Source: Lachnospiraceae bacterium (lineage in GTDB: Bacteria > Bacillota > Clostridia > Lachnospirales > Lachnospiraceae). Taken from it: a DNA stretch of 52,327 nucleotides. The notes beneath the pieces were generated by a model that was given only the letters and a program-made list of their open reading frames with translations, was not told the DNA's origin and made no database searches. Below are positions 1 to 52,327 of the stretch, in pieces. Position 1 is the stretch's first letter, and the number at the start of each line of letters is the position of its first letter. A program made the translations under genes and the position numbers. The stretch covers positions 1 through 52,327 of the forward strand of contig JAEEOO010000020.1 of assembly GCA_016284315.1 (NCBI GenBank), in the 5' to 3' direction.

Positions 1-43
1 TGTTGGTTGTGCAAGTTCACTCCCGCATCTTCGAATAAATCAA

Positions 44-116
44 AGCAGAAAAAGGAACTCGAACCCTAGACCCCTTCATTACGAGTGAAGTGCTCTACCG
101 ACTGAGCTATTTCAGC
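44..116 (-). tRNA. tRNA-Thr (anticodon CGT)
   Basis: Read on the minus strand this folds as a 73-nt cloverleaf without encoded CCA: acceptor GCTGAAA, D-stem GCTC/GAGC, anticodon stem CTTCA/TGAAG around loop CTCGTAA, a five-base variable loop and T-loop TTCGAGT. Anticodon CGT reads the Thr codon ACG. Several pairs are imperfect: T3-T70 in the acceptor, T49-T65 in the T-stem, and a G53-T61 wobble where G-C is nearly invariant. It could be a weakly folded but working minor tRNA or a decaying copy. A consensus promoter lies just upstream, which favours expression. Confidence 0.85.
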
Positions 117-130
117 ATCAAACTCTTGTA

Positions 131-159
131 ATTATATATGTAAGAGCTGAAAAATGCAA
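131..159 (-). promoter_or_regulatory. Promoter of the tRNA-Thr gene
   Basis: On the minus strand a -35 TTGCAT (154-159) and a -10 TATAAT (131-136) are separated by exactly 17 bp. The predicted start point lies about 7 nt beyond the -10, a few bases before the tRNA 5' end. Confidence 0.75.
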
Positions 160-182
160 CCGCTTTCATTAATCTTTGGGCT

Positions 183-1091
183 TTATTTATCAAGGTGTAC
201 ATCAAGCTGTGGAAAGGGAATTGTAACCCCATTTTTATCCAGAGTTTTCTTGGTGTTTTCGGTGATGCGGAACTTAGCTGTCCAGTAGTCTTCTTTCTTA
301 ACCCAAAAACGGATATCAAGATTAACGCTGCTCTCTCCAAGGGACTCAACAAATACATCAAATTCCTTATCCTTAAGAACAGCTACGTCCTCTTTGAGCA
401 TATCTCTCAAAACGTCTTTGGCTTTATCAATGTCGGAGTTATATGAGATGCCGACAGAAATATCAAGTCTTCTCTCGGCTTCTTTAGTGACATTGGTTAT
501 AACATTGTTAGCAAGATTTCCGTTGGGAAGAATAATGATCTGATTGTCAAAGGTGCGAAGGGTTGTGTGGAAAATCTTAATCTGAGTAACGGTTCCCTGC
601 TTTCCGCTTCCTGCATCTTCAATGTAATCACCAACATTGAAAGGCTTTAAAAGGAGGATAAGGATACCGCCCACAAGATTGGATAAACTGCCCTGAACAG
701 CAAGGGAAATAGCCACGCCGGCTGAACCGATAATGGCAACGATGCTGGCGGCGTCAATTCCGCACTCAATGGCGATCATCAGAATAAGTAGCACAAAAAG
801 TGCCGCATTGATAAATGAATCGACAAACTGCTTAACACCAACATCCGCTTTAGCCTTACTCATGGCTTTCTTAACAACCTTGCGAATAAGCTTGATAAGC
901 TGAAGTCCAACAATAAACAGAACGATTGCTATGACCATTCTTATACCCATGTTTAAAGCCTTGGGCATAAGCTCTTCAAAATACTTCTTAAAAGTATTGG
1001 CTTTTATAAAATCAACAGCATTAACGGTGTTTGTAACATTATTTGCTGCATTAGCGGCAGTATCCGATTCTGTAAGTAAAATAAAGTGCAT
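183..1091 (-). CDS. MscS-family small-conductance mechanosensitive channel
   Basis: This 302-residue membrane protein should open under membrane tension and release solutes during osmotic downshock. An amphipathic/transmembrane segment near residues 48-70 is followed by a second near 95-110. The typical Gly/Ala-rich pore helix TM3 lies at about 114-148, containing the AGVAISLAVQGSLSNLVGG motif that lines the MscS pore. The beta domain follows, with the family's KPFNVGDYIE turn at about 149-158, and then the mixed alpha/beta C-terminal domain. The length matches the short E. coli MscS type (286 residues). The ATG is preceded by GAGG at six bases. It lies 65 bp downstream of the GlgB-like gene on the same strand, with only a weak 6-bp hairpin (TGATCC/GGATCA) between them, so it may be partly co-transcribed. 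Confidence 0.93.
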   Translation of the reverse strand: MHFILLTESDTAANAANNVTNTVNAVDFIKANTFKKYFEELMPKALNMGIRMVIAIVLFIVGLQLIKLIRKVVKKAMSKAKADVGVKQFVDSFINAALFVLLILMIAIECGIDAASIVAIIGSAGVAISLAVQGSLSNLVGGILILLLKPFNVGDYIEDAGSGKQGTVTQIKIFHTTLRTFDNQIIILPNGNLANNVITNVTKEAERRLDISVGISYNSDIDKAKDVLRDMLKEDVAVLKDKEFDVFVESLGESSVNLDIRFWVKKEDYWTAKFRITENTKKTLDKNGVTIPFPQLDVHLDK

Positions 1092-1156
1092 TTCGTGCCT
1101 CGTACATAATAATTCTAAGATATAAATATTTGTGATCCGGCAGGATCATAAACCCA

Positions 1157-3352
1157 CTACTTCTTAGTCTTTGAAGAAGTTTTTGAACTCTTCTTAATGG
1201 GAGTATTTCTCCTAATTCTTTCTTCGATGACTTTTGCAAGTTCAGTCTCGGTATAAGGAATAAACTTGAGTACTGATAATGACAAAGGTGCAACCTTAAC
1301 GGTTATGGACTGAGCCCTTCCGTCAGCCTGATTGTCAATGGCTCTCTTTATCTGCTGGTTAATGACTCCGCTTCCGCCAAATTCCTTGCTGTCTGTATTA
1401 AGAATCTCCTTATACTTTCCTTCATAAGGAACTCCGGAAACAATACTCTGCTCGATACCTGCAAAGTTAGCAACACAGATAAGCATATCCTCTGGGTCAT
1501 TGGTTTTTCTCACAAATGAAACATAGCAGCCCTGACGGTTAAGATTGCTGAGCCATTCAAAACTCTCGGGATCTTCGTTTGTCATAGATAATGCCGGCTC
1601 ATTTTTATACAGCTTGTTAAGTGCTGCGCAGATCTTGTCTGCCGCACTGTCAAAGCCCTCTGAAATAAGCTTATATCCGGGATGCATATATGAATACGCA
1701 ATTGAAAGTCTAAGGCTTCTGTATCTCTGATCCTCGCTTCCGGGGAAGAGATCAAGAAGGCCTCCGTTCTTTACAAGGAGCTCATCAGTCAAAGGAAGGA
1801 TGAATTTCTCGGCATACGAATATACAAGTTCATCCGTAAGCCTGTCGTGAAGTCCGCCTCTTTCGATGGGATCATGGGAAATATAATCAAAGTATTCCCC
1901 GATAAATCCTTCATTCCATTTATAGTCAAAGCCGATACCGTTGGAATCCTGTGAAACAGTCATTCCGCCGTGAGTTGAGCTGTCTTCTGCCATAACAACA
2001 GCATTTGCCTTAACAGCTTTGGTTGCTTTGATATACTCCTTCAGAAAAGCGATAGCTTCAAGATTCTCGTTATTGCCATAAATATTCGGGATCCAACCTC
2101 CGGCCTGCTTTCCGTAGTCGAGATAAAGCATCTGTGCTACTTTGGAAATACAGATTCCATCTGCATGGAATTCTTTTACCCAATACAAACCATTGGATAA
2201 CAAGAAGCTAATAACTTCAGGTCTGCCATACTGGAAAAGGCATCTCTTTCCATCCGCTGAAAGACCCTGACGAGGATCCCGGTGCTCAAAGAGACAGGTT
2301 CCGTCAAATCCTTCAAGGCTGCTTAGATCCCTTCCAAATCCTGAAGGTGACCATTTGAAAATAACGCCTATCTCAGCACTGTGAAGCGCATCTACGATCA
2401 TTTTGAGATTATTCTTATGTCCGATATTAGGATTTTCCTCAAAGAAATTGGAACTGATTCTCTCCTTAACATCAAACAAAGAACCGGGAGTCATAAGAAC
2501 GCAGGTATATCCCTTATCCTTAACAGCAGTAAGAAGATCTGCGATCTCCTTTTTAAGCTGCTTTATGCTTGAAGAAAAACGGTCGTAGGATACTTCATAA
2601 ATAAGCATCTCCTTACCGGCTTTCTTTTTAGACATAAAGGCTTTATCGGTCCACTTAAAGGAAACATTATCAGAGACAACAGAAACACCATCGGTTATCA
2701 TCTCTGAATAGGGATCATTCTTTTTTAAGATCTTATCGCCTTTAAGTTTGATCTCGTACTGGAATTTTTTATTATCAAGTTCGCCGGGGATAAAGAGCTC
2801 GAATACGCCGTTTTCAAGACGTTTCATCTGATATACTCTTCCGTCCCAGTTGTTGAATTCTCCTACAACGCTGACCCTCATTGCATTGGGAGCCCAAACT
2901 GCAAAGTGACATCCCACTTCACCTTCATGCTCCATGATATGAGCTCCGAAAACATCCTGGGCGTTTAAAAGCTTTCCGGACTTGAATTTATCAATATCTG
3001 CAGCCTTTATGATCCTTGAATGTCTGTAGGGATCACCAAGAAAAGCATTCTCATTAAAAATGCCCTTTCCTTCGTAGGTTACTTTATAAACATAGTTATT
3101 AACGTTTTTCTCCGGCAAAAGAACGGCAAAATAACCGTCCTCGTCAGCAACTTCCATAGGAGTTATCTGAGAAGAACCGTTTGCCGCAACCCATTTTATG
3201 CTTACCGCTTCAGCGCCGGGGAAATATGCCTGAACAAGAGTATTGCTTCCGTGTTTGTGCGGCCCCAAGAGATCCTGAGGGTGATCGCACTCGGAATATA
3301 TGATTTCTTCGATATCTGCCCAGTTCATGAGCTTGTAGAGCTTTTTATTCAT
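1157..3352 (-). CDS. GlgB-like GH13 protein lacking catalytic residues (pseudo-branching enzyme)
   Basis: At 731 residues this has the full length of bacterial 1,4-alpha-glucan branching enzyme (E. coli 728). The CBM48/N-domain is well kept (GCHFAVWAPNAMRVSVVGEF at 147-166), as are GlgB landmarks such as FDGTCLFEHRDPRQG (349-363), WIPNIYGNNENLEAI (420-434) and GFDYKWN (474-480). The active site is not. The region I Asp and His become Lys333 and Gly338 (GVIFKWSPSGF). The region II Arg and nucleophile Asp (RVDAV) become Cys401 and Ser403 (ICISKV). The region IV His-Asp becomes Thr-Asp (LPLTDE, 519-524), and the WGYQ substrate loop is gone. Only the acid/base Glu (MAED, E456) and one Asp (D523) remain. 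The frame is intact with an AAGGAG site 5 nt before ATG, so this is selected protein rather than decay. I infer a non-catalytic glucan-binding or regulatory role; branching activity is unlikely. The C-terminus is a Lys/Ser-rich tail. Confidence 0.88.
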   Translation of the reverse strand: MNKKLYKLMNWADIEEIIYSECDHPQDLLGPHKHGSNTLVQAYFPGAEAVSIKWVAANGSSQITPMEVADEDGYFAVLLPEKNVNNYVYKVTYEGKGIFNENAFLGDPYRHSRIIKAADIDKFKSGKLLNAQDVFGAHIMEHEGEVGCHFAVWAPNAMRVSVVGEFNNWDGRVYQMKRLENGVFELFIPGELDNKKFQYEIKLKGDKILKKNDPYSEMITDGVSVVSDNVSFKWTDKAFMSKKKAGKEMLIYEVSYDRFSSSIKQLKKEIADLLTAVKDKGYTCVLMTPGSLFDVKERISSNFFEENPNIGHKNNLKMIVDALHSAEIGVIFKWSPSGFGRDLSSLEGFDGTCLFEHRDPRQGLSADGKRCLFQYGRPEVISFLLSNGLYWVKEFHADGICISKVAQMLYLDYGKQAGGWIPNIYGNNENLEAIAFLKEYIKATKAVKANAVVMAEDSSTHGGMTVSQDSNGIGFDYKWNEGFIGEYFDYISHDPIERGGLHDRLTDELVYSYAEKFILPLTDELLVKNGGLLDLFPGSEDQRYRSLRLSIAYSYMHPGYKLISEGFDSAADKICAALNKLYKNEPALSMTNEDPESFEWLSNLNRQGCYVSFVRKTNDPEDMLICVANFAGIEQSIVSGVPYEGKYKEILNTDSKEFGGSGVINQQIKRAIDNQADGRAQSITVKVAPLSLSVLKFIPYTETELAKVIEERIRRNTPIKKSSKTSSKTKK

Positions 3353-3405
3353 AAGGACTCCTTCAACATATAGATATCTTCATTTAAAAAATCACTAGAT
3401 ATATT

Positions 3406-3440
3406 TATTTTACCATAAAGTTTAAAAATATGGTAAAATA
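3406..3440. promoter_or_regulatory. Symmetric divergent promoter: 12-bp perfect inverted repeat carrying two extended -10 boxes
   Basis: Arms TATTTTACCATA (3406-3417) and TATGGTAAAATA (3429-3440) are perfect inverted copies 11 bp apart. On the plus strand the right arm holds an extended -10, TGG-TAAAAT (-10 at 3434-3439), and the left arm supplies TACCAT at 17 bp spacing. The minus strand reads identically by symmetry, toward the GlgB-like gene. The two promoters therefore overlap completely and may exclude each other, or the dyad may be an operator. Leaders of roughly 50-65 nt result on each side. Confidence 0.55.
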
Positions 3441-3511
3441 GTTTCTAAATTTGAAGAAAAATTGTTGGAATAATTCAAACAATATATTTAAATCAGTTTC
3501 CGGAGGTTATT

Positions 3512-3796
3512 ATGACAGACGATCAGAAGAAAATGCTTGAGAGAATAAATAAATACGCAGAGGAAGTTCTGGGAGATATTGACCCTCAGAAGACAAGAGT
3601 TTCCGTTCAGCTTGATGCGCTTAAACCAGTTATGGAAGAAATCGCAAAGGAGCAGGGCCGCGATTTGACCGACGTTTTCATCGAATATATGGACCTTGCA
3701 AGTGAGGCGTCCGTTGCATCCGACAATAAGATGCGTGAGGCTCTCAAAGATCTCAACGAAGGCGACGATTCAAATCCGCCTCTTCTCTACAGATAA
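3512..3796 (+). CDS. Small acidic hypothetical protein, divergent from the GlgB-like gene
   Basis: The 94-residue product is soluble, mostly helical by composition, and rich in Asp/Glu/Lys, with no signal peptide, membrane segment or cysteine. I recognise no family. The ATG has a strong GGAGG site seven to eight bases upstream, which with codon usage like its neighbours supports a real gene. It is one of only three plus-strand genes in the window. It shares the symmetric promoter dyad with the GlgB-like gene, so co-regulation or mutual exclusion with that gene is plausible. A terminator follows. No function is proposed. Confidence 0.75.
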   Translation: MTDDQKKMLERINKYAEEVLGDIDPQKTRVSVQLDALKPVMEEIAKEQGRDLTDVFIEYMDLASEASVASDNKMREALKDLNEGDDSNPPLLYR

Positions 3797-3844
3797 TTAA
3801 CTAAGTGATGTTAGTTTTTTCGTCATGTATATTACAGCATCAAA

Positions 3845-3872
3845 AAAACCACGGCATTAATACCGTGGTTTT
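3845..3872. terminator. Bidirectional intrinsic terminator between the 94-residue gene and serA
   Basis: AAAACCACGG (3845-3854) and CCGTGGTTTT (3863-3872) form a 10-bp perfect stem with an 8-nt loop, with A-rich and T-rich flanks, so it can terminate both of the converging genes. Confidence 0.85.
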
Positions 3873-3879
3873 ATATTGC

Positions 3880-5043
3880 TTATTTAATAACTCTGACGCG
3901 GAAGACTCCGTCGACAGCCGCCATTTCTTTGATGACTTCTTCGGAAGCAGCGCTCTCAATGTCGAACATTGTTACAGCGTACTCTCCTTTTGACTTGTTT
4001 ACCATGTCGGAGATATTGATGCCATGCTTACCGAATACTCCGGTAAACTGAGTGATCATGTTTGCGATATTCTTGTGGAATACTGCAACTCTTCCTTCCT
4101 TTACACAAACTCCCATGTCAATTGCAGGATAGTTAACGGAATTCTTGATATTACCGTTCTCAAGGTAATCCATAATCTCCTGGACAGCCATAACTGCACA
4201 GTTGTCTTCGGACTCTTCTGTTGAAGCTCCGAGATGAGGAGTAAGGATAACTCCCTCTTTTCCTGCAGTGGTGGTGTTGGGGAAGTCAGATACATAGCGT
4301 TTAACCTGACCATTCTTAAGAGCCTCAAGCATATCAGCTTCATCAACAAGAAGGTCTCTTGCGTAGTTAAGAACTACAACACCCTTCTTCATCATTGAGA
4401 TTGCCTCGCGGTTGATCATTCCCTTTGTTGAATCAAGAAGAGGAACATGGATGGTGATGTAATCGCAGTTTGCGTAGATATCTTCCACCTTCTCAACATG
4501 CTTTACTTCTCTCTTTAAGCTCCATGCAGCATTTACCGAAAGATAAGGATCATATCCGTATACTCCCATGCCAAGGCTGATAGCGGTATTTGCAACCTTA
4601 ACACCGATTGCTCCAAGACCGATAACGCCAAGCTTCTTGCCTGAGATCTCGGTACCTGCAAAATTCTTCTTTTCCTTCTCTGCAGTCTTTGCAATGTTCT
4701 CATCGGAAGAGTTATCCTTTGCCCACTCGATTCCGCCTACAACATCTCTTGCTGCGAGAAACATACCTGCGATAACAAGTTCCTTAACACCGTTAGCATT
4801 TGCTCCGGGAGTATTAAATACAACGATTCCCTTTTCAGCACACTTATCAAGAGGAATATTGTTTACTCCGGCACCTGCTCTTGCTACTGCAAGAAGGTTA
4901 TCTGAAAGTTCAAGATCATGCATTGCCGCACTTCTTACAAGTACGCCATCTGCCTCTTCAAACTTATCGGTTACGGTGTAATTAGAAGTAAGATTAGATA
5001 ATCCAACCTGTGCGATAGGATTAAGGCAATTGATCTTAAACAT
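3880..5043 (-). CDS. serA: D-3-phosphoglycerate dehydrogenase (phosphoserine pathway)
   Basis: It oxidises 3-phosphoglycerate with NAD+ to 3-phosphohydroxypyruvate, the first step of serine synthesis. The 387-residue protein has the D-2-hydroxyacid dehydrogenase fold: substrate-binding ARAGAGVNN near 54, the NAD-binding GLGAIG near 142-147, the catalytic-Arg motif NYARDLLVDE near 226, and catalytic His in PHLGAST near 268. A C-terminal ACT domain (about 318-387) is probably the serine or effector site; there is no intervening domain as in long SerA forms. It is translated from an ATG that overlaps the serC stop (TAATG), so it is coupled to serC in a two-gene serCA operon. Confidence 0.95.
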   Translation of the reverse strand: MFKINCLNPIAQVGLSNLTSNYTVTDKFEEADGVLVRSAAMHDLELSDNLLAVARAGAGVNNIPLDKCAEKGIVVFNTPGANANGVKELVIAGMFLAARDVVGGIEWAKDNSSDENIAKTAEKEKKNFAGTEISGKKLGVIGLGAIGVKVANTAISLGMGVYGYDPYLSVNAAWSLKREVKHVEKVEDIYANCDYITIHVPLLDSTKGMINREAISMMKKGVVVLNYARDLLVDEADMLEALKNGQVKRYVSDFPNTTTAGKEGVILTPHLGASTEESEDNCAVMAVQEIMDYLENGNIKNSVNYPAIDMGVCVKEGRVAVFHKNIANMITQFTGVFGKHGINISDMVNKSKGEYAVTMFDIESAASEEVIKEMAAVDGVFRVRVIK

Positions 5044-6125
5044 TATGAATTCTCCTTTTCGAACTTATCCATGAACTCAACAAGTTTCTTCACACCCTCA
5101 ATAGGCATTGCATTGTAGATACTTGCTCTCATACCACCAACGGTTCTGTGGCCCTTGAGATTAACGAATCCTGCAGCAGTTGCTTCTTTAACAAACTTTG
5201 CATCAAGTTCTTCGTTTCCTGTAACAAAAGGAACGTTCATAAGTGAACGTGAAGCAGGCTCAACGGTTCCCTTGAACATCTTACTCTGATCAAGGAAGTC
5301 ATAAAGGATCTTAGCCTTCTCTTCATTATGTTTCTTCATAGCCTCAAGTCCGCCCATCTTCTTGAGCCACTTGAACACCTTTCCGCAAATATAAATGGTG
5401 TAGCAGGGAGGTGTATTGTATAAGGAATCATTATCAGCCTGAGTCTTCCACTTCATCATGGTAGGTGTTCCGGGAAGGACATCGTCAGAGATAAGATCCT
5501 CTCTGATGATAGCGATAACGCATCCTGCAGGTCCAACGTTCTTCTGAACGCCACCATAGATAACGCCATACTTGCTTACATCAACAGGCTCTGAAAGGAA
5601 ACATGATGAAACATCGGCAACAAGGATCTTTCCCTTGGTATCGGGAAGAGTCTTGTACTTGGTTCCATAAATAGTGTTGTTCTCGCAGATGTAAACGTAA
5701 TCCATATCATCGGTGATAGGAAGATCTGAACAATCTGGAATATATGAAAATGTCTTGTCTGCTGATGAAGCAAGCTCTACTGCCTCACCGTAAATCTTAG
5801 CTTCCTGGAAAGCTTTCTTAGCCCACTGTCCGGTGATAATATAACCGGCCTTCTTATTCTTCATAAGGTTCATGGGAACCTGTGCGAAGAAAAGCGAAGC
5901 TCCACCCTGAAGGAAAAGTACCTTGTAGTTATCAGGGATGTTCATAAGCTCTCTGAGATCTGCTTCTGCTTCCTTGATAATGGAATCATAAACCTTTGAT
6001 CTGTGGCTCATCTCCATTACCGACTGACCGCTGCCCTGGTAATCGAGCATCTCGGCTGCAGCCTCCTTTAATACCTCCTCGGGAAGCATTGCGGGTCCTG
6101 CTGAAAAGTTAAAAACTCTGGACAT
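5043..6125 (-). CDS. serC: Phosphoserine aminotransferase
   Basis: This PLP enzyme converts 3-phosphohydroxypyruvate and glutamate to phosphoserine and 2-oxoglutarate, the second step of serine synthesis. With the ATG at 6125 (GGAGG ten bases upstream) it has 360 residues, the usual family length. A TTG eight codons earlier would lie between the GGAGG and the upstream leader and is less likely. The N-terminus FNFSAGPAMLP is the SerC signature, and the PLP lysine lies in GGVQKNVGPAG. C-terminal GHRTVGGMRASIYNAM is also typical. The TAA stop overlaps the serA start by one base. A separate phosphoserine phosphatase is not in this window. Confidence 0.96.
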   Translation of the reverse strand: MSRVFNFSAGPAMLPEEVLKEAAAEMLDYQGSGQSVMEMSHRSKVYDSIIKEAEADLRELMNIPDNYKVLFLQGGASLFFAQVPMNLMKNKKAGYIITGQWAKKAFQEAKIYGEAVELASSADKTFSYIPDCSDLPITDDMDYVYICENNTIYGTKYKTLPDTKGKILVADVSSCFLSEPVDVSKYGVIYGGVQKNVGPAGCVIAIIREDLISDDVLPGTPTMMKWKTQADNDSLYNTPPCYTIYICGKVFKWLKKMGGLEAMKKHNEEKAKILYDFLDQSKMFKGTVEPASRSLMNVPFVTGNEELDAKFVKEATAAGFVNLKGHRTVGGMRASIYNAMPIEGVKKLVEFMDKFEKENS

Positions 6126-6231
6126 TTTCAAATATCCTCCTTGCAAATATTTTAGTCCTCACGGACAAAATTACATATTACATACTTGGATACAATCACT
6201 TTAATACTTTAAAGTTCTATAGGTTTAAAAT

Positions 6232-6260
6232 ATAATAACTTTTCTATAATAAAAAATCAA
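6232..6260 (-). promoter_or_regulatory. Promoter of serC-serA
   Basis: On the minus strand -35 TTGATT (6255-6260) and -10 TATTAT (6232-6237) are 17 bp apart. The leader of about 100 nt contains only a small GTCC/GGAC hairpin near 6155-6166; no T-box or other riboswitch core is visible. Confidence 0.6.
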
Positions 6261-6321
6261 GGTATTTAATTACAAAATTAATGAATAAATATACAGAATT
6301 TTGTAAATTTAGTCATAATTA

Positions 6322-8007
6322 TTAATTTTCTCTCTTGGCAAGGTCGTCGCCGTCGAATACTTCGCTGATAGGTGCACCTGCGGGAACCATAGGAAATACC
6401 TTATCATCCTCTGGAATTACGCACTCAACAAGTACAGGCTTTCTTAATTCAATAGCCTTTCTTAAAGTCTCTTCTACTTCTTCAGGCTTTGTGATCTTAA
6501 ACGCAGCACATCCGAGAGCTTCAGCCACCTTGCAATAATCTACAGCATCGTTAAGCACAGTCTGTGAATAACGCTTTCCATAGAAAAGAGTCTGCCACTG
6601 ACGCACCATACCGAGAACTGAGTTGTTGATCACAACTTCAACGATAGGAATATTGTATCTTGAAGCGGTAGCAAGCTCGTTCATGTTCATTCTGAAGCAT
6701 CCGTCACCTGCGATATTTACGCAGACATCATCGGGACGGCCAACCTGTGCACCGATAACAGCTCCAAGTCCGTAACCCATGGTTCCGAGACCGCCGGATG
6801 AAAGGAATGTTCTAGGTTTGGTGTAGTTATAGTACTGAGCTGCCCACATCTGGTGCTGTCCTACATCGGTTGTAATAACAGCATTGCCGTCGGTTACCTT
6901 GTAAAGCTGTTCGATAACATATGGGCATGAAAGCTTTGATCCATCATACTTAAGAGGATACTTAGCCTTAAGCATAGCGATCTTTGCCATCCAATCGGGA
7001 TGTGACTGCTTGGTGATAAGCTTATTAAGATCCTGAAGGGTTGCCTTAAGATCTCCGATAAGGCACGCATCAACTCTGATGTTCTTGTTTACCTCAGCAG
7101 CATCGATATCAATGTGCACGATCTTTGCATTCTCTGCAAATCTCTTGGGATTACCGATAACTCTGTCTGAGAATCTTGCTCCAAGAGCGATCAAAAGGTC
7201 GCACTCAGAAACACCAAGGTTTGAAGTCTTGGTTCCATGCATACCTATCATGCCGGTATATCTGTCTGATTTTCCGTCGTAAGCGCCCTTACCCATAAGG
7301 GTATCGCATACAGGGCAGTCAAGGAGTTCTGAAAGTTCTTTAACTTCTTCTGAAGCCTCAGAAATAATTGCTCCGCCTCCGAGATAGATATAGGGCTTGT
7401 GTGCTTTGCAAAGAAGCTCAGCTACTTCTTCAAGCTCTTTCCGGGTATATTTCTTAACGCGCTCTTTCTCTTTAACAACAGGAACAGGCTCAAACTCTGT
7501 TACTGCTGCGGTAACGTCCTTGGTGATATCTACAAGGACAGGACCGGGTCTGTCTGATGTAGCGATCTTAAATGCCTTACGAAGTGTATCAGCAAGGTCG
7601 TTAATGTTCTTAACGATGAAGCTGTGCTTTGTAATAGGCATAACAACGCCGGCAATATCAACCTCCTGGAATGAATCCTTTCCAAGTGCGGGAAGGTTAA
7701 CGTTAGCTGTAATAGCTACAACGGGAACGGAATCCATATATGCGGTTGCAATACCGGTAACAAGGTTTGTTGCACCGGGTCCTGATGTTGCCATGCAAAC
7801 GCCCACCTTGCCTGTAGCTCTTGCATAACCATCGGCAGCATGGGCAGCGCCCTGCTCGTGGCTGGTAAGGATGTGACGGATCTCGTTGCTGTGTTTGTAT
7901 AATGCGTCGTAGATGTTAAGGATGCTTCCTCCGGGGTAACCGAAGACGGTGTCGACGCCCTGCTCCTTTAAACATTCGATTACGATTTCTGAACCATTTA
8001 ATTGCAT
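6322..8007 (-). CDS. ilvB: Acetolactate synthase large (catalytic) subunit
   Basis: This ThDP/FAD enzyme condenses pyruvate with pyruvate or 2-oxobutyrate, the first common step of Val/Leu and Ile synthesis. At 561 residues it is full length. The ThDP-activating Glu lies in LTSHEQGAAHAADGYARATG (split here around residue 50), and the ThDP/Mg motif runs from GDGCF to NNSVLGMVRQWQ near 425-465. The start has GAGAGG eight bases upstream. It is the last gene of leuB-ilvD-ilvB, 17 bp after ilvD. No ilvN regulatory-subunit gene follows, so the partner must be encoded elsewhere or the enzyme acts alone. No clear terminator was seen before the serC promoter. Confidence 0.95.
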   Translation of the reverse strand: MQLNGSEIVIECLKEQGVDTVFGYPGGSILNIYDALYKHSNEIRHILTSHEQGAAHAADGYARATGKVGVCMATSGPGATNLVTGIATAYMDSVPVVAITANVNLPALGKDSFQEVDIAGVVMPITKHSFIVKNINDLADTLRKAFKIATSDRPGPVLVDITKDVTAAVTEFEPVPVVKEKERVKKYTRKELEEVAELLCKAHKPYIYLGGGAIISEASEEVKELSELLDCPVCDTLMGKGAYDGKSDRYTGMIGMHGTKTSNLGVSECDLLIALGARFSDRVIGNPKRFAENAKIVHIDIDAAEVNKNIRVDACLIGDLKATLQDLNKLITKQSHPDWMAKIAMLKAKYPLKYDGSKLSCPYVIEQLYKVTDGNAVITTDVGQHQMWAAQYYNYTKPRTFLSSGGLGTMGYGLGAVIGAQVGRPDDVCVNIAGDGCFRMNMNELATASRYNIPIVEVVINNSVLGMVRQWQTLFYGKRYSQTVLNDAVDYCKVAEALGCAAFKITKPEEVEETLRKAIELRKPVLVECVIPEDDKVFPMVPAGAPISEVFDGDDLAKREN

Positions 8008-8024
8008 ATCATAAACCTCTCAGA

Positions 8025-9695
8025 TTATTTTCTAGGTAACTCAAGAACAGCACCACGATTTCCGGAAGTTACTAACTCACGATAACGTGCAAGATATCCG
8101 GTTACCTCTCCCTTGTTAATGGGCTGCCACTCGGCGCGACGTTTGGCGAGTTCTTCGTCGGATACTTTGATGTCGAGTTTCATCTCGGGGATGTTGATTG
8201 AGATGATGTCGCCTTCGTGGACGAGAGCGATAGGGCCACCAACGGCTGCTTCAGGGGATACGTGTCCGATGGATGCTCCTCTTGATGCGCCGGAGAATCT
8301 ACCGTCTGTTATAAGGGCTACAGATGAGCCAAGCCCCATACCTGCAATAGCGCTGGTAGGATTGAGCATTTCTCTCATTCCGGGGCCACCCTTAGGTCCT
8401 TCATAGCGGATAACCACAACATCTCCTGCTACGATCTTGCCGCCCTTGATAGCTGCGATAGCATCTTCCTCAGAATCAAATACTCTTGCGGGGCCTTCAT
8501 GAACCATCATCTCAGGAACAACTGCGGATCTCTTAACAACGGATCCGTCAGGTGCAAGGTTTCCTTTAAGGACAGCAAGTCCGCCAGTCTTTGAATAAGG
8601 ATTATCAAGAGGTCTAATTACCTCAGGATCAAGGTTCTTAACGCCTTTAATGTTCTCACCAACGGTTTTACCGGTAACGGTCATGCAGTCAAGGTGAAGA
8701 AGTCCAAGTTCAGCAAGTTCGTTCATTACTGCATATACACCGCCTGCTTCATTAAGGTCTTCCATGTATGTAGGACCTGCAGGAGCAAGGTGACAAAGGT
8801 TAGGAGTCTTTTCGCTTATTTCATTTGCGAATGCTATATCAAAATCAAATCCAATCTCGTGAGCAATGGCAGGTAAGTGAAGCATTGAGTTGGTTGAGCA
8901 TCCGAGAGCCATATCAACGGTAAGGGCATTTAAAATAGCATCCTTAGTCATGATGTCTCTGGGGCGGATGTTCTTCTCGAGCATCTCCATTACTTTCATA
9001 CCGGCATGCTTAGCAAGCTTGATCCTTTCGGAATATACAGCAGGAATTGTACCGTTTCCTCTAAGTCCCATTCCGAGAGCCTCGGTTAAGCAGTTCATAG
9101 AGTTTGCGGTATACATACCTGAGCATGAACCGCAGGTAGGGCAAACCTTTCTCTCAAACTCACAAACATCTTCTTCTGTCATGGTTCCTGCAGCATGTGC
9201 GCCAACTGCTTCAAACATTGAAGAAAGGCTTCTCTTCTGTCCCTTAACATGGCCTGCAAGCATGGGACCACCTGAAACAAAAACAGTAGGAACATTGATT
9301 CTGGCAGCAGCCATTAAAAGTCCGGGTACATTCTTGTCACAGTTGGGAACCATTACAAGTCCGTCAAACTGATGAGCAAGAGCCATACACTCTGTTGAAT
9401 CGGCAATGAGATCTCTTGTAACCAATGAGTACTTCATTCCCACATGTCCCATAGCAATACCGTCACAAACAGCGATGGCGGGGAATACTACGGGAACACC
9501 GCCTGCTTCGGCAACGCCAAGCTTAACGGCATTTACTATCTTATCAAGATTCATATGACCGGGAACGATCTCGTTATATGAACTAACGATACCGATCATA
9601 GGCTTCTTCATTTCTTCTTCTGTAAATCCTAAAGCATTGAATAAAGATCTGTGGGGTGCATGTTCTACACCTGCTTTAACATTATCACTTCTCAT
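8025..9695 (-). CDS. ilvD: Dihydroxy-acid dehydratase
   Basis: It dehydrates 2,3-dihydroxy-isovalerate and -methylvalerate to the 2-oxo acids in branched-chain amino-acid synthesis. The 556-residue protein carries the Fe-S cysteines in NCDKNVPG (near 119) and [18 protein letters not shown] (near 190-207), and the C-terminal [19 protein letters not shown] signature. The ATG has AAGGAG eight bases upstream. It starts 12 bp after leuB and ends 17 bp before ilvB, so the three are one transcript. The length and cysteine pattern fit the usual IlvD/Edd family, with the IlvD rather than Edd assignment resting on the branched-chain neighbours. Confidence 0.96.
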
Positions 9696-9707
9696 ATATC
9701 TATCTCC

Positions 9708-10790
9708 TTATATTCTCTCACATAAAAGATCGCCCATCTCGTTGCAACCAACCTTGGTAGTACCTGCTGAATAAATATCTCCGGTCCTATAGCCGTCCTT
9801 AAGTACCTGACGAACTGCATTTTCAATAGCATCAGCTTCCTTATCAAGATCGAAGCTGTAACGAAGCATCATTGCTGCGCTAAGTACAGTTGCAATAGGA
9901 TTTGCAATATCCTGTCCCGCAATATCGGGAGCCGATCCATGGCTGGGCTCATAAAGTCCAAACTTTGAATCGTTAAGGCTTGCGCTTGAAAGCATTCCTA
10001 TGGATCCGGTTACCATGCTTGCTTCATCGGAAAGGATGTCGCCGAACATGTTCTCGGTAAGGATAACATCAAACTGAGCAGGATCTTTAACAAGCTGCAT
10101 AGCACAGTTATCAACAAGCATATGCTCAACGGTTACATCGGGATAGTTCTCGGCAACTTCATTTACAACTTTTCTCCAAAGTCTTGAAGAATCAAGTACA
10201 TTTGCCTTATCAACAGAAGTTACTTTCTTTCTTCTCTTACGAGCTATCTCAAATCCCTTGATGGCAATCCTTCTGATCTCGGATTCTGAATAGGTCAGAG
10301 TATCGATTGCTTTAAGTTCACCGTTTTCTTCTACTGTTTTTCTCTCTCCGAAATACAAACCACCGGTTAGTTCTCTCATGATAAGCATATCAAATCCGGC
10401 TTTACTGATTTCTTCTTTCAAAGGACAAGCAGCGGCAAGTTCTTCGTAAAGATAAGCAGGTCTAAGGTTAGCAAAAAGATTAAGAGCTTTTCTGATCTTT
10501 AAAAGTCCCGCCTCAGGTCTTTTTTCGGGTGGAAGTTTATACCAGGGTGAAGTTGATGTATTACCTCCGATAGATCCCATAAGTACCGCATCAGCAGCCT
10601 TTGCAGTGGCAATAGCTTCATCTGTTAAAGGTTCACCACATGCATCAATGGAGGCACCTCCCATTAGAATATCCGTAAATCTCATTTCATGTCCGTACTT
10701 AGAAGCAACCTTTTCAAGCACCTTTTTTGCCTGGGTCACGATTTCGGGACCGATTCCGTCACCGGGAATACACGTAATGTTTAAAATCAT
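9708..10790 (-). CDS. leuB: 3-isopropylmalate dehydrogenase
   Basis: It oxidatively decarboxylates 3-isopropylmalate with NAD+ to 2-oxoisocaproate in leucine synthesis. The 360-residue protein has the N-terminal [11 protein letters not shown] motif, the substrate-binding [10 protein letters not shown] near 131, the Mg-binding stretch [15 protein letters not shown] near 245, and the NAD-binding [12 protein letters not shown] near 276, all in LeuB form. GGAGG lies six bases before ATG. First gene of leuB-ilvD-ilvB. The upstream gap of 70 bp holds the yajC terminator hairpin, leaving little room for an independent promoter (see the terminator entry). leuA and leuCD are not in this window. Confidence 0.96.
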
Positions 10791-10817
10791 ATAGCACCTC
10801 CAAAGATAATTTTAGGT

Positions 10818-10845
10818 AAAAAAAGGGGACAGTCGAAACTGTCCC
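10818..10845 (-). terminator. Intrinsic terminator after yajC; possible attenuator for leuB
   Basis: On the minus strand GGGACAG (10839-10845) and CTGTCCC (10826-10832) pair around a 6-nt loop and run straight into CTTTTTTT. It ends yajC. Only about 30 bp separate it from the leuB ribosome binding site, so leuB is read either by leak-through or from a promoter overlapping the hairpin (a TAAAAT lies at its foot). Confidence 0.85.
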
Positions 10846-10860
10846 GAAAAGTCTGATTTA

Positions 10861-11226
10861 TTATGATTCAGATCCGGATCCCTGATCAGCTTTCTCAACT
10901 CTGCTGATGGCACTTTTGTCCATGGGAATACGACAGTTTCTATTGTTACCGAACTCAACAATGACAGTGTCATCTGAGATGTCAATAATAATGCCGTAGA
11001 AACCGGAAGTTGTTAAAACGCAATCGCCTACATCCATCGCATCAAGCATTTCCTTAACGCGCTTCTGCTCTTTTTTCTGAGGTCTCATAAAGAAGAACCA
11101 CATTGCAAAGATGATAACGCCGTAGATAGCGATCATACCTACCATGCTGAGCCAACTGCCGCCTTTAGCCTGAGCTTCCTCGGAAACTGCTTCAGCACTT
11201 TCGGTTAAAAGAACCAAATAATTCAT
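10861..11226 (-). CDS. yajC: Preprotein translocase accessory subunit YajC
   Basis: YajC is a small single-span inner-membrane protein of the SecDF-YajC accessory complex. With the ATG at 11226 (GGAGG five bases upstream) it has 121 residues; a TTG four codons earlier is embedded beyond that site and is rejected. One membrane span (about 24-46, WLSMVGMIAIYGVIIFAMWF) is followed by the family's RPQKKEQKR and a cytoplasmic DVGDCVLTTSGFYGIIIDI beta domain. Its own promoter and dyad lie upstream. It follows tgt, the common bacterial tgt-yajC order. Confidence 0.93.
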   Translation of the reverse strand: MNYLVLLTESAEAVSEEAQAKGGSWLSMVGMIAIYGVIIFAMWFFFMRPQKKEQKRVKEMLDAMDVGDCVLTTSGFYGIIIDISDDTVIVEFGNNRNCRIPMDKSAISRVEKADQGSGSES

Positions 11227-11242
11227 AGAATCCTCCAAGCAT

Positions 11243-11257
11243 AGTCACTAAGTGACT
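11243..11257. promoter_or_regulatory. Perfect dyad in the yajC leader
   Basis: AGTCACT-A-AGTGACT is a 7+1+7 perfect palindrome between the yajC start point and its ribosome binding site. It could be an operator or a tight RNA hairpin close to GGAGG (11232-11236). The role is inferred. Confidence 0.4.
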
Positions 11258-11282
11258 TATTTATTTTTTTCACACTTGTATT

Positions 11283-11311
11283 ATCATACACAAAAAACAA
11301 ACGTGTATCAA
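11283..11311 (-). promoter_or_regulatory. Promoter of yajC
   Basis: On the minus strand -35 TTGATA (11306-11311) and -10 TATGAT (11283-11288) are 17 bp apart. The spacer edges ATACAC and GTGTAT are inverted copies, so an operator may overlap the core promoter. Confidence 0.65.
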
Positions 11312-11365
11312 GCATTTTAGACTTTTTTCATAAACAAGTTAAAGAAAGTAAAGAAAATATTAAAA

Positions 11366-12508
11366 TCAATCTGCTCCCGCTTCCATCTGAGCCAAAGCAT
11401 TCTTCTTAAACTCTGCGAACCTGCCCTCGTCAAGTGCGTTCCTGATATCTTCCATAAGGTGGTTGTAGTAGTAAAGATTATGAAGAACACAAAGTCTAAG
11501 TCCAAGCATTTCACCGGCAACATGAAGATGTCTTATATATGCTCTTGAATATCTCTTACATGCGGGGCACTGACATCCTTCTTCAATAGGTCTGTCATCG
11601 TTTGCATATTTAGCATTCTTGATGTTGATCTTTCCGAACTTGGTATAAACGTGTCCGTGACGACCGTTTCTCGCAGGATAAACGCAGTCGAAGAAATCAA
11701 TTCCTCTATCAACGCCTTCAAGAATATTTGCAGGTGTACCAACGCCCATAAGGTAAGTAGGCTTGTTCTGAGGAAGATAAGGAACAACCTCTTCAAGTAT
11801 GTGGTACATCTCTTCATGAGTCTCACCAACGGCTAATCCACCAACAGCATAACCGGGAAGATCAAATTCAGAGATCCTCTTTGCATGCTCAATACGAATA
11901 TCGGGGAACACTGCACCCTGGTTGATACCAAAGAGCATCTGATCTTTATTTATAGTATCTTCAAGGCTGTTTAACCTGTCCATTTCCTTTTTGCAGCGCT
12001 CAAGCCATCTGGTTGTTCTGTCTACAGAAGGCTGAACATAGGACTTCTCTGCCTTTGAAGGAGGGCACTCATCAAATGCCATAGCAATAGTAGATCCAAG
12101 GTTTGACTGAATCTGCATGCTCTCTTCAGGGCCCATGAAAATGATCCTTCCGTCTACATGAGAATGGAAAGTAACGCCCTCTTCTTTAATTTTTCTAAGA
12201 CCTGCCAATGAGAAAACCTGAAATCCACCGGAATCGGTAAGGATAGGTTTGTCCCAGACCATGAACTTATGAAGACCACCAAAATCTTTGATAAGCTTAT
12301 CGCCGGGGCGAACGTGTAAATGATAGGTGTTTGACAGTTCCACCTGACATCCGATATTTTCAAGATCTTCTGTAGATACGGCGCCCTTAATGGCTCCAAC
12401 CGTTCCAACATTCATAAAAAGAGGGGTCTGAACAGTGCCGTGAACTGTTGTGAACTCGGCACGTTTAGCACGCCCCTCCGTTTTTAATAACTTATAATTA
12501 TTGCTCAA
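11366..12508 (-). CDS. tgt: tRNA-guanine transglycosylase (bacterial Tgt)
   Basis: Tgt exchanges guanine-34 of GUN anticodons for preQ1 in queuosine synthesis. The 380-residue protein shows the active-site Asp in ILTDSGGFQVFSL (near 93), the second Asp in DFFDCVYPARNGRHG (near 263-277), the substrate motif GGLAVGE, and zinc ligands in CQCPACKRY followed by HLH near 306-330. The start is TTG at 12506-12508, with GGGAG seven bases upstream. It overlaps the vanY end by 11 bases, so translation is coupled. Third gene of the lactonase-vanY-tgt operon. Confidence 0.96.
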   Translation of the reverse strand: MSNNYKLLKTEGRAKRAEFTTVHGTVQTPLFMNVGTVGAIKGAVSTEDLENIGCQVELSNTYHLHVRPGDKLIKDFGGLHKFMVWDKPILTDSGGFQVFSLAGLRKIKEEGVTFHSHVDGRIIFMGPEESMQIQSNLGSTIAMAFDECPPSKAEKSYVQPSVDRTTRWLERCKKEMDRLNSLEDTINKDQMLFGINQGAVFPDIRIEHAKRISEFDLPGYAVGGLAVGETHEEMYHILEEVVPYLPQNKPTYLMGVGTPANILEGVDRGIDFFDCVYPARNGRHGHVYTKFGKINIKNAKYANDDRPIEEGCQCPACKRYSRAYIRHLHVAGEMLGLRLCVLHNLYYYNHLMEDIRNALDEGRFAEFKKNALAQMEAGAD

Positions 12509-13574
12509 GATAAATCTCCCAAAATTCTTCTAGGGTAAGGTTTTCATTGTACATCACGGTAGCAGCCTCAACACCTACGTATCTAAAATGCCAGGGCTCG
12601 TATTCGATGGTGGTAATGTACTCTTTCTCCGCGGGATATCTCAAAATAAATCCATAATAATGAGCATTCTCCGCAAGCCACTTACCTGCAGCGGTATCAC
12701 CAAAGCCTTCGGTAAGCGAAGTATATGTATCACTAACAATATCAAGTGAAAGACCGGCTTCATGTTCACTTGCACCGGGAATGGTAACAGCCTGACCTGC
12801 AAGCTTATACGCCTCAAGGTAGCTCATACCGGCGTCCATGAACTTAGTGATCTTATTGTTATAAAGAAGGACCTGAAGCTGTGATGTACGATAAGGGCTT
12901 CTTACAGAAAGATTTACGCCATCAGCCTTTGCAGCCTTAAACATATCAACAAGATCGGGGATGATCCTTTCATCACACTGATGAACTCCGTAAATTGTTC
13001 CGAGAGGAACTTCATAGTCATCGGGAATAAAATGTGACTTATTGATAAGGATCAGTCTCCAGTCGTTAGGATCAAATTCAAAATTTTCATAATCTTCAAA
13101 TTCGATCTTTTCGGTCTGGACCGATTCTTCTTCACTGATCTCATCAAGGAACTCGCTGAGCTCATCCGCATGATAAAGGTCTTCTGATGAAACATCGCCG
13201 GATTCGTTTATCTCAACTTCCAGCATTATCTCTTCCTGATCCTGACCCTGCTCCTGCTCTGCGATATCTCCGGCATTAATAACAGCATTGTCTGCTATAA
13301 ACACGCTCTCGTCGAGTGCTTCAAAATCAATGGCCCAGTCCTGTTCCTCTTCCGGAGCCTCAGTTCCAAAAGAAAAACTGCTGAAAACAGGGAACAAAAG
13401 AAGACTGATGAATGAAACTCCTATCTTCTTTCCGTTGTTTCCAAGGAGATTGCCAAAAAGACAGCCCGCCACGAAAAAGCATCTGACAGGAGCGCTGATG
13501 ATCCTGCATATGAAATTTTTGCGGGCAAAGTTTCTAAGCTTCTGCCTTGTTTTTTCCTGTTTCGTGTAATACAT
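12498..13574 (-). CDS. Membrane-anchored VanY-type D-alanyl-D-alanine carboxypeptidase
   Basis: This zinc peptidase of the VanY/peptidase M15 family trims the terminal D-Ala of peptidoglycan stem peptides outside the membrane. The 358-residue protein has a basic N-terminus, one membrane span at about 51-69, a very acidic Glu/Asp/Ser linker at about 72-165, and a C-terminal M15 domain. Visible motifs are SPYRTSQ, the zinc motif SEHEAGLSLDI (His and Asp) and the last zinc His in EPWHFRYVG. The extended acidic spacer is longer than in most VanY enzymes. It follows the lactonase gene by 15 bp. The vancomycin-resistance context (vanHAX) is absent, so this is a housekeeping wall enzyme. Confidence 0.92.
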   Translation of the reverse strand: MYYTKQEKTRQKLRNFARKNFICRIISAPVRCFFVAGCLFGNLLGNNGKKIGVSFISLLLFPVFSSFSFGTEAPEEEQDWAIDFEALDESVFIADNAVINAGDIAEQEQGQDQEEIMLEVEINESGDVSSEDLYHADELSEFLDEISEEESVQTEKIEFEDYENFEFDPNDWRLILINKSHFIPDDYEVPLGTIYGVHQCDERIIPDLVDMFKAAKADGVNLSVRSPYRTSQLQVLLYNNKITKFMDAGMSYLEAYKLAGQAVTIPGASEHEAGLSLDIVSDTYTSLTEGFGDTAAGKWLAENAHYYGFILRYPAEKEYITTIEYEPWHFRYVGVEAATVMYNENLTLEEFWEIYLEQ

Positions 13575-13589
13575 AAAAATCCAATCTAA

Positions 13590-14636
13590 TTAAAGCTTAT
13601 GGAATAAGATACAGTTAGGTGTATGAACGGAAAGAGGTTTTCCATTCATGATAAGGGTGTGGGCTTTAAGATCAACCTTAAAGAAAGTCATTGTATCGGT
13701 CTCATGGTTAAGAGATACAAGAAACTTATTTCCGGGGAAGATCTCAGCATCCTTAGGATATTCTCCCGCAATAGGAAGAATGAAGTTCTGCTTAAGCTTA
13801 CCGGTCTTCTCATCTACGTTGTAAACTGCAACAGAGTTGTCTCCTGCAATTGAAGTAAGAAGATATTTGTAATCCTCTGAGAAACTAAACGCGCTGACTG
13901 CGTTTGTGCCTGATTCCCATGGAACGATTGACTGAGTCTGGATCTTGTTAAAGAAAGGAAGCTCATTTTTAAACTCATACTCATAAACATCGATATAACA
14001 TTTCTGCTCATGAAGGATGTAAATGAAATGTCCGTCCTTAGAGATCTTGATATGTCTGGGAGCAGACTCAAGCTCTGAACGAATGATATCAACAAGATGA
14101 ACCTTTCCGTTTAAAGTATCAAGGCCGTAAACATTAACATGGTCCATACCCTGATCAGCAACAAGAAGGTATCTGTTGTCATGAGTCATTCTCGCACAGT
14201 TAATATGGGGACGGAAGTTACGGTTTGCAGCACTTCCCATGCCCTTGTGATAAATTTCGTCGGTAATCTTATCGATTGAGCCGTCATCATTAAGAGAAAG
14301 CACAGTAAGCTTTCCGTCATGATAACCCGCAACAAAAAGGAATTTATCGGTATAGTCGGTTGATACGTAGCAGCCTCTCATACCATTGATGGAACACCAG
14401 TTAATGAACTCAAGGCGTCCGTCTTTGCAGATTTTAAAAGATTCAACACCAGTGTCGGTAATTGAATAGAGATATTTTCTGTTGTGAGATTCACACAGAT
14501 ATGAGGAGTTTGTGATCTCAACTTTATCTTTCTCGTAGAATCTTCCCTCTTTCATGTCGACATCATAGATACGTATTCCGTGTCTGTCGCCCATTGTGTA
14601 TGAAGAAACGTAAGCAATATATTTATCTTCTGCCAT
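13590..14636 (-). CDS. Lactonase-family seven-bladed beta-propeller protein (YbhE/YkgB type)
   Basis: Proteins of this Pfam Lactonase family include 6-phosphogluconolactonase, which hydrolyses 6-phosphogluconolactone in the oxidative pentose-phosphate pathway. Repeated blade motifs are visible, for example PHINCARMTHDNRYLLVADQG, HIKISKDGHFIYILHE and AFSFSEDYKYLLTS. The start at ATG 14636 (348 residues, AAGGA ten bases upstream) is chosen because the earlier ATG at 14678 lies inside the -10 box of the predicted promoter. The substrate cannot be deduced and no other pentose-phosphate gene is nearby. First gene of the operon with vanY and tgt. Confidence 0.88.
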   Translation of the reverse strand: MAEDKYIAYVSSYTMGDRHGIRIYDVDMKEGRFYEKDKVEITNSSYLCESHNRKYLYSITDTGVESFKICKDGRLEFINWCSINGMRGCYVSTDYTDKFLFVAGYHDGKLTVLSLNDDGSIDKITDEIYHKGMGSAANRNFRPHINCARMTHDNRYLLVADQGMDHVNVYGLDTLNGKVHLVDIIRSELESAPRHIKISKDGHFIYILHEQKCYIDVYEYEFKNELPFFNKIQTQSIVPWESGTNAVSAFSFSEDYKYLLTSIAGDNSVAVYNVDEKTGKLKQNFILPIAGEYPKDAEIFPGNKFLVSLNHETDTMTFFKVDLKAHTLIMNGKPLSVHTPNCILFHKL

Positions 14637-14676
14637 ATTATTCACATCCTTTTCACAGACTATTTCATACAGAAGC

Positions 14677-14705
14677 ATAATACCACATTTGTAAATAGAT
14701 AAAAA
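14677..14705 (-). promoter_or_regulatory. Promoter of the lactonase-vanY-tgt operon
   Basis: On the minus strand an extended -10 TGG-TATTAT (14677-14682) follows a weak -35 TTTTTA (14700-14705) at 17 bp. The -10 overlaps an in-frame upstream ATG and so decides the lactonase start. Confidence 0.5.
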
Positions 14706-14730
14706 GAGAAAATGTAAACAAAGATAAACC

Positions 14731-14759
14731 TTGAAAAAATGGCATGTATTATTTAATAT
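14731..14759 (+). promoter_or_regulatory. Promoter of aroC
   Basis: -35 TTGAAA (14731-14736) and -10 TAATAT (14754-14759) are separated by 17 bp on the plus strand. The leader is about 28 nt. It is divergent from the lactonase promoter. Confidence 0.7.
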
Positions 14760-14794
14760 GAAATAAGAATAATCTACATTTAAGGAGAAGGATC

Positions 14795-15892
14795 ATGTCA
14801 GGCTCTGTTTTAGGTAACAACATCAAAATCAGCACATGGGGCGAATCTCACGGACCTGCTCTCGGAGCAGTCATTGACGGCATTCCCGCAGGCCTTTCTT
14901 TAAGCGAGGAAGATATCCAGAAATTCCTAGACAGAAGAAAACCCGGAACAAGCTCAGTCACAACTCCCCGCAAAGAGGATGACAAAGTCGAGATCCTTTC
15001 CGGAGTATTTGAAGGAAAAACCACGGGTACTCCTATCTCCTGTCTTGTAAGAAATACATCCCAGCATTCTGCTGACTACAGCGAGATTGCGTCCTACTAC
15101 AGACCCGGACATGCGGATTATACATTTGATCAGAAATATGGATTCAGGGATTACAGAGGCGGAGGACGTTCATCGGGTCGCGAAACCATCGGCAGAGTCA
15201 TTGCCGGAGCCATCTGCTCAAAGATCCTTGGAGAAATGGGAATAACTGTAGAAGCTTATACCAAGTCAATCGGTGAGATTGAGGCTGATCTTAGCAATTA
15301 CAGCCGCGAAGCAGTTCTCTCCCTTCCCACTGCGATGCCCGATAAGGGTGCAAACGATAAAGCTATTGAATTCATAACCGGGAAACGCGAAGAATGCGAC
15401 TCCGTAGGCGGTGTTATGGAATGCAGGATAAATGGCGTTCCCGCCGGAATCGGTGAACCTGTATTTAATAAGCTTGATGCTTCCTTAGCAGGAGCTGTTA
15501 TGAGCATCGGAGCTGTTAAAGCAGTTGAGATTGGTGACGGAATTAAGGTAAGCACTTCTGTTGGAAGCGAGAACAATGATGCTTTTGGAATAGAAAACGG
15601 TGAGGTAATCAAAAAGACTAACCACAGCGGCGGAATCCTTGGCGGAATATCCGATGGTTCAGAGATTCTTGTCAGAGCCCATGTTAAACCCACTCCTTCA
15701 ATCTTCAGGCAGCAGGAAACAGTCAACAAATCCGGCGAAGAGATCTCCGTTCAAATAAAAGGACGCCACGATCCCATCATCGTTCCCAGAGCCGTTGTCG
15801 TAATGGAAAGCATGTGCGCCATAACTGTTCTCGACCTTATGATCTCCAACATGAGTTCAAGACTTGATAAAATTAAAGAATTCTATAAATAA
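14795..15892 (+). CDS. aroC: Chorismate synthase
   Basis: It converts 5-enolpyruvylshikimate-3-phosphate to chorismate using reduced FMN, the last step of the shikimate pathway. The 365-residue protein has the N-terminal WGESHGPALGAVIDGIPAG, the RRKPGTSSVTTPRKE motif near 47, HADYTFDQKYGFRDYRGGGR near 108-127 and the C-terminal GRHDPIIVPRAVVVMES. AAGGAGAAGG precedes ATG at good spacing. It is a single-gene transcript with its own promoter and terminator, the only large plus-strand gene in the window, and no other aro gene is nearby. Confidence 0.97.
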   Translation: MSGSVLGNNIKISTWGESHGPALGAVIDGIPAGLSLSEEDIQKFLDRRKPGTSSVTTPRKEDDKVEILSGVFEGKTTGTPISCLVRNTSQHSADYSEIASYYRPGHADYTFDQKYGFRDYRGGGRSSGRETIGRVIAGAICSKILGEMGITVEAYTKSIGEIEADLSNYSREAVLSLPTAMPDKGANDKAIEFITGKREECDSVGGVMECRINGVPAGIGEPVFNKLDASLAGAVMSIGAVKAVEIGDGIKVSTSVGSENNDAFGIENGEVIKKTNHSGGILGGISDGSEILVRAHVKPTPSIFRQQETVNKSGEEISVQIKGRHDPIIVPRAVVVMESMCAITVLDLMISNMSSRLDKIKEFYK

Positions 15893-15895
15893 TTT

Positions 15896-15920
15896 AAGGC
15901 TGCCAATGGCAGCCTTCTTT
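15896..15920 (+). terminator. Intrinsic terminator of aroC
   Basis: AAGGCTGCC and GGCAGCCTT (15896-15904, 15908-15916) form a 9-bp stem with a 3-nt loop just after the aroC stop, followed by CTTTG. Confidence 0.75.
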
Positions 15921-15986
15921 GTTCCCCGGGGACGGGGTTTAGTGGTCATTTTTGTCCCCCGGGGACGGGGTCAAGTGGCCATTTCA
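15921..15986 (+). repeat. Doublet of a GC-rich ~33-bp dispersed repeat (copy A)
   Basis: Two direct units (15921-15953 and 15954-15986) share 27 of 33 positions. The core is CCCCGGGGACGGGGT, then AGTGGNCATTT. It lies between the converging aroC and YbaK genes, and the TGA stop of ybaK is its last three bases. The related doublet is at 20067-20131 in opposite orientation. The base composition is far from the surroundings. REP/BIME-like behaviour is inferred. Confidence 0.8.
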
Positions 15987-16475
15987 GATAATAATATCTG
16001 CGATCTTACAATTCACCACACTCAAAAGATCACTTGGTGCAAGTTCAATCTGAAATCCAACTTTGCCTGCACTGACAAATATCTTATCATAACCGATGGC
16101 AGTCTCATGGATAAAAGTCGGGAATTGTTTCTTCATACCGATAGGTGAACAGCCTCCATGGATATATCCCGTAAGTGGCAGCAGTTCTTTCTGCTTGATC
16201 ATGCTGATTGCCTTTTCACCGGAGGCTTTTGCAGCCTTTTTAAGATCAAGTTCCTCTTTAACAGGAACAACAAAAACATAATATGCTCCGCTCTTACCCT
16301 GAGTAACCAATGTCTTGAATACTTTCTCGGGATCCTCACCAAGTATCCTTGCTATATCTTCACCTGTAAGGCTCTGATCCTGCTCATATGCATGGCTCTC
16401 ATAGGAAATCTTCTTCCCATCAAGAACCCTCATTACATTTGTTTTATCTTCTTTTTTCATTTCAAAATCTCTCAT
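15984..16475 (-). CDS. ybaK: YbaK/EbsC-family aminoacyl-tRNA deacylase (Cys-tRNA-Pro type)
   Basis: This trans-editing enzyme clears mischarged tRNA, typically Cys-tRNA(Pro). The protein of 158-163 residues shows the family fold with TLVTQGKSGAYYVFVVPV near 55 (the conserved Lys that acts in catalysis) and the signature GGCSPIGMKKQFPTFI near 107-122. Two starts compete: ATG 16475, directly after the TGA of the 77-residue gene, and ATG 16460, which has a GAGAG about eight bases upstream. It is the last gene of the GH13-like operon. The stop codon lies at the edge of the GC-rich repeat. Confidence 0.92.
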   Translation of the reverse strand: MRDFEMKKEDKTNVMRVLDGKKISYESHAYEQDQSLTGEDIARILGEDPEKVFKTLVTQGKSGAYYVFVVPVKEELDLKKAAKASGEKAISMIKQKELLPLTGYIHGGCSPIGMKKQFPTFIHETAIGYDKIFVSAGKVGFQIELAPSDLLSVVNCKIADIII

Positions 16476-16709
16476 TCAATATTCTTTATCAACATGATCC
16501 AGGTTATATGCTCTTTTGAAACCTTCAAGTTCTTCCGAATTTCTGATGAGCATTATCTCATGGAATTCGCCTGTCTCTTTGTTCTTGAATCCTGCAACCT
16601 GCTCTCCATTACATATAGACGCACGAATAACAGGCTTCTCCTTATCAGGATCAAACTTATATTCCGGAACATAAGTATTATTCTTTTTGAAAAAGTCAAA
16701 CAATCCCAT
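16476..16709 (-). CDS. Conserved small hypothetical protein (77 residues)
   Basis: The product starts MGLFDFFKKNN, a short amphipathic N-terminus, followed by a compact basic/acidic domain with motifs PVIRASICNGEQVAGFKN and GEFHEIMLIRN. One cysteine; no membrane span or signal peptide. AAAGG lies seven bases before ATG. Its TGA abuts the ATG of ybaK and it begins 20 bp after the GNAT gene, so it is translated as part of the same operon. I do not recognise a functional family; the amphipathic start could mark membrane association. Confidence 0.7.
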   Translation of the reverse strand: MGLFDFFKKNNTYVPEYKFDPDKEKPVIRASICNGEQVAGFKNKETGEFHEIMLIRNSEELEGFKRAYNLDHVDKEY

Positions 16710-16729
16710 AAGTATACCTTTAATACGTA

Positions 16730-17182
16730 TTAAAGCTTATAAGCCATAAAGTTTCCGTTGTGTTTAAATCCAAATGCCGTATAAAGCTTTACTCCCATAT
16801 CAGAAGCCGTAATATGTACGGTGCCACATCCGTAGTTCTTAGCTTCTTCAACTACTCTCGAAAGAAGATTCATAGCTATTCCCTTACGGCGATAATTAGG
16901 ATCAGTAAACATACTTGAAAGAAGTCCTATTCTTCCACTGGGACATCCAAAATATGGCGGCTTCTCAACAAAAGACATACCGCTTGTTCCAATTATCTTG
17001 TCTCCATCAAATGCAATCCATGAAACAAAGGTACCGTCTGCCATATGACGACCATAATAATCCTTAAGTGCGGGAACAAGATCAAAATCCTCGGTAGCAC
17101 CTTCTTCTCTGAGCTGATTGATTCTCATTTGAATAAATGTGTCTAAGTACGCTTCTGTAAGTCGTTTATACTGAATCTCCAT
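16730..17182 (-). CDS. GNAT-family N-acetyltransferase
   Basis: The 150-residue protein should transfer an acetyl group from acetyl-CoA to an unknown amine. The pyrophosphate-binding motif A is visible as DPNYRRKGIAMNLLSRVV near 103-120, and the C-terminal VKLYTAFGFKHNG is the usual GNAT end. The start at ATG 17182 is preferred (AAGGTGAT just upstream) over a GTG seven codons earlier. It lies in the operon between DUF5662 and the 77-residue gene. The substrate cannot be deduced. Confidence 0.88.
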   Translation of the reverse strand: MEIQYKRLTEAYLDTFIQMRINQLREEGATEDFDLVPALKDYYGRHMADGTFVSWIAFDGDKIIGTSGMSFVEKPPYFGCPSGRIGLLSSMFTDPNYRRKGIAMNLLSRVVEEAKNYGCGTVHITASDMGVKLYTAFGFKHNGNFMAYKL

Positions 17183-17206
17183 GTTTATCACCTTTATAAA
17201 CACTTA

Positions 17207-17243
17207 CAACCGCTTGCCGCTCCATAGGAACAACCAGCGGTTG
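17207..17243. repeat. Inverted repeat between the DUF5662 and GNAT genes
   Basis: CAACCGCT (17207-17214) and AGCGGTTG (17236-17243) form an 8-bp perfect stem with a 21-nt loop. It has no T-tract, so it is not a standard terminator; an intra-operon RNA structure or processing site is possible. Confidence 0.5.
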
Positions 17244-17253
17244 CCAAAAAGAC

Positions 17254-17808
17254 CTATTGTTTTTTCTTCTTCACCAGTTCTCTTTTAATCTCGGCAAATG
17301 TTATCTTCTCGCCTTTATCTGCCAGCATTTCGAGATATTTGAGAAGTTTTTCTCTGGTGTAATCATGTAAAGGCGCGTTCTGTGTGCCCTTCCAATAGTA
17401 ATCAAGAGGATCTGAATCCTTGTAATCTTTGCCGCGGTAAACCTTACTGGCAGCAATACGGTCCATGATCATCTCAGCGATATACTTATCCGGCATAGGT
17501 GCAGGAACCATTATGTCGTCCTTGCCTCCGGATCCGTGTGAGTTATAATCGATCCAATATTCATAATGGTGTTTGTTCCTGCCTTTGTGGTGAAGCCATG
17601 CAGATGAATAACCTTTGTCTTCACGTTCTGCATTGTTTGGACTTCTGTCTCCCTGGAAATACTTTACGCCAACCCAGAATTCACTGGGGCTGTATTTCGA
17701 AAGGTCATGGGTTAATCCCTGCCAATAAAGGCCAATTTTGAAACAGCCTTTTCTAACCGCCCATCTGTGTTTTGTAATTGTAGTCAAATGGCCCCAAAAC
17801 TTACCCAT
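17254..17808 (-). CDS. DUF5662 family protein
   Basis: This 184-residue soluble protein of unknown function carries conserved His/Asp clusters: KHRW near 14, LTHDLSKYSPSEF near 32-44 and HHKGRNKHHYEYW near 73-85. These are reminiscent of a metal site but are not a proven HD domain. AGGA lies eight bases before ATG. It follows the GlgX-like gene by 15 bp and so is co-transcribed with it. The family is known from many Firmicutes and phages, without assigned activity. The C-terminus is very lysine-rich. Confidence 0.8.
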   Translation of the reverse strand: MGKFWGHLTTITKHRWAVRKGCFKIGLYWQGLTHDLSKYSPSEFWVGVKYFQGDRSPNNAEREDKGYSSAWLHHKGRNKHHYEYWIDYNSHGSGGKDDIMVPAPMPDKYIAEMIMDRIAASKVYRGKDYKDSDPLDYYWKGTQNAPLHDYTREKLLKYLEMLADKGEKITFAEIKRELVKKKKQ

Positions 17809-17823
17809 TGGTTACATCCTGTT

Positions 17824-19629
17824 CTACTTAGATTTTTCTTCTTTAACTTCTTTTGTCTTGCTTACAACAAGAGCTATGGTTCTCTCTGTAAGTGTGATCT
17901 TGTCATCCTTAGAAATTTCTACATCATCAGTTGAATTAACAATGCTCCACTCGCATCCCTTAGGCGCTCTGGGAAGAGATAAAACTGCCTTCTCCCAATG
18001 CATGTTGATAGCAAAGTAATAAAGAACACCTTTCTCGCTGACCATGATACCGATACTGTTCTTATAACTATCAAGAGATGTCATCCAAGCGCTTTCTCCA
18101 TGATAAGAAAGTTCAGGGAATCCGCATCCCTCAAGGTCAACCATGCTCATTTCCTTTTCATCATGATAAAAAGTATGTTCTCTCCTGATCTTTGCAAGGG
18201 CTGAGATAAAATCAAAATTGCTGTTCTTTCTCTTAAGTCCCTTCCAATCAAGATGAGTTACTTCATCGTCATGGCAATATGCATTATTGTTGCCCATCTG
18301 AGTATTGCCCATCTCATCGCCCATAAAGATCATGGGAACGCCGCTGCTCAGGAATAAAAGGATCAAAGCATTCTTCATCTGCTTTCTTCTGAGGGCATTA
18401 ACCTTTGGTTTATTGGTAGGGCCTTCTTCTCCACAGTTCCAGGTGCAATTGTAATCGCAACCGTCGCGGTTATCCTCGCCGTTATTCTCGTTATGCTTGT
18501 GATCATAAGCGAAGCAATCGGCAAGGGTAAATGTATTATAGCTATCGAGGTAATTGATAACAGCATAATCCTTGGGATTGTTCCTAAGCTTTGAAACCAC
18601 ATCAGCAAGAACGCCGGAATCACCTTTGATAAAGCGCCTTAATGCGTACATATACTCATCTCTGAAGAGTCCGTATCGCTTTGTAACAGGCTTTGAATCA
18701 TAATAATCCGTCTGGGGCATATTTACCCCCCAAAGGTTATCAGTAAAGATCTTTACATCTGACAAAATAGGACTGTCATCTATGATATCCATTGGAATAT
18801 TACTTCCAAGGACATGGAATCCGTCGATATGGTACTTAACTGCCCAGTATTCAAGAATGAAAGGAATCTCCCTCTTAGGAAAATCCTCAGGGAAATACAT
18901 CTGCATGATGATCTCCATACCATCCTTGTGGAAAGCATTTACCATGTTGGCAAATTCAGTCGCAGCATCTGTGCTTTCAGAATAAGCGCTTTTTGGTGTG
19001 TAATAAAGGCCTTGGCAGTAGCCCCAGTAGTTATATCTTCCTGTCTTTTTGTCATTTTCATTGAATTCGTAAGCCGGCTGAAGTTCAATAGATGTAACGC
19101 CAAGCTTCTTCAGATAGTCCTTCTTCTCAGAAAGTCCCTTAAAAGTACCTTTATGCTTAACTCCAGATGAAGGATCCATAGTAAATCCACGTACATGAAG
19201 AAGGTATAAGAACATATCTTCATAAGAAACAGTGGGCTTCTTGTCATCTTTCCAGTCAAATTCCGGAATAACGCATGCTTTTAAAGCCTTTGAAGGATCG
19301 AAATCTCCAAAGGAAAGCTTATCTGTAAAGCCTTCTGCTCTTTCGTCGGTATAATATTTATCATTGCATATATAGGAATAACTGTGGGAATTAGGATCAA
19401 AGTCGGAAATAATTGCAGAATAAACGTTGCCAATGCGCTCGTTTTCGGTAAACATATGCTTAAACGCAAGCGAACCATTGGTTTTATCATATACTGCAAC
19501 GCCTAATTTACTATTTTTAGGGAAATTGCCACTGTTAACAGTAAATCTACATCCTTCCGGAGTGCAAATTACCTTGCAAGGATAAAGCCTAAAGATATCT
19601 GTAGTTGATAAAGAAATATTTTTGCTCAT
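17824..19629 (-). CDS. GlgX/isoamylase-like GH13 protein lacking catalytic residues (pseudo-debranching enzyme)
   Basis: The 601-residue protein has an N-terminal beta domain (about 10-100) and a GH13 barrel that retains the isoamylase/GlgX signature: KHNENNGEDNRDG (378-390), then NCTWNCGEEGPT (394-405) and SSGVPMIFMGDEMGNTQMGN (428-447). The catalytic positions are replaced. Region I DVVYNH reads QMYFPE (243-248). Region II GFRFD reads GFHVL (270-274), so the nucleophile Asp is Leu274 and the Arg is His272. The region III Glu aligns with Asp297, and region IV HD reads YN (364-365). It should be hydrolytically dead. The frame is intact. A consensus promoter ends seven bases before the ATG with no ribosome binding site, so the mRNA may be leaderless. 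First gene of an operon with DUF5662, GNAT, the 77-residue gene and YbaK. A sensory or carbohydrate-binding role is inferred. Confidence 0.87.
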   Translation of the reverse strand: MSKNISLSTTDIFRLYPCKVICTPEGCRFTVNSGNFPKNSKLGVAVYDKTNGSLAFKHMFTENERIGNVYSAIISDFDPNSHSYSYICNDKYYTDERAEGFTDKLSFGDFDPSKALKACVIPEFDWKDDKKPTVSYEDMFLYLLHVRGFTMDPSSGVKHKGTFKGLSEKKDYLKKLGVTSIELQPAYEFNENDKKTGRYNYWGYCQGLYYTPKSAYSESTDAATEFANMVNAFHKDGMEIIMQMYFPEDFPKREIPFILEYWAVKYHIDGFHVLGSNIPMDIIDDSPILSDVKIFTDNLWGVNMPQTDYYDSKPVTKRYGLFRDEYMYALRRFIKGDSGVLADVVSKLRNNPKDYAVINYLDSYNTFTLADCFAYDHKHNENNGEDNRDGCDYNCTWNCGEEGPTNKPKVNALRRKQMKNALILLFLSSGVPMIFMGDEMGNTQMGNNNAYCHDDEVTHLDWKGLKRKNSNFDFISALAKIRREHTFYHDEKEMSMVDLEGCGFPELSYHGESAWMTSLDSYKNSIGIMVSEKGVLYYFAINMHWEKAVLSLPRAPKGCEWSIVNSTDDVEISKDDKITLTERTIALVVSKTKEVKEEKSK

Positions 19630-19636
19630 AGAATAG

Positions 19637-19665
19637 ATTATAACTTATTGCTAAAAGATAAACAA
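19637..19665 (-). promoter_or_regulatory. Promoter of the GlgX-like operon, predicted to give a leaderless mRNA
   Basis: On the minus strand -35 TTGTTT (19660-19665) and -10 TATAAT (19637-19642) are 17 bp apart. The expected start point falls at 19629-19630, that is on the A of the ATG or one base before. No Shine-Dalgarno sequence fits in the remaining bases. Confidence 0.7.
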
Positions 19666-19676
19666 GAAGTTATACT
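19648..19676 (+). promoter_or_regulatory. Promoter of the DUF1292 gene, overlapping the divergent promoter
   Basis: -35 TTGCTA (19648-19653) and -10 TATACT (19671-19676) are 17 bp apart on the plus strand. Its -35 and spacer interleave with the -35 and spacer of the opposing GlgX-like promoter. Confidence 0.6.
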
Positions 19677-19717
19677 AACAGGTAACTGATGAATTTTGTT
19701 TCAAATGGAGGAAATAT

Positions 19718-20032
19718 ATGGCTAACAAATTCGATACTCCCGATGAGGATATGACCGTAACCATCACTCTTGACGACGATACCGAAGTTACCTGTGATGT
19801 TGTTACAATTCTTACTGTAGAGGACAAGGACTATATCGTAGTTCTTCCTACCAATACAAACGGTCGCTTCCCCGAGGATGAAGTCTGGATCTACGGATAC
19901 TCTGAGAATCCCGAAAATCCCGATGATGAGCCTGAGCTTATCTACATCGACGACGAAGACGAGTACGAGAAAGTTGCAGATGCATTTGATGAATATCTTG
20001 ATGCTCTCGACTTTGATGACGACGAAGAATAA
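19718..20032 (+). CDS. DUF1292 family small acidic protein
   Basis: This 104-residue, extremely acidic protein matches the DUF1292 type (YrzB-like), found in Firmicutes and without known function: a beta-rich core (TVTITLDDDTEVTCDVVTIL, then DYIVVLPTN) and a C-terminal acidic helix that ends DFDDDEE. GGAGG lies about seven bases before ATG. In many Firmicutes such genes sit near Holliday-junction resolvase and alaS; here it stands alone, divergent from the GlgX-like operon, with its own promoter and a strong terminator. Confidence 0.88.
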   Translation: MANKFDTPDEDMTVTITLDDDTEVTCDVVTILTVEDKDYIVVLPTNTNGRFPEDEVWIYGYSENPENPDDEPELIYIDDEDEYEKVADAFDEYLDALDFDDDEE

Positions 20033-20040
20033 AACCTACG

Positions 20041-20073
20041 CAGCCCACGAAATAGATCGTGGGCTGTTTTTTT
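20041..20073 (+). terminator. Intrinsic terminator of the DUF1292 gene
   Basis: CAGCCCACGA and TCGTGGGCTG form a 10-bp perfect stem with a 6-nt loop, followed by seven T residues (20067-20073). Confidence 0.95.
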
Positions 20074-20131
20074 GTCCACTCACCCGTCCCCGGTGGTCAA
20101 AAATGTCTCCTTAACCCCGTCCCCGGTGGAC
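20067..20131 (-). repeat. Doublet of the GC-rich ~33-bp dispersed repeat (copy B)
   Basis: On the minus strand, units at 20131-20099 and 20098-20067 start G(T/A)CCACCGGGGACGGG and resemble copy A at 15921-15986. It lies between the converging DUF1292 and helicase genes. It overlaps the last codons and stop of the helicase and reaches the T-tract of the DUF1292 terminator. Confidence 0.75.
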
Positions 20132-21982
20132 AAAGCGGGAAGGTGGTGTTTCGGAGGAGTAGCTGAGGTATAGGTTTTCCTTGGCGCGGGTTATGGCGAC
20201 GTAAAAGATTCGACGTTCCTCTTCTATGGTCTTGTTATCCGGCATTCTTCCGTGGGGGAAGTTTCCTTCGTTTACGGAAGGGATATAGACATTGTCAAAT
20301 TCAAGCCCCTTTGAGGCGTGAACAGTCATAATCTGGGGTAAATAGGGATCAATATCCTTAACCTTCTTCTGCTTTTCTGCGAATTCTTCTCGGTATACTT
20401 CGATAAACGCAAGCCATTCCTGTAAAGAATCAAACTTCCTTGATTCCTTTTCCATAAAATCAAGAACCGCCATATATTCTTCCAGAATATGATCCCTCTT
20501 AAGTTCAGAGCTATAATGCTTTTCTAGCCCAATCTTTGACCGAATATACTTAACCTGTAAATATAGCATTTTATCTTGAAGAAAATTAAGGTCAGCGTAC
20601 AGAGTCTCCAGATCTCGCAACCTATCCTTAACCTTATACCGGTCACTATGAAGTTTGTAATACCTGATAGCGCTTCTAATCCCATCAGGATAAAGAGCTT
20701 CGCGGCTTATATACCTTACAGGCTTATTGATGATCTTATAAAGACCGTCACATTTAGGATCTTCAATAACCGCAAGATAAGACAGCACATCCTCGGCAAC
20801 CGGATGATCATAAACACACCTGCTCTTCTCTTTTATAGTATAAGAAATGCCCTTTCCCGTAAGAAAAGAAGCAAAGGATTGCATGGCAAGATTAGTCCTA
20901 AACAGAACGCCTTTAGTTACTTTTCTGTCCTGGATCAATCTACTTAAATACTCATATTCATTTTGCTGCTCTTTAAACTGCTTTATCGCAACCTTTCCTA
21001 TTTTTCCCGATATAAAAGGTGTCTGCTTTTTGGAAAATCTGTCTTTGTTTCCTTCAATAACCTTTTCAGCAAAGGAAATGATCTCGCTTCCGCTTCTGTA
21101 ATTAATATCAAGCCTAATGACTTCAGAATCATACTCCTTAACAAATCTCTTCATCAATTTAGGCTCAGAACCTCTAAAACCGTATATTGACTGGTCGTCA
21201 TCCCCTACTGCAAAAACATTTGTCACTATATAACCATTGTCATCTCTAATTAAAAGTTCCAAGGTCTCAAATTGAAAAGGATTTATATCCTGATATTCAT
21301 CAACAAGGATATGATCGAATCTTTCTATCCACTGATTCCTTATTTCTTTATCTGACTTTAAGACCCTATTACATTCAAATATCATGTCATCAAAATCCAA
21401 AAGCTTTTTTCTTTGCCTTATGTTTTCATAAGAATCTAAGATCTCGCAAAAATGCTTTTTCATAAAGCTCGAACAGTTCTTTAAAACTGACTTTTCATCC
21501 CCTGAATTCTTATAAAAAGACATAGCTTTAATAAACTCAGATGCATATTCACCTGCGTCGTAATTTTGATCCAAACTATTTAATTTTCTGATTGAAGGTG
21601 TTCTTTGAAGAATTTTTGAAATGATCTTTTTGATCAGATCTGTTTTCACAGGATCGCTTAGAAGTTTTCCTGAATCATATCCGGCACTAAGCCGAAGAAT
21701 AGAATAAAAAAAAGAATGAAATGTACCAAAGCATACTCCCAAGGTGCCTTCCGAAGATTCGGAATTAAGGAACCTCTTCTCCATGGATACGGCTGCTTCT
21801 TTGGTAAATGTGATGACCAAAATTCTTTCAGGCGGGACGCCCATTTCATGAACAAGATATCTTATCCGTGAAGTAATGGTATGGGTTTTACCTGAACCGG
21901 GGCCTGCCAATAATAGGCAGGCCTCGGATATAGTTTTTACTGCTTTTTCTTGAGAAGCATTTAAACCCTGTAAACAGTTCAA
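20111..21982 (-). CDS. UvrD/PcrA-like superfamily 1 DNA helicase
   Basis: This ATP-driven 3'-5' helicase should act in DNA repair or replication restart. The 623-residue protein has Walker A LLAGPGSGKTHT near 23-35, motif Ia VITFTKEAA, motif II VDEYQDINP near 227, motif III GDDDQSIYGFRGSEP near 256, motif V MTVHASKGLEFDNVYIP near 554 and motif VI VAITRAKENLYLS near 598. It is shorter than PcrA (about 720-750) and lacks the C-terminal extension. The last seven residues (FVHRGRG) are encoded by the GC-rich repeat. The start is TTG directly after the gltX stop, with GAGAAG upstream, so it is coupled to gltX. Confidence 0.9.
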   Translation of the reverse strand: MNCLQGLNASQEKAVKTISEACLLLAGPGSGKTHTITSRIRYLVHEMGVPPERILVITFTKEAAVSMEKRFLNSESSEGTLGVCFGTFHSFFYSILRLSAGYDSGKLLSDPVKTDLIKKIISKILQRTPSIRKLNSLDQNYDAGEYASEFIKAMSFYKNSGDEKSVLKNCSSFMKKHFCEILDSYENIRQRKKLLDFDDMIFECNRVLKSDKEIRNQWIERFDHILVDEYQDINPFQFETLELLIRDDNGYIVTNVFAVGDDDQSIYGFRGSEPKLMKRFVKEYDSEVIRLDINYRSGSEIISFAEKVIEGNKDRFSKKQTPFISGKIGKVAIKQFKEQQNEYEYLSRLIQDRKVTKGVLFRTNLAMQSFASFLTGKGISYTIKEKSRCVYDHPVAEDVLSYLAVIEDPKCDGLYKIINKPVRYISREALYPDGIRSAIRYYKLHSDRYKVKDRLRDLETLYADLNFLQDKMLYLQVKYIRSKIGLEKHYSSELKRDHILEEYMAVLDFMEKESRKFDSLQEWLAFIEVYREEFAEKQKKVKDIDPYLPQIMTVHASKGLEFDNVYIPSVNEGNFPHGRMPDNKTIEEERRIFYVAITRAKENLYLSYSSETPPSRFVHRGRG

Positions 21983-23458
21983 TTAACTTAACTTCTCAAT
22001 ACCTTTCTTAATACGTCTGATGGACTCTTCCTTTCCCAGAAGTTCCATGATCTCGGTAGCTCCGGCAGGGGTCATCTGCTTACCGGAAACTGCGGTTCTG
22101 ATGGGCCACATAACATATCCGTTCTTATAGCCCTTCTCCTCAACGTATTTAAGGAGTGTCTGATAAAGCGCATCATTTGTATAGTCGTCTGTTGCTTCAA
22201 GAATAGGAAGCACATCCTTGAGGACCTCAAGTGAAGTCTCGGCATTGGTCTTCATCTTCTTGTGGGTGTACATCTCGATATCATAATCGGGAAGCTCACG
22301 AAGGAAATCTACATGACCGTCAATATCAGGGAATACCTCGATTCTGGTCTTAACCATGCTCGCAACCTTGCGACGCTTTGCCTCATCATAATCAGCAGGA
22401 AGAGACTTGTCGAGATAAGGCTTAGCCATCTCATAGAACTTATCCTCATCCATAGCCTTTAAGTACTCGCCGTTCATCCAACGAAGTTTAACGATATCAA
22501 ATACTGCAGGGCTCTTGCTGATCCTGTGATAATCAAATTCCTTGATAAGCTCATCAAGAGTGAAGATCTCTCTGTTATCCTCAGGGCTCCATCCAAGAAG
22601 TGCGATGTAGTTAACGATAGCCTCAGTAACAAATCCCTGATCAAGAAGATCCTCAAATGAAGAATGTCCGCTTCTCTTTGAAAGCTTCTTGTGATTCTCA
22701 TCGGTAATAAGAGGAAGGTGGATATATACGGGAACCTTCCATCCAAATGCATCATAAAGACGAACATACTTAGGTGATGAAGAAAGATACTCATTACCTC
22801 TTACAACGTGAGTGATGTTCATTGTGTGGTCGTCTACAACGTTTGCAAAGTTGTATGTAGGATAACCATCGGATTTAATAAGGATCATGTCGTCAAGCTC
22901 GGAGTTCTCAACAGTGATATCTCCGTAAAGCTCGTCATGGAAGGTGGTGGTTCCCTCGTTAGGGATATTCTGTCTGATAACGAAGGGCTTTCCTGCAGCA
23001 AGATTAGCCTCTATCTCTTCCTTTGAAAGTCCAAGGCAGTGCTTGTCATATACAGTAATGGTCTTACCTTCTCCATCCTCGTCCTCAGTTACCTGGGTTC
23101 TAAGGGACTCAAGTCTCTCCTTATCGCAGAAGCAGTAATAAGCCTCGCCCTTCTCGATAAGCTCCTTTGCGTACTTCATATAGATACCGGTCTTCATACG
23201 CTCTGACTGAACATAGGGGCCGTATCCGCCGTCCTTATCGGGACCTTCGTCATGCTTAAGTCCGGTCTTCTCCATGGTTCTGTAAATGATATCAACAGCG
23301 CCTTCAACGAATCTCTCCTGATCCGTATCCTCGATACGAAGCATAAATACGCCGTTCTCATGCTTTGCTACCAAAAACTCGTACAAAGCTGATCTTAAGT
23401 TTCCAACATGCATTCTGCCTGTGGGGCTGGGTGCATATCTTGTTCTGATTTTCTCCAT
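21983..23458 (-). CDS. gltX: Glutamyl-tRNA synthetase
   Basis: This class I enzyme charges tRNA-Glu (and possibly tRNA-Gln where Gln-tRNA forms by amidation). The 491-residue protein has the HIGH-type motif [18 protein letters not shown] at the N-terminus, RIEDTDQER near 41, the KMSKS-type motif KKLSKRSG near 256, and a C-terminal helical anticodon-binding domain. AAGGAG lies eight bases before ATG. It has its own promoter downstream of proA and is followed without a gap by the helicase gene. Confidence 0.97.
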
Positions 23459-23485
23459 TATATAGTCTCCTTAAAGATTATTATT

Positions 23486-23514
23486 TATATAAGCGAATTA
23501 ACGCCAAGTAACAA
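23486..23514 (-). promoter_or_regulatory. Promoter of gltX
   Basis: On the minus strand -35 TTGTTA (23509-23514) and -10 TATATA (23486-23491) are 17 bp apart, immediately after the proA stop codon. Confidence 0.5.
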
Positions 23515-23516
23515 AT

Positions 23517-24767
23517 TTAACCGCGAACTTGTCCGTTACCGTAGATCTTGTACTTATAGGAAGTAAGTTCCTTAAGTCCCATAGGTCCTCTTGCATGAAG
23601 CTTCTGGGTACTGATACCGATCTCGGCTCCGAATCCAAATTCAAATCCATCTGTAAATCTCGTTGAAGCATTTACATATACACAAGCCGCATCAACGCCG
23701 TTTAAGAAGCGCTCAGCAGTTTCCATATTCTCGGTAACAATGCATTCTGAGTGATGGGTATTGTATTTGTTAATATGAGCGATTGCTTCATCTACGCTTT
23801 CGACAGTCTTAACGGAAAGAATGTAATCAAGATACTCTTTTCCGTAATCTTCCTCGGTAGCGGGAACAACGCAGTCTCCAAGGATATCCCTGGTCTCTTT
23901 ATCACCTCTGAGTTCAACATTCTTTTCATCAAGGGCTTTCTTTAAAGCAGGAAGGAACTTCTCAGCCACATCCTTATGGATAAGAAGGCTTTCCGCCGCA
24001 TTGCAGACACTTATTCTCTGCGTCTTAGCATTAAACAGTATTTTAACCGACTTGTCAAGGTCTGCGTCTTTATCAATATAGATATGGCAGTTACCGGTAC
24101 CTGTTTCAATAACGGGAATTCGTGAATTCTCAACAACAGCCTTGATAAGTCCCGCTCCGCCTCTGGGAATGAGAACATCCACATATTCATTAAGCTGCAT
24201 GAAACGAGTAGTGGTTTCCCTGCTGATATCTTCGATAAGCTGAAGCACATCAGGGTTAACTCCGCATCTTAAAAGAGCCCCTCTTAACACTTCAACGATA
24301 GCGATATTGGAGTGAATAGCTTCCTTACCACCCTTAAGGATAACTGCATTACCGGATTTAAAAGTAAGAGCAAATGCATCTGCGGTAACATTAGGTCTTG
24401 ATTCAAAGATAATACCGATAACACCCATGGGAACTCTTACTTTCTTAAGCTTAAGTCCGTTGGGACGTTCGAACTCATCCATGATCTCACCAATAGGATC
24501 TTCAAGTTCCGCAACCTGTCTGAGGCCTTCGCTCATGGCTTCAATACGCTCTTTTGTAAGCCTAAGCCTATCCTGCATGCCTTCGGAGATACCGTTATCT
24601 TTAGCAGATCTAAGATCTTCTTCATTGGCACTCAAAAGCTTGTCCGACAACTTTACAAGGTCATCTGCACAAGCCAAAAGGACTTCGTTCTTCTTTTCGG
24701 TGGATAAAAGTCCTGCCTCATATTTAGCCTTAACGGCATTTTTTCCGATAGTATCTAAATCGTACAT
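23517..24767 (-). CDS. proA: Gamma-glutamyl phosphate reductase
   Basis: It reduces gamma-glutamyl phosphate with NADPH to glutamate-5-semialdehyde, the second step of proline synthesis. The 416-residue protein has the aldehyde-dehydrogenase fold with PMGVIGIIFESRPNVTADAF near 113-132, LKGGKEAIHSN near 143, and the catalytic Cys in RISVCNAAESLL near 250. The C-terminal GFGAEIGISTQKLHARGPMG is the ProA signature. AAGGGAG precedes ATG. It is the third gene of proB - folate cycloligase - proA, so it is separated from proB by an unrelated enzyme. Confidence 0.97.
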   Translation of the reverse strand: MYDLDTIGKNAVKAKYEAGLLSTEKKNEVLLACADDLVKLSDKLLSANEEDLRSAKDNGISEGMQDRLRLTKERIEAMSEGLRQVAELEDPIGEIMDEFERPNGLKLKKVRVPMGVIGIIFESRPNVTADAFALTFKSGNAVILKGGKEAIHSNIAIVEVLRGALLRCGVNPDVLQLIEDISRETTTRFMQLNEYVDVLIPRGGAGLIKAVVENSRIPVIETGTGNCHIYIDKDADLDKSVKILFNAKTQRISVCNAAESLLIHKDVAEKFLPALKKALDEKNVELRGDKETRDILGDCVVPATEEDYGKEYLDYILSVKTVESVDEAIAHINKYNTHHSECIVTENMETAERFLNGVDAACVYVNASTRFTDGFEFGFGAEIGISTQKLHARGPMGLKELTSYKYKIYGNGQVRG

Positions 24768-24790
24768 AAGTCTCTCCCTTATAAAAGCCT

Positions 24791-25369
24791 TTAAAACAGT
24801 AGTATACGGGTAGGTTTAATATCAAATTCATTTCTTGGAATATGGACTATTTCCTGCATTTTATAGCCAATCGCTATGCAAGATTTATGTAAACCGCATC
24901 TTTCTGCAAGAAATCTGTCATAAAAGCCACCACCATATCCCAATCTGTAGCCTTCTTTATCAAAAGCCACACCCGGCATGATCATCAAGGTGTTTTCAAC
25001 TTCTGAATCGCTGTATATATATGGTTTGCAGCCTTCTTTCGGCTCTCTTATTCCCTTAAATCCGATTTCAAGGTCTTCTAACGAACTTATCTCGTAGAAA
25101 ACCATATCTTTATTCTCTATTTTGGGTAAAAACACCCTAATACCTTTATCAAGCAAATATCGGTTAATGGAGTCTGTATCGATCTCACTTCCAAAAGAAG
25201 CAAATGAAAGAACCCGGGTCTTATTATCCAAAACATCCAATCTCTTGAAAAATTCAAGCATTCTTTCGCTTGCCCTAATTCTTTCGGTCTCAGGTATTTC
25301 ATCTCTTTTTTTAATGATCTCTTTTCTTAATAAAGACTTTTCCTTTTTAAGATTAGCCCATTGCTCCAT
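24791..25369 (-). CDS. 5-formyltetrahydrofolate cyclo-ligase
   Basis: It converts 5-formyl-THF to 5,10-methenyl-THF with ATP, salvaging a storage folate. The 192-residue protein has an N-terminal KKEKSLLRKEIIKKRDEI basic segment that binds nucleotide and the C-terminal signature MPGVAFDKEGYRLGYGGGFYDR near 134-155 (split by positions: PGVAFD, then GYGGGFYDRFL). It lies between proB (7 bp) and proA (23 bp) in one transcript. The other folate genes of the window (folD, fhs) lie 15 kb away. No regulatory reason for the pro linkage is visible. Confidence 0.93.
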   Translation of the reverse strand: MEQWANLKKEKSLLRKEIIKKRDEIPETERIRASERMLEFFKRLDVLDNKTRVLSFASFGSEIDTDSINRYLLDKGIRVFLPKIENKDMVFYEISSLEDLEIGFKGIREPKEGCKPYIYSDSEVENTLMIMPGVAFDKEGYRLGYGGGFYDRFLAERCGLHKSCIAIGYKMQEIVHIPRNEFDIKPTRILLF

Positions 25370-25376
25370 AAAATAC

Positions 25377-26249
25377 CTATTTTCTGTGAAGGCTCTCTAC
25401 ATATTCGGGAAGTTTAAAGTTCTCATCAACATGTGATAAGAAAAGGGTTCCCTCATTTTCTCCATCCATGATGCGGTGAAGGATACCGATATCCTTGCTG
25501 TTACAGATGATCATATCGCAGCCGGTTCTTGTTGCGATCTGCCCTGCAATAAGCTTTGTACCCATTCCTCCGGTACCCACATTGCTTCCGGTGGATTCCT
25601 TGCCCATGTTCATATGCTCATCATCAAGGGTCTCAACGACCTCGATAAACTTAGCATCCTTGCAAGTTCTGGGATCATCGGTATAAAGTCCGTCAATATC
25701 GGAAAGAAGGATAAGAAGATCCGCTCCGATTATTGAAGCAACACATGCACTAAGAGTATCATTATCACCAAACTCGATCTCGTAGGTAGATACGGTATCG
25801 TTCTCATTAACGATAGGAATAACTCCCATCTTAAAGAGTTCCTGGAAAGTATTTGTTGCATTATATCTGTTAAGATCATTAACAACAGTATTTCTTGTCA
25901 TAAGTACCTGGGCAATGATCTGGTTGTATTCACTGAAAAACTTCTCATATACCATCATCAGTTTACCCTGGCCGATGGCTGCACAGGCCTGTTTTTCGGC
26001 GGTGGTAAGAGGTACTTTGGATCCCTTGATCTCACTGATATGTACAGCCTTCTTACCTGCGGCAACAGCACCACTGGTAACAAGGACAACTTCCTTACCC
26101 TGATTTCTGATATCACAGAGCTCTCTTATCAGCTTTTCAATACGGATATAATCAAAATCTCCTGTTTCAGCATGCTGTAATGAAGATGATCCGATCTTAA
26201 CTACTATTCTCTTTTTGTCTTTAATTCTCTCTCTTAATGTCTCGTTCAT
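25377..26249 (-). CDS. proB: Glutamate 5-kinase (short form without PUA domain)
   Basis: It phosphorylates glutamate to gamma-glutamyl phosphate, the first and usually proline-inhibited step of proline synthesis. The 290-residue protein is an amino-acid kinase domain: VVKIGSSSL near 16, LVTSGAVAAG near 57, NENDTVSTYEIEFGDND near 144-160, and GTGGMGTKLIAG near 226. The C-terminal PUA domain of E. coli ProB (367 residues) is absent, as in some other bacterial ProB. The ATG at 26249 with AAGG eight bases upstream is preferred over a GTG three codons earlier. A TATAAT (26266-26271) upstream suggests a start site here, although its -35 is poor. Confidence 0.94.
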   Translation of the reverse strand: MNETLRERIKDKKRIVVKIGSSSLQHAETGDFDYIRIEKLIRELCDIRNQGKEVVLVTSGAVAAGKKAVHISEIKGSKVPLTTAEKQACAAIGQGKLMMVYEKFFSEYNQIIAQVLMTRNTVVNDLNRYNATNTFQELFKMGVIPIVNENDTVSTYEIEFGDNDTLSACVASIIGADLLILLSDIDGLYTDDPRTCKDAKFIEVVETLDDEHMNMGKESTGSNVGTGGMGTKLIAGQIATRTGCDMIICNSKDIGILHRIMDGENEGTLFLSHVDENFKLPEYVESLHRK

Positions 26250-26292
26250 GTCTGTCACCTTATATATTATAGAATTTCAGATAATCATAAGT

Positions 26293-27936
26293 TTACAACC
26301 CGAGGATGTTTTTCGCAACATGCTCAGCTACTTTTATGCCGTCCATAGCCGCAGAAGTAATGCCTCCCGCATAACCCGCTCCTTCGCCGCAGGGGTAAAG
26401 ACCTTTCATATTACTCTGAAAATCTTCATCTCTGTTTATTCTTACGGGAGAAGATGTCCTGCTCTCAACACCGGCTAAAATAGCCTCATCATAAGCAAAT
26501 CCGGGGATGATCTTATCAAAGTGCTCCATTCCCTGAACAAAGGATTCATTCATGTCCTTGGTATAAATACTGCGAAGATCCGCATATTCGTAGTGTCCTT
26601 TAATACCGGGGGCAAAATCCTTAAATGTATTTCTTACCTCATCTGATAAATCGTGTTCCTTCGAGTATGGATTATCTTTTTTAAAGTCACCGTATTTCTG
26701 AATAGGTACGGCTCCATTTCCCAGTTCAAATGCTTTCTTCTCAAAATTTCTCTGGAATTCAACTCCCGCAAGCGGATGATCCGATGGATAATCGGATGGA
26801 TCAACGGTAAAGATGATAGCGCTGTTTGCGCACTTTCCGTCACGCTTACTGTAGCTCATGCCGTTAACAGCAGTCATACCTTCTTCGGAAGAAGCATTTA
26901 CAACATATCCTCCCGGGCACATGCAAAATGAAAATACGCCGCGGCCGTTGTCTGTCTTGGCTGTAAGCTTATAATCTGCAGCTCCGAGATTTTTGCTCTC
27001 TTCGGTACCATACTGTGAAAGATTTATAAGAGCCTGGGGATGGATGACTCTAAAGCCCACGGAAAAAGGTTTCTGTTCCATGGATATTCCGCTGTCATAT
27101 AGTACTTTAAAGGTATCTCTTGCTGAATGGCCAATGGCTAATACAACATGATCGCTATCAAATCGTTCACCGTTAACAACAACGCCATTTACTCTACCGT
27201 TATCAATTAAGACTTCTGAAACAAGACTGTTAAATCTTACTTCCCCGCCAAGACTTATGATCTCTTCGCGTATAGACTTTACAACAGTCTTGAGAATATC
27301 GGTACCGATGTGGGGCTTTGCGTCATAAAGGATCTTTTCCGGTGCTCCATGATCAACAAAAGTTTCAAGCACGTATTTGTTTAATCCAAAAGGATCCTTA
27401 ATGAGTGTATTTAATTTACCGTCTGAAAAAGTGCCTGCTCCCCCTTCACCGAATTGTACATTGGAAGAAGGATCAAGTATTCCGGTTTCCCAGAATTTCT
27501 CTACATCCTTTGACCTTTCATCTACGGACTTACCTCTTTCAAAAACAATGGGTTTAAATCCTGCTTTTGCTAGGTTATATGCACAAAAAAGACCACAGGG
27601 TCCGCTTCCGATAATGACAGGCCTATAACCATTGTCACCATTTGCCTTATAAGGGAATTCATAATTAAGTTCCTTATAAAGACTTAGATTATTTGCAATA
27701 TCCTTCTTCTTTGAATTTTTTTCAAAGACAGATTTTTCATTATTCACAGAAAATGCCACAGTATAAGAATAAAAGATCTGAGGCTTTTTTCTTGCATCAA
27801 TGCTTCTTTTTAAGATCTTAAGATCACTGACATTTCCCTGTATGTTTAATGTCTTAACGATCTTCTTTTTAAGTGCGTTCTCGATATCATTATCAGAAAT
27901 TTCAGCACTTATTTTTATCTGGGAAAGTTTTAACAT
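26293..27936 (-). CDS. FAD-dependent NAD(P)/FAD oxidoreductase (COG2509-like)
   Basis: The 547-residue protein has a distinctive N-terminal alpha/beta domain (about 1-95) followed by a Rossmann FAD-binding motif VIIGSGPCGLFCAYNLAKAG near 108-127, then GGAGTFSDGKLNT and a C-terminal FAD motif LYPCGEGAGYAGGITSAA near 513-530. This arrangement fits the uncharacterised FAD-dependent dehydrogenases common in Firmicutes; the substrate is unknown. Cysteine pairs in VFSFCMCPGGYVV are family features. The start at ATG 27936 overlaps the upstream stop by seven bases (ATGTTAA), with GGGGGAGG upstream, so it is coupled to the BaiN-like gene. Confidence 0.88.
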   Translation of the reverse strand: MLKLSQIKISAEISDNDIENALKKKIVKTLNIQGNVSDLKILKRSIDARKKPQIFYSYTVAFSVNNEKSVFEKNSKKKDIANNLSLYKELNYEFPYKANGDNGYRPVIIGSGPCGLFCAYNLAKAGFKPIVFERGKSVDERSKDVEKFWETGILDPSSNVQFGEGGAGTFSDGKLNTLIKDPFGLNKYVLETFVDHGAPEKILYDAKPHIGTDILKTVVKSIREEIISLGGEVRFNSLVSEVLIDNGRVNGVVVNGERFDSDHVVLAIGHSARDTFKVLYDSGISMEQKPFSVGFRVIHPQALINLSQYGTEESKNLGAADYKLTAKTDNGRGVFSFCMCPGGYVVNASSEEGMTAVNGMSYSKRDGKCANSAIIFTVDPSDYPSDHPLAGVEFQRNFEKKAFELGNGAVPIQKYGDFKKDNPYSKEHDLSDEVRNTFKDFAPGIKGHYEYADLRSIYTKDMNESFVQGMEHFDKIIPGFAYDEAILAGVESRTSSPVRINRDEDFQSNMKGLYPCGEGAGYAGGITSAAMDGIKVAEHVAKNILGL

Positions 27937-29171
27937 GTAGATGCCGCCTCCCCCGCTATAAAGCCTCCGGTCCATGCCCACTGAAGGTTATATCCACCGC
28001 AGACACCGTCAGCATCAAGAACTTCTCCCGCAAAATAAAGACCGGGGTAAGTCTTTGATTCAAAATCACCGGTGATCTCTGATAATAGGATTCCTCCTGC
28101 TGTAGTCTGAGATTGATCGTAGGAATTAACGCCGTTAACCGTTACTCTGAAATGCTTAAGAGCATTGACCAGTTTACCGATAAGGGCCTTGTCGTCAGAA
28201 ATGGTTTCGGAAGGTTTTATACCAAGCTTTTTTAATACACAAAGAGCAAGTTTTTTGTTGATGAATCCACCAAGAAACTGCTCATAATTCCTTCCGCTTA
28301 AAAACATTACCCTTGTCATGAACTCGTTAAATATAACGCCTTCATCAACATCGGGGAAAAAGTCTATATCAACGGTTACTTTGCCTTTTTCAAGCATCTC
28401 TGCAATAATACGGCTGATCTGGAAAACAGGGATACCGGATATTCCGTAATCAGTTATCTGAAGTTCGCCGTATGAGAAGCCTTCACCCGATTCCTCACAC
28501 TCGATCAATAGCGAAGCCTGGGCTCTTACGCCTGAAATACTCTTCCAAAAATCTCCGTCACATTTTACTCCGCAAAGAGCAGGATATAGTTTGGTCATCT
28601 TTAAACCAAGTTCTCCGGCGATCCTGTAACCGGCTCCATCAGAACCTGTCTTGGGGGCTGCTTTTCCTCCTGTAGTAACGATGACCTTATCAAAATGCAT
28701 GGACTGATCTTTTTTACGCTTCTCACCATCGGTTAAGTCATAAACAACATCAAATCCTTTGTCTTTTTCTGAGGGCTCTACTTCTTTAACATTACAGTTA
28801 AGCATAAAACTTACGCCTAAAGAAGCTGCCTCAAATCTGAGAGCGTCAAGAACAGCTGAAGCCTGCTCACTGTGAGGATAAATCCCTCCTCTCTTCTCTG
28901 TAAGGAGAAGTCCTAAGCTGTTGAAGAATTGAACTGTTTCATTAAGCCCAAATCTCTCAAGTGCAGATAAAACAAAAGACCTGTCACCTGAATAGTAAAA
29001 CTCAGGTGATAGGTTCGTATTGGAAAGATTACATTTACCGTTACCGGTCATGAGTATTTTCTTTCCTACTCTGTCATTCTTCTCAAAGACAGTTACATGT
29101 GCATTTTTCCTTGCTGCACTGATAGCAGCCGTTAAACCGGCGGCACCGCCGCCTATAACTGCGATTTTCAA
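27930..29171 (-). CDS. BaiN/RdsA (HI0933-like) family flavoprotein
   Basis: HI0933-like flavoproteins bind FAD and include BaiN, implicated in bile-acid ring reduction; most members have unknown substrates. The 413-residue protein starts KIAVIGGGAAGLTAAISAA (FAD Rossmann motif) and shows the family motifs KILMTGNGKCNLSN near 38-51, VTTGGKAAPKTGSDGAGY near 165-182, QTTAGGILLSEI near 356, and GVCGGYNLQWAWTGG near 388-402. The start is TTG at 29169-29171, with GGAG nine bases upstream. It overlaps the next FAD oxidoreductase by seven bases. A bile-acid role should not be assumed, since no other bai gene is present. Confidence 0.9.
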   Translation of the reverse strand: MKIAVIGGGAAGLTAAISAARKNAHVTVFEKNDRVGKKILMTGNGKCNLSNTNLSPEFYYSGDRSFVLSALERFGLNETVQFFNSLGLLLTEKRGGIYPHSEQASAVLDALRFEAASLGVSFMLNCNVKEVEPSEKDKGFDVVYDLTDGEKRKKDQSMHFDKVIVTTGGKAAPKTGSDGAGYRIAGELGLKMTKLYPALCGVKCDGDFWKSISGVRAQASLLIECEESGEGFSYGELQITDYGISGIPVFQISRIIAEMLEKGKVTVDIDFFPDVDEGVIFNEFMTRVMFLSGRNYEQFLGGFINKKLALCVLKKLGIKPSETISDDKALIGKLVNALKHFRVTVNGVNSYDQSQTTAGGILLSEITGDFESKTYPGLYFAGEVLDADGVCGGYNLQWAWTGGFIAGEAASTC

Positions 29172-29191
29172 TTTATTCTACTCCGATAGGT

Positions 29192-30799
29192 TTATAAAAC
29201 ATGTAATGTTTGTCCAAGCGACATAACAAACTTGCTTGCAGGCAGGTAATTAAGTTCGGTTTCCTTAAAGTTCCTGCTAAGAAGAAGTATGATGAGATAA
29301 AGGATCACCATCTCAACAAATGATATTAGCAGCGTAAAAATATTACCGAGATGAGGAGATACAACCTTTGATATCAAAACATTTAAAACGCACACTACAG
29401 CTGCTACAAGAACAGGTACAAGAACATTGCTTATTGGATCAATATTCATCTCCATCTTAACGACTGCAAGAAGCAGGTATCCGATGAATTTGATGATGAA
29501 CTGGATCATAAGCGCCAATGAAAAAGCAATAGTCACATCGCTTGCCTTCTTCATTGAGAAAAACATGATAAGAACAAATACCACATCTGCAGGGATCTGT
29601 ACAAAGTATGTCAGGATGGTCAATCCATTCATCACAAGAAGTCTTAACATGAAAAGGGATGCCAGCATAAAAAGCGTTGAAAATCCACCATAGACCAAAA
29701 GCTTAGAAGCAAGTTCTTTAGCTTCTCCCTCAAAAAGTGTGGCAATGATACTGCTTTCAGCAATTAAGTACATGCACCCAAAAGCTCCATAAATAAAGCA
29801 TAAATGAAATCCAGTCTGGAAAGCATTCTGAGCATATCTCATCTTATCCTTGCGATAATCGGAAGTAATTTCCAATGTCAAAGGTAAAAGCATAATGTAA
29901 CCAAAGGATACAAATATAAGAGCAGGTATCAAAACGGTTACACCAAAGAGGCCGATCTTCTCAGCTCCCACCATGGCATTTCCAATATGATGATAAATAA
30001 GAAATACTCCTGCTACAAAGGGGAAAATAACAAATAATCCACCGATTGCATCAAGGATCCTTCTTTTCCAAACGAGAAGAAATACATTTCCGGTATTATC
30101 TCTTCTTGCTACAAAATCTTCTTCATAGTCATTGCCACTCTGCTTCGCAACAAGCTTTAATACAAGAAGAAGTATCATGACAAGGATCTCGGAAAGAATT
30201 GCTGAGAGACAAATTCCGATACATGAATATACAGCAGAAAAATCATCCTGCTTTAAAAGCTTTGATACCTTCTCTCCATAATCTGCAAGAATAGTAATAC
30301 TGATATTTCCAAATGCTGCAAAAAGAATAAATCTGATAACCGAAACCGCGCCTACAGCAGTCATGGAATTCTTACGACTGCAAAGATATGCCGCAATGTT
30401 TTCATTGATAAGGCGAAGTACAAAAAGCACTGCGAAAAGCCAGATAAGATAATAAGCATGGCTTATCTTGAAAACATTTAGAAGAATGTATGATCCCACA
30501 AATCCGATGACCAAAGAAATAACAAAAGCAGTAAAATAGTTCATGGAAGCCGAATACTTCATAACAAGTTTTGCTGATTTAAACTTATTCTTTGAATACT
30601 TGCTTCTTAATAATCTTCCTACGACTTCGGATATCTTATCACCAAAAAAGACCCACATAGCCTCATACATCATGAAGCAGGTGAGCAGATATCCCATACC
30701 TATGTCGCCTATGCGAAATCTGAATGTAAGGCAGCCGGATAAAAATACTATAACGGCAAGTCCTTCCAATCTGTTTTTATCAATAAGTGCGTCGTTCAT
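29192..30799 (-). CDS. Polytopic membrane protein, probable MOP/MATE-type lipid or polysaccharide flippase
   Basis: The 535-residue protein is almost entirely hydrophobic, with an estimated twelve to fourteen membrane spans and short charged loops, the pattern of polysaccharide-biosynthesis/MurJ-like MOP flippases. Individual family motifs are weak, so the substrate and even the family are inferred from topology and length. The ATG at 30799 has GGGTG six bases upstream and is preferred over the GTG three codons earlier. It follows ybeY by 15 bp in the same operon and precedes the BaiN-like gene by 20 bp. No glycan-synthesis genes flank it. Note the unusually short hydrophilic C-terminus. Confidence 0.65.
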   Translation of the reverse strand: MNDALIDKNRLEGLAVIVFLSGCLTFRFRIGDIGMGYLLTCFMMYEAMWVFFGDKISEVVGRLLRSKYSKNKFKSAKLVMKYSASMNYFTAFVISLVIGFVGSYILLNVFKISHAYYLIWLFAVLFVLRLINENIAAYLCSRKNSMTAVGAVSVIRFILFAAFGNISITILADYGEKVSKLLKQDDFSAVYSCIGICLSAILSEILVMILLLVLKLVAKQSGNDYEEDFVARRDNTGNVFLLVWKRRILDAIGGLFVIFPFVAGVFLIYHHIGNAMVGAEKIGLFGVTVLIPALIFVSFGYIMLLPLTLEITSDYRKDKMRYAQNAFQTGFHLCFIYGAFGCMYLIAESSIIATLFEGEAKELASKLLVYGGFSTLFMLASLFMLRLLVMNGLTILTYFVQIPADVVFVLIMFFSMKKASDVTIAFSLALMIQFIIKFIGYLLLAVVKMEMNIDPISNVLVPVLVAAVVCVLNVLISKVVSPHLGNIFTLLISFVEMVILYLIILLLSRNFKETELNYLPASKFVMSLGQTLHVL

Positions 30800-30814
30800 A
30801 TAAAACACCCGTAA

Positions 30815-31318
30815 CTAATCTCTGGTAATACCTAATTCATCAAGAGCCTCTCTCTGGCGCTGTTCCATGACTGCAGCTTCCTCTTCCGTCATATGATCGT
30901 ATCCGGATAAATGAAGCATACTGTGAGCTACCAAAAATGCAAACTCTCTTTTAATGCTGTGACCGTATTCCTCAGCCTGTGATAAAATACGATCTTTTGA
31001 TAAAATAATATCACCGAGAACGATATCTCCGGTCTCGGGATCCATATAATCTGCTTCTTCTCCCTCCGGAATGTAATAATCTCCGGGTTCGTCAAACTCT
31101 AAGTTAGGGAAAGAAAGCACATCGGTTTCTTTATCTATATTTCTGAATTCACTGTTATAGCCCTTTATACCTTCATTGTCGGTTATAAGAACGTTAACAG
31201 CAATATTTTCAAATGGGCAATTCTCTCTTTCAAGTACCTTGGAGCAAACCTGTTTAACCAGTTCATCGGTATCAAAAGGGAATTCATATTCTGTTTCATT
31301 ATCAACGTAAAAGTTCAT
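30815..31318 (-). CDS. ybeY: Endoribonuclease YbeY
   Basis: This metal-dependent single-strand RNase takes part in 16S rRNA 3'-end maturation and 70S quality control. The 167-residue protein carries the UPF0054 signature with three zinc-binding histidines, HSMLHLSGYDH near 131-141. The ETDVLSFPNLEFDEPG loop near 64-79 is also typical. It overlaps the end of the upstream PgpH-like gene by 17 bases. The order phoH - 7TM/HD gene - ybeY is the classical Firmicutes arrangement; dgkA, cdd and era, which commonly follow, are replaced here by the flippase and flavoproteins. Confidence 0.96.
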   Translation of the reverse strand: MNFYVDNETEYEFPFDTDELVKQVCSKVLERENCPFENIAVNVLITDNEGIKGYNSEFRNIDKETDVLSFPNLEFDEPGDYYIPEGEEADYMDPETGDIVLGDIILSKDRILSQAEEYGHSIKREFAFLVAHSMLHLSGYDHMTEEEAAVMEQRQREALDELGITRD

Positions 31319-32534
31319 AATAAAGCTTCTCTTCCTTAAAGATTTTCATCATGGTTGTTACATCATTGTAAGTTAGGTTACTGTATGCAAAAATTCCTGC
31401 CTTCTCATATCTTGAAAAGGTTGCATCAACAAGCTTATCGATCTGGCTTGTGATATCGGTATCAGGGTTCTTTTCATATAGCGCGATTACTGCATGAATG
31501 ATGGTGTGTGAATACAAAAGCACGGCACATTCACGGCTCTTTAACCTGTTCTTGGTCCTCTTTGCAATAAAATCCGAATACTCCGTAAGAATCTCGCAAA
31601 CCTCTCCGGGGAAATGCTCTTTCTCGAAGAACTCCTCTCTTTCCTCGTAAGCAGCGGGACAGAATCTGTAATAGTATCCGGCACACTTCATAGCCTCAAC
31701 ATTAAGTCCCAGTCTTGTTGCAATACGCTCGGTAAAATATGAGGTATGGATAACATGCTTATAAGTCTTTTTATCATCTTCTCTTGTCTGAGCAAGAAGA
31801 TAATATTCCGTATCATTCAAGAGCTGATAACGATCCCTGTAAGGATACTTTACCTTAAGTGCATAAAGTCTTAATCCAAGGAATATGATGATTCCTGTAA
31901 TGATTATGTTTAATCCCGGAAGCAAAAACTGCTCCGGTGCGATCTGATTGGTGGATGTAAGGATTATTCCCGTAGTCTCGCAGGTAAAGAGAGATAAAAG
32001 GGTAACAAGAAGTGGTCTCCAGATCTTTATCTCGTCCTTAATGGGGAAGAATGCAGCTATGCCGACTCCACCGCAGATAAGATAAAGGATAACGATACCT
32101 GCTTTGCTACCTGTTGTAACGGCTGCGATGATAAGGAGCGTGGTTCCTCCAAGCATTCCCAAAAAGCTGTTAGAGAAAACGGCAAGTACTACAAAAAATC
32201 CTGTGAAAGGCCAAGCTGCCGAAGGAATGAATACGGATAACAAAGAAGCCACAAGACCTACTATAAATACCCACCAGAATCTTCCCAGATTCTTAACGGA
32301 AAGTTCCATATTAAGCTTCATGATCGGGAACTGCTTACGAACGGCAAATCCCAAAACAGCGATCATGATAACAGAAAATGCTGCTCTTTCGACAGCAGCG
32401 GAAATAAGCATGTCATAAAAGTAGAATAGACCAAAAATATAGACAAGGACTATAACCATTGACACTATTTCCGGAACAAACCAAAGGGCTGAATTATTCT
32501 CTTTTTTAACCTTTTTTTCCTTATTTTCTTCCAT
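31302..32534 (-). CDS. Truncated 7TM/HD (PgpH-like) membrane protein with degenerate HD motif
   Basis: The position between phoH and ybeY is that of pgpH, the 7TM-HD c-di-AMP phosphodiesterase. The 410-residue product (410 against about 700 in PgpH) has several membrane spans at about 20-225 and a cytoplasmic domain that aligns with the HD domain: LLNDTEYYLLAQ then TYKHVIHTSYFTERIA (near 257-272) match the PgpH LxNTEHPLL and TYHHSLMV...EAAA. Where PgpH has GAYYHDIGK, this protein has AGYYYRFCP (285-293): the metal-binding His-Asp is Tyr289-Arg290. The downstream HH and Asp ligand positions are also not recognisable. The large extracellular 7TMR-HDED domain is missing. Phosphodiesterase activity is unlikely; a membrane sensor or scaffold role is inferred. 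The start at ATG 32534 lies 14 bases inside phoH. Confidence 0.8.
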   Translation of the reverse strand: MEENKEKKVKKENNSALWFVPEIVSMVIVLVYIFGLFYFYDMLISAAVERAAFSVIMIAVLGFAVRKQFPIMKLNMELSVKNLGRFWWVFIVGLVASLLSVFIPSAAWPFTGFFVVLAVFSNSFLGMLGGTTLLIIAAVTTGSKAGIVILYLICGGVGIAAFFPIKDEIKIWRPLLVTLLSLFTCETTGIILTSTNQIAPEQFLLPGLNIIITGIIIFLGLRLYALKVKYPYRDRYQLLNDTEYYLLAQTREDDKKTYKHVIHTSYFTERIATRLGLNVEAMKCAGYYYRFCPAAYEEREEFFEKEHFPGEVCEILTEYSDFIAKRTKNRLKSRECAVLLYSHTIIHAVIALYEKNPDTDITSQIDKLVDATFSRYEKAGIFAYSNLTYNDVTTMMKIFKEEKLYYELLR

Positions 32535-33498
32535 GAGACTTTTCTTTATTTTCAAATTTATCGTAAGCTTCTACAATCTTTTGAACAAGAGGATGTCTTA
32601 CAACGTCTTTATTAGTAAGCTTGCAGAAGGAAATTCCTTCAACATTACCGAGAACTTTCTGGGCAATATCAAGACCGGACTTTGTTCCGTGAGGAAGGTC
32701 GATCTGGGTGGCATCACCGGTAACAACAACTTTTGAGCCGAAACCGATACGGGTTAAAAACATCTTCATCTGAGCAGGTGTGGTGTTCTGAGCTTCATCC
32801 AAGATAATAAAAGATGAATCAAGTGTACGACCTCTCATATAAGCAAGAGGAGCAACCTCGATAAGGCCCTTTTCCATATTACGCATAAAACTTTCTGCGC
32901 CCATGATCTGATAAAGAGCATCATAAAGAGGTCTTAAATAGGGATCCACTTTACTCTGAAGATCTCCGGGAAGGAATCCCAGTTTTTCTCCCGCTTCAAT
33001 GGCAGGTCTTGTAAGGATGATCCTTGAAACTTCTTCATTCTTAAATGCCGTAATAGCCATTGCCATAGCAAGATAGGTCTTACCTGTTCCCGCAGGGCCC
33101 AAACCAAAGGTTACCATTGAATTCTTAATGGCATCCACATACTTCTTCTGTCCAACGGTCTTAGCTTTAATAGGCTTACCATTAATGGTATGACATATAA
33201 TATCTTTGTCCAATTCTTCAAGCATTGATGAAGAATTTTCTTTTTCCATGCTGATTGCGTAATCCACGTTCTGTTCCTCAATATCATTTCCGTGCATAGT
33301 GTAAAGATTAAGCTGTGTAAGGACTGACACGGCGCCCTTAACATTCTTTCCTTCTCCCCTGACAGTAACAGCTCCGTTCCTGTCGATAACATCTACTTTA
33401 AAATCCTTTTCCAGCTTTTTAATAAAGCTGTCATTGGTTCCGAAGATCTGACGAAGGCTGTCGTTGTCTAACTGGATCTGCTGTGATACTTCGTTCAT
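32521..33498 (-). CDS. phoH: PhoH-like P-loop ATPase (YqfL/PhoH)
   Basis: The 325-residue protein has an N-terminal KH-like segment (about 1-100) and the PhoH ATPase: Walker A GLGPAGTGKTYLAMAMA near 132, ILTRPAIEAGEKLGFLPGD near 160, and Walker B SSFIILDEAQNTTPAQMKMFLTR near 230 (motif FIILDEAQN). It is thought to act with YbeY in RNA metabolism. It overlaps the PgpH-like gene by 14 bases and is 20 bp downstream of the pyrimidine-nucleoside phosphorylase. Full length and catalytic residues intact, unlike its downstream neighbour. Confidence 0.95.
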   Translation of the reverse strand: MNEVSQQIQLDNDSLRQIFGTNDSFIKKLEKDFKVDVIDRNGAVTVRGEGKNVKGAVSVLTQLNLYTMHGNDIEEQNVDYAISMEKENSSSMLEELDKDIICHTINGKPIKAKTVGQKKYVDAIKNSMVTFGLGPAGTGKTYLAMAMAITAFKNEEVSRIILTRPAIEAGEKLGFLPGDLQSKVDPYLRPLYDALYQIMGAESFMRNMEKGLIEVAPLAYMRGRTLDSSFIILDEAQNTTPAQMKMFLTRIGFGSKVVVTGDATQIDLPHGTKSGLDIAQKVLGNVEGISFCKLTNKDVVRHPLVQKIVEAYDKFENKEKSHGRK

Positions 33499-33518
33499 AA
33501 AAAGGCAAAATCCCCCGA

Positions 33519-34820
33519 TTAAATGATTCCTTTAATTAATGTCTGTTTTTCTACTTCTTTATCCGTGAAATGATAAGCTTTTAAAAATCTCTCGGTTACA
33601 GGTAAAACTTTTGCTTCATCCGACGCATAAATAGTAGCGATAGGCTCGCCTTTGCTAACCTTGTCGCCCACTTTTTTCTTTAAAAGAAGTCCGACTGAAA
33701 GGTCTATCTCGCTTTCTTTAGTCTCTCTTCCTCCGCCCAGCATCAAAGAGCAGATTCCAATCTCATCACAATCAATGTGTTCTATATAACCATCGGTTGA
33801 AGCTAAGATATCTTTCTCAATAGGAGCAAGTTTTAGTTTTTCCGGATGATATACATATGAATCATCACCGCCCTGAGCCTTTACGAACTGAGCCAGTTTT
33901 TCAAGGGCTTTACCGCTCTTAACTGCTTCTTCAAGCTTTGCTCGCGCCTCTTTTTCATCCGTCGCTTTGCCACCAAGGACAAGCATCTGAGAGCCAAGTG
34001 TATAGCAAAGTTCTGTGAAATCCTCAGGTCCTTTACCCTGAAGAGTCTCAATTGCTTCTCTTACCTCTATTGCATTACCAACTGCATTTCCGAGAGGCTG
34101 ATCCATATTAGAGATAACAGCTTTCATCTTTCTTCCGGCGTTCTTTCCGATGGTTACCATCTCTTTTGCAAGAGCGAAAGAATCCTCCTCGGTCTTCATA
34201 AATGCGCCGCTACCTGTTTTTACATCAAGAACGATGGCATCTGCGCCGGCAGCAAGTTTCTTACTCATAATGGAACTTGCAATAAGGCTCATATTATCAA
34301 CGGTTGCCGTTACGTCCCTCAAAGCATAAAGCTTTTTGTCCGCAGGAGCTAAATCTGCGGTCTGACCCATAATGGCAATTCCGATGGAATTTACATTTTT
34401 GATAAATGTATCATTACTGATACCTGTTGAAAAACCGGGAAAGCTCTCGAGTTTGTCGATGGTTCCTCCGGTATGTCCGAGACCTCTTCCGCTCATTTTT
34501 GCAACGGGAACGCCGCATGCAGCAACCATTGGTGTTAATGTAAGAGATGTCTTGTCTCCCACACCACCGGTTGAATGCTTGTCAACCTTGACACCGTTTA
34601 TGGCAGAAAGATCCAGTTTATCACCGCTGTCAGCCATAGCCAAAGTAAGCTCAAGTGTTTCAGCGGCAGTCATTTTCTGAAAATATATAGCCATCATAAG
34701 GCTTGAAACCTGATAATCAGGGATCTCGCCCTTAGTATACCCATCAATAAAGAAACGAATCTCTTCTTTTGAGAGTTCCCCACCGTTTCTCTTTTTCATG
34801 ATAATATCATACATTCTCAT
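33519..34820 (-). CDS. pdp: Pyrimidine-nucleoside phosphorylase
   Basis: It cleaves thymidine, uridine or deoxyuridine with phosphate, for nucleoside salvage. The 433-residue protein has the NP-I family form: [21 protein letters not shown]-terminus, the phosphate-binding [13 protein letters not shown] near 79-91, [17 protein letters not shown] near 108, and the C-terminal domain near 345-433. Firmicutes enzymes of this type accept thymidine and uridine, so deoA and pdp cannot be told apart. AAGGAG precedes ATG. It follows nth by 24 bp. Neighbours are mostly information-processing genes, so the salvage role is not reflected in the context. Confidence 0.95.
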
Positions 34821-34844
34821 AAGCCTTCTCCTTGGTCAAACGAC

Positions 34845-35480
34845 CTATACACCTACTTGTTTGCAGATACTTTTTAAACAACACTTATCGCAATAAGGTT
34901 TTGTCCTTGCGGTACAGATTTCACGACCGTGGTCCACTAACCGATGGCAAAATGCATTTCCTTCTTCCGGAGGAATGATCTTCCACAGTTCTTTTTCAAC
35001 CTTACCCGGTTCAGTGATCCCTTTAACAAGTCCGATACGGTTGCAAAGCCTGATGCAGTGAGTGTCCGTAACTATTGCAGGCTTTCCGTAAATATCCCCT
35101 AATACAAGGTTTGCGCTCTTTCTTCCAACACCGGGAAGTTTCAAAAGTTCCTCCATTGTATCCGGGACCTTGCCGTCATATTCTTCTATCAGCATCTTCA
35201 TGCATGCTACAATATCCTTAGCCTTGGATTTCCCCAAACCACATGGCTTAACGATCTCCTCTATTTTATCAGCGCCGGCATCTGCAATAGATTCCATGGT
35301 TGGATACTTTTCATAGAGCTTTTCCGTAATGATATTGACCCTTGCATCAGTACACTGCGCCGCAAGCCTGACGCTTACAAGCAATTTCCAGGGTTCTTCG
35401 TATATAAGGGAGCAGCCGGAATCCGGATACTCTATTTTTAAAAGCCTGATAGCTTCAAGCGCCAGTTCTTTTTTAGTCAT
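34845..35480 (-). CDS. nth: Endonuclease III (DNA glycosylase/AP lyase)
   Basis: It removes oxidised pyrimidines and cleaves at the abasic site in base-excision repair. The 211-residue protein has the helix-hairpin-helix motif ELLKLPGVGRKSANLVLGD near 106, containing the catalytic Lys, the catalytic Asp in IVTDTHCIRLCNRIG near 136, and the C-terminal [4Fe-4S] cysteines CTARTKPYCDKCCLKSIC (split Cys pattern C-x7-C-x2-C-x5-C). The first spacing is seven instead of the six seen in E. coli Nth. It starts one base after the rlmH stop with no clear ribosome binding site, so it is translationally coupled. Confidence 0.94.
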   Translation of the reverse strand: MTKKELALEAIRLLKIEYPDSGCSLIYEEPWKLLVSVRLAAQCTDARVNIITEKLYEKYPTMESIADAGADKIEEIVKPCGLGKSKAKDIVACMKMLIEEYDGKVPDTMEELLKLPGVGRKSANLVLGDIYGKPAIVTDTHCIRLCNRIGLVKGITEPGKVEKELWKIIPPEEGNAFCHRLVDHGREICTARTKPYCDKCCLKSICKQVGV

Positions 35481-35481
35481 A

Positions 35482-35961
35482 TTATTTATGATATGGTTCG
35501 TGATTAATGATCCTGTAACTTCTGTAGATCTGTTCCAAAAGGACCACTCTCATCAATTGATGAGGGAAAGTCATGTCGGAAAAACTAAGGTGCATATCCG
35601 CTCTCTTTGTAACGCTTTCATGAAGTCCAAGAGAACCTCCTATGATAAAACAGATACTGCTCTTTCCGTAGGTTCCCTGTTTCTCGATCCAATCTGCCAG
35701 ACCCTCAGAAGTAAGTTTTTTACCCTTTATCTCAAGGGTGCAGACTACATCATCTTCTTTAACTTTTGACAGGATACGCTTTCCTTCTTTAAGAAGGATC
35801 TCCTGCATAAGCGTCTCAGAGGCACCATCGGGAGTCATTTCATCATCAACGGCTATGACCTCGAGTTTTACATATCTCGATAGCCTTTTTGAATATTCAT
35901 CAATGGCATCCCTAAAGAACTTTTCCTTAATTTTTCCGACTGCGATAACAGTGACACGCAT
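35482..35961 (-). CDS. rlmH: 23S rRNA (pseudouridine1915-N3)-methyltransferase RlmH
   Basis: This SPOUT methyltransferase modifies pseudouridine 1915 in helix 69. With the ATG at 35961 (GGAG six bases upstream) it has exactly 159 residues, the family standard; a TTG four codons upstream overlaps that site and is rejected. Motifs IIGGSLGLHESV near 105 and the C-terminal FSDMTFPHQLMRVVLLEQIY then HEPYHK are the RlmH signature. It lies 12 bp after nfnB and one base before nth. Confidence 0.97.
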   Translation of the reverse strand: MRVTVIAVGKIKEKFFRDAIDEYSKRLSRYVKLEVIAVDDEMTPDGASETLMQEILLKEGKRILSKVKEDDVVCTLEIKGKKLTSEGLADWIEKQGTYGKSSICFIIGGSLGLHESVTKRADMHLSFSDMTFPHQLMRVVLLEQIYRSYRIINHEPYHK

Positions 35962-35973
35962 TGACTGCTCCAA

Positions 35974-37356
35974 TTATTTGCTTAAGTATTCATCAATGCC
36001 CTTAGCGGCTGCTTTACCTGCTCCCATTGCAAGGATAACGGTTGCAGCACCGGTAACGGCATCACCGCCGGCATAAACGCCTGCTTTGCTGGTTGCACCG
36101 TTCTCTTCGCTGGCAACGATACATTTATATTTGTTTACTTCAAGTCCCTCAGTAGTTGAAGAAATAAGAGGGTTGGGTGAAGTTCCGAGAGACATGATAA
36201 CGGTATCAACATCGATAACGAACTCAGATCCGGGAACCTCTACAGGGCGACGACGTCCTGATGCATCGGGCTCTCCAAGTTCCATACGGATACACTTCAT
36301 ACCGGTTACCCAGCCCTTCTCATCAGCAATGATTTCGGTGGGATTGGTAAGAAGATCAAAAATGATACCCTCTTCCTTTGCGTGATGAACTTCTTCAACT
36401 CTTGCAGGAAGTTCTTCTTCGCTTCTTCTGTATACGATATGAACCTCAGCGCCAAGTCTTAATGCTGTTCTTGCTGCGTCCATAGCAACGTTACCGCCAC
36501 CAACGACTGCAACCTTCTTGCTATTCATGATAGGAGTATTTGAATTTTCATCAAATGCCTTCATAAGGTTGCTTCTTGTAAGATACTCGTTAGCTGAAAA
36601 TACTCCGTTTGAGTTCTCTCCGGGAATTCCCATGAACTTGGGAAGTCCTGCTCCTGATCCGATAAATACAGCCTCAAAGCCTTCTTCATTGATAAGTTCG
36701 TCAATAGTAACACTCTTACCAACTACAACGTCGGTCTCGATCTTAACACCGAGTGACTTAACATTCTCGATCTCTTTAGCAACGACCTTGGTCTTGGGAA
36801 GACGGAATTCGGGAATACCGTAAACAAGTACACCGCCGGCCTCATGAAGAGCCTCAAATACGGTTACATCATATCCCATCTTTGCAAGATCGCCTGCACA
36901 GGTAAGACCTGAAGGGCCTGATCCGATAACTGCAACCTTCTTACCATTGCTTGCTGCAGCCTTCTTAGGCTTAATTCCATGTTCTGAGGCCCAGTCAGCA
37001 ACGAATCTCTCAAGCTTACCGATGGAAACGGCCTCACCCTTGATTCCTCTGATGCACTTTCCTTCACACTGGGTCTCCTGAGGGCAAACACGTCCGCATA
37101 CTGCGGGAAGTGCAGTGCTCTCGCTGAGGATCTCATATGCCTTCTCAATATCTCCAAGCTTAACCTGCTCGATAAAAGCGGGAATATTGATGGAAACAGG
37201 GCATCCCTTAATACACATTGCATTTTTGCAGTTAAGGCATCTTGAAGCTTCTGCCTGTGCTTCTTCTAAAGTATATCCGAGACAAACCTCTTCAAAATTG
37301 TGAGCTCTCTCTTTGGCATCCTGCTCTTTAACAGGAACTTTCTTCATTACGTCCAT
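35974..37356 (-). CDS. nfnB: NADH-dependent reduced ferredoxin:NADP+ oxidoreductase, large subunit NfnB
   Basis: NfnAB couples NADPH, NADH and ferredoxin by electron bifurcation. The 460-residue large subunit resembles the beta chain of glutamate synthase (often annotated gltA/gltD): N-terminal [4Fe-4S] ligands C-x2-C-x4-C-x3-C in CLNCKNAMCIKGC near 40 and C-x3-C-x5-C-x3-C in CGRVCPQETQCEGKC near 87-101, FAD motif AVIGSGPSGLTCAGDLAKMG near 143, and the second Rossmann motif VAVVGGGNVAMDAARTALRLG near 289 (NADPH). The gene follows nfnA by 33 bp, which fixes the Nfn rather than the glutamate synthase assignment; no gltB-like large subunit is nearby. GAGGAG precedes ATG. Confidence 0.93.
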   Translation of the reverse strand: MDVMKKVPVKEQDAKERAHNFEEVCLGYTLEEAQAEASRCLNCKNAMCIKGCPVSINIPAFIEQVKLGDIEKAYEILSESTALPAVCGRVCPQETQCEGKCIRGIKGEAVSIGKLERFVADWASEHGIKPKKAAASNGKKVAVIGSGPSGLTCAGDLAKMGYDVTVFEALHEAGGVLVYGIPEFRLPKTKVVAKEIENVKSLGVKIETDVVVGKSVTIDELINEEGFEAVFIGSGAGLPKFMGIPGENSNGVFSANEYLTRSNLMKAFDENSNTPIMNSKKVAVVGGGNVAMDAARTALRLGAEVHIVYRRSEEELPARVEEVHHAKEEGIIFDLLTNPTEIIADEKGWVTGMKCIRMELGEPDASGRRRPVEVPGSEFVIDVDTVIMSLGTSPNPLISSTTEGLEVNKYKCIVASEENGATSKAGVYAGGDAVTGAATVILAMGAGKAAAKGIDEYLSK

Positions 37357-37389
37357 TTTTATATCTCCTCGAATTATGCTTGATCTGTT

Positions 37390-38268
37390 TTAGCTGCACT
37401 GACCGCATCCGCCGTGATGAGTGCTTCCTTCTTTTTCAGCAAGGTAAGCTCTTCCCTCTTCGGTCTTGTAAAGGGTCTGACGTCTCATAGCTTCATCAAA
37501 GTTTACTTTGAATCCGTCGAACTCAGGACCGTCTACACATGCGAATTTAACTTCATCACCAACGGTTACACGGCATGCTCCGCACATTCCGGTACCGTCT
37601 ACCATGATGGGGTTAAGAGATACGATGGTAGGAAGATTAAGCTCTTTAGTGAGCATAACAGCAAACTTCATCATGATCATGGGACCGATACATACGCACT
37701 GATCATAGGTCTTGCCTTCTGCATAAAGATCTTTAAGAGTCTGGGTAACCATACCGCTTCTTCCGTATGATCCGTCATCGGTAGTGATATAAAGATTTCC
37801 GGCAACTGCCTTCATCTCATCCTCGAGGATAAGAAGATCTTTGGTCTTGCATCCAACGATAACATCAACATCAATGCCGTGCTCATGCATCCATTTAACC
37901 TGAGGATATACAGGTGCAGTACCAACACCTCCGGCTATGAAAATTATCTTCTTCTGCTTGAGTTCATCAATAGGAAGTGAAAGAAGTTCTGAAGGGCATC
38001 CGAGAGGTCCTACAAAATCTCTGAATGAATCGCCTTCTTCAAGCTTTGACATGAACTCAGTAGCTCCGCCTACAATCTGGAAAACGATGGTAACGGTTCC
38101 TTTTTCAGAATCATAGTCACAAATGGTAAGGGGAATTCTCTCACCTTCGTCGTCTGTACGAACAATAACAAATTGTCCGGGCAAGCAGCGTTTAGCTACT
38201 CTGGGTGCTTCTACTTCCATAAGGAAAATAGTGGGGTTGAGCACCTTCTTTTTGATAATCTTAAACAT
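37390..38268 (-). CDS. nfnA: NADH-dependent reduced ferredoxin:NADP+ oxidoreductase, small subunit NfnA
   Basis: The small subunit carries FAD, the NADH site and a [2Fe-2S] cluster. The 292-residue protein has the ferredoxin-reductase fold: FAD-binding RIPLTICDYD near 58, the NAD-binding GGVGTAPVYPQVKWMHEHGI near 111, and cluster ligands in the pattern D-x4-C-x2-C-x11-C (DGTGMCGACRVT, then KFACVDGP) near 222-245, in agreement with the Asp/Cys-ligated cluster known for NfnA. Beyond the family core there is a C-terminal tail STHHGGCGQCS with two Cys and two His, possibly an extra metal site. AGGAGG precedes ATG. Operon nfnA-nfnB. Confidence 0.92.
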   Translation of the reverse strand: MFKIIKKKVLNPTIFLMEVEAPRVAKRCLPGQFVIVRTDDEGERIPLTICDYDSEKGTVTIVFQIVGGATEFMSKLEEGDSFRDFVGPLGCPSELLSLPIDELKQKKIIFIAGGVGTAPVYPQVKWMHEHGIDVDVIVGCKTKDLLILEDEMKAVAGNLYITTDDGSYGRSGMVTQTLKDLYAEGKTYDQCVCIGPMIMMKFAVMLTKELNLPTIVSLNPIMVDGTGMCGACRVTVGDEVKFACVDGPEFDGFKVNFDEAMRRQTLYKTEEGRAYLAEKEGSTHHGGCGQCS

Positions 38269-38284
38269 AGCTCCTCCTATCTTA

Positions 38285-38319
38285 CGCTTTTGAGTAATAG
38301 TATTGTGTTGGCAAAAGCG
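38285..38319. promoter_or_regulatory. Inverted repeat upstream of nfnA, possible operator
   Basis: CGCTTTTG (38285-38292) and CAAAAGCG (38312-38319) are perfect 8-bp inverted copies 19 bp apart, lying between the zinc-ribbon gene and nfnA; the centre holds a -10-like TACTAT on the minus strand. A regulator is inferred; the site does not match the Rex consensus TTGTGAANNNNTTCACAA. Confidence 0.4.
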
Positions 38320-38327
38320 ATAGTTCC

Positions 38328-39863
38328 TTAGTTCTTTATTTTTTCAACTTCTCCGGTATTTACATCAACAGTATAGCTGTTATCAAGTTGAGTAAGTTTA
38401 CCGTGTTCATTAAAGATGTATTCATCAAATACATACTTGTATGAAACTTCGTCTCCCTTTGTCTCGGAAATAATGGCTGTAAGCTTCATATCCACCATTC
38501 CTCCTTCTTTGAGCTGACCGTCGGGAGCTGCAGTAAATCCTTTTTCAAACATGTAATCAAGGACTCTGTCATGGGCCTGGGTAGTGGTCAAAGAGTATTC
38601 TATATTAAAGTTATATTTAACTTCAACGATCTCGGAAGATACTCCCCTCTCATCAATACAAATAAACTTATACCATGAAACTCCGGGTAACATGATGATA
38701 GGACCTTCATACTTTGTTGATGCTGATGTGGGATCCGAACCATCGGTTGTATAGTAGTAAGTAAGTGTTCCTTCAGTATAGTTCATGATCTCAATATTCT
38801 GAGGTTCATAATACTCTCCGCTGAAAGGGAATACCTCGGGCTGATGAGGAGGCTGGACCTTTATCTCTATGGTCGCATGAGCCTCGGTACTCTTAACCCC
38901 TTTTTCATTCAGGCAATATGCAGTGATGTCGTAAACTCCTTCATCCAAAAGAATGGATCCGGTGTACTCCTGATTCTCAGCTACAACAGTTGTAAAATTA
39001 TCTTTTGTACAAAAGATATTGTAGAAGATCTTGTCACCTTCATCAGCATTAATTATAAGAAGCTGAGGAAGTTGATAAACGCCTTCTGCAGTCTCAATGA
39101 TAGGTGCATTTACAAAATACATCTGATATTCATTGATAAGATTCTGATCACCTGAAGACAGGATCAATTTCTGAATATTATCAAAATCACCCTGTTCATC
39201 GTAATATGCAATAAGCTGCTTTAATGCTTCAGATCTCTGATTTCCCCTTGCATTGGGATTGTCGTAGATCTGAAGAAGAACAGAAACATAATTCTCTATA
39301 TCACCATTGGCATAAAGTGAATTGGCATACTTCTCCTGAAGATCGCTGTTGGTATAATCCTTCTGAAGAAGTTCGTAGTACAAGAACGATGCTTTATTGT
39401 ACTCACCGTGAGCATATGCCTGATCTGCTTTACTAAGCTTATAATTTTCCGAAGTAAAGAAAATAAATGCCAAAACAGTAACAGCAAGAATAATGGCAAA
39501 TGCTGCACCGATCAAAGAATAGTTTACAGATTTGGGCATGCTGAGCAATTTCTCTGTAACAGCACCAACCGAATGACCGGAAAGTTTCTTCGTATCTGAA
39601 GTCACAGTATGTTTATCAGCATTATCCTTATTCTCAGAGGATCCTTCACCGGATTTCTCATCAGAGTTATCTTTATTCTCTTTATTGTCTTTATTCTCGT
39701 TATTATCTTTATTAACAAAGATATCCTGGGCAATGTTGCCGATAGTTGCATGGGTGCCTTCAATAACCGGGTCGAAATCGGGAACAATATGAATATCTTC
39801 TCCGCACACTTCACAATAAAGTGAGCCTTCCTTTATTTCTGCATTACACAAAGGACATTTCAT
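38328..39863 (-). CDS. Zinc-ribbon, single-span membrane protein with TPR-like and CHB_HEX_C-like domains
   Basis: The 511-residue protein combines an N-terminal cytoplasmic zinc ribbon (MKCPLCNAEI then YCEVCG), an Asn/Lys/Asp-rich spacer with repeated NKDN units (about 50-85), a membrane span near 116-136, TPR-like helices at about 145-245, and then beta-rich sequence with TYYYTTDGSDPTSASTKYEG near 370, typical of the chitobiase/beta-hexosaminidase C-terminal (CHB_HEX_C) fold seen in Firmicutes surface proteins. The ATG at 39863 has GGAG eight bases upstream. The function is unknown; the layout suggests a surface protein with a cytoplasmic sensor ribbon. It ends 59 bp before the nfnA start. 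Confidence 0.8.
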   Translation of the reverse strand: MKCPLCNAEIKEGSLYCEVCGEDIHIVPDFDPVIEGTHATIGNIAQDIFVNKDNNENKDNKENKDNSDEKSGEGSSENKDNADKHTVTSDTKKLSGHSVGAVTEKLLSMPKSVNYSLIGAAFAIILAVTVLAFIFFTSENYKLSKADQAYAHGEYNKASFLYYELLQKDYTNSDLQEKYANSLYANGDIENYVSVLLQIYDNPNARGNQRSEALKQLIAYYDEQGDFDNIQKLILSSGDQNLINEYQMYFVNAPIIETAEGVYQLPQLLIINADEGDKIFYNIFCTKDNFTTVVAENQEYTGSILLDEGVYDITAYCLNEKGVKSTEAHATIEIKVQPPHQPEVFPFSGEYYEPQNIEIMNYTEGTLTYYYTTDGSDPTSASTKYEGPIIMLPGVSWYKFICIDERGVSSEIVEVKYNFNIEYSLTTTQAHDRVLDYMFEKGFTAAPDGQLKEGGMVDMKLTAIISETKGDEVSYKYVFDEYIFNEHGKLTQLDNSYTVDVNTGEVEKIKN

Positions 39864-39894
39864 ATTAAATCTCCATAAAACATCTAGATCATAA

Positions 39895-40740
39895 CTACTT
39901 CTGAAGTTCAACAGAATGTAGGCAGTTTTTCATGAGCATGGCTATGGTCATGGGACCAACACCGCCGGGCACAGGTGTAATAGCCTCTGCAATAGGCTCT
40001 ACGCTATCAAAATCTACATCTCCGCAGAGCTTGTTATCAGCGTCTCTGTGGATCCCGACGTCAATAACAACAGCTCCGTCTTTTACGTAAGAAGCATCGA
40101 TCATCTTAGGCTTACCGATAGCTACAACGAGGATATCCGCTCTCTTTGTAACAGCCTTAAGATCGGCTGTCTTTGAATGGGTAACGGTAACCGTTCCGTT
40201 TTCCTTTAAAAGGAGCATAGCCATTGGTTTGCCGACGATATTGCTTCTTCCGATAACAACACATTCTTTACCACTGATGTCATAACCGCTTCTCTTGATA
40301 AGCTCAATTACACCTGCCGGTGTACATGAAACAAATCCGGGCTTGCCAATGGATAAGCAACCAACGTTTACAGGATGGAATCCGTCAACATCCTTTAAAG
40401 GTGATATCTCATCAAGTATCCTCTCCTCGTTTATATGCTTCGGAAGAGGGAGCTGAACAAGGATTCCGTTGCAGTCTGACCTTTTATTAAGCTCTCTTAT
40501 AAGATCTAAAAGCTCTTCCTCCGTCGTTTCCTCGGGAAGCTCGTATGAGAGAGATTCAATTCCGCAATACTCGCAGGCTTTTTTCTTGTTTCTTACATAA
40601 ACGCTTGATGCGGGATCGGCGCCTACCTGAATAACAGCTAAGGAAACTGTTACTCCGCTTTCCTTAAGCTTTAAAACCTCTTCTTTAACTTCATCTTTTA
40701 TCTGTGATGATATTAATTTTCCGTCAATAAGCTTAGCCAT
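39895..40740 (-). CDS. folD: Methylenetetrahydrofolate dehydrogenase/cyclohydrolase
   Basis: FolD interconverts 5,10-methylene-THF, methenyl-THF and 10-formyl-THF. The 281-residue protein has the catalytic Lys in SVYVRNKKKACEYCGI near 45-60, the QLPLPKH motif near 97, GFHPVNVG near 121 and the NADP-binding GRSNIVGKPMAMLLL near 163, and PGGVGPMT near the C-terminus. AAGGAG is five bases before ATG. It follows fhs by 16 bp, so the two catalyse successive steps of one-carbon folate metabolism from one transcript. The nearby NfnAB could supply the NADPH. Confidence 0.97.
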   Translation of the reverse strand: MAKLIDGKLISSQIKDEVKEEVLKLKESGVTVSLAVIQVGADPASSVYVRNKKKACEYCGIESLSYELPEETTEEELLDLIRELNKRSDCNGILVQLPLPKHINEERILDEISPLKDVDGFHPVNVGCLSIGKPGFVSCTPAGVIELIKRSGYDISGKECVVIGRSNIVGKPMAMLLLKENGTVTVTHSKTADLKAVTKRADILVVAIGKPKMIDASYVKDGAVVIDVGIHRDADNKLCGDVDFDSVEPIAEAITPVPGGVGPMTIAMLMKNCLHSVELQK

Positions 40741-40756
40741 TTTTGCTCCTTAAATA

Positions 40757-42427
40757 TTAGAATAAACCTGTGATCTTTCCGTCCTCTGTTACGTCGATTC
40801 CGTAAGCAGCAGGTGCCTTTGAAAGACCGGGCATGGTAACTACCGCACCGGTAAGAACTACTACAAATCCGGCGCCGGCAGATACATATACTTCTCTTAC
40901 AGACATCTCAAAGCCTTCGGGTCTGCCAAGCTTTGTAGGATCGTCTGAAAGTGAATACTGATTCTTTGCCATACAAACGGGAAGGTTTCCAAATCCCATT
41001 TCTGTGATCTTGGCAAGTTGCTTTAATGCAGCGGGTGCAAAACTTACGCTTGCTGCACCATAAATCTCTTTAGCAATTGTCTCAACCTTTTCCTTAAGAG
41101 GCATCTCATCGGGATAAAGAAGTTTGAAATCGCTCTTCTTTGTTTCAAGTGTCTCAAGTACCTTCTTGGCAAGGTCGATACCACCTTCACCGCCCTTTTC
41201 CCAAACCTTGGAAAGAGCAAACTCACATCCTCTGTCCTTACAGAACTTCTCAACAAATGAGGTCTCAGCATCTGTATCTGTAACAAAAGCATTTAAAGTA
41301 ACAACAACGGGAACACCATATTTCTGAAGGTTCTCGATATGCTTTTCAAGGTTAACGATACCTGCTTTTAATGCATCAAGATTTTCCTCGTTAAGCTTAT
41401 CTTTAGCAACTCCGCCGTTATACTTAAGAGCTCTGATGGTGGCCACAAGAACAACTGCATCGGGCTTAAGTCCTGTCTGTCTGCACTTGATATCAAAGAA
41501 TTTTTCAGCTCCGAGATCTGCACCGAAGCCTGCTTCGGTAATGCAGTAATCAGCCATCTTAAGAGCTGCCTTTGTAGCTCTTACAGAATTACAACCATGT
41601 GCGATATTTGCAAAAGGTCCGCCATGTACAAGAGCGGGAGTATGCTCAAGTGTCTGGATGAGATTGGGCTTAAGAGCATCCTTTAAAAGGGCTGCCATTG
41701 CTCCAACTGCCTTAATATCACCGGCGGTTACGGGTTTTCCTGAAAAATCATATGCGACTACAATCTTTGCAAGTCTTTCCTTAAGATCGTTAAGATCCTT
41801 TGAAAGACAAAGTATAGCCATGATCTCGCTGGCAACTGTGATGACGAAATGATCTTCTCTTACAAATCCGTCGGTCTTTGCGCCAAGACCTACAACGATA
41901 TTTCTAAGGCTTCTGTCATTCATATCAAGACAGCGCTTCCAAACAATATTTCTGGTATCGATGCCAAGCTCGTTACCCTGCTGGATATGATTATCAAGAA
42001 GAGCTGCGAGAAGATTATTTGCAGAAGTAATGGCATGGAAATCACCTGTAAAGTGAAGGTTTAATTCTTCCATGGGAACAACCTGGGCATATCCGCCGCC
42101 GGCTGCACCTCCCTTAATACCAAAGCAGGGACCGAGTGAGGGCTCTCTTAAAGCAATGATTGCTTTCTTACCAAGTTTTCCGAATGCCTGTCCGAGACCA
42201 ACTGTAGTGGTGGTCTTTCCTTCTCCTGCAGGAGTAGGATTGATAGCAGTAACAAGAATGAGCTTTCCTTCTTTGTTACTGTCGATCTTTCTTAAAAACT
42301 CTTCGGTAAACTTTGCTTTGTATTTTCCGTAGAGTTCAAGATCATCCTCGGAAACACCGATAGACTCCGCTACTTCGGTAATTTTGCTTAATGTAGCTTC
42401 CTGTGCAATTTCGATATCAGATTTCAT
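40757..42427 (-). CDS. fhs: Formate-tetrahydrofolate ligase
   Basis: It makes 10-formyl-THF from formate, THF and ATP. The 556-residue enzyme has the P-loop [18 protein letters not shown] near 64, [20 protein letters not shown] near 89 and the monovalent-cation/formate region near the C-terminus ([19 protein letters not shown]). The ATG at 42427 has GGGAGG four bases upstream; the ATG four codons earlier contributes that GGAGG and is rejected. The first gene of fhs-folD, 90 bp downstream of ftsK. I looked for a THF riboswitch in that gap and saw none. It may serve formate use or purine synthesis; a complete Wood-Ljungdahl pathway cannot be inferred here. Confidence 0.97.
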
Positions 42428-42517
42428 ACATCCTCCCATATATCCAATTCTTTATAGAATCAGTAACATTTTTCAAATCTGCGCGAGTCTCATTGATAAA
42501 GGTATTCTATGGCTCGT

Positions 42518-45500
42518 TTACGAATCTAAGAATGCTTCAAATTCCTCGATCGTCATAAGTATCTCTCTTGCCTTTGTTCCGGATTCAGGTCCTACAACAC
42601 CTTCTTCGGAAAGGGAATCCATGATCCTTGCAGCTCTGTTAAATCCTATCTTTAACATACGCTGAAGATAACCGATGGAACACTTACCACTGTTGATGAT
42701 GCATCTTCCTGCTTCCGCAAAAAGTTCATCTCTTCCGTCACCGTCATCCGATGAAGAAGATCTTGAACCGCCATCCTTTGAATCTGATGAGCTTTCAAGA
42801 GAATCAATATTGACACCGACTCTTTCGGCAAAATCATTCCTAAGTCTCTGATCCTTTAAGAAATCAACAACTTTGGATACTTCCTCGTCGGAAACAAATG
42901 CACCCTGTACACGCTCGGGCTTAGGTTTACCCTGGGGATAGAAAAGCATGTCTCCTTTTCCAAGAAGCTTCTCAGCACCCACCGAGTCAAGAATAGTTCT
43001 TGAGTCAACACCACTGGACACTGCAAACGCCATACGGCTGGGCATGTTAGCTTTGATAAGACCGGTAATGACATCAACAGAAGGTCTTTGAGTTGCAACA
43101 ACCAAGTGAATACCACAGGCTCTAGCAAGCTGTGCCAAACGGCAGATAGCTTCCTCCACTTCTTTTCCGCAAACCATCATAAGATCCGCAAGCTCGTCGA
43201 TGATGATAACAATCTTGGGAAGTTTGAAGTGGCTTATTCCGCCAAGCTGAGCTTCATTAAGTTCGTTTTCACTCATGGCTGAAACCTTATCGTTGTATCC
43301 CTTAAGGTCTCTTACACCAAGATCGGCAAACTTCTTGTATCTGTCTTCCATCTCCTTAACACCCCAAGCAAGAGCTGCTGAAGCCTTCTTGGGATCGGTT
43401 ACAACAGGAAGCATAAGGTGAGGAATTCCGTTATACACGGAAAGTTCTACTACCTTGGGATCGATCATGATCATCTGAACTTCCTCGGGAGTGGCTTTAT
43501 ATATAAGGCTCATGATAAGGGTATTGATACATACCGATTTACCAGAACCGGTAGCGCCTGCGATAAGTACGTGAGGCATCTTTCCGATATCCGTCACGAT
43601 AACATCACCACCGATGTTTTTACCAACTGCAAAACTTAAGGTTGAGCCCGCTTCTTTAAAGTCTCTGCTTTCAAAAAGCTCTCTTAAGGTAACCATTGAT
43701 GTTTCCTTATTGGGAACTTCAATGCCGACGGCAGACTTTCCGGGAATGGGGGCCTCGATCCTTATATCAGCACTTGCAAGACTGAGCTTAATGTCATCAG
43801 CAAGTCCAAGGATCTTTGAAACCTTTGTTCCGGGTTCGAGAGTCATCTCATACCTTGTTACGGAAGGACCCTGAACAGCCTCGGTTATTTCTACATTTAC
43901 ACCGAAATTATGAAGGGTGTTCTGAAGGTTCTTCTTTGTCTCTTCAAGCTCATAAGAATTCTTTCTTCCGCTTCTGCTTCCCGGATTGAGAAGACTGATG
44001 GGAGGAAATCTGTAAGGTCTGTTGGAATATGCAGGAGCAGGCTTAGGTGCGGGAGCCTGTGCGGTTTCATCCCTAAGAGAAGCCTTAGGCCTGTCATAAG
44101 AAGTCAATTCACTTCTGTCCAAGGCCGGTGCTTTTTTCCTTGAGAATGAAGGAGTAGGCTCAACATAAGCAGCTTCAATATCAAGCTTTGTCTGCTCGTA
44201 AGTATCAACATTAACAGGATTGTTATGAACGGATTCTCTAAGAGCAGCAGCTCTTGCAGCGGCTTCTCTTTCAGCCTTTAATCGCTCACGCTCCTGCGCT
44301 TCTCTGGTGCTTCTTTCATATGTTGAGAGAATATCATCGTCATTATTAGAGAGAATATTCTCGTCGTCATTGTAGTAATCTACCTGGCCGGCATCATTAC
44401 TTCCGTCCATAGAACCGAATTCATCGGTAACTTCCACATTATGAGAGGATCTGATGGGCTGTTTTTCAAAATTGAAAACAGGACGACCATACATATCAAC
44501 AATGGTCTCGCCGTTCTGAATTTTGAGTCTTCTGATCTGCTCTTCTTCGGAAAGCTGCTCGGGATACTGCTCACCGTTATCCTCATAGTAGCCATCTGAA
44601 TAACCGTTGTCATCAGAATAGTTTTGATCGTAATTGGGATCATACTGATCAGAGTAATAACCATTGTCATTATTCTGAGGATAATTAACATCAGCATCCA
44701 TATAAGTAACTTCATGGATGTCCTGAACCTTTTGATTGCCGAATACAGCACCGGGAATGCTTTCGGGAGGTGCAACCTGTAAAATAGACTCATTCTCCCT
44801 AGCTTCCTGATGAAGTTTTCTGTCTTCGGCATGCTTTTCCATGGAAGCCTGTAACTTTGACTTCATGGATTCCCTAATATTAGGTTTGTATCCGGTATTG
44901 AGTTCAGGTGCTGCAGGAAGAACAGGCATATCAACATAAGTGCCTTCCTCAAAAAGAGGAGCCTGTGCATCTGTCTGTCTTAATTTATCTCTGACATTGA
45001 GAGCTTTTTCAGGAGTCTCACCGGGCATAGCAATCGCGCCGGACTGAGCTCTCTTATCTTCAATAAGAGCTCTTTCCTGTCTCTCAAGCTCGCGCCTTTC
45101 TTTTCTCTCTTCATTCCACTGCTTTCCCTTTTCAGTGAATTCAGCGCCCTTAGAGTAAATCATGTTGATGAAGGATTTCTCAGTTAAGAGAATTAAGCAT
45201 ATGATTATTCCAAGGATAAGTAAAAGCACAAGACCTACATTTCCAAGAAAATGTTTAATGAGGTAAGCAATGCTTCCGGAAACAAGTCCTCCGCCGCATC
45301 TTCCTTTACTTCCAAGCTTATAGAGCTCTCCAAAGTTGTACTTTTCCATGCCCACAGCTGTCTTTTGAGCCATGTCACAAATAATACCCACAAGAAAATA
45401 CAAACCTATAACAGTCCAGAATTTTCTCATGGCAGATCTGTTACCGTTATTAGCACGGTAAAACAAAAGTGCAACTGCAGCAAAAACAGGCGTTACATAG

Positions 45501-45751
45501 GCTAAAAGCCCGAAAACGCCAAACATGAATCCGCTGATAGCATCGCCAACTTTGCCGATTATATGAAAATTACAAAGAAATAAGAACACCATAAGAGCGA
45601 TAAAAGCAATAGTACCGATCTCAACTTTCATCTCTCTTTCTTTTTCCTCACGAAGGGCTTCTTCAACAGGTGTTTCTCTGCGGGGTCTTGATGCACCGCT
45701 TCTTCCCTGTGAACCCTGTGTTCTTTTTCTGTTATTAGCTGATGAAGCCAT
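42518..45751 (-). CDS. ftsK: FtsK/SpoIIIE-family DNA translocase
   Basis: This membrane-anchored ATPase pumps chromosomal DNA across the division or sporulation septum. The 1077-residue protein has an N-terminal four-span membrane domain (about 45-200), a long acidic, Asn/Tyr/Asp-rich linker (about 330-600, for example [18 protein letters not shown]), the translocase motor with Walker [11 protein letters not shown] near 729 and Walker [14 protein letters not shown] near 850, and a C-terminal winged-helix gamma domain ([20 protein letters not shown]) that reads polar sequences. The length exceeds SpoIIIE of B. subtilis (787), because of the linker. GAGG precedes ATG. It starts 20 bp after a membrane protein gene. 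Confidence 0.94.
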
Positions 45752-45771
45752 AAAAACTAATGCCTCACATT

Positions 45772-47193
45772 CTATATATCGTAATCTGCATCATCCGGAA
45801 CTTCGTAGTCATAATCCAAAGCTTTGCGCTCTTTTCGTTCCGGTATGGGGAGGGGATTTTCCAAAGGAACCGTGAATCCGGTTATTACTCCAAGATCTAC
45901 AGGTTTATTAATATTTTCAGATTCATTAGTATCCTGAATTTTTCCCTGCTCCGGTTCTTCTTGTGTAAGCTCTTCCTGCTCAGGTTCTTCTTGTATAAGC
46001 TCTTCCTGCTCAGGTTCTTCTTGTTCAGGTATAACCGTCGGTTCAGTTCTAAACAAAAGATTCTCAATACTTGCTCCGGCAAGAGCAGCAAGAAGAATAA
46101 AAGCAAATATTCCTTTGCCATATTGAATATGTGAAAAACCAAGCATATTCAAAATAGCATTACCAAGAAGGATCAATAAAGTGCAAACACCGGGATCTTT
46201 ATACTTTTGAAGAAATCCGGCAGGAATTCCAAGTATAAGAAATGCTCCGATGATACCACCGGATACAAGATCGATATTTCTTGTAACGGAGATCCTGGTC
46301 TCCATGATGCCGAAATTCTGCACCGTGGTAGTCACCATATCAAGATAGCCTACTTTAGCTATCATTGAATATAAGAATACGGTAGCGGCAAATCCCACAA
46401 GACCGGAAAAGATCCAGATAAACATATTAACGATCCTGAAGCTTATCTGATATGACTCCTTGATCTCATATTTACTGTTTCCCGCTTTAATTTCTCTTCC
46501 GGGAATAAAGAACATGGGAAGTACCAAAAGAAATGCTGCTCCGCTTTTATCCGTAGCTATCGAGGCTCCCATAAACAATCCCGCAAAAAGGGATTGAGGA
46601 ACTTTAACATCTTCAGAGGGAAAGATCTCATTGATAAATAAATAGGTCAAGACCATAAGAACAAGAGATATTACTTCTTCTCCCCCTAAGAGATCCTCAT
46701 TGGATATATATGGACTGATCATGATAAATACCGATGCAAAAACGGCAGGTATGTTACCAATTGACTTTTTGATCCCAAAAAACATTGCAACGGAAAGTAA
46801 AATACAAATAACAGTACCTAGGATCAGTCTGCTTCCATCGCTGTTTTCAAATCCATAAAAGAAAATATTTCTTAATCTCAGAAAGCTTCCGAGAATAACC
46901 GAAAGTCCAAAAAGCAAATAGCATACAGTGTTAAAAACTCTGCTCGGCTGCTTTTCGGTAAGAAGAACCATTGGTGATGCTTTAACAACCTCATCATCTT
47001 TACGCTCCCTGGTTCCGATGATCTCGAAAGCTACGCAAAGTACAAATAAAGCAAGTACAAATAGAAGTCCAAATCCTGCATCCAGGTAAAATGATCCGGC
47101 GATATTTGAGAAAACAACGGCACCAAAAGCAAGCGCCATAACGCTGTACAAAACCCAGATTAAATTGCTGAAATTAGTCTTCTTTACTATCAT
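45772..47193 (-). CDS. Polytopic membrane protein, possibly linked to the adjacent GT2 glycosyltransferase
   Basis: The 473-residue protein has an estimated nine to eleven membrane spans in the first 380 residues, a [22 protein letters not shown] segment, and a soluble acidic C-terminal tail with a tandem ten-residue repeat (EEPEQEEL(I/T)Q, 2.7 copies). The shape recalls GT39/GtrC-like membrane glycosyltransferases that use a lipid-linked sugar made by the adjacent GT2 protein, but clear catalytic motifs are not visible, so the role is inferred. The ATG at 47193 (AAGG nine bases upstream) overlaps the end of the GT2 gene by 20 bases, indicating coupled translation. Confidence 0.6.
45945..46024 (-). 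repeat. 30-bp tandem repeat (2.7 copies) inside the membrane protein gene
   Basis: Units at 45945-45974 and 45975-46004 differ at two positions, with a partial third (46005-46024). Each encodes ten residues of the acidic tail. The 30-bp period keeps the frame if the copy number changes. Confidence 0.85.
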
Positions 47194-48136
47194 CTGAAAG
47201 TACCTTTTCAATGTTATAGCGAGGTCTCTGTTTAACCTCAGTATATACCTTTCCTATGTACTGTCCGACAAGTCCTAATGAAATAAGCTGGATGCCGCCG
47301 ATAAACCAAATGGAAAGCATGAGTGATGTCCATCCGGGTTCAACTTGTCCTCTAAAGAACTGCACCAGTGAATAAATAGCAACACCCAATGCAATAACGA
47401 GCATTGCCACACCCATTCCGAGGATCATATTGATAGGCTTAATACTGAAGGATGAAATACCGTTAAAAGCAAGGGCAAGCATCTTCTTAAGGGGATACTT
47501 TGATTCTCCTGCAGCTCTCTCAAGTCTCTCATAATAAACACAATCAGTCTTGTACCCAAGAAGTGGAATAATACCTCTGATAAAGAGGTTGGTCTCCTTA
47601 TACTCGGAAAAAGCCTGAACCGCACGCTGTGACATTAATCGGAAATCAGCATGGTTATATACTGTCTTAACACCCATACCGGACATGAGCTTGTAAAAGC
47701 CCTGAGCGGTAGTACGCTTAAAGAATGAATCGGTCTTACGGCTGCTTCTAACACCGTAAACAATATCGCAGCCCTCATGATACTTGTCGATCATCTCTTC
47801 GATAACATTGACATCGTCCTGAAGATCTGCATCGATTGAAACAGTAACATCACAAAAGTCTTTTGCGGTGATAAGTCCAGCTGTAAGGGCATACTGATGT
47901 CCCACATTACCTGCAAGTTTAACTCCGAAAACCTGAGTGGGGAACTTCTCGTGTTCTTCTTCAATAAGCTCCCATGTTCTGTCTTTACTTCCGTCATTTA
48001 CGAACATGACGAAGCTGTCTTTGGAAATCTTTCCCTTTGCAACAAGATCATCAAGAACTCCGCGAAGCGCGGGAGCTGAAATAGGGAATACTTCCTCTTC
48101 GTTATAACAAGGTACTACAATGCCTAACCTGTCCAT
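47174..48136 (-). CDS. GT2-family membrane glycosyltransferase (GtrB/DPM1-like)
   Basis: The 320-residue protein should transfer a sugar from a nucleotide donor to undecaprenyl phosphate. The GT2 domain has GIVVPCYNEEEV near 5-16, the DxD-type SIDADLQDD near 100-108, and GVRSSRKTDSFFKR near 128; two C-terminal membrane spans (about 234-256 and 266-290) are typical of GtrB-like enzymes. The GLVGQYIGKVYTEVKQRP end is the family form. GGAGG precedes ATG. It heads the GT2 - membrane protein pair and may feed it with lipid-linked sugar. The upstream region has an 8-bp inverted repeat after yebC. Confidence 0.9.
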   Translation of the reverse strand: MDRLGIVVPCYNEEEVFPISAPALRGVLDDLVAKGKISKDSFVMFVNDGSKDRTWELIEEEHEKFPTQVFGVKLAGNVGHQYALTAGLITAKDFCDVTVSIDADLQDDVNVIEEMIDKYHEGCDIVYGVRSSRKTDSFFKRTTAQGFYKLMSGMGVKTVYNHADFRLMSQRAVQAFSEYKETNLFIRGIIPLLGYKTDCVYYERLERAAGESKYPLKKMLALAFNGISSFSIKPINMILGMGVAMLVIALGVAIYSLVQFFRGQVEPGWTSLMLSIWFIGGIQLISLGLVGQYIGKVYTEVKQRPRYNIEKVLSDDSKED

Positions 48137-48183
48137 AACCCCTCCAAAATACCAAAAATTTTATTACTTATAAACACAAAGCG

Positions 48184-48216
48184 AGCACCATGCCCAAAAA
48201 ATATGAGAATGGTGCT
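48184..48216 (-). terminator. Inverted repeat after yebC, weak terminator candidate
   Basis: AGCACCAT and ATGGTGCT (48184-48191, 48209-48216) are 8-bp perfect inverted copies with a 17-nt loop. It lies 14 bp after the yebC stop but has no good T-tract, so termination is uncertain. Confidence 0.4.
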
Positions 48217-48229
48217 GAAACCTTAAATA

Positions 48230-48964
48230 TTACTCGTCCCAGTTGTGATATACAGCCTGTACATCATCATCGTCATCAAGGAGATCCAGAGTTCTCTGAA
48301 GACTCTTGACGGCATCCTCATCGGTAAGGGTAACGTAGTTCTGAGGGATCATGGTGATCTCTGCGCTGAGCATGGGAACCTTTGCAGCCTCAAGTGCTTT
48401 TCTTACTTCCTCAAATACTGCCTCATCGGGAGCTGTAAGAACTTCGTAGCTGTCATCTTCTGCAGCAAAGTCATCAGCACCGGAATCAAGAGCGAGCATC
48501 ATAAGGTCATCCTCTTCCATGTCACACTCTTCTTTATCGATGATGATCTGACCCTTTTTATCAAACATGTAGGATACGCATCCCTGAGTACCAACACTTC
48601 CGTTTCCCTTTGTAAATGCGCTTCTAACGTTTGCAGCGGTACGATTCTTGTTATCGGTAAGAGCATCTACAATAATAGCGATACCGTTAGGTCCGTATCC
48701 TTCGTAAGTAACATACTCGTAATTAACTCCGCTTCCTTCGCCGGCAGCCTTCTTGATACCTCTTTCAATGGTATCGTTGGGCATATTGTTTGCCTTTGCC
48801 TTAGCTATAACGGTAGCAAGCTTAAAGTTGTTTGAGGGATCGGGACCACCCTCTTTAACTGCAACTGCGATCTCACGACCGATGATGGTAAAGATCTTTC
48901 CTTTTGCAGCATCATTCTTCTCTTTTTTATGCTTGATATTAGCAAATTTTGAATGTCCTGACAT
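48230..48964 (-). CDS. yebC: YebC/PmpR-family protein
   Basis: The 244-residue protein belongs to the YebC/PmpR/TACO1 family, described as a transcription regulator and, in more recent work, as a translation factor for hard-to-read codons. The start [16 protein letters not shown] is the family signature, followed by [37 protein letters not shown] near 103-121 and the C-terminal [14 protein letters not shown] end. GTTTAGGATTT precedes ATG, a weak ribosome binding site. It has its own promoter with a dyad over the -10 and is followed by an inverted repeat. Confidence 0.95.
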
Positions 48965-48995
48965 AATAAATCCTAAACCTTTCTAATTTAAACAC

Positions 48996-49034
48996 ATTTG
49001 ATAAAATTATATCAAATAGGTGTATTTTCATCAA
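48996..49034 (-). promoter_or_regulatory. yebC promoter with a palindrome covering the -10
   Basis: On the minus strand -35 TTGATG (49029-49034) and -10 TATAAT (49006-49011) are 17 bp apart. ATTTGATA (48996-49003) and TATCAAAT (49010-49017) are perfect 8-bp inverted copies 6 bp apart, spanning the -10. The -35 shares bases with the stop codon of the lipid-kinase gene. Confidence 0.65.
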
Positions 49035-49882
49035 GTATTGACCTCGTACTCAGACACGTTAAGAACGGTCTCGCCGTCGATCTGCAGAGCGCAGGGTCTG
49101 TCAAATGCAACCTTTACTTTATTGCCTGAATAGATGGATACAACCTTCTCATTCTTAACATGCTCTCCCTTGAAAATATTAGGGAAAACAATAAGAGCCT
49201 TTAAGGCAGATCCGGTCTTGTAGGTCATGACTGAAACTTTCTTCTCGGGGTCGTTTCTGTCCTGCTTGGGGCAGGCCATCATACCGCCTCCGTAGAATCT
49301 ACCCTTCATAGTGGGAACAAGCCAGGTCTTATTGGCGATAAATTTCTTATCATCAACCGTAACGGATGCGGTTACAGGCTTGAAGTGGAACAGAATCCCC
49401 TTAATAGCAATTCCGGTGTAATTAACAGGCTTATTGGATTTCTCCTTCTGCTGATCACCGACCTCGCAGCAATAACCATCGATTCCGTATCCGATTCCGT
49501 TGATAAACTTGGAAGTCTTACCGTTAATGGTTACTGTAGGAAGATTTACAAAGTACTTCTGAACATCCTGAAGGATATTCTCGCGGTCAACCTCAAGATC
49601 TCTTAAAAAGTCATTTCCTGTTCCTGCCGCAAAATAATCCAAGGGCCTCTTAAGTGTCTCTTCACTGACATGATTGATATAGTAGTTAAGAGTCCCGTCT
49701 CCTCCGCAGAGAACAACTTTTGTCTCTGCGGGAAGACTGTTCATGTACGCATCTAAATCTTCAATATCGGTGGCATCCTGAAATACCAGCTCATGATCGG
49801 TTAAGATCTCTTTTATTTTCAAGGATTCTTCATAACCTCTTCCATTGTTTGCCTTACGATTGTAAAGAATTCTGTACTCCAT
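49031..49882 (-). CDS. Diacylglycerol/lipid kinase family protein (DagK/YegS-like)
   Basis: These kinases phosphorylate diacylglycerol or related lipids at the membrane with ATP. The 283-residue protein has the nucleotide-binding GGDGTLNYYINHV near 60-72 and AAGTGNDFLRDL near 85, the conserved GIGYGIDGYCCEVG near 130, and a C-terminal beta-sandwich (VKVAFDRPCALQIDGE near 258-273). The length (283) fits the DagK catalytic family. GGAGG precedes ATG. It follows alaS by 35 bp. The exact lipid substrate cannot be deduced. Confidence 0.93.
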   Translation of the reverse strand: MEYRILYNRKANNGRGYEESLKIKEILTDHELVFQDATDIEDLDAYMNSLPAETKVVLCGGDGTLNYYINHVSEETLKRPLDYFAAGTGNDFLRDLEVDRENILQDVQKYFVNLPTVTINGKTSKFINGIGYGIDGYCCEVGDQQKEKSNKPVNYTGIAIKGILFHFKPVTASVTVDDKKFIANKTWLVPTMKGRFYGGGMMACPKQDRNDPEKKVSVMTYKTGSALKALIVFPNIFKGEHVKNEKVVSIYSGNKVKVAFDRPCALQIDGETVLNVSEYEVNT

Positions 49883-49917
49883 TTAATACCCTCCGTTTTC
49901 TTGTTATCCCCTATTTA

Positions 49918-52327
49918 TTAAAGCTGTCCTTCAAGAACTTTTGCTGCCTCTGCAACTGCGGCAGGTATACCTGCAGGATTCTTACCGCCGGCCTGTGCCA
50001 TATTGGGACGTCCACCGCCGCCACCGCCTACAAGTGCTGCGATTCCCTTAATAAGGTTACCTGCATGTGCTCCCTTTGAGACTGCACCGTCAGTAGCCAT
50101 GGCAACCATATTGACCTTACCGTCAGTCTCTGAAAGAAGTACTACAACGCCTTCACCGATCTTGGCCTTAAGCTGGTCGCCGAGGTCTCTAAGACCGTTC
50201 ATATCAACTCCTGCAACATCGGTAGCAAGAAGCTTAACGCCCTTAACTTCACAAACTTTATCCATTACATCGCCGAGAGCTTCCTTAGCAGCCTTAGACT
50301 TAAGAGATTCGTTCTCGCTCTTAAGTTCCTTAAGCTCTGCATTCATCTTCTCAAGTCTGTCAAGAAGAGTTGCGGGAGTAGCTTTTACAAGCTTAGCTGC
50401 ATCTTCAAGCTTGGTCTCAACGCTGTTAAAGTACTCAAGTACGTTAGTTCCGGTAATAGCTTCGATTCTTCTTGTTCCGGCTGCAACACCGCTCTCTGAA
50501 AGGATCTTGAAGCTCATGATCTCACCGGTTGAAGAAACATGGGTACCACCGCAGAGTTCCTTTGAGAAATCTCCCATGGAAACAACGCGAACGGACTCGC
50601 CGTATTTCTCACCGAAGAGTGCGGTAGCACCGCTCTTCTTTGCATCATCGATGCTCATAACTTCGGTTGAAACAGTTAAATTCTCAGCAATCTTCTCATT
50701 AACGATCTGCTCTACCTTCTTGATCTCATCAAGGGTAAGTGCCTGACCGTGTGAGAAGTCAAATCTTGTTCTGTCGGGATCCTGATATGAACCTGCCTGC
50801 TCAACATGATCTCCGAGGACCTCTCTTAAAGCGCTCTGGAGAAGGTGGGTTGCTGAGTGGTTTCTGCAGGTCTTTGCACGGTTAACACTGCAAACCTTAA
50901 GAGTTGCCTTGTCACCGGTCTTTACTGATCCGCTTACAACTTTACCGATGTGACCGATGCGTCCGCCGGGGAGCTTAACAGTATCTACTACTTCGAACTT
51001 TCCGTTTGCGGTCTCGATAACACCAACATCACCCTTCTGACCACCCATGGTAGCATAGAAAGGAGTCTTTGCAACAATGATAGTTCCTTCAGCCCCTGCT
51101 TTAAGCTCATCTACAAGAGCATTCTCATCTGCCATAGCAAGAACACTGTCCTCGCTTACAAGACGATCATAACCGATGAACTCACTTACAACAGATGCAT
51201 CAAGCTTCTCAAAAACTGAAGTGCTCATGTTCATACGGCCGGAGAAATTCTGATTGCTTCTTGCAAGTTCCTTCTGCTGCTCCATAGCTTTCTTGAAGCC
51301 ATCTTCATCAACAGTAAGGCCTTCTTCTTCAGCCATCTCAAGAGTAAGCTCGTAAGGGAATCCGAAAGTATCGTAGAGATAAAATGCTTCCTTACCCTCA
51401 ACCTGCTTAGCACCTGAATTCTTCTTGGTATCAAGGATCTTTCTGAACTCCTTCATACCGTTCTCAAGAGTGCTCTCGAAACGGTTGATCTCCTTCTTGA
51501 GCTCTCCGAGGATATAATCCTTATTCTTTACAAGAAGGGGATATCCCTCGCTGTAAATATCATCAATATAAATACTTGCTACAGAAATAAGCTGTTCTGC
51601 GTTAAGTCCAAGGCTTCTGCCGTGACGAACCGCACGACGGATAAGACGTCTTAAGATGTATCCTGCACCGCTGTTGTCGGGAAGGAGCTTAGCCTCGTCA
51701 CCGATGAGCATTACGCTTGTTCTTAAGTGATCGGCAACGATACGCATTGAACGTGAATTCTTGTCATCAGCATCATACTTAAATCCTGAATACTCTTCAA
51801 TCTTAGCGATAACGGGAGCAAAAAGCTCTGTCTTATATACATCATCAATACCGTTAAGGAATGCAAAGTTTCTCTCAAGTCCCCATCCGGTATCAACATT
51901 CTTCTGCTTAAGAGGAGTAAGGCTGCCGTCATGATGCTTTTCATACTGCATGAATACGTCATTACCAACCTCGGTATATCTGCCGCAGTGGCATCCGGGC
52001 TTACAGTCGGGTCCACAGGGAGCTTTAGTCTCATCTATGAAGAACATCTCTGAGTCAGGTCCGCAAGGTCCGTACTCAAGTCCCCACCAGTTGTCCTCAG
52101 CAGGAAGGTAATAAACGTTCTCTTTCTTAAATCCTGAAGCGATACGGTACTGAGCACCCTCTTCATCTCTGGGAGCGTTCTCGTCACCTGCAAATACAGT
52201 AGCTGCAAGATGGTCGGCATCAAATCCGAAAACCTCGGTAAGAAGCTCGTAGCTCCACTTGCAACGATCCTCTTTGAAGTAATCTCCAAGGCTCCAGCTA
52301 CCCATCATCTCAAAGAAAGTAAGGTGA
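49918..52327 (-). CDS. alaS: Alanyl-tRNA synthetase (partial, 5' end outside the window)
   Basis: This class II enzyme charges tRNA-Ala and edits Ser/Gly-tRNA. About 802 codons are present; the reading frame runs to the right edge, with HLTFFE before the in-frame methionines, so the true start lies beyond 52327. Visible parts are the class II core (FEMMGSWSLGDYF), a Cys-rich insertion CGPDCKPGCHCG near the tRNA-charging core, GNDVFMQYE, the editing-domain zinc motifs HSATHLLQSALREVLGDH and CGGTH, and the Gly-rich C-Ala region GGGGGGRPNMAQAGG. The Cys cluster is a known feature of many clostridial AlaRS, probably a structural zinc site. Confidence 0.96.
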   Translation of the reverse strand, partial: HLTFFEMMGSWSLGDYFKEDRCKWSYELLTEVFGFDADHLAATVFAGDENAPRDEEGAQYRIASGFKKENVYYLPAEDNWWGLEYGPCGPDSEMFFIDETKAPCGPDCKPGCHCGRYTEVGNDVFMQYEKHHDGSLTPLKQKNVDTGWGLERNFAFLNGIDDVYKTELFAPVIAKIEEYSGFKYDADDKNSRSMRIVADHLRTSVMLIGDEAKLLPDNSGAGYILRRLIRRAVRHGRSLGLNAEQLISVASIYIDDIYSEGYPLLVKNKDYILGELKKEINRFESTLENGMKEFRKILDTKKNSGAKQVEGKEAFYLYDTFGFPYELTLEMAEEEGLTVDEDGFKKAMEQQKELARSNQNFSGRMNMSTSVFEKLDASVVSEFIGYDRLVSEDSVLAMADENALVDELKAGAEGTIIVAKTPFYATMGGQKGDVGVIETANGKFEVVDTVKLPGGRIGHIGKVVSGSVKTGDKATLKVCSVNRAKTCRNHSATHLLQSALREVLGDHVEQAGSYQDPDRTRFDFSHGQALTLDEIKKVEQIVNEKIAENLTVSTEVMSIDDAKKSGATALFGEKYGESVRVVSMGDFSKELCGGTHVSSTGEIMSFKILSESGVAAGTRRIEAITGTNVLEYFNSVETKLEDAAKLVKATPATLLDRLEKMNAELKELKSENESLKSKAAKEALGDVMDKVCEVKGVKLLATDVAGVDMNGLRDLGDQLKAKIGEGVVVLLSETDGKVNMVAMATDGAVSKGAHAGNLIKGIAALVGGGGGGRPNMAQAGGKNPAGIPAAVAEAAKVLEGQL

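Follow-up and report, generated by a model that had tools for sequence, protein, structure and literature searches.

A GlgX/isoamylase paralogue without catalytic residues is retained in Lachnospiraceae, probably as a glucan-binding protein

The locus and its genes

The window analyzed here is the whole stretch of 52,327 nucleotides of contig JAEEOO010000020.1 from a Lachnospiraceae genome (GCA_016284315.1). The gene under study lies on its minus strand at positions 17824-19629, where an open reading frame runs from ATG to TAG with zero internal stops and encodes a protein of 601 aa (P0001). The initial annotation, made from the sequence, had described it as a debranching-enzyme homologue devoid of catalytic residues, encoded in a frame without stop or shift and conserved in the isoamylase/GlgX signature, all of which was borne out. 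The frame is intact, both KHNENNGEDNRDG and WNCGEEG are found in the protein, and the NCBIfam debranching model TIGR02100 matches it with an E-value of 8.4e-82 and 275.3 bits, which is below the curated cut-off of 640.9. The features to which we refer are the following:

1157-3352, minus strand: second GlgB paralogue (P0002, 731 aa), a possible companion, from alignment
17254-17808, minus strand: DUF5662 gene (PF18907), 15 nt downstream of the P0001 gene on the same strand, presumably co-transcribed with it
17824-19629, minus strand: non-catalytic GlgX/isoamylase homologue P0001, 601 aa, from the frame, profile match and fold model
18235-18510, minus strand: conserved border-lobe and glucan-contact loops, residues 374-465, with KHNENNGEDNRDG, WNCGEEG and GDEMGNTQMGNNNAYC, from conservation and reported contacts (PMC12510319, PMC9530166)
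18517-18558, minus strand: degenerate region IV, residues 358-371, with Tyr364-Asn365 for His-Asp, from alignment
18724-18765, minus strand: degenerate region III, residues 289-302, with Asp297 at the acid/base, from alignment
18778-18846, minus strand: degenerate region II, residues 262-284, with His272 and Leu274 at the Arg and nucleophile, from alignment
18880-18918, minus strand: degenerate GH13 region I, residues 238-250 (MEIIMQMYFPEDF), and the start of a shortened segment, from alignment
19630-19717: intergenic stretch between the P0001 gene and the divergent DUF1292 gene, the presumed promoter region by its position
19718-20032, plus strand: DUF1292 gene, divergent from the P0001 gene
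20040-20067, plus strand: terminator-like hairpin 3' of the DUF1292 gene, a pattern match

By sequence, the closest solved relatives of P0001 are plant ISA1, the Chlamydomonas isoamylase and bacterial GlgX/TreX. The AlphaFold2 model of the protein (pLDDT 92.7, pTM 0.92) had as its top Foldseek match 9j6x_B (E 1.3e-47), a chain of the rice ISA1-ISA2 complex other than the one named ISA2; rice ISA1 ranked second and the first chain named ISA2 46th. The TM-score to the rice ISA1 complex was 0.82 by query length, so the predicted model has the isoamylase fold with its (beta/alpha)8 barrel. No match to PF02922 (CBM48) was obtained in P0001 at E-values up to 1, and residues 21-93 form seven predicted strands.

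Loss of the catalytic residues and of two loops

None of the seven GH13 catalytic positions is retained in P0001. The substitutions named in the initial annotation were all seen in the alignment: Pro247-Glu248 occupy the region I Asn-His position, His272 that of the catalytic Arg, Leu274 that of the nucleophile Asp, and Tyr364-Asn365 that of the region IV His-Asp. Asp297 is aligned to the acid/base Glu, among Thr296, Asp297 and Leu299. The nucleophile column is a gap in the HMMER alignment and Leu274 in the MAFFT alignment, with no Asp under either.

Relatives gathered in several genome searches were aligned (149 rows) and split into two classes solely by how many residues separate positions 246 and 262, independently of the nucleophile column. 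The nucleophile Asp was present in all 40 long-loop rows, which we refer to as true GlgX, and in 0 of the 109 short-loop rows. A close relative with the Asp in place had been proposed as the case that could overturn the initial annotation; none was found, and the nearest relative detected (L041, 64% identity) also lacks it. Since all 109 short-loop rows, P0001 included, are without the Asp, a sequencing error is no explanation.

Removal of near copies and of rows shorter than 500 residues left 102 short-loop members and 35 true GlgX. Among the former, 43 keep none of the seven catalytic residues, 42 keep one, 15 two and 2 three; all seven are present in 34 of the 35 true GlgX, and the remaining one, which has a gap, keeps five. 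The segment between residues 246 and 262 comprises 14-15 residues in the 102 members versus 59 in the 35 true GlgX, and that between residues 274 and 293 comprises 17-18 versus 32. By alignment, the putative cleft is thus remodelled by two shortened active-site loops, beyond point mutation. Two features go beyond the initial annotation, namely these two loop deletions and the fact that the loss is common to a family-wide clade and not peculiar to one gene.

With the motif columns removed, the loss label corresponded to one change (SH-aLRT 100) on a tree of 89 rows (78 + 11 after thinning at 62% identity), built by a quick method with a midpoint root and no plant rows. The uniform loop deletions and the single change on the tree therefore argue for one event. 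The nucleophile position varies across the clade (Asn, Met, Leu, Val, Lys and others), and mean identity is 39% within the clade versus 56% within true GlgX. We also considered new, clade-specific catalytic residues, and at the limits used the search returned a single clade-specific conserved column, Asp498.

Distribution across Lachnospiraceae

Among 397 genomes belonging to the family of the window genome, 330 gave a match at an E-value of 1e-10, true GlgX included. In a scan with one genome per species, the nucleophile-less loci among the best 80 of 590 confirmed loci came from Lachnospiraceae MAGs, Butyrivibrio, Acetatifactor, Roseburia, Dorea, Oribacterium, Velocimicrobium porci and Clostridium sp. 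chh4-2; cultured, named carriers within these best 80 of 590 include Velocimicrobium porci and Butyrivibrio sp. WCD3002. We take the family of the carriers to be Lachnospiraceae from the names of the matched loci, a few of which are named merely Clostridia, Eubacteriales, Eubacterium or Bacillota.

At the level of the order, a profile of 28 clade members was searched against 392 genomes and the results were counted by eye. In the family, 122 of 131 genomes scored as members, one had a true GlgX only and eight had no match. None of the 261 genomes of other families scored as a member; weaker matches were obtained in 51 of these 261, and the three that were read (L187-L189) have intact motifs. 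Score alone cannot part members at 366-384 bits from true GlgX, as a score of 372.5 bits was obtained for one true GlgX from another family. This class holds 12 genomes: six were read and are members (L181-L186, the last cut by a contig end), and the other six were counted by their short frames of 571-608 aa, versus at least 676 aa in the true GlgX that were read from other families. At the level of the class, counted by eye, 14 of 16 family genomes carry a clade member versus 0 of 375 others, and eight other genomes that passed an E-value of 1e-60 were fetched and read, with motifs intact. Within this sampling, the clade does not extend beyond one family.

Retained glucan contacts and proposed role

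The border lobe of maize ISA1 has been reported to harbour four missense alleles at surface positions away from the active site, yielding variants without detectable activity; these alleles also alter the ratio of starch to phytoglycogen, and one of the affected residues, W578, touches glucan in the secondary site SBS2 (PMC12510319). We mapped the four sites onto P0001 through the rice ISA1 alignment (maize numbering equals rice + 11 at all four). Maize R504, N561, W578 and N628 correspond to R331, N380, W397 and N447 of P0001, which are kept in 101, 102, 98 and 102 of the 102 members, respectively.

A second comparison was made with GlgX of S. venezuelae, for which contacts to acarbose are described both at subsite -1 (W222, Y224, H271, D342, E378, W380 and H449) and beyond it (R212, E470, N534 and Y536) (PMC9530166). 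The numbering offset was 3 at eight residues, and the comparison covers these contacts other than R212 and, for the plant proteins, the four border-lobe sites with SBS2. W222, E470, N534 and Y536 correspond to W202 (102/102), E385 (102/102), N449 (102/102) and Y451 (98/102), E470 being matched by Glu in only 17 of 35 true GlgX. The Y224 equivalent is Tyr in 89 members and Phe in 13. The D342 and H271 equivalents are lost in all 102 members, that of E378 in 85 and that of H449 in 74, and the W380 equivalent is Trp in 22.

Columns with at least 95% identity were also counted by region. The loop from KHNE to WNCGEEG has 14 of 32 such columns in the clade versus 16 of 32 in true GlgX, the GNNN loop 11 versus 13 of 35 and the C domain 11 versus 9 of 105; in region III the counts are 0 versus 24 of 45. 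Conservation is nonetheless partial, as only 48 of the 135 columns that are at least 97% identical in true GlgX stay at 95% in the clade. Some of the conserved residues may owe their retention to folding and not to binding.

We consider it probable that P0001 belongs to a non-catalytic GlgX/isoamylase (GH13_11) paralogue in which hydrolysis was lost a single time, in a Lachnospiraceae ancestor, and which has been retained as a glucan-binding scaffold or regulator. Glucan binding is proposed mainly because the catalytic residues and half of the cleft are lost while the outer glucan contacts stay. In the proposed sequence of events, a single loss of hydrolysis in that ancestor would have been accompanied by deletion of the two active-site loops. 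The border lobe, the glucan-contact region on the beta6-beta8 side, is conserved, and its surface would bind alpha-1,4-glucan chains of glycogen. By analogy with the role proposed for non-catalytic ISA2 in starch synthesis, the protein would then act on cell glycogen as a scaffold, shield or recruiter and so influence how it is branched or turned over. From the conservation and the plant precedent together, we infer a glucan-gripping scaffold or regulator acting in glycogen metabolism.

Neighbouring genes

No promoter pattern was matched on the strand of the P0001 gene within 19630-19717. Of the 102 clade loci whose downstream flank spans at least 500 bp, 62 have a same-strand DUF5662 gene no more than 800 bp downstream, and in 52 of those 62 it is within 100 bp or overlapping (stop to stop); downstream of true-GlgX loci it was found in 0 of 40 (37 with at least 500 bp of flank). 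This adjacency speaks for a different function, in which glucan binding is gone and the protein is a sensor or protein-binding module whose surface serves another ligand or partner, such as DUF5662. We regard this as unlikely, given that DUF5662 occurs in 30 of 40 genomes that lack the protein, nearly as often as in carriers (36 of 40; Fisher p 0.14), and that the residues kept are known to contact glucan in ISA1 and GlgX. By the same counts DUF5662 was dismissed as an obligate partner: its adjacency is striking but its presence is independent of the non-catalytic GlgX.

The predicted model of DUF5662 is confident (pLDDT 90.5) and all-helical, and no PDB structure matched it at an E-value of 0.001 or better, the best being 0.72. 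Ten His/Asp positions are invariant in 57 DUF5662 sequences (H7, H14, H34, D35, H73, H74, H80, H81, D87 and D116), from which the protein is perhaps metal-binding; to call it an HD-type hydrolase from the same pattern would be a guess. The gap between the clade gene and DUF5662 is about 570-650 bp in L055, L057, L070, L072, L081 and L181-L183. Upstream of the clade gene, a UvrD-type helicase was found in 23 of 54 loci and gltX also in 23 of 54 (the window included; some loci are cut by contig ends). These frequent neighbours (helicase, gltX and DUF5662) are not glycogen genes. In 10 of 54 loci the clade gene has a close neighbour, at a median distance of 4 bp, that encodes about 213 aa and looks membrane-bound by eye.

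Glycogen metabolism, debranching enzymes and selection in carriers

Glycogen synthase (GlgA) was detected in 40 of 40 carriers and, among family genomes that lack the protein, in 38 of 40; present in 78 of 80 genomes, it is uninformative, and its co-occurrence was set aside as evidence. Two glycogen phosphorylases were found in each of 12 carriers.

The plant system also suggests that the protein could be an obligate regulatory subunit of an active GlgX, as is reported for ISA2 with ISA1, the closest functional precedent (PMC12510319, PMC12892837). A TIGR02100 scan of 79 carriers identified six that also hold a true GlgX by score (three over the curated cut-off and three just under; the two that were read, L191 and L192, are intact). 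No true GlgX was seen in the other 73 carriers, and completeness is 90% or more in 77 of the 79; the carriers were assigned by score and counted by eye, part of them having been read, and the share is biased, 61 of the 79 having been picked because they gave one match. As most carriers examined are without it, true GlgX would be an unlikely partner in general, and we deem an obligate role of this kind improbable.

Debranching was surveyed in 12 carriers through three families, GlgX, type I pullulanase and GDE_C. Type I pullulanase was over the cut-off in two and GDE_C in four, one genome having both. In seven of the 12, the genome of the window (81% complete) included, none of GlgX, type I pullulanase and GDE_C was over the cut-off. 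Six genomes (G282, G271, G391, G345, G304 and G022) are near-complete and have two glycogen phosphorylases and none of these three families over the cut-off. The genome of the window holds an intact GlgB on another contig (C13) and other GH13 proteins, one of which may open branches.

The seven carriers without the surveyed families could be reconciled with residual or unconventional catalysis by other residues of the clade protein, and BmaN1, an aberrant GH13 enzyme, is reported to be active with one of its three catalytic residues replaced (PMC5347038). Such catalysis is highly improbable here, as BmaN1 is without only that one residue whereas the nucleophile position of the clade is varied, a single clade-specific residue (Asp498) is conserved at the limits used and two cleft loops are shortened. 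Gene decay or assembly error is refuted for the clade, for although one in-frame stop occurs in each of G016, G297, G100, G345 and G232 among the matches listed, the remaining listed matches are stop-free, NG86 dN/dS is 0.06-0.18 in the pairs listed with finite dS, the loss is one change on the tree and retention is family-wide.

The view of the initial annotation that this is a maintained protein agrees with the NG86 dN/dS of 0.07-0.09 in four pairs of relatives with dS below 1, a sign of purifying selection among them; these estimates rest on pairs of relatives, P0001 having no near enough relative of its own. With GlgX signatures retained in proteins that are predicted to be non-catalytic, the debranching capacity of Lachnospiraceae may be over-annotated.

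A second GlgB paralogue as candidate partner

The window also encodes P0002, a second GlgB paralogue with Ser at the nucleophile and Cys at its Arg. It has lost the region I residues and the region IV His and retains the aligned Glu and the Asp of region IV. Intact and degraded active sites are mixed among the 36 GlgB rows listed, in which the intact GlgB of the same genome appears twice, and the losses among P0002 relatives look repeated rather than single. In an Oribacterium MAG (L063), the non-catalytic GlgX and a nucleophile-less GlgB paralogue are adjacent on one strand (9788-12397 and 12291-15854, plus).

At an E-value of 1e-90, a second GlgB was detected in 34 of 40 carriers versus 11 of 40 non-carriers; this enrichment is confounded, as the carriers came from the top of the P0001 list and are perhaps nearer to the window genome, and the GlgB class was assigned by E-value and not by a tree. 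Positions of the two genes were compared over the 150 places listed in the genome searches, where 94 genomes have both the non-catalytic GlgX and the second GlgB. Tight synteny of the pair was rejected: both are on one contig in 32 of these 94, with 18 of the 32 within 35 kb and the others up to 1.4 Mb apart.

Within the preferred reading of a glucan-binding scaffold or regulator, the second GlgB paralogue would be the favoured candidate partner. We tentatively propose, as a possibility with the odds against it, that the two form a dedicated non-catalytic glycogen scaffold in Lachnospiraceae, a separately evolved bacterial counterpart of the plant ISA1/ISA2 architecture. If this is true, the scaffold would set glycogen structure by gripping chains and not by cutting them. 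Why a non-catalytic isoamylase stays under selection is described as not understood in the plant field (PMC12510319), and with cultured carriers, among them Velocimicrobium porci and Butyrivibrio sp. WCD3002, the bacterial case makes this question of retention testable in simple organisms.

Comparison with known systems

At the level of abstracts and passages, we encountered neither an account of bacterial GlgX proteins forming a non-catalytic clade nor a paper that uses the term DUF5662. A protein of Butyrivibrio hungatei MB2003 named 'glgX2' is given as a glycogen debranching enzyme of 648 aa, with no CBM48 listed in the portion of that report consulted (PMC5716241); from its length and the missing CBM48 entry one might guess that it is a clade member.

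P0001 shares with GlgX/TreX/isoamylase (TIGR02100) the fold and the signature loops KHNE..NRDG, WNCGEEG and GNNN.YC, and differs from them in having no catalytic residues, two shortened loops and a score of 275 bits versus 640.9. It resembles BmaN1 as a GH13 member with a catalytic residue replaced, but BmaN1 keeps two of three residues whereas P0001 keeps none of its seven positions.

The closest parallel in function is plant ISA2, a retained isoamylase that is itself inactive. Like ISA2 (PMC12510319), the clade combines a GH13_11 fold with clade-wide loss of the nucleophile and most catalytic residues, long retention and a proposed glucan-binding role, and it thus shows the clade-wide catalytic loss with retention that marks the ISA2 class. 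On the other hand, P0001 is nearer in sequence to ISA1 (phmmer 2.6e-65) than to ISA2 (7.2e-30), and most of the carriers examined show no copy of the enzyme with which ISA2 usually pairs. For ISA2, SBS2 is reported to be missing and SBS1 present, whereas the clade keeps the SBS2/border-lobe residues (W397 in 98/102), the comparison covering the SBS2 half. We do not class the clade as an ISA2 member because this tested site pattern differs. As to descent from the plant/Chlamydiae ISA clade, phmmer and Foldseek place P0001 nearer to ISA1 and GlgX than to ISA2, and the tree is without plant rows. The bacterial protein would thus work like ISA2, but it apparently arose separately.
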